Origin: a virus
Reading direction: 5' to 3' (one strand)
IMG/VR virus record: IMGVR_UViG_3300045999_009841
Coordinates: 1 to 23,189 of that record
Length of the DNA stretch: 23,189 nucleotides
The translations under genes and the position numbers were made by a program. Each line of letters opens with the position of its first letter. Within the stretch, counting starts at the first letter, position 1. The notes under the pieces are model-generated. The model was not told where the DNA came from. It made no database searches and saw only the letters and a list, made by a program, of their open reading frames with translations. This document shows, piece by piece, positions 1-23,189 of the stretch.

Positions 1-102
1 AACCCGCAGCGCGTGATCGGGTGCTAGCAGAGTCACACCTGCGAGCGAGCACAGCCGCTGCGCCGCAGCGCGAGCGAGGTCTACCGTGATCGGCCCCCTC
101 AC
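1..102 (-). CDS. First 34 codons of the next gene (3' end outside window)
   Basis: A GTG at 102 overlaps the previous stop as GTGA, the junction type used throughout this operon, and the frame is open for all 34 codons to base 1. The visible start VRGPITVDLARAAAQRLCSL then AGVTLLAPDHALRV shows no recognisable domain. By position in the lysis region it could be an endolysin or another lysis factor, but nothing in the sequence confirms this. Confidence 0.5.
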   Translation of the reverse strand, partial: MRGPITVDLARAAAQRLCSLAGVTLLAPDHALRV

Positions 103-620
103 AGCGCCACCCCGCAACGGGCTACGCCCTCTGAAACCTCACACAGCCCAGCGCAGCGCCGAGGCGAGCCGTCTGCAGCCGGGGGCATCGCTGGCCACCA
201 CCGGCCCGACGACGAGCACACCTCGGGCGCACCGTCGCGGCACCGCTGCGCGCCCGCCTCGCACCCGACGCGGGGCGACTGCGTGTCCACGATCGCCTCG
301 CGCACCCGAGGGCACGCGGAGAGGCCTGAGAGGCTCAGGAGGGCGAGCACAGCGACCGGCACGACCGTGGGCCTATCCGACTGCGCCGGAGGCGCTGCGC
401 GGCGTCGTAGGAGCGCCGCAAGCACGTCAGGCAGGAGGGCCGCGACGCGCACCGCAGCGCCCTCGATGATCGGCACCGCCGAGGGCCACCGACGCGCGAC
501 GGTCGGGCGCAGCACCGCCCACACGAGGCGTGCGACGACAGTCACAGCGCCGAGGATCACAGGCACCGTCAGCCCGTGGGAGTCGGCCCACACCAGGGCG
601 CGGGAGAGAGAGTCGAGCAC
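99..620 (-). CDS. Membrane protein with internal lipobox and Cys-rich C-terminal domain (lysis-region, unknown)
   Basis: This 173-residue protein starts at GTG 620 with a near-perfect ribosome-binding site, GGAGG six nt upstream. It has one membrane segment about 18-37 (LTVPVILGAVTVVARLVWAV), a helical/basic middle (LLRRRAAPPAQSDRP), then a second hydrophobic run VVPVAVLALLSLSGLSAC whose end, LSAC (100-103), fits a lipobox with Cys103. After it comes a cysteine-rich domain (GCEAGAQRCRDGAPEVC ... CAGLCEVSEGVARC) reminiscent of Cys-rich modules of myxobacterial surface lipoproteins. It could be a holin-like protein plus lipoprotein (o-spanin-like) in one frame; GTG 362 just before the second hydrophobic run is a possible internal start. 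The stop overlaps the next GTG (GTGA). Confidence 0.62.
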   Translation of the reverse strand: MLDSLSRALVWADSHGLTVPVILGAVTVVARLVWAVLRPTVARRWPSAVPIIEGAAVRVAALLPDVLAALLRRRAAPPAQSDRPTVVPVAVLALLSLSGLSACPRVREAIVDTQSPRVGCEAGAQRCRDGAPEVCSSSGRWWPAMPPAADGSPRRCAGLCEVSEGVARCGVAL

Positions 621-621
621 G

Positions 622-879
622 TCAGACCTCCGGAGGTGGCGGTGGGGGAGCGATCGTCGGGTGAGCGCGCTTGAGCCGCTTGGCGGCCCGCTCGCCGTGC
701 ACGCGCACGATCGGCCTAGCGTACTCCAGCAGGAGGCCCACCGCGAGCGACGCGACCGCGCCGAGGATGATCGCTGTGCTGCGAGAGAGCACGCTGTCCG
801 CCACGCCCGAGGTGACGCCGCCGACGCCCATCAGCGTCAGCAGCCGCCCTGAGAGCGACGTGTCGTCGGAGGATGTCAT
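622..879 (-). CDS. Small membrane protein, holin candidate
   Basis: This 85-residue protein follows the fibre gene and overlaps it by one base (TGATG). It has a polar N-terminus (MTSSDDTSLSGR), a weakly hydrophobic stretch about 13-31, one clear membrane segment about 35-53 (TAIILGAVASLAVGLLLEYA), then a basic segment (ERAAKRLKRAH) and a short proline run at the C-terminus. Size, membrane segment and basic tail fit small phage holins, and it begins what looks like the lysis end of the operon. No specific holin family is recognised, and a signal-anchor or other accessory membrane protein is possible. An upstream in-frame GTG (888) is an alternative start. Confidence 0.6.
   Translation of the reverse strand: MTSSDDTSLSGRLLTLMGVGGVTSGVADSVLSRSTAIILGAVASLAVGLLLEYARPIVRVHGERAAKRLKRAHPTIAPPPPPPEV
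627..631 (-). promoter_or_regulatory. Strong Shine-Dalgarno GGAGG fixing a GTG start
   Basis: Minus-strand GGAGG, six nt before GTG 620, decides the start of the membrane/lipobox protein, which does not overlap its upstream neighbour. It lies within the last codons of the holin-like gene. Confidence 0.75.
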
Positions 880-1730
880 CAGGACCACCGATCGCGGATT
901 GCGATTGACGTAAATTCTACGTAGCTACCCACCATGCTCGCGCCGTTGGCGTTTACACCAGCCGTGAGCAGCAGCGGCGTTTGGCTGTTGGTGTTTGAGG
1001 CCTGCGCAATGCGCCGCGTCAGGTTGTTGATGTCCGGGCCGCCCCAGACCTCAAAGATTCCGCCGGCGCGACGCATGCGCGCTACTCGATTGGTCGTTGT
1101 GGTGGTCGAGGCTTGAGTGCTATTGACAGCGCTCGAAAACCCCCACTCCTCTGTTGGGTTGCCGCTGTTTGCACCGCCGAAAGAAAACAGCGCAATGCGC
1201 CCGCAGTTATAGCTCTGGCTGATCAGAAACCCCATTAGCCCCGCGCGGAAGTTGACCGAATCTCCGCCGGTAGCTTTTTGCGTAAGCACCAGCGTGTAAT
1301 AAAGGTCAACTTCAAACTCATTGAGCGTTGGGAGCGCGACAAAGATCGACGTACCGCCGTCGCCGAAGGGATACGGCTGCGTCGTGTCGGTGGCGCTAGT
1401 CGTAATCCTCAGGCCTGTGGCAGTGCCAGCAATCGTACCCTTTGCGTTGCCACGGCCCCAGAACCGAATCCCGTTGCGCGCCGCGAGAGCAGTGTCTCCG
1501 CGCTCTTGGGTGACGCCGCTGGGGCTCGCGCTGTACGAGACGACAGAGCCTGCGAGCGACACGAGGCCAGGGACCGTCAGCTCGCTCGGCGTATTACCCG
1601 CGTGCACGTGGTCGGCGCGCGATGCGTCGGGCGAAGTGCCTGCGGCTGCGACGCCGAGCGGCTGCGGGGTGGCGTCGGAGAGCGAGACCCCGCCGCCATC
1701 GATAGCGACGCCGTTTACTCGCGTGCCCAT
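879..1730 (-). CDS. Tail fibre-like / receptor-binding candidate
   Basis: This 283-residue protein has an N-terminal region of phage fibre type: MGTRVNGVAIDGGGVSLSDA, then PLGVAAAGTSPDASRADHVH, where the ADHVHA motif is common in tail-fibre proteins that bind metal or trimerise. The C-terminal 180 residues are a different domain: GIRFWGRGNAKGTIAGTATG, NEFEVDLYYTLVLTQKA, GLMGFLISQSYNCGRIALF, and closing VGSYVEFTSIAIRDRW. This half is visibly less GC-rich than its surroundings (one 60-base line at 1081 is 53% GC), as if swapped in from elsewhere, normal for host-range domains. Start ATG 1730 or GTG 1733; the ATG overlaps the previous stop by one base. Receptor specificity cannot be predicted. 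Confidence 0.68.
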   Translation of the reverse strand: MGTRVNGVAIDGGGVSLSDATPQPLGVAAAGTSPDASRADHVHAGNTPSELTVPGLVSLAGSVVSYSASPSGVTQERGDTALAARNGIRFWGRGNAKGTIAGTATGLRITTSATDTTQPYPFGDGGTSIFVALPTLNEFEVDLYYTLVLTQKATGGDSVNFRAGLMGFLISQSYNCGRIALFSFGGANSGNPTEEWGFSSAVNSTQASTTTTTNRVARMRRAGGIFEVWGGPDINNLTRRIAQASNTNSQTPLLLTAGVNANGASMVGSYVEFTSIAIRDRWS

Positions 1731-2062
1731 CACACACCTACCAGGGAGAGCGTGGCCGTCGTCCCGCCCGTCGAGGTCAGCTCCACGTCGATCTCCTCCA
1801 CAGCGTCGTCGGACACCGACAGCTCCCACGCATCGCCCGCGGCGATCGGGAGGTCGGTGGTGATCGAGATCCAAGGCCCCACGACCGTATCGGCCGCGCG
1901 CAGACGCCGACGATACCTGAAGGCCGTGATGGAATTGGTGACGCCCGTATTGCGTACGTGCAGCACCCACGACCGCGACTTGCTCGTCGCGAGCGCGGTG
2001 ACGACCGGCGTAGCGGCCGCGAGAGTGACGGATGCGCCGTCGTCGCCGAGGAAGATGCTCAT
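1730..2062 (-). CDS. Small beta-rich tail-region protein, 110 aa
   Basis: This 110-residue protein (MSIFLGDDGASVTLAAATP...) is compact and strand-rich: SRSWVLHVRNTGVTNSITAF, VGPWISITTDLPIAAGDAWE and a closing ELTSTGGTTATLSLVGV. It looks like a small immunoglobulin- or jelly-roll-like fold, possibly a tail-tip decoration or fibre-attachment domain. It is one of few genes here not overlapping its upstream neighbour: 19 nt separate it from the previous stop, and the ribosome-binding site (GCGGGT) is weak. Its own stop overlaps the fibre ATG by one base (TGATG). No family recognised. Confidence 0.6.
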   Translation of the reverse strand: MSIFLGDDGASVTLAAATPVVTALATSKSRSWVLHVRNTGVTNSITAFRYRRRLRAADTVVGPWISITTDLPIAAGDAWELSVSDDAVEEIDVELTSTGGTTATLSLVGV

Positions 2063-2081
2063 ACCCGCGACGATACCGCGG

Positions 2082-3116
2082 TCACTCCGGGTAGTCCACC
2101 ACGGCGCGGGTGGCGATCGACAGGGTGCCTCCGTCGACCTGGGCAGTAAAAGACAGCGTGTCGCGCGCGCCCGGCGTGAGGTACCCGGTGCCGTCCGCGC
2201 TGTCTGTCCACACGCCCGAGGTACCCGCGAGCGTGAGCACGAAGGGCGAGCCTGCGTCGGTGGTGACAAGGCGGATCTTCCCACCGCTCGCGCCCGAAGT
2301 CTTGTACCGCACACGCCATCGCACGCGGCACGGGTAGCCTGTCGTGCGCGGATAGCAGTACCAGGGACGCGCGACACCCGCGCCCACCTCGTCGCCCGTG
2401 AGCGCCGTGAAGGCAGCGGAGGTCGTGGTCAGCGGCGACGCGTGCGGGAGCGACAGGTGGTGATACGTCCCGAGCACCTCGTCGTACGCCCACTGCGCCG
2501 TATCGAGCGCGCGGCGCAGCACCGCGGACTGTATCGCCGAGCGTGGGAGGTACGCGCCCGGCGACTGTCCAAAGGGCGCGCTGGTGTCGACGACGAAGCG
2601 CGGTACCTCGCTCACAGCGAAGTGCTCGACCGCGATGCTTGCATTGCACACTGCCACGAGCTGCAGCCGCCACACTCCGCCGACGACGAGCCCTGCGGTC
2701 ACGAGGTCGTCGACGGAGAGGTACCACTCGTGCGGGCTGGTGCGACTCCAGCGCGGGCCCGGGAAGGCACCGGACAGGTAGTGCGTCGTCACACCGTCGA
2801 GGTCCACGGGGATCTCAGGGTCGGTGGCTGCGATCGTGGTCGTGCCATCGGTGATCGACAGCGCGAGCGTGGCGTAGTGCGTCGTCGTATAGCTGCCCTC
2901 CTGCCCGAGCAGAGCGCGCACGCGGAGATACGCGACGCCGTCGCGCGACCACCAAAAGAGATCGTGCGTGCCACCGGTCGTGCGAGCGATCGTCGCGCGC
3001 TGCCCGAGGTAGTCCCCGGCGGCGGAGGAGGCGAGCACAGCCAGGGCAGCGCCGTGCGACGCGCGGGCCGTGCGACGCGTGGCCATCGTGCGGGTGTCGA
3101 GATAGGGCGTGGTCAT
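2082..3116 (-). CDS. Minor tail protein, unknown, 344 aa
   Basis: This 344-residue protein starts at ATG 3116 (MTTPYLDTRTMATRRTARAS), overlapping the previous stop by four nt. It is rich in strands and aromatic residues: GTHDLFWWSRDGVAYLRVRAL, VWRLQLVAVCNASIAVEHF, RPWYCYPRTTGYPCRVRWRV, and a C-terminal DTLSFTAQVDGGTLSIATRAV. The two cysteines of WYCYPRTTGYPC could form a disulfide. I cannot name a family; position among tail-tip genes and composition suggest a tail-fibre or tip component. The frame opens further upstream, but only within the previous gene. Confidence 0.62.
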   Translation of the reverse strand: MTTPYLDTRTMATRRTARASHGAALAVLASSAAGDYLGQRATIARTTGGTHDLFWWSRDGVAYLRVRALLGQEGSYTTTHYATLALSITDGTTTIAATDPEIPVDLDGVTTHYLSGAFPGPRWSRTSPHEWYLSVDDLVTAGLVVGGVWRLQLVAVCNASIAVEHFAVSEVPRFVVDTSAPFGQSPGAYLPRSAIQSAVLRRALDTAQWAYDEVLGTYHHLSLPHASPLTTTSAAFTALTGDEVGAGVARPWYCYPRTTGYPCRVRWRVRYKTSGASGGKIRLVTTDAGSPFVLTLAGTSGVWTDSADGTGYLTPGARDTLSFTAQVDGGTLSIATRAVVDYPE

Positions 3117-3724
3117 GGGGGCTCTAGGTGGACGGTGATAGAGTGCACGGTGGCCTTCGAGCCCGACGAGTTGCTTGTGCTGTAGAAGCCCACCCACACG
3201 TGGGCCTCGACCTGATCGCCAGACTCGTCGCGCGAGGCAGAGATGCGTCGCAGCGGCGCGGCTAGATCAGCCAGGCTGACAGTCGCGTCGATCTCCACAG
3301 GTGTCGTCGAGGTCGTGCTATCCGTCGCGCGCAAGAGCGCCGCGAAGGGGTGCGACGACGACGCAGCGACAGCGAGCACCACGCCGACAGAGTACGTCGC
3401 CGAGGCCTGTAGGTGCGCGCGGACCGTGAGCTTGGGCCACAGCCCCGTCTCGCCATAGGGCTGCACGAGGTGACCGCCGCAGTAGTACGCGAGCACCCCC
3501 GGCGAGTCGTCCCACCGGATATCCTCGTCGGTGAAGCGATCGAGCCACACCTCGCCGCCGCCCGACTCCCACAGCCCGCGCACGGCATTGACGCGAGCGA
3601 GATGCGTGGCATTGCTCGCCGCGATCTGCACGATTCCGTCGAGCGGGAGGTAGTCCGCGGCCAGGTCGGCGCTGCCATTGTCTGGCGTGGGCATTTTGAC
3701 CACGCGTCCGATCGTCGTCGTCAC
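3113..3724 (-). CDS. Minor tail protein, unknown, 203 aa
   Basis: I do not recognise the family of this 203-residue protein. GTG 3724 is preferred over GTG 3733 because it overlaps the previous stop as GTGA and yields VTTTIGRVVKMPTPDN, parallel to the hub protein's VTIGRITT start. The sequence is beta-rich: DYLPLDGIVQIAASNATHL, GEVWLDRFTDEDIRWDD, LTVRAHLQASATYSVGVVL and a final VHSITVHLEPP. It is probably part of the tail tip or a baseplate-like adaptor. No transmembrane or catalytic motif is visible. Confidence 0.6.
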   Translation of the reverse strand: MTTTIGRVVKMPTPDNGSADLAADYLPLDGIVQIAASNATHLARVNAVRGLWESGGGEVWLDRFTDEDIRWDDSPGVLAYYCGGHLVQPYGETGLWPKLTVRAHLQASATYSVGVVLAVAASSSHPFAALLRATDSTTSTTPVEIDATVSLADLAAPLRRISASRDESGDQVEAHVWVGFYSTSNSSGSKATVHSITVHLEPP

Positions 3725-6339
3725 GGTGCCCACCTATCGACGCTGCCGTCTGTGAGGTCCGGGGTAGTGTCCGCGAGGAAGGCGTACGGATACTGCGCGG
3801 CCACCGCGTCGCCGTGGTCGGTGTAGCGCAGCATGACCTTGTACGCCGAGGCAGCCAGGGCGAGCATCGAGGCGCTCGGAGCGCTCGAAAGCGTCACCGT
3901 CGTCGCGGTCACCGACACCACCGTGCGCTGCTCGCGGGCGATCGTCGGCGCGTAGACACCGATCTCGCACAGTTCGACCACGTCACCCGCGACGAAGCCA
4001 TCCGTCGCCGCGCGCCCATCGTCGGCGAAGCCCGTGGTGCCGAAGCCGCTTGACGTGTCTACCGTCACGACTGCGCCCGAGATGCCGCCCGCGGCCACGA
4101 GCGCCGAGGGCGCGTAGCCTTGGAAAGCCTCGCTCGACAGGCGCATCTCGACCGCTGCACGAAGGCGACCGCCGAAGTACTGACGCCTCACCGCCACGAT
4201 CTGCGCCACGACGTCGGTGATGCCCCGGCCGCCCTCGAAGTCCGGCACGCGCGAGTGCGTCACCGTCACGAGGTCCCCTGGCTGCAGCGCGAGGTGCTCG
4301 CCTGTCAGCGGGAGCGTCAGGTGTCGCGCGGGCTCCGCGAGCGGGCCTAGGAGCTGCTGCGCGGACTCGACGAGCCCCGTGCGGATAGCCGATAGGCCCT
4401 GATAGACAGGAAGGTGCGTGAGCGCCCCGCACTCGATCGTCTCGCCTGCGCCGAGCTCGCTCATCCACGTGGCATCGACGACTTGGAAGGTGCTGCCGTC
4501 TGGCAGGGTGTATCGCACCGCCGTCGCCGCAGGCACGGGCTGATCGATCATCTCCCACTCTGCGTCGACGCAGTCTGTCTCGTCGAGGTCCGCCGCCACG
4601 ATCTCCGTCGCCGCGAAGTGCCCGTACCTCACCCCGGTCATGCGCCCGTGGCGCAGGGACAGCACCATGCCGCGCAAGCGTAGCTCGTCAGACAGGAGCG
4701 ACAGGAGCGACTCGTCACCGGGCCCGATACGATACTCCCGCTGCGAGGGGATCGACGACAGGGGAGACTGCCGCGCCTGCGAGACGAGGTGCTCCCAGTC
4801 GATCGTCTCGACCTGCACGTCCAGCCCGTCGAGTCCGGCGACGGCCAGGGCGAGCGCGCGCAGAGCGCCCCACGCCTCGGGGCCGCGTGCGATCACACCA
4901 ATCTGCGCGGTGGTCGGCTTGACGACGAGCGCGGACACCGACGCGTCGTACACCGTGCCGCTCGCGTCGCTGATGCCCGCGATCACGACCCGGACCTTGC
5001 TATCGGTGCCGTCGCGCTCTAGCAGCTCGAAGGCAACGCCCTCTGTCGTCGTCGTGTCGGCCACGAGCGACAGGCGCGCGGTGCCGTCGTATGGCGACGC
5101 GGAGACGTACGATAGCGTCGTGGGGATCTTCGCGAGGTCATCCGGCGATGGGATCGTGACCCATCCATCGAGCGGCACATACGCCTCAGGCGCCGGGCCC
5201 GAGGACGTCCACGTCTGCGGCGACGAGCCGGACAGGATCGTCGGCGACGTGCTCCACTCCGCCACGACCTCGAGCCGCCCGTTGGAGCTGCCCCAGTAGC
5301 CCGAGACGGTGACGCGCTGCGCCGTCGCAAGCTCGACACGCGGTCCCGTCGCTGCGAGCGTCTGTGCCCTGTCAGACCACGACTCCGCGAAGGCTGCCCA
5401 GGACGGGTGCCAGCCCGGCAGACCGCCGTCGACGGAGCCGTCGAGGAAGATCTCCGACGACGAAGACGGGCCCTGCGCGAGCGCGTAAAGCGGCGTGCGC
5501 AAGCCGCCCGAGAAGGGCCGAGTGTGGTGATTGATACCCCACAGCTCAATCTCGCGTCCCGAGATGCGCGCCGTCCCGGCGACCGTCATCGGGTCGAGCG
5601 GCACCGACCACCGCATCCCCGCTCGCGTGAGCTGCACGCCAGGGCCGACGACGCCGAAGAAGATCAGCGTCGGATTGCGCAGCACGAGGCCCGAGGCCGA
5701 CAGCTCACAGACCCACACCGTCGCTGCGCGTCCCTGCGGGTGTCGTGCTCCGCCGATCGTCACCACCGGCTGGCGCAGCGCGGGCGCAGCGTGCGAGCGA
5801 GCGACGGAGCCGTAGCGCCCGCGACCGCCCGTGGGCACGACGAGGCTGCTGCCCGAGATCGAGTCGTAGAGGAAGGTCTCGCGGCCGACGCAGGCGATGC
5901 CGCTGGACGCGAGCCCCGTCACCGACGACAGCGGCACAGACAGCGCCGTCGCCGAGATATCCGACGTGAGCAGCCGCTCGGGGTAGGAGTTGCGCGCCGA
6001 CAGCGTGGCCGATGCACGGTCGCCGTCGTCGTACAACTCCAGCCGCATCGCCTCGACGGAGACCTCGCCCTTGAGCGGGTCTAGCTGCTCGTACACCTCC
6101 CACACTGCGGCGGGGTCGAGGAGGTCGCGCACGGGGTTGAAGGTGCTCGCGTCGGGCAGCGTCTCTGTTAGCGTGCCTGTCCCTGGCCACCACAGCGGGT
6201 CCACGGTCGTGCCCGAGGTCACCGACACGCTGGTAGGCAGCACACCCGCGGGCGTATACACGCGAGGGATACCCGCGATCAGCATCACGGGTACCCACCG
6301 TGCGCCGTGGTCTAGCGTGGTGATGCGCCCGATGGTCAC
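3721..6339 (-). CDS. Large tail hub / central tail-tip protein
   Basis: This is the largest protein in the window, 872 residues starting at GTG 6339 (GTGA overlap, GGAGGG five nt upstream). The N-terminus VTIGRITTLDHGARWVPVM is echoed in the next gene's VTTTIGRVV. Residues about 120-190 form a module (TALSVPLSSVTGLASSGIA, then GRETFLYDS, then RGRYGSVARSH) often seen in phage tail-tip proteins. The middle has a beta-rich region with WGINHHTRPF, and the C-terminal third holds LTLPLTGEHLALQPGDLVTV and VSVTATTVTLSSAPSASM. Function as hub or receptor-side scaffold is inferred from size, position after the Dit-like gene, and module type. No peptidoglycan hydrolase motif is evident. Confidence 0.65.
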   Translation of the reverse strand: MTIGRITTLDHGARWVPVMLIAGIPRVYTPAGVLPTSVSVTSGTTVDPLWWPGTGTLTETLPDASTFNPVRDLLDPAAVWEVYEQLDPLKGEVSVEAMRLELYDDGDRASATLSARNSYPERLLTSDISATALSVPLSSVTGLASSGIACVGRETFLYDSISGSSLVVPTGGRGRYGSVARSHAAPALRQPVVTIGGARHPQGRAATVWVCELSASGLVLRNPTLIFFGVVGPGVQLTRAGMRWSVPLDPMTVAGTARISGREIELWGINHHTRPFSGGLRTPLYALAQGPSSSSEIFLDGSVDGGLPGWHPSWAAFAESWSDRAQTLAATGPRVELATAQRVTVSGYWGSSNGRLEVVAEWSTSPTILSGSSPQTWTSSGPAPEAYVPLDGWVTIPSPDDLAKIPTTLSYVSASPYDGTARLSLVADTTTTEGVAFELLERDGTDSKVRVVIAGISDASGTVYDASVSALVVKPTTAQIGVIARGPEAWGALRALALAVAGLDGLDVQVETIDWEHLVSQARQSPLSSIPSQREYRIGPGDESLLSLLSDELRLRGMVLSLRHGRMTGVRYGHFAATEIVAADLDETDCVDAEWEMIDQPVPAATAVRYTLPDGSTFQVVDATWMSELGAGETIECGALTHLPVYQGLSAIRTGLVESAQQLLGPLAEPARHLTLPLTGEHLALQPGDLVTVTHSRVPDFEGGRGITDVVAQIVAVRRQYFGGRLRAAVEMRLSSEAFQGYAPSALVAAGGISGAVVTVDTSSGFGTTGFADDGRAATDGFVAGDVVELCEIGVYAPTIAREQRTVVSVTATTVTLSSAPSASMLALAASAYKVMLRYTDHGDAVAAQYPYAFLADTTPDLTDGSVDRWAP

Positions 6340-7193
6340 GTCACCCCTCCGCTGCTGCCCGTGGTCGGGAGCACGAAGTCGAGGTCGCACTCCTCCCACG
6401 TCGGCCAGGTCGCGTCGTACCGCTCCGGGGAGAGCGACAGCGTGGCCTCAGGCCCGAGGTACCCGAGGTAGTACCGCTCCGTCGCCGAGCCGCCGCGTAG
6501 AGCCTGAAAGGTACTCTGCGCGAAGGCGACGACCCCGTTGCGGGCGACGTGCGCGAAGTCAGCCAGGGAGAAGTCTCGCCCGCTCGACACGTCGCCCACC
6601 GCCGACAGGGAGTCCACGGCAGGTCGCATCGGTGTGACCCACGTCCCGAGCGTCGCGCGTATCGTGGGGTCAGCCGGGATCCACCGCGCACGCATCGTGC
6701 GGCGCCAGCTCGTGCCCGTGGCGACGATCGCGTACACCTTGCCGCCCTCCGTCGTCTCGGCGCCGCCCGCCACGACCGGGCGCCACGTGCCGCCCGAGAG
6801 CGACGCGAAGACCGCGAGGTACGGCGACTGAGTGTCCGCGGTGTGCGTGGACACGGAGGCAGCGCCCTGCAGCCCGAGCACGACGCCCATGGTCGCCGAG
6901 GGGGTGTACTCGTACGTCCCGCTATCGATCGACAGCACCACGCGCGCGTCGGCGTCGAGCGAGAGGGAGATGGTGCGACCCGAGGCTGCGATGCTCGCAT
7001 TCCAAGCTGCCTCGACGTGCGACAGGAACTCAAGCGCCGGCGCCGCGAGCACGATCCTCGTGTCTGTCTTCGTGGCGACCGTCAGCGGGTAGTCTGTGCC
7101 GGCGCCGCCCGCAGGGATACGCAGCGTGCCGTCGAGGCCGGCGCCTGCGGAAGTCCAGTCGAAGGTCGCCGCCATCGCCGAGGTGATCTTCAC
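6336..7193 (-). CDS. Tail tip protein, distal-tail (Dit)-like candidate
   Basis: This 285-residue protein follows the tape measure, the position of the distal tail protein. GTG 7193 overlaps the tape-measure stop (GTGA) and has GAGAGG five nt upstream. Content is beta-rich with few charged helices: AGLDGTLRIPAGGAG, TISLSLDADARVVLSIDSG, GTSWRRTMRARWIP and a C-terminal EATLSLSPERYDATWPTWEE. No domain is recognised with certainty. It could also be a minor tail protein that caps the tube. It is followed, with 4-nt overlap, by the large hub-like gene. Confidence 0.55.
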   Translation of the reverse strand: MKITSAMAATFDWTSAGAGLDGTLRIPAGGAGTDYPLTVATKTDTRIVLAAPALEFLSHVEAAWNASIAASGRTISLSLDADARVVLSIDSGTYEYTPSATMGVVLGLQGAASVSTHTADTQSPYLAVFASLSGGTWRPVVAGGAETTEGGKVYAIVATGTSWRRTMRARWIPADPTIRATLGTWVTPMRPAVDSLSAVGDVSSGRDFSLADFAHVARNGVVAFAQSTFQALRGGSATERYYLGYLGPEATLSLSPERYDATWPTWEECDLDFVLPTTGSSGGVT

Positions 7194-9394
7194 GTCTGCC
7201 TCTCAAGCCGCATCGAGCCTGCCCTCTGATAGCGATTGACCCGCTGCCCTACCTGATCCTGCGTCGACGCGCGACCGTCGATCACCGGCCCGTAGTACTG
7301 TACGATCTCTGTACTACCACCCTCGGCGCCCGCACCGCCACGTGGCGACACCGGCGTAGGCTCGCGTGCTGCGCCACCACCGCCGCCGCCCGTCTCCGGC
7401 GTAGCCTCACCACCGCCGAGCGCGGCAACACCGGCGCCCGCAGCACCCGCAGCGGCGGCGGTTGCGGCGTGGAGGCCAGCGGCTTTGAAGTGCAGCGCCG
7501 CTGTGGGCGATCCGAGCGCGAGCGCACCGAAGCCTTCCGCGGTCTCAGACAGGGCCTTGACCGTCGAGGTGGTGGCCAGGGCAAAGAGCTGATCCTCGAC
7601 CGTCGCGCGGAGTGCCTCGCCCACACCTTCGCCGGTGCGCAGTGCGGCGACGACGGAGGTACTCACGGCCTGGCTGAGTGACTCGGCGGACTGCTTGAGA
7701 CTGTTGACCGGCCCGGCCTTGATCGCGTCGGCGAGCTGCTGCGCCTCGACGAGCTTCTGCCGATCGCTCTCGCGTCGTGCGACGTCTTGCTCTTTGGCCT
7801 TGTTTTGGCGCTCGCGCTCTTCCTCGATCAGGGCGTCGACGATGCGGTTTTGCTCTGCACGCCGGGCAGCCTCTGTCGTCGCCGCGGCTTCTCGGATGCG
7901 CCGCTCGCCGTCGATCGCAGCCTGCTCGCGGGTGCGCTCTGCCGTCGCAAGCTCCTGTGTGAGCTGTGCGGCACGCGACAACGCTGCGGCCTGGCGTGAT
8001 AGGGCCTGCGTGGCATTCTCTCCGCGCTGTCGTCCGCGCGCGGCGTCCTCCTCGGCCAGGGCGATCTGATCGCGCAGGTGCTCGATGCCTTCCTCGCGCA
8101 AGGCATTGTCCACCTCTAGCCGCTGCAACTCGCCGCGCGCCCCGAGCTGCACTCGTGCGCGGCTGAGGTTGTACTCGGCCTCGGCCATCGCACGGGTGGC
8201 ATCGTTGCGCTCTAGGAGCGTCGCAGTCGCCGCTGTTTGCGAGGCCGCATTGCGTTCGGCCTTGCGCTGCGCATCGCCCTCCATAATCGCGCGCGCCCGT
8301 GCGATCTCATCCTGCTCGCGCAGCGCTGCAGTGCGGTCACGAGACGCGGTGGTCGCCGCACCCGTCGCCGCGGCGACTTCGGCCTCGGATCTAGCCAGGG
8401 CGACGTTGGCGCGCTGCAGACGCGCAGCGGCCACGTGGGTAGCCTCGATCGCCTCGCGTCCACCGCGCATCTGTCGTGCTGCCGTCACCGCAGCTCTCGC
8501 AGCGGTCACCTCGGCTTGCGCTGCGTCCCTCGCCGTGGTCGCAAGGCGCTGCCGAGATTCAGCCGCGGCCACGAGCGCCGCGGTGTGGTCTGTCGTCGCC
8601 GTCGTGCCGAACTGCACGCTGAGGCCCCACCGCCTGAGCTGCTCCGTATTGCGCGACGTGATCGCGTTGAGCACGTCTTGGATCTGAACGTTGCTGTCGA
8701 TGCCGCCGTTCATCTGGCGGATCGCGGGGATCAGCGGGGCGATGGCGGCTTCGAGCTGGCGTACGCGCTCGGGCGATGTGCCCGCATTGATCATCGACAC
8801 CTCGGTCGCGCGCAGGGCACGAGCCGCAGTGAGGGTCGCGTTCAGTCGCTGCTGCGCGGTCGCCGTCGCGTCGATGCTGGACGCGATGCTGTCATACATC
8901 GGCCCGAGTCGGCCCTGGGCGTTGCGCAGCGTCTCGAGCACGCGGCCGTTTTCGATCTGCTCGCGCTCCGCTGCGGCGATCGCGCCGTACACCCCGAGGG
9001 CGCCCTGCGCCACCTGGCCGATCACGCCCAGGTTGCCTAGCAGCGCGATGCCTGCGTCCGCCGCGGACTTCTCCACGCCGGTCAAGCCGCGAGTCAACTC
9101 CGCGGTGTGCGACCGGAGGTTTTCGAGGAAGTTCTGTCCCGCCGCCATCGCGATGGAACGGCTCATCTGGCCCATCGTCTCGCGGAGACGCGACGTGCTA
9201 GCCGTCGCCTGCTGCGCCGAGTCCGAGATGCGCCGCATCCCTCCCGCGGCGCGCGTGCCAGCCTCGTCTCCGGTGCGGCCCGTGCGAGCGAGCTGGCCTT
9301 GCAAGTCGCCCATCGACGCGCCGAGCTGATCGAGCGCCGTCTCCGCGCCGGAAGTGTCTGCCGTGATCGGCAGGACGAGAGGATCCATCGTCAC
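7190..9394 (-). CDS. Tail tape measure protein
   Basis: This 734-residue protein sets tail length. After a short beta N-terminus (LVLPITADTSGAETALDQLG), it is almost wholly helical, with long alanine/arginine/glutamate coiled-coils such as AARDAAQAEVTAARAAVTAA and AEEDAARGRQRGENATQAL and many more between about residues 260 and 560. The end has a hydrophobic alanine/glycine run (AATAAAAGAAGAGVAAL), a glycine-rich linker and a closing VNRYQRAGS motif typical of phage tape measures. Using the usual about 1.5 angstrom per residue, the tail would be near 110 nm, a siphovirus-like length (rough estimate). GTG 9394 is taken as start because it overlaps the previous stop; ATG 9388 is close. Confidence 0.9.
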   Translation of the reverse strand: MTMDPLVLPITADTSGAETALDQLGASMGDLQGQLARTGRTGDEAGTRAAGGMRRISDSAQQATASTSRLRETMGQMSRSIAMAAGQNFLENLRSHTAELTRGLTGVEKSAADAGIALLGNLGVIGQVAQGALGVYGAIAAAEREQIENGRVLETLRNAQGRLGPMYDSIASSIDATATAQQRLNATLTAARALRATEVSMINAGTSPERVRQLEAAIAPLIPAIRQMNGGIDSNVQIQDVLNAITSRNTEQLRRWGLSVQFGTTATTDHTAALVAAAESRQRLATTARDAAQAEVTAARAAVTAARQMRGGREAIEATHVAAARLQRANVALARSEAEVAAATGAATTASRDRTAALREQDEIARARAIMEGDAQRKAERNAASQTAATATLLERNDATRAMAEAEYNLSRARVQLGARGELQRLEVDNALREEGIEHLRDQIALAEEDAARGRQRGENATQALSRQAAALSRAAQLTQELATAERTREQAAIDGERRIREAAATTEAARRAEQNRIVDALIEEERERQNKAKEQDVARRESDRQKLVEAQQLADAIKAGPVNSLKQSAESLSQAVSTSVVAALRTGEGVGEALRATVEDQLFALATTSTVKALSETAEGFGALALGSPTAALHFKAAGLHAATAAAAGAAGAGVAALGGGEATPETGGGGGGAAREPTPVSPRGGAGAEGGSTEIVQYYGPVIDGRASTQDQVGQRVNRYQRAGSMRLERQT

Positions 9395-9642
9395 GGTGCC
9401 ACCATCCTCTGCGTCGCCTCGTGCAGCGCTGCGGTGTACGCCGCCGCATCACACTCTGCGACCGCCGCGACAGCCGCGTGCGCGTAGCACCACGTCTCGT
9501 GATCGAGCACCCGGTGGCGAACCATCTGTGCGACGCGCGGAGCGATCGCACGCAGGTCGTCGGCGTCACCTTCCACGTCCACCACCACGACCAGGGTGAG
9601 TCTTTGTCCGCTCCCGCTCTGCCTGTCGTCGGTGGTGCTCAA
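9391..9642 (-). CDS. Small tail-region protein, unknown, 83 aa
   Basis: I do not recognise this 83-residue protein between the chaperone and the tape measure. It starts at TTG 9642, with GAGGG about 6-7 nt upstream, and overlaps the T frame by 77 nt, an unusually long overlap for this genome. Sequence: a short hydrophilic lead (MSTTDDRQSGSGQR), a strand LTLVVVVDVE, an acidic/helical segment (DADDLRAIAPRVAQMVRHRV) and an alanine-rich helical end with YAHAAVAAVAECDAAAY. Its stop overlaps the tape-measure GTG by four nt. A later GTG (9585) is a possible alternative start. It may be a tail assembly factor by position only. Confidence 0.55.
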   Translation of the reverse strand: MSTTDDRQSGSGQRLTLVVVVDVEGDADDLRAIAPRVAQMVRHRVLDHETWCYAHAAVAAVAECDAAAYTAALHEATQRMVAP

Positions 9643-10572
9643 TGTCGGCCCTCTGTGCTGCGATCTGTGACTGTCGGAGGGCCACGAGGGCCTGTGTATC
9701 CGCCGCCGTCAGCGGACGCCCGAGGGTGTCCGCGATCGGCACCTGCCACTCTACCGCAAGCGCGACAGCATCGCACACCTCATGCACCCACTCCCCCGAG
9801 CACTGCGCCCAGGGACACGTGAGCGCGAGGTCTGCGCCCGTCGCGTGCGACACGTGCTCGTGCGCCTGCGCAAGGTCCGGCGGTAGCTCCGCCGGTGGAC
9901 GGTGACCCGCACGCGGACAGCCCCATCGCGACGCGAACTCGTCGGCCGCGCCGATGAGGGCATCCCTTTCCGCCGCACCCTCGACGTCGCCGGGCGCGAC
10001 GAGACGCCGCCGGGCCTCGTCGGCCTTGCGACACCCGCACAGCGCCCGAGGCCCAGCTAGCGCGGCAGCATCAAGCCACGCGGCAAGCCGAAAGGGGCGA
10101 GCGCCCTCGGGCCCGCCTCCGCGCGGTCGAGCGCCACCTTAGCTACCTCACGGATCGCAGCCTCACCCGCGAGGGACGCGACGTGCTCGATCCACGCGTC
10201 GCGCGCCTGCGTGATCGTGCCGATCGTCTCGACGCCGCCGTACGCCGAGGCCTCGTGCCGCACGCCCTGCTCATCCGTGAGCGCGTGGCACGCGACCACG
10301 AAGGCCCGGTGATCGCGCGTCGCGCCCACGGCATCCATCGCGAAGCGGTACGCGCCGGGGGTGAGCGGCGACACCTCGAAGACCACGGGGCGCGCGTCGG
10401 GACGCAGCGGGAGTGCCGCGCGATCGGCGTCAGACCGCGTGCGCTCGTACCGCGACAGAGCCTCCGCGCAGCCAGGGGCGCCGAGGTCGATCGCAGGGTC
10501 GCACGTCGGCGTCACGCTGCCGGGCAGCGTACCGATCTGTACGACGCGCAGGAGGCGGGAGGGGCTCGTCAT
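9566..10572 (-). CDS. Tail assembly chaperone GT, -1 frameshift product (335 aa)
   Basis: Slipping at CCCTTTC (10090-10096) joins residues 1-161 of G to a 174-residue T part read in the -1 frame and ending at 9566. The T frame is open from inside G to its stop, and the only usable start in it is a GTG at 9853, which would discard about 79 codons that look coding. T contains RLAAWLDAAALAGPRALCG, WGCPRAGHRPPAELPPDL, HVSHATGADLALTCPWAQC and a closing basic helical tail. Six cysteines with nearby histidines could bind zinc, which I would not expect in a typical T domain. The overlap with the next gene is 77 nt. Coordinates span both parts: one base (10090) is read twice. Confidence 0.75.
10057..10572 (-). 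CDS. Tail assembly chaperone G (normal product)
   Basis: This 171-residue protein lies between tail tube and tape measure, where lambda-type phages encode gpG. It contains a beta-rich core (RPVVFEVSPLTPGAYRFAM, about 61-79) and helical segments (TQARDAWIEHVASLAGEAA). The last codons carry a canonical -1 slippery heptamer, CCCTTTC, ten codons before the stop, that would let a fraction of ribosomes continue into the T frame (separate entries). In lambda and relatives gpG coats the tape measure during tail assembly while the frameshifted gpGT recruits tube subunits. The protein itself shows little sequence resemblance to known chaperones, so the call rests on position plus the frameshift signal. 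Confidence 0.8.
   Translation of the reverse strand: MTSPSRLLRVVQIGTLPGSVTPTCDPAIDLGAPGCAEALSRYERTRSDADRAALPLRPDARPVVFEVSPLTPGAYRFAMDAVGATRDHRAFVVACHALTDEQGVRHEASAYGGVETIGTITQARDAWIEHVASLAGEAAIREVAKVALDRAEAGPRALAPFGLPRGLMLPR
10060..10096 (-). promoter_or_regulatory. Programmed -1 ribosomal frameshift signal
   Basis: In the zero frame the site reads GCC CCT TTC, i.e. the canonical X XXY YYZ heptamer C CCT TTC at 10096-10090. After an 8-nt spacer (GGCTTGCC) comes a 7-bp hairpin, GCGTGGC (10081-10075), loop TTGATGCT, GCCGCGC (10066-10060), with one G-U pair. Heptamer, spacer and stem are all of textbook form. The -1 frame entered here is exactly the one that is open downstream. Confidence 0.85.
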
Positions 10573-10575
10573 AGA

Positions 10576-11859
10576 TCACCCGAAGGCGAAGCGGAATTGG
10601 GACAGCAGCCGATCGAGCTCGTCGCCAGTCTCCGACGTGGGCGTGAAGGTCGCATCGTACGTCGCGTGCAGCTGCAGCTCCTGATAGAGCCGCGCGCCCA
10701 CGGTGACGGGCTTCGGCGGAGCGACGAGGCGCACCGCCGGGAAGTCCCACAGGTAGTGCGTCGCGTCCGACCCCGTACCGATCTTGTGGATCAGCAGGAG
10801 CTTGTACGCGGTGCGCGCCGCGAAGGCCGTCTGCCACGCCACGTCGTGCGGCACCTGCACGGTGATCACCGGCCCGCGCGGGCGCCCGGCGACGTCGACC
10901 ACCGCGGCCACGGTCTGCACACCGCCGCCGTCCGAAACCTTCTCCCACTCGGGCCCGTCGCCCTCAATGCCGATCGAGCCCTCGCACACGAGCCGCGTGC
11001 CGCGGGTGATCGAGGTCGCCAGGTACACCTCAGGGCGCCAAACGCCCGGCGAGCCCATCGTGTCGTCGACGCGAGCGATCGAGATGCTCTGCGACGAGGG
11101 CCCTGTCCACTGCACGGCCTGGCCTTCGAAGGCGCAGAGCGGCAGCTCGCCGTACTCGGGCAGCTGCCAGCTGAGCTTGCCGTGCACCCCGTTGGCCGTC
11201 CACTGCGCCACCGTCGACGGTGCCTGTCCGCGCTGCACGGTCATGCTGTGGCTGTGGATGCTGCTCGCCTTGCGCGTGTAGTTGTACATCTGGCGCACGA
11301 GCGCGCCGTTGGCCGGGTTGCCAGACAGCGCCGGGGCGACCGTGAGCGTGTCGGTGGCGATGGCCGTCACCATCGTCACCTCCCACTCGCCGGAGATGAC
11401 AACCTTGATCCACGTGCCGCGCGTGAAGTTCGCGCCCTGGCCTGCGCCGAGCGGGAGGCTCGTCGTGCTCGCACCCGTGTCGATAGCGCCGCCCTCGTCG
11501 GCGTACTCCGTCCCGAAGTGGTGTACGAAGAGGATGCGCTGCGGGAGCTCGGCCGGGCTGTCGCCCGCGTCAAGCTGCGCGCTCGCGGGGATGCCCTTCA
11601 GGTTGAAGGTCATCTTGACGGGCGTTTCGAGCTCCAGCCCGAGCACCGGGTCGATAGCCTCGTCGCGCCGCACGCGTTCATCGAGCACATCGAGCACGGC
11701 CTGCGTCGGCTCTACCGCGATCTCGTCGTGCACGACGTGGATGCGGGTCATCTTCTCCGGGAAGGAGGCGAGCGGCGGCGCGGGGGGCGTCGTGCCAAGC
11801 GTCGCCTCCTTGCCGATGAGGGTTGTGCTCGTGCGCGTCAGTAGGTTTTCGTAGGCCAT
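10576..11859 (-). CDS. Major tail tube protein
   Basis: This 427-residue protein precedes the chaperone and tape measure genes and so is the likely tail tube subunit. N-terminal LLTRTSTTLIGKEATLGTTP resembles the opening of many siphovirus tube proteins. Residues about 125-190 form a small inserted beta module (FTRGTWIKVVISGEWEVTMV, then TDTLTVAPALSGNPANGALV), a type often inserted in tube proteins. The C-terminal half holds VHGKLSWQLPEYGELPLCAF, RLVCEGSIGI and an end containing LHATYDATFTP. At more than 400 residues it is longer than contractile-tail tubes, which are under 200, matching the long-tailed siphovirus type. ATG 11859 has GGAG seven nt upstream. Confidence 0.75.
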   Translation of the reverse strand: MAYENLLTRTSTTLIGKEATLGTTPPAPPLASFPEKMTRIHVVHDEIAVEPTQAVLDVLDERVRRDEAIDPVLGLELETPVKMTFNLKGIPASAQLDAGDSPAELPQRILFVHHFGTEYADEGGAIDTGASTTSLPLGAGQGANFTRGTWIKVVISGEWEVTMVTAIATDTLTVAPALSGNPANGALVRQMYNYTRKASSIHSHSMTVQRGQAPSTVAQWTANGVHGKLSWQLPEYGELPLCAFEGQAVQWTGPSSQSISIARVDDTMGSPGVWRPEVYLATSITRGTRLVCEGSIGIEGDGPEWEKVSDGGGVQTVAAVVDVAGRPRGPVITVQVPHDVAWQTAFAARTAYKLLLIHKIGTGSDATHYLWDFPAVRLVAPPKPVTVGARLYQELQLHATYDATFTPTSETGDELDRLLSQFRFAFG

Positions 11860-11863
11860 CGTG

Positions 11864-12319
11864 TCACTCCGTTACGCGGATCCTCGCGCTGTCGAGCGCG
11901 CGTGCCAGCTGCTCTGTGTCTACACCCGGAATGAGCGGACGTCCACGTGTGCGCTTGCGCTCGATTGTCTCGGGCTTGTTGGTGACGAAGCGCCCGGACC
12001 GCAGCCGCTTAGCCAGGGCGCGACCGAGGGCCTCCCCGATGTACGGCGCGAGCCCCTTCATGGTCATGCGCCACGGGCGCCATGCCGCCAAGGCCGCGCG
12101 GCTCATCGCGTCGTCGAGGTCCGGACCGATCGCGAGCCACTGCGGCGAGTGCCGCGAGAGGTGGCTCACGACCTCGGCGTTGGTGACGCCATCGTTGCGC
12201 CCCGCGCTGGGGTCGACCGTCACTTGCACTGTCGTCTTGAGCAGCCCGAGGCGCCACTGCAGGTCTGCCACCACACCCTGTATCGCCGACCGTACGCCTC
12301 GTGCGTCAGCCTTGATCAC
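11864..12319 (-). CDS. Tail completion / HK97 gp10-like protein
   Basis: This 151-residue protein starts at GTG 12319, overlapping the previous stop as GTGA; no ATG is available near the junction. It is helical and basic (VVADLQWRLGLL, then RPWRMTMKGLAPYIGEALGR, then RLRSGRF), with a C-terminal GRPLIPGVDTEQLARALD stretch ending in a short strand IRVTE. That closing pattern (proline/leucine, then threonine-x-x-leucine, then arginine-valine) is the one seen in HK97 gp10 and Mu gpG-like morphogenesis proteins that finish the head-tail joint. An SAGRNDGVTNAEVVSHLS segment may be a loop insertion. The frame continues far upstream in a different gene, but that is an antisense-like shadow without a ribosome-binding site. 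Confidence 0.6.
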   Translation of the reverse strand: MIKADARGVRSAIQGVVADLQWRLGLLKTTVQVTVDPSAGRNDGVTNAEVVSHLSRHSPQWLAIGPDLDDAMSRAALAAWRPWRMTMKGLAPYIGEALGRALAKRLRSGRFVTNKPETIERKRTRGRPLIPGVDTEQLARALDSARIRVTE

Positions 12320-12885
12320 GGTGTCCACAGCGTCGCGGCCGTCATCGCGGCCTGCTCGACGAGGAAGTCCCCGCGCAGGTGCGCGTGCAGCGTGACAGTG
12401 TTCGGCGTGATCGGGTCGATGGTGACCGCGTCGTCGCTCGGGACGTAAGCCAGGGCGACACCGCCCCACGCGGCGTCCAACATAAAGACACGCTGGACCT
12501 CGAGCATGTCGTCGAGCGCCCGCTGTGAAGCCAGGGACAGTGCGCCGAGCGTCAGCGCGGAGTCGGTCGGATACAGCGCCGCGGGGAGCGCGATCTCGTA
12601 TTGCGCCCGCAGGTCGAAGCCGAGGCGCCGCACCCACGGTCCACCCGCCGAGCCCTCGACGGCATTGCCATCCCACCGGGCGCGCGACCACACCAGCTCC
12701 CACCGACGCGACACCGCGGCGCGCGCCGTGCCCGCAGGCCAGCGCTCGTTCTGCTTCGGCATCGTCACATCGACGGCCGCGAAGAGCCCCGCAGGGATGT
12801 ACGGCGACGCAGGCGCAGCGGGATAGGTACCGCCGAGGATGGAGGCGACACGGGTGCGGATAGCGTCTGCGGGACCGGCCATCAC
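12316..12885 (-). CDS. Neck / tail-terminator candidate (Mu gp37 position)
   Basis: I assign this 189-residue protein mainly by position: directly after the gp36-like connector and before the HK97 gp10-like protein, where tail terminator or tail-completion proteins sit. It starts MMAGPADAIRTRVASIL, a typical amphipathic N-terminal helix of such proteins, followed by a mixed strand region containing AAVDVTMPKQNERW, SRRWELVWSR and GFDLRAQYEIALP. Two consecutive ATG codons could serve as start; the first (12885) overlaps the previous stop by four nt. No enzymatic motif is visible. Alternative: a minor head-completion protein. Confidence 0.55.
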   Translation of the reverse strand: MMAGPADAIRTRVASILGGTYPAAPASPYIPAGLFAAVDVTMPKQNERWPAGTARAAVSRRWELVWSRARWDGNAVEGSAGGPWVRRLGFDLRAQYEIALPAALYPTDSALTLGALSLASQRALDDMLEVQRVFMLDAAWGGVALAYVPSDDAVTIDPITPNTVTLHAHLRGDFLVEQAAMTAATLWTP

Positions 12886-13280
12886 CAGCCTCGCTGATCG
12901 TCGCCGAGCGGCTCAGGCGCAGTGGATACGTCGTCGGTGGACACCGATCGCGTGCGCGACGCCCACGCCTCAAGCTCTTTGACGCAGCTCATGTACTCGA
13001 CGTGGTACGGGGGATTGCCCTGCGCGTCGCGGTACTGAGGGCGTCGTGATGCAGCGTAGTACGCGGCCACCATCGCGATGCGGCGCACCATCGCCGAGGT
13101 CGGCGTCGTGAGCGCACCGCCCGCGGCGACCGCGTACTCCTGCACGAAGTCCGAGGCTTGATCGAGCACGGCGCTCACCACGGCAGCGTCGGCGGTACCG
13201 CTGGCGTCGTCGTCGCACAGGTCCACGACCCGCGCGGCGCCGATCACCGTCTCCCACTGTGACTGTGTGATGAGCGCCAT
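12882..13280 (-). CDS. Head-tail connector, Mu gp36-like (DUF1320)
   Basis: This 132-residue protein matches the DUF1320/gp36 pattern: an N-terminal ITQSQWETVIG segment, an acidic VDLCDDDASGTADAAVV stretch (19-35), then ASDFVQEYA and a second helical half with VRRIAMVAAYYAASRR. Proteins of this family act as adaptor or neck subunits under the portal. It follows the capsid gene by four nt and overlaps the next gene by four. The C-terminal 25 residues are a low-complexity acidic tail (TDDVSTAPEPLGDD). The start ATG has only a weak ribosome-binding site, so it may depend on capsid translation. Confidence 0.78.
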   Translation of the reverse strand: MALITQSQWETVIGAARVVDLCDDDASGTADAAVVSAVLDQASDFVQEYAVAAGGALTTPTSAMVRRIAMVAAYYAASRRPQYRDAQGNPPYHVEYMSCVKELEAWASRTRSVSTDDVSTAPEPLGDDQRGW

Positions 13281-13284
13281 GCGA

Positions 13285-14238
13285 CTAGCCCGTCCGCCGG
13301 AAGATGCGCTTGGGGTTACCCGCGGCGGCGGTGTACCGCGCGCGCGTGCCCCACACGTATTCGTTGCGCTCGAAGACGTTGGGATCGGTCGGCGAGAAGA
13401 GGCTCACCAGCTCGACAGCCTCGCGCTCCTGAAAGATCAGGCCGCGATCCTCGGGGTCCGACGTGTCGGCGAGGTACCAGTACGAGTCCGACCCGCTAGC
13501 GAAGCTCGCCGCAAGGTGCGGGACCACCACGACCGTGTACGCGCCTTTGTAGACGTTGAACTCGGCGTTGTCGGTCGCCGTCGCGCTGTCGATCACCATA
13601 TCGGCCTGCGCGATGCGGCGCGCGGTGGTCTCGAGGGCCGGGGGCACGATGATCGTGTTCGGCTCCTCGTTGAGCGGGTCACCGTCCGGACCCTTCAGCT
13701 CCAACATCTTCGCGCGCGCCGCGGCGACGTTGGTCGGCGTGAGAGCGCCCGTGGTGGTGTTGCTGAAGGTGCTCGACCCGGGGTCGCTCGGGTTTTCGAG
13801 GTGCGACGCGCTGAACAGCGCCAGGCCGTCGAGGCTCGTGCCGTTGGCCTTGAGCACGTTGAAAACGAGCTTGTCGGGGTGGCGGAGGTACTTCGCCGCA
13901 CCCGAGCGGACGCGCGACACGGCCTGAGCGACGGTGCCGCTCATGTCGTCGTCGAGGTCTTCGCGCTTGATCGAGTAGGTCAGCTCCCACGTCTGGTTGG
14001 TGACCTCGGCGCCGCGGATCACGATGCCGTTGATCACGCGCTCACCCTCGGACCACTCGCGGATCGTGGCCGCGTCGATCGCCTGAGGGTAGACATTCTT
14101 GCGCGAGCCGCTGGTCTGCCGGGTGGCGACCATCGACCACTTGGGCTGGTACGACCCGTTGGAGTAGGCGTCGAGGAACGCACCCTTGATGGTGACGTCC
14201 AAATTGCTGAGTACTTCGGGCTTGAGAAGAGCGGGCAT
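13285..14238 (-). CDS. Major capsid protein, Mu gpT-like
   Basis: This 317-residue protein is the HK97-fold shell subunit of the Mu major head subunit gpT family. Family features include KWSMVATRQTSGSRKNVYP (33-51), IREWSEGERVI (59-69), YSIKREDLDDDMSG (87-100), HPDKLVFNVLKANG and LALFSASH (about 139-146). There is no N-terminal delta domain to cleave, matching the separate scaffold. It has the strongest Shine-Dalgarno in the window, AGGAGG eight nt before the ATG, consistent with the most abundant virion protein. Flanking genes (decoration upstream, gp36-like downstream) fit the Mu head order. Confidence 0.92.
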   Translation of the reverse strand: MPALLKPEVLSNLDVTIKGAFLDAYSNGSYQPKWSMVATRQTSGSRKNVYPQAIDAATIREWSEGERVINGIVIRGAEVTNQTWELTYSIKREDLDDDMSGTVAQAVSRVRSGAAKYLRHPDKLVFNVLKANGTSLDGLALFSASHLENPSDPGSSTFSNTTTGALTPTNVAAARAKMLELKGPDGDPLNEEPNTIIVPPALETTARRIAQADMVIDSATATDNAEFNVYKGAYTVVVVPHLAASFASGSDSYWYLADTSDPEDRGLIFQEREAVELVSLFSPTDPNVFERNEYVWGTRARYTAAAGNPKRIFRRTG

Positions 14239-14246
14239 TTTCGGTG

Positions 14247-14252
14247 CCTCCT
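14247..14252 (-). promoter_or_regulatory. Consensus Shine-Dalgarno AGGAGG for the major capsid gene
   Basis: Minus-strand AGGAGG, complementary to the 16S rRNA tail, lies eight nt before the capsid ATG (14238). It sets the start and marks the capsid as the best-initiated gene in an operon where most genes rely on coupling. Confidence 0.85.
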
Positions 14253-14253
14253 A

Positions 14254-15111
14254 TCAGGTGAGGGTCGTCGGGATCGCGCCCGCGTGGGTGATGAGGCACA
14301 GCCCCGTGTCGCCGTCGTCTCCGCCGGTGATGCACAGGCCGAAGACATAGCTGCCGTCGAGGGGATCATCGACGGGGTCAGTCGGGCCACCGGACACTGT
14401 ACCGGCGACGGCGACCTTCGCGCGGCCCGAGGTCGCCTCGACCGCGAGGTGCGCGCCCTGGGTGATCGTGGCCCCGAGGATGATGCTCGAGATGCCCGCG
14501 ACGCGCACGATGCACACCGCGCCCGAGGCCGGCGCATTCTGCTGAATCCCGAAGATCGGCTCGCCGGCCGTGGTGGTGGCGACCGCGGCGCCGGTCGAGA
14601 GCTTGACGGGGTGATGCAGGCGCGCCGAGAGGTCTGCGCCGGCGAGCACCATCACGTCGAAGGCGCCCTGCTGATCGGGGGCGGCGACGCCCACCTCGAC
14701 CGCGACACCGTTGCTGTCGACGCCCATCACGCGACCGGCGACCGGGCGAGTGCCCAGGCTGTCGATTCGCGCGACCGTGTTGTCGTCGACCACGTAGCAC
14801 ACGCGGCCCACGTCGCTGTCCGAGACAGCCGCCGTGCTGGCCGAGTTGGCGAAGTAGAACACGCCGCGCCGCGGGGCGCAGGTCTTGTCGCCAGCGCTGC
14901 CCGCGCTGTTGTCGACGCTCTCCTCGGAGACGCCGATCACGCGCAGGTTGCGGTTGGCGCTTGCGGGCACAGCGTTGCCCGAGGCATTGAGCGCGACGAG
15001 CGAGCCCTTGTAGATCGTGGTCGACGCGGCGACCGGGACGGCGAAGCCCAGCGCGACGACGGGGCCTACGCCCATCGCCTTACGCGAAAAGTCAGCAGCG
15101 AGTGCAGTCAT
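14254..15111 (-). CDS. Head decoration-like protein (two-domain)
   Basis: This 285-residue protein lies between the protease/scaffold and major capsid genes, the usual place of decoration (lambda gpD-like, DUF2190-type) proteins that stabilise the expanded shell. The N-terminal part (about 30-145) has the family-like run TIYKGSLVALNASGNAVPA, then VIGVSEESVDNSAG, ending GRVMGVDSNGVAVEV. A second part (about 165-285) repeats the theme: HHPVKLSTGAAV, EPIFGIQQNAPASGAVCIVR, GAHLAVEATSGRAKVA, then YVFGLCITGGDDGDTG. It therefore looks like a fusion of two decoration-type beta domains, about twice the usual length of such proteins. ATG at 15111 has GAGG six nt upstream. The structural role is inferred from position and fold-like patterns. 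Confidence 0.7.
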   Translation of the reverse strand: MTALAADFSRKAMGVGPVVALGFAVPVAASTTIYKGSLVALNASGNAVPASANRNLRVIGVSEESVDNSAGSAGDKTCAPRRGVFYFANSASTAAVSDSDVGRVCYVVDDNTVARIDSLGTRPVAGRVMGVDSNGVAVEVGVAAPDQQGAFDVMVLAGADLSARLHHPVKLSTGAAVATTTAGEPIFGIQQNAPASGAVCIVRVAGISSIILGATITQGAHLAVEATSGRAKVAVAGTVSGGPTDPVDDPLDGSYVFGLCITGGDDGDTGLCLITHAGAIPTTLT

Positions 15112-15119
15112 GGTGATCC

Positions 15120-15692
15120 TCAGCCTTCGGTGCGCGCAGCGCGCGTGCGGGTGTTGTCGATAGCGGCGCGGGCGCTCTTCTCAGAGACACCGTACCGGCG
15201 TGCGAAGGATACGGCGTCGTCGTCGCTCACCTCAGTCGCCTTCGGGGCGCGGGTGTCCACGGCCTGCGTGGGCAAGCCAGGGAGGCGCGACAGCACGCGA
15301 TCGAGGGCCTCGACGCTCAGGGTGCGCAGGTCAGCCATGTACCCGGCGTCGGCCTCGGCGGCGGGGGTCAGGGCGCCACGCTCGCGGTGCCGTGACAGCA
15401 CGCGGGCGCGGGCCTCGGCGTCGCGCTCTGCGCGGATCGCCGACAGCTCGCTCGACAGACGCTTGACCTGGTCGCCGAGCTCGTCAGCGGCGCGGGCGCG
15501 GGCGCGCAGGGTGACGGCTTCCTCGGCGTCGCCCATCGTCTTGGGCTCCTCCGCCTTGTCGCCCATCATCTCCATGCCCTCGCCCATGGCGGCGAGCACG
15601 GCGCGCAGCATCGCCACGACGCTGGCGTTGGCTTCGGGGTCGAGGGCCGACACGGCTTCCTCGAGGGTCGAAATCATCTTGGGAATATCCAT
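15120..15692 (-). CDS. Predicted nested scaffold protein (internal in-frame start)
   Basis: An in-frame ATG at 15692 (Met177 of the protease-scaffold protein) would give a 190-residue protein containing only the scaffold domain. The ATG has GGAG five nt upstream (15698-15701 on the plus strand as CTCC), and it falls exactly after the protease domain, where DIPKMISTLEEAVSAL begins. Mu gpI/gpZ and lambda C/Nu3 are established cases of scaffolds made from an in-frame internal start inside a protease gene, so the arrangement has precedent. Expression here is inferred from the ribosome-binding site and domain boundary only. Confidence 0.6.
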   Translation of the reverse strand: MDIPKMISTLEEAVSALDPEANASVVAMLRAVLAAMGEGMEMMGDKAEEPKTMGDAEEAVTLRARARAADELGDQVKRLSSELSAIRAERDAEARARVLSRHRERGALTPAAEADAGYMADLRTLSVEALDRVLSRLPGLPTQAVDTRAPKATEVSDDDAVSFARRYGVSEKSARAAIDNTRTRAARTEG

Positions 15693-16220
15693 ATGGGCTC
15701 CGAGTCTACGGGCGACCGCCGCCCGCTGTCCACTGAGGCGGCGAGTGACCGCCAAGGGGTCTGCAGGTAGCGTCACGACGCTGATCTCCTCGAGCTCGCA
15801 GTCGACGAGCACCCGGCGCTCTTTGCCGTCCACCTCGCGGCGCACGATGCGGCCAGGGTAGAAGCCGACGCTACACGCGATCGGTGCCTTGGACTCGTAC
15901 CGTGCCCAGATGCGGTCGGCGTCCGCGGACACACCCGGAGGCGAGAGCACGAGGTCGCCCCGCAGCGCATCGTCTTCGACGCGGACGTTGCGCCAGTAGC
16001 CGATCGGCTCCCGGTCGGTGTCGTGCTGGTAGAGCGCCACGGGATTGCGAAGGAAGCGGTCAAGCTTCCAGCTTCCCTGGTCGACGACTTCGCCGTAGCT
16101 ATTCACGGCGCCGGTGGACATGACCATCGGGATGACACGCTCGCCGGACACTGTCCCGGAGGAGTGCGCGTCAAGACGGTGTAAGGCGCGGGGCGTGGTC
16201 GTGACAGTGTACAGGCTCAT
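15120..16220 (-). CDS. Prohead maturation protease with fused scaffold domain
   Basis: This 366-residue protein combines a head-maturation serine protease (about 1-165) with a scaffold-like C-terminal part. The protease shows the HK97/herpesvirus-assemblin type pattern: VALYQHD (catalytic His66), PIACSVGFYP (Ser117) and CELEEISVVTLPADPLA (141-157, Glu for the triad region). The scaffold part begins at about residue 177 and includes an alanine/glutamate-rich coiled-coil, e.g. DELGDQVKRLSSELSAIRAE, and a LTPAAEADAGY motif like Mu gpI/Z proteins. ATG at 16220 overlaps the MuF stop (ATGA). It precedes the decoration and capsid genes, the normal position. The protease is expected to cleave scaffold during procapsid maturation. 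A nested start is described separately. Confidence 0.9.
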   Translation of the reverse strand: MSLYTVTTTPRALHRLDAHSSGTVSGERVIPMVMSTGAVNSYGEVVDQGSWKLDRFLRNPVALYQHDTDREPIGYWRNVRVEDDALRGDLVLSPPGVSADADRIWARYESKAPIACSVGFYPGRIVRREVDGKERRVLVDCELEEISVVTLPADPLAVTRRLSGQRAAVARRLGAHMDIPKMISTLEEAVSALDPEANASVVAMLRAVLAAMGEGMEMMGDKAEEPKTMGDAEEAVTLRARARAADELGDQVKRLSSELSAIRAERDAEARARVLSRHRERGALTPAAEADAGYMADLRTLSVEALDRVLSRLPGLPTQAVDTRAPKATEVSDDDAVSFARRYGVSEKSARAAIDNTRTRAARTEG

Positions 16221-16741
16221 AGCTCTACGTCCGGCGGGATGGCGGTGACCGCCCCGCCCGTGGACTGTACCACGGTCGAGCGACAGTGGGGGTGCAAGGG
16301 TGGCGTATACGTCTGCCACCACGGGTGCCCTGCGGGCAGCCGCGTGCCATTGCACTCGCGACAGATATCGCTCGTGCGGTCGTCGATGCGCGCCACGAAC
16401 TCCAGCAGCAGCTCGGGCTGCTCGTCAGCCCACACCCGCACGCGCTCCTCCTCGGCCTCGGCCAGGACGGGCGTCTCGACGTCAGGCAGCGGAGGGTCAG
16501 TGAAGACGCGCGACACCTCGACGCTGATCTCGCGTGCGAGGTCGTCGAAGCTCTGCCCCGGCACCGCAGCCTCGACGACGGTCGCCACGGCATCGACCAC
16601 GGCATTGACGACGCGCGTCGATGCGGCCTGCACGAGGCCCTGCGCCTGCTCGCGGGCGCCGTCGACGAGCGTCTCAATCTCCGCGGTGTCGAGGCCCAGG
16701 GCAGCCGCAGCCGCCGTGAGAGTACGGCTGAACCAGCTCAC
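16217..16741 (-). CDS. MuF-like minor head / head morphogenesis protein (short form)
   Basis: This 174-residue protein carries the C-terminal core of the phage Mu gpF (MuF, SPP1 gp7-like) head morphogenesis family: RIDDRTSDICRECNGTR (118-134), a spaced tryptophan/proline segment, and HPHCRSTV (150-157). C127, C130, H150/H152 and C153 look like a metal-binding set, as is usual for the family. It is much shorter than typical MuF proteins (often 300-500 aa); the N-terminal half is only an alanine-rich helical region. It overlaps the portal gene and the protease gene by 4 nt each. Family proteins enter the head in few copies and interact with portal. No toxin domain is fused to it here. Confidence 0.85.
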   Translation of the reverse strand: MSWFSRTLTAAAAALGLDTAEIETLVDGAREQAQGLVQAASTRVVNAVVDAVATVVEAAVPGQSFDDLAREISVEVSRVFTDPPLPDVETPVLAEAEEERVRVWADEQPELLLEFVARIDDRTSDICRECNGTRLPAGHPWWQTYTPPLHPHCRSTVVQSTGGAVTAIPPDVEL

Positions 16742-18546
16742 GGCTTTGACGCCTGCGCGCGCCCGACGAGCCGAGCGAGGATGAGCGCTCGCGCCACGTC
16801 GCGTACCACCTCGGGGTCGAGGGGCGCACCGCCGAGGTCGTCGAGTCGGCGCTGCAGATCGCCCGGTCCCTCAGCCCCCGCGACGGCCGCAGCAATCTCG
16901 GGCGCGCGGCCGCCGACGTGCTCCCGCAGGAGCGTCACGAGACGGTCCCGGATATCGTCCACGGTGGGGAGCTTCGGCGCAGCAGCCTTGCGCGGCTTGC
17001 TGTTGAGCCGCGGTACCATCGCCTCGGCCCACGATCGCCCTGGCTCGCCACCCCACAAGAGGAAGGCGACGTATCCCGGCGTCGGTGGCGACGCCCACCC
17101 CGCCGTCTTGTCTACCGCGTGTCTCGCGTGCCATGCGCGCATCTTGACCAGCTTGTCTCGCGTCGCAGGCTCTCCGCGTGCGAGGCGTCGCGCCCACGTG
17201 ATCGTCGCGGGCACGAGCCCGTCACCGCCGAGGCCTTCCTCGTACAGCTCGATGCCTCGGGCGCAGGCCTCGCGCACGCCCTTTGGCGGTGTGAGGTCCG
17301 GCTCCGCTGCGAGGCTCACAGCCAGGGGAGCGGGCTCGACGGTGCGCACCGGGATGCCGGCTTCAAGCGCAAGGGCTTCGGTATCGACGGGCACCCCGAG
17401 CTGGCGCCATGCGCCCGCGGCCTCGGCGCGTAGCTTCTGCGCCGCCGCCGCCGCCGCAGGGTCGGCCTGCTCGGAGTAGTCCACGTGCAGCGCACTGCCC
17501 TGCGTCCCGAGGTACCGGTCAAGCGGCGCAAGCACCTGCGCCTCGATCGCCGACTCCCACGCGCGCACGTCGGCGCGCACGATCGTGCGCAGCACCCCGA
17601 CGCCGGTTTGCGAGCTGGCGTTGGTGCCCACCTGGTTGTTCTGCGACGTGAGGTCTTGGCCGAGGATGGCGAGGCGAATCTTGCCGCCGCCCGCCGTGGT
17701 CAGCCATTCGAAGATCGCGTAGGCGTCGGTCTGTGCCTCTAGCAACTCGACGTCGTACGACGACGCAGCGTCGATGCCCTGCGGGATCGGGATGACCCCG
17801 CCCCGGCCGAGGGTGCGTAGCTTCGAGATGAAGCTCTTGCCGTCCGGCGTCTCGCGTGCGCCCGCGGGGAGCTTCGCCTTCCACAGACCCTGGCCCGTGG
17901 TTTCGCTGCGGCGCCGCGCGTCGTTGGCGGCGAAGCTGTTGGACAGGTACCACTCGGCGACGGAGTTGACCGCGCCCCATGTCCACGGCGCGCGCGCCGA
18001 GCGAGGAGTGTAGAGCAGCCACTGCCCGTCACCTGGCGTCACCGCGATTCGCCCGGCGCTGCGCGTCGTGACGTACCACGTGTCTGTCAGCTGCTCGTGC
18101 TCCACAGCCGAGGGGTGCACGCTCACGATCTGCGGCAGGAGCCTCGACGGATCGGCGGGGTCGGCGCGCCACACGAGCTGTGCAAGGCTCCAGCCCATTA
18201 GCACCGCGTCGCACCAGAGGTCGGTGGACACCTGCGGCGGACAGATCGTGTCCCAGTCGACAGCCAGGGGCTTGTCGTCAGGGCCGACGACTTCGGTCGG
18301 GTAGCTGCCCATCAAGAGCAGCCGCTGCAGCAAGGCGCCCATCACATCGGCGTCGCGACGGATGAGATCGCACAGCAGGCCCGAGCGTAGGAAAAGCCCG
18401 CGACTGTGCTCGTCGAGCATCGACCGCAGCGCCGAGACTGTGAGGTCTGTCAGCGGCTCCTGATCGACGGGCGTCACCGCAGGCGCCCCGGTGGTAGGCA
18501 CGGGTGCCCCGATGATGCGGTCGATCAGGTCGCGTAGGATGCTCAC
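16738..18546 (-). CDS. Portal protein, DUF935 (Mu gp29)-like, with extra C-terminal domain
   Basis: This 602-residue protein is the dodecameric portal through which DNA enters and leaves the head. Residues about 30-400 look like the DUF935 portal family: an N-terminal RRDADVMGALLQRLLLM segment, a central LVWRADP strand, WLTTAGGGKIRLAILGQDLT (281-300) and a helical section ending PLDRYLG. It sits directly after TerL and before the MuF-like gene, as in Mu-like phages. Unusually, residues about 418-514 add a discrete module: PPKGVREACARGIEL, then WARRLARGEPATR, then AWHARHAVDK, ending VAFLLWGGEPGRSWAE. I have seen this WGG-type module in other phage head and bacterial proteins, but I know of no established function. 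After it comes a basic, proline-containing linker and a helical tail. Confidence 0.85.
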   Translation of the reverse strand: MSILRDLIDRIIGAPVPTTGAPAVTPVDQEPLTDLTVSALRSMLDEHSRGLFLRSGLLCDLIRRDADVMGALLQRLLLMGSYPTEVVGPDDKPLAVDWDTICPPQVSTDLWCDAVLMGWSLAQLVWRADPADPSRLLPQIVSVHPSAVEHEQLTDTWYVTTRSAGRIAVTPGDGQWLLYTPRSARAPWTWGAVNSVAEWYLSNSFAANDARRRSETTGQGLWKAKLPAGARETPDGKSFISKLRTLGRGGVIPIPQGIDAASSYDVELLEAQTDAYAIFEWLTTAGGGKIRLAILGQDLTSQNNQVGTNASSQTGVGVLRTIVRADVRAWESAIEAQVLAPLDRYLGTQGSALHVDYSEQADPAAAAAAQKLRAEAAGAWRQLGVPVDTEALALEAGIPVRTVEPAPLAVSLAAEPDLTPPKGVREACARGIELYEEGLGGDGLVPATITWARRLARGEPATRDKLVKMRAWHARHAVDKTAGWASPPTPGYVAFLLWGGEPGRSWAEAMVPRLNSKPRKAAAPKLPTVDDIRDRLVTLLREHVGGRAPEIAAAVAGAEGPGDLQRRLDDLGGAPLDPEVVRDVARALILARLVGRAQASKP

Positions 18547-19886
18547 GAGTCGTCCTCGTCGGGGTGCGAGTCAAAGACAGTGCGGGGCCTCGAGGGCGCC
18601 ACGGCGGCGAAGATACCACCGTCTCCCGCGCCCGCGCCACCCGCGAGCACGGCGAAGGCATCCGAGGCCGCGTCCACCTGGTCGTCGTGCGGCCCATCCG
18701 GGAAGGCGTGGTGCTCGCCGACGAAGCCCGCGACCCACGGTCCGCGCACTAGCGCGGCGTTGCGGGCACCGACCTGAGCCGACCACGGGCGCGCCCTGGT
18801 CACCTTGTCGCCCGTGGGCCTGCGCGTCCGGACGTCGTACCCGGCAAGCTCCCGCTGGTAGCCTCGGGCCTGATCCACACCGGCCTGCCCCGGATCCTGC
18901 GGCACGACCACCGTGACCGCCCGGCCATCCTGCGCCGCCGTCGAGGCGATCAGCCGGTGTACCTCGTGCGGCGGCCCGCGGTGCGTCACGACGTCGAGCA
19001 CCACCCATCGTGGCGCCACGGCAGGCCCGCGGTCGCCGAGCAGCACGCCGGCCGTGAGGTCGCCACCGGCGCCGAGGTCCCACGCGCGCACTCGGCGCAG
19101 CGTGTCGGGCGCGCGGTCGAGGACCGCCCACCAGTCGCGGTGGAAGAGCCCGCCGTCTCCCGCGGCCGCATCCCAGTCACCGTCGAGAAGCTGTGCCCGC
19201 GTCACAGGATCAAGCGCTAGGAGCTGCGCGCGGTACTCCCGCCCGAGGTAAGGGTTGTCGCCAAGGGTCGCGCGGACGAAGGTGCGAGCCAGGGCGTCGG
19301 CCGAATCCTCGGCGCACTCTGCGCCGCGCGGGTCGTACCACCGGCGCTCGCCGTCGCGGGCCGTCGCGCCTCGCCCAATCCAAGCGCCCCACCGGCTGCG
19401 GACCCACTCGTGCCCGGGCCCGCCGGGGTTGGCCGTCGCGCGCAGCCGCACCGGCACACCGCGAGAGGAGCGCAGGCGCGACGAGAGGTAGCGATAGCTG
19501 GCCTCGGTGAAGTGGGTGAGCTCGTCGAAGCCGACGAAGGAAAACTCCGCGCCCTGGTAGCGCAGGGCGTCTGCGTCGGCCTCGAGGTACCCGAAGCCCA
19601 CGACCCCGCCGCCGGGCCACGTCCACTCCCTGCGGCCCGCGTGGTACGTCGCGCCGAGCTGCGGATACAGCTCATGCGACCGCGCGATCAAGGTGCGCTC
19701 AAGCTCCGGGAAGCTGCGGCGGAACAGGATCGCCCGCGAGCCAGGGACGTGCACCCATCGCAGCGGCGCGACGAGGAGGTAGTCCGACTTGCCGCCCCCG
19801 GCCTGGCCGCCGTAGAGCAGCTCGTACGCCCCGCACGCGAGGGCCTCGCGCTGCCTCGCGTTCGGCCGCCACTCGGCGGAGATCAC
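18543..19886 (-). CDS. terL: Terminase large subunit (packaging ATPase/nuclease)
   Basis: This 447-residue protein pumps DNA into the procapsid and cuts it. The ATPase domain shows Walker A GGQAGGGKS (26-34), Walker B FSFVGFDE (115-122, acidic D121 E122) and the coupling motif TANPGG (151-156). The C-terminal RNase H-fold nuclease shows its acidic positions in AWDLG (D270), VPQDPGQAG (D331) and HDDQVDA (about 400-406). Both domains are complete and of usual length. It overlaps TerS and the portal gene by 4 nt each, so packaging and portal synthesis are coupled. The nuclease motifs match the Terminase_6C type found with Mu-like and other headful or cos phages; packaging mode cannot be read from it. 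Confidence 0.95.
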   Translation of the reverse strand: MISAEWRPNARQREALACGAYELLYGGQAGGGKSDYLLVAPLRWVHVPGSRAILFRRSFPELERTLIARSHELYPQLGATYHAGRREWTWPGGGVVGFGYLEADADALRYQGAEFSFVGFDELTHFTEASYRYLSSRLRSSRGVPVRLRATANPGGPGHEWVRSRWGAWIGRGATARDGERRWYDPRGAECAEDSADALARTFVRATLGDNPYLGREYRAQLLALDPVTRAQLLDGDWDAAAGDGGLFHRDWWAVLDRAPDTLRRVRAWDLGAGGDLTAGVLLGDRGPAVAPRWVVLDVVTHRGPPHEVHRLIASTAAQDGRAVTVVVPQDPGQAGVDQARGYQRELAGYDVRTRRPTGDKVTRARPWSAQVGARNAALVRGPWVAGFVGEHHAFPDGPHDDQVDAASDAFAVLAGGAGAGDGGIFAAVAPSRPRTVFDSHPDEDDS

Positions 19887-20329
19887 GACTCCTCGGGCAG
19901 GTACACCCGCACGCCGGTGCCCTCGACCCGCTGGCGCTCGACGAGCTCACCCGCGGCGCGCGCCTCTTCGACGCGGGCCTTGGCGCGCATCAGCCGGCGC
20001 TCCTCTTTGCGCAACCGCTCGCCGTCAAGCCAGCGCACGTAATCGAGCGCGAGCCGCGCATCCTCCTCGGTTCCCTTGAGCACGCGAGCGCGCAGCACCT
20101 GCTCCAGCTGCGCCGACGCACGGTCGCACTCGACGGCGAAGTCGGCGAAGGGCTTGTCAGCCTCGGAGACGTGCCCGCTCGCAATAGCTTCTCGCCCGCG
20201 GCGCAGCCACTTGGCGACTGTGATCCACGGCACTCCCGCGGCGGCGGCGCACGAGCGCAGAGGCGAGCCCACGCGACGAGCGCCGATGATGACAGGCCCG
20301 GCCGTGGCGATAATCGTAGGGCGCGGCAT
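19883..20329 (-). CDS. terS: Terminase small subunit
   Basis: This 148-residue protein is the probable DNA-recognition subunit of the packaging motor. An N-terminal helix-turn-helix lies at about residues 21-50 (GSPLRSCAAAAGVPWITVAK then WLRRGREAI), followed by a helical, charged region (DFAVECDRASAQLEQ, then RLRKEERRLMRAKARVEEAR) suited to oligomerisation. Its length and its place immediately before the ATPase subunit are typical of phage TerS. The ATG at 20329 overlaps the previous stop by one base (TAATG), and its own stop overlaps the TerL start by 4 nt. The nested inverted repeats just upstream could be a regulatory or packaging element. Sequence identity of TerS is always low, so the call leans on HTH plus context. 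Confidence 0.82.
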   Translation of the reverse strand: MPRPTIIATAGPVIIGARRVGSPLRSCAAAAGVPWITVAKWLRRGREAIASGHVSEADKPFADFAVECDRASAQLEQVLRARVLKGTEEDARLALDYVRWLDGERLRKEERRLMRAKARVEEARAAGELVERQRVEGTGVRVYLPEES

Positions 20330-21111
20330 TATCGGAGCCCTGGGGTTGGAGTCGAACCACCCACTTCGACGGGGGTACCATCGCGCGTGCCGGTTCCAGG
20401 GCAGGAAGCTTGACCCTTGTACATCCGCGCGCCGAGGCGATCAATTTCTGTGAAGGGGAGCACAGGGACCGTCAGGCGGGCGCGGGCGGTCGGGTCGACA
20501 AAGTAAAGGTAGCGGAGCTGAAAGCCCGGGAGGGTCACGCCGCCCGTCGCCTTTGCGTAGGCGGCGAGGTTGTACTTGCCTCCGGTGATGTCGTAATACG
20601 ACCTCCCACCAAGCTCCCCACGCGGACCAGTCGGGTTGCTTTCGAGCGTCATCTTGTGAATGACAACGCCGTCAGCGCGGCGAACAAGGTTCGTGCTTAC
20701 TGTAATGCCAGTGAGCGCAAACCCCGACGCGCGATAGATGGTACCGTCCCCGCACTGCGTGCCGTCTGCGAACGACACCACCCATTGAATGTGGGGCGCG
20801 TGCTTCCGCATGAGTCGCATTGCGACGGCGATGCACCGAGACTCAGAGTTGCGCGGCAGCTTATCGCTGAACGCCATGCGGTTTAGCTCAATGAAGCCAT
20901 TCCAGGGCGTGCCGGTCACAAGCCCTTGCAGCTTACTCTTGTCAAGGGACGGCCCGAACTGCATCGCCCCCAGAAGCTCCCCGTCAACGAACGCGCCGAG
21001 GTGCAGTTGTGAGTTCATCACAACCTTTCCGCTGTAGTGCCACCGCTTGACCGCGGCGTCTGCCGCCTTGCGGTCGATGGGCTCGACGCGGATGCGCTTC
21101 GCGTCACCCAA
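20329..21111 (-). CDS. Mom-like DNA modification protein (GNAT-fold family)
   Basis: This 260-residue protein resembles phage Mu Mom and its relatives, which modify adenine bases in phage DNA to resist host restriction. Visible family features are KRWHYSGKV (about 22-30), NSQLHLGAF (33-41), [10 protein letters not shown] (48-57), ELNRMAFSD (75-83), [15 protein letters not shown] (89-103) and [19 protein letters not shown] (113-131). No usable ATG exists at the N-terminus: I choose TTG at 21111, which has GGAG seven nt upstream and overlaps the ParB gene stop by 8 nt. Base composition is visibly less GC-rich than its neighbours (a 60-base line at 20641 is 55% GC against 75% at 16441), suggesting separate acquisition. 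No Com-like regulator is visible. The family call rests on recognised motifs, and the exact chemistry is inferred. Confidence 0.8.
20337..20402 (-). other. Nested inverted repeats with tRNA T-loop-like motif at the mom/terS junction
   Basis: Seven-base arms GCCCTGG (20337-20343) and CCAGGGC (20396-20402) enclose a second perfect inverted repeat, GTCGAA (20351-20356) and TTCGAC (20365-20370), with an 8-nt loop. On the minus strand the inner part reads GGTTCGACTCC, like a tRNA T-arm next to an acceptor-like stem. It is too short for a tRNA and has no recognisable D arm or anticodon arm. It sits inside the 3' end of the Mom-like gene, just before the small terminase start. Confidence 0.5.
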
Positions 21112-21844
21112 GGAACGACTCCGCGATGCGGTGCAGGGCGTTGCCGTTGCTGTTCTCGTTGGGCGAGCCGTCGAAGTCGCCCGCGTCCTTCGCCGCGTCA
21201 AGGGCCCGGCGTACCGCGTCGACCTGCGAATCGTGCAAGGTGAAGGTCATCTGTTGAAACGGGGGCTTGTCGCCGTCAGGCAGAGCCCCGAAGGCTTCGG
21301 CGGGGTCGCGGGTCGATGCAGTCAGCACCGCGTCGCCCGCGGCCTTGACCAACGCGTCGAGCTCCTCGCTCCCATAGCCCATGTCGGCCATGATCGCGGC
21401 GTCGCGCTCGAAGTCGCGCGTGGCCATTGCCACCACCGCAGCGGCGTCGTCCTGCCCCTGCAAGGCCCGCGCGTTGTCGGCGAGGGTCATTGCATCGGCC
21501 TCAGCGTCGGAGACGTCCACGAGGCGCACAGGCACCATGCCGGGCTCGGGCGCGTCGCGGTCGAAGCGGTGGTCAGCGCCGCCGCGCATGATGCCGTCGA
21601 CCTCAAGGCCGGCGACGATGAGCTTGGCGGCTTCCAAGCGCCCGTGCCCGCCGATGATGCGCCGCGTGCTGGCCTGGGCGAGGATCGGCGCGCCCCACGT
21701 CGTGCGCAGAATCGTGCGAGCAAGGCGCACGACCTCGTCGCCGTGGGCGCGGGGGTTGCGCGGGTTCGGCCGCAGGTCCGCGAGCGGTAGGTATACCGCG
21801 GCGACGCCAGAGCTAGGACCGCGGGCGGAGGTGTCTTTACGCAT
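21104..21844 (-). CDS. ParB/sulfiredoxin-fold (ParB N-terminal domain) protein
   Basis: This is a 246-residue protein with an N-terminal ParB-like domain: [15 protein letters not shown] (about 18-32) leads into the diagnostic GGHGRLEAA box (65-73), and the domain continues to LADNARA. Such ParB-fold domains bind CTP in partition proteins, but many phage relatives act as nucleases or as partners of DNA-modification enzymes. The C-terminal part carries a separate conserved-looking motif, [19 protein letters not shown] then [14 protein letters not shown], which I associate with phage ParB-like proteins. ATG at 21844 is chosen over the upstream in-frame TTG/GTG-type starts because GAGGGG precedes it at reasonable spacing and it overlaps the upstream gene by 8 nt. 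It runs directly into the Mom-like gene, suggesting a shared DNA-modification or genome-maintenance role rather than true partition. Confidence 0.85.
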
Positions 21845-22046
21845 GCCGCCACCACCCCTCTTCGCGGTGTCGTCGCGCCACGGCGTGCCTGCGGGGCGGC
21901 CACACTGCATCGACGTCCTCTCGGGTGGTCAGCACGAGGATACGCCCCGAGCGCCACACGCGTGCGGGCTGCCCTGCTGCGATCGTCGCGAGTGCCTCCG
22001 CGCGCTCGGCGGCGTCGAGGTCCAGGGGTCCGTCGTCACGAGCCAT
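21837..22046 (-). CDS. Small hypothetical protein, 69 aa
   Basis: I do not recognise this protein. It is 69 residues, beginning MARDDGPLDL and ending WWRHA, hydrophilic and charged, with no membrane segment; a central VWRSGRILVLTTRED stretch looks like a beta-strand-rich core. A GTG six codons upstream (22064) is an alternative start; ATG at 22046 is preferred because the upstream GTG has no visible Shine-Dalgarno, though the ATG has only a distant GGGG. Its last 8 nt overlap the start of the ParB-domain gene, so the two are probably translationally coupled. The C-terminal [18 protein letters not shown] stretch is basic, compatible with nucleic-acid binding, but this is speculation. Confidence 0.6.
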   Translation of the reverse strand: MARDDGPLDLDAAERAEALATIAAGQPARVWRSGRILVLTTREDVDAVWPPRRHAVARRHREEGWWRHA

Positions 22047-22091
22047 GAGGCAAGCGTACCCCACGGGCGGCTGCGAGGCCAGAATCGGGCA

Positions 22092-22172
22092 CTGCTACAC
22101 CTGCTACACCCCTGCTACGCCTCCTGCTACACCACGAAAGCCCTGAAAACAAGGCTGCTACACTGCTACACC
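22092..22172 (+). repeat. Six direct repeats CTGCTACAC(C)
   Basis: Copies begin at 22092, 22101, 22112 (variant CTGCTACGC), 22124, 22155 and 22163. Start-to-start spacing is 9, 11, 12, 31 and 8 nt, so this is an iteron-like cluster rather than a regular tandem array. The last two copies share one base. Confidence 0.9.
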
Positions 22173-22197
22173 TCCCCTTCTTATAGAGAGAGAGAGA

Positions 22198-22212
22198 TTT
22201 GATATTATCAAA
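22198..22212. promoter_or_regulatory. Perfect 15-nt palindrome TTTGATATTATCAAA in AT-rich island
   Basis: Seven-base arms TTTGATA and TATCAAA flank a single T. It lies directly beside an AG dinucleotide run (22185-22197) and midway between the facing repeat clusters. It could be an operator, a protein-binding site within an origin, or part of a promoter reading towards the late genes. On the minus strand TTGATA and TATAAG occur with a 20-nt spacer, too long for a confident sigma-70 call. Confidence 0.5.
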
Positions 22213-22250
22213 GAGCGCGCGCGAGGGACGGGGGGAGTTTTGGGACCCGA

Positions 22251-22274
22251 GGTGTAGCAGTAGCGGTGTAGCAG
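22251..22274 (-). repeat. Two inverted copies of the same repeat (GGTGTAGCAG)
   Basis: GGTGTAGCAG occurs at 22251-22260 and again at 22265-22274, separated by TAGC. These are reverse complements of the CTGCTACACC copies at 22092-22172, so the two clusters face each other across the AT-rich island. Confidence 0.9.
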
Positions 22275-22295
22275 CGAGCATCGGGACCCCCGGAT

Positions 22296-23189
22296 TCACG
22301 GCGTTTCGTCGCGGTGCCAGACCCTAGTGCTCCGCCCTGCCAGCCGTAGCACCCTCTGCTCCCACCCGAGGCGTCGCATGATCTGCGCCACGCGGGCGGA
22401 CTCTCGGGTGCCGATGCGCTCGATCTCCACCCCGCAGGCGCCGGTGAGCAGGCGCTGCGTCGTGATGGCACGTGCCTCGTGCGGGCTCAGGGCGGCCAGC
22501 CAGGAGGCGACGGCGTCCTCCCACGGGTCTGCCACCCTGTGCGTCTCCGTCGCCTCCTCTCGGGCCCTCTCCGCGTCAGCGCCGAGCCACCACCCGTACC
22601 CTCGCCGATACTGCTCGACGGCCTCGGCCCAGAGCTGATCGCGGTCGCGCCGGAGGGCGTCGGTGTCCACGCGCGTGGCCGAGACGACCCAGAAGCGCCG
22701 GTCGCCGGTGGCGTCGGTCAAGAATTGGGTCTGGTTGGTGCTGCCCACGATCACGTTGTGCCGCGGGATTGCCTCGACGGTGCGGGCGTAAGGTGCGCGG
22801 TAGGTGTCGACCTGGGAGGAGACGAAGGCCTTGATGCGTCCGGCGTGCGACCGGGAGGTCACGTGGTCGAGCTCGCCCAACTCATAGATCCACGCGCTGT
22901 TGATCTGAAGCATCGCGTCTTTGCTCTCAATATCGACGGCGCTGTCGCTGAACCACTCGCCGCCGAGGATGCGAAAGAAACTGCTCTTGCCAATGCCTTG
23001 CGGCCCGACGAGCACAAGCGAGGTGTCCACCTTGCAGCCGGGCTTGAGCGCACGCGCGACCGCGCTGACAAACCACGACCACAGCATCGTGCGGTTGATC
23101 CTGGTGTCCTCTGCGCCGAGCACGTCCAGGGCGACCGTCTCGATGCGCTCTGTGCCGTCCCAGCGGAGGCTGTGCAGGTAGTCTCGCCT
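22296..23189 (-). CDS. VapE/D5-like replicative primase-helicase, 3' part (5' end outside window)
   Basis: This is the ATPase/helicase half of a phage replication protein of the virulence-associated-E (VapE)/D5 type, expected to unwind DNA at the phage origin. The frame stays open to the window edge, so the true start lies beyond base 23189; 297 codons plus the stop are visible. At the very edge stands the family signature SLRWDGTERI, followed by LGAEDT. Then come a Walker A loop GPQGIGKS (visible residues about 62-69), an acidic Walker B-like stretch IYELGELD (about 101-108), a sensor-1 type GSTN (about 149-152) and the family's GDRRFW motif with candidate arginine fingers (about 162-167). 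The C-terminal 90 residues look like a winged-helix-type tail. The primase part, if present, is not visible. It lies next to a repeat cluster that could be its origin. The family call is firm; the exact subfamily is not. Confidence 0.9.
   Translation of the reverse strand, partial: RRDYLHSLRWDGTERIETVALDVLGAEDTRINRTMLWSWFVSAVARALKPGCKVDTSLVLVGPQGIGKSSFFRILGGEWFSDSAVDIESKDAMLQINSAWIYELGELDHVTSRSHAGRIKAFVSSQVDTYRAPYARTVEAIPRHNVIVGSTNQTQFLTDATGDRRFWVVSATRVDTDALRRDRDQLWAEAVEQYRRGYGWWLGADAERAREEATETHRVADPWEDAVASWLAALSPHEARAITTQRLLTGACGVEIERIGTRESARVAQIMRRLGWEQRVLRLAGRSTRVWHRDETP

Follow-up and report, generated by a model that had tools for sequence, protein, structure and literature searches.

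Phage lambda reportedly makes its tail assembly chaperone in two forms, G and GT, through a ribosomal frameshift described by Xu, Hendrix and Duda in 2004. The −1 shift occurs at a heptamer of the form X_XXY_YYZ (GGGAAAG in lambda) near the end of a short open reading frame (ORF) located between the tail tube and tape measure genes, and gives rise to a short and an extended chaperone. A modest proportion of GT is enough for a phage tail. In lambda, G outnumbers GT by about 30 to 1 (PMC5009743). Pseudomonas transposable siphophages of the D3112 group (MP29 and PaMx73) have a Mu-type head and a G/GT pair directly before the tape measure gene, and a −1 shift has been proposed for PaMx73 at T_TTT_TTC (PMC4378225), a site that sits 43 codons before the stop. 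In E. coli, the tetramers most prone to shift under a strong stimulator are, in descending order, A_AA.G, U_UU.C and U_UU.U. In the A site, UUN and AAN codons outperform CCN and GGN on average. A motif whose X and Z belong to one class, purine or pyrimidine, generally does better than a mixed one, and all-pyrimidine motifs rank among the better ones (all PMC4066793).

Here we analysed a window of 23,189 bases, the whole of IMG/VR record IMGVR_UViG_3300045999_009841, which is a single metagenomic contig with a GC content of approximately 70%. The window resembles lambda in that a short ORF (G) carries an X_XXY_YYZ heptamer close to its end and is followed by an open −1 frame (T), both lying between probable tail tube and tape measure genes, a layout that would give a short and an extended chaperone. 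It resembles the D3112 group in its Mu-type head and in the position of the putative G/GT pair directly before the probable tape measure gene. Unlike in lambda, the heptamer is CCCTTTC, and G and T have no detectable sequence similarity to the lambda system; nor was any similarity detected between the tail proteins of the window and those of MP29. Judging from its sequence features, we regard this locus as very probably a site of programmed −1 frameshifting within a gene for a phage tail-assembly chaperone (probability roughly 0.87).

Gene order around the putative chaperone gene

The minus strand of the window encodes Mu-type head proteins: small and large terminase subunits, portal, head morphogenesis protein, protease, a decoration/scaffold-like protein, major capsid protein and head–tail adaptor. 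Along this strand the order is head, connector, tube-like ORF, G, T, an 83-aa ORF and the probable tape measure gene. The tube-like ORF (10576..11859, minus strand; 427 aa) lies directly upstream of G and is a probable tail tube or major tail protein, with a weak match to the minor tail protein family phrog_290 (E = 0.022). The probable tape measure protein (7190..9394, minus strand; 734 aa) is assigned by position and length and is without a family match. No significant family match was found for the 83-aa ORF (9391..9642, minus strand), which starts at a TTG after AGAGGG and overlaps the final 26 codons of T. This order, with a weakly matching 427-aa ORF before G/T and a 734-aa ORF without a family after it, fits a tail-assembly chaperone. 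We infer the identity of G and T as tail chaperones from position and layout, not from sequence similarity.

Elsewhere on the minus strand, beside the terminase genes, is a gene for a Mom-family protein (20329-21201; PF25680, E = 6e-51), which resembles the DNA-modification gene of phage Mu. A ParB-like protein (phrog_723, E = 1e-20) is encoded at 21104-21910, and a protein with a VapE-like domain (PF05272, E = 3e-75) at 22296-23189, where it is cut by the end of the contig; both are also on the minus strand.

Slippery heptamer, hairpin and the −1 frame

G is a zero-frame ORF of 171 aa with an ATG start (10057..10572, minus strand), the product expected of ordinary translation. Its 3′ end reads ...GCC CCT TTC GGC TTG CCG CGT GGC TTG ATG CTG CCG CGC TAG on the minus strand. 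The heptamer C_CCT_TTC (10090..10096, minus strand) is in the frame of G, and therefore in the phase required for a two-tRNA −1 slip, in which the P-site codon CCT would become CCC and the A-site codon TTC would become TTT. Ten sense codons separate TTC from the stop codon TAG (10059-10057); in both frame and distance from the stop, the heptamer is as the original prediction had described it. Since the −1 frame has an upstream stop at 10141-10139 (minus strand), a shift is possible within only 26 codons of G, and the heptamer falls among them. A −1 frameshift candidate needs two overlapping ORFs, the second at −1, and an in-phase heptamer within their overlap; all of this is present here.

Such a site is rare in this genome. 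In the minus-strand genes used from the window, an in-phase X_XXY_YYZ heptamer occurs at only 9 of 5,869 codon positions. In eight of these Y is G or C, which leaves CCCTTTC in G as the sole case with A or T. From codon frequencies, 1.8 in-phase heptamers with Y = A/T are expected in the 5,869 positions and 0.008 in the 26-codon overlap; for in-phase heptamers of any kind, the expectation in the overlap is 0.10. CCCTTTC had been called less usual than lambda's GGGAAAG, and it is indeed uncommon. A literature search turned up no paper in which CCCTTTC is named as a site of frameshifting in phages. Of the same C_CC.U_UU.N class, the A, G and U versions appear in a list of 18 selected motifs from which C_CC.U_UU.C is absent (PMC4066793). 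Although uncommon, C_CCU_UUC fits the E. coli rules for shift-prone motifs.

Downstream of the heptamer, an 8-nt spacer (GGCTTGCC; 10082..10089, minus strand) leads to a stem-loop that is a candidate stimulator (10060..10081, minus strand). The strands GCGTGGC (10081-10075) and GCCGCGC (10066-10060) pair over 7 bp, one of them G-U, around an 8-nt loop, TTGATGCT, with a calculated energy of −13 kcal/mol. The published description of a downstream structure places it 4–10 nt from the site, with a G-C first pair and at least 7.6 kcal/mol (PMC4066793); here the distance is 8 nt, the first pair is G-C and the energy is −13 kcal/mol. The spacer and hairpin had been predicted as found, together with a claim that all three elements of the site agree. 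All are present, but the hairpin weighs less than was supposed: 43% of random in-gene sites of the window satisfy the published 7.6 kcal/mol rule and 18% have one at least as stable as −13 kcal/mol. A hairpin of exactly 22 nt placed precisely at offset 8 occurs at 0.13% of random sites, a criterion picked post hoc. By itself the hairpin adds little, being of ordinary strength for a genome of 70% GC. A GAGGG string 7 nt upstream of the heptamer (10104..10108, minus strand) is, speculatively, a Shine-Dalgarno-like stimulator; such strings are common at 70% GC.

The −1 frame beyond the heptamer reads PFRLAAWLDAAALAG... and stays open to a stop ending at 9566 (T, 9566..10096, minus strand). Its length is 176 codons counted from CCC, 174 after the PF junction, which is the figure originally given, and 162 beyond the G stop. 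As also predicted, T lacks an early start: the first ATG, GTG or TTG in its frame is the GTG at 9853, 81 codons past the heptamer. At the in-gene rate of start codons, 81 codons without any of the three have a chance of 0.7%. The length of the open frame taken alone is not significant. The weight of the case lies in the heptamer, its phase and place, and these 81 codons.

We propose the following scheme. Most ribosomes would read G through to the TAG, and a minority, with tRNAs on CCT and TTC, would slip by −1 onto CCC and TTT, aided by the hairpin 8 nt downstream. Shifted ribosomes would enter T and produce a GT fusion protein, about 335 aa long, in which G and T are joined at ...ALAPF|RLAAW.... 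By analogy with lambda, the tape measure protein may be coated by G, and GT may recruit tail tube subunits through its T part. The occurrence of the shift, its efficiency and the chaperone function are all three matters that we infer.

Coding signal and alternative readings

Codon usage was scored after training on the other genes of the window. Before the heptamer, the frame of G scores 0.26 and the other frames −0.50 and −0.52. The best minus-strand frame is that of G to about 10100, T after 10054, the 83-aa frame from about 9642 and the tape measure frame from about 9394. The signal of T is weak, above all in its first 67 codons (10054-9854), which score −0.08 per codon in a window whose ordinary genes score 0.23–0.47; the case for T is weakest here.

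The alternative that survives best, although improbable, is that T is an independent gene initiated at GTG 9853 or at a rare start codon, for example CTG 10042, and that the heptamer is coincidental. In some phages the tail chaperones are separate genes, and the codon signal of T is clearest (0.087) downstream of GTG 9853. A convincing Shine-Dalgarno sequence is, however, absent before both 9853 and 10042, and starting at 9853 would leave some 200 bases of open T frame (10054-9854) idle in a gene-dense operon. The only heptamer with Y = A/T, in the right phase and within the 26-codon overlap, would then be an accident of about 0.8%.

Slightly less probable still is that T is untranslated, with G alone being made and the region past G being non-coding or coding on the other strand. 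At 70% GC, an open frame as long as T has a chance of 0.03–0.11, and one plus-strand frame scores slightly above T in 10054-9854 (0.06). Against this, the neighbouring genes are all on the minus strand and abut one another, T is the sole stop-free minus-strand frame between G and the 83-aa ORF, and from about 9885 to 9631 T leads all six frames in 40-codon windows. An assembly or sequencing indel splitting one continuous gene into G and T is equally unlikely: the record is one metagenomic contig and no second copy of the region was found, but the frame change coincides with a functional shift heptamer and not with a long homopolymer (no run there exceeds CCCC), each frame is clean on its own side, and related loci have the same layout.

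The programmed shift from G into T is retained as the preferred reading; the original proposal of a −1 frameshift joining G and GT is supported by the unique in-phase heptamer at the frame switch, the start-less T, the gene order and the related loci described below. Because the coding signal leaves T at about 9642 and enters the 83-aa frame, ribosomes could conceivably shift a second time, leaving T for that ORF, and yield a three-part G–T–X protein reaching nearly to the tape measure start. We consider this very doubtful; separate initiation at TTG 9642 is the simpler reading, given the Shine-Dalgarno-like AGAGGG before it.

Related loci and the divergent tail module

The layout recurs among relatives of the head module. 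We took 123 loci with a related Mu-type capsid and sufficient downstream sequence, and scored each for a short ORF that contains an in-phase Y = A/T heptamer, extends by 60 codons or more in the −1 frame and lies directly before a long ORF. This layout is found in 52 of the 123 loci, compared with 5 and 3 in out-of-phase controls. The 52 loci are not independent, many being near relatives with AAATTTG or AAATTTA, but the excess over the controls is large despite this. None of the 52 uses CCCTTTC, and their −1 extensions of approximately 61–113 codons are nearly all shorter than T. In Pseudomonas phage MP29, which has the Mu-type capsid in common, gpG/gpGT are annotated at the same place, directly before the tape measure. 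As a separate observation, in Myxococcus phage Mx4 (locus interval 16753-17302) the end of Mx4_p57 contains AAAAAAA in phase near position 17088, and a −1 extension lies immediately ahead of the tape measure gene; the Mx4 record has no frameshift product annotated at this site.

The tail module itself is highly divergent. Searches of viral contigs, phage records and fetched loci detected no homologue of G, T, the tube-like ORF, the tape measure protein or an 892-aa tail ORF, and none of T or the tube-like ORF was found among 379 genomes of one phylum. Weak matches from the tail-module searches were dismissed on inspection as chance and composition-driven. G and T had no match to any tail protein in Pfam, PHROGs, NCBIfam or PDB sequences, and structures predicted without an alignment were too poor to use (mean pLDDT 43 for G and 31 for the tube-like ORF).

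That a short and a long tail chaperone can be made by frameshifting is already known, and the view of the mechanism is unchanged by this locus. It would add a well-formed and divergent instance of the tail-chaperone frameshift, with an uncommon C_CCU_UUC site, from a GC-rich phage for whose tail proteins no relatives were recognised in the collections searched. It also suggests that, when similarity searches find nothing, the frameshift layout can still flag a gene for a tail chaperone.

Searches with the capsid, by contrast with those for the tail, returned relatives at 64–95% identity. The nearest with sequence past the capsid are 73–75% and 64% identical, and their tails differ from that of the window. 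As tests of conservation these relatives were unusable: one (L002) ends inside the capsid gene, and three (L011, L091 and L094) have a contractile tail with a tail sheath (phrog_907). None of the window proteins that were scanned matched a tail sheath. Compared with these three, which are among its nearest capsid relatives, the window appears to have undergone a tail swap in the region 3721-12973.
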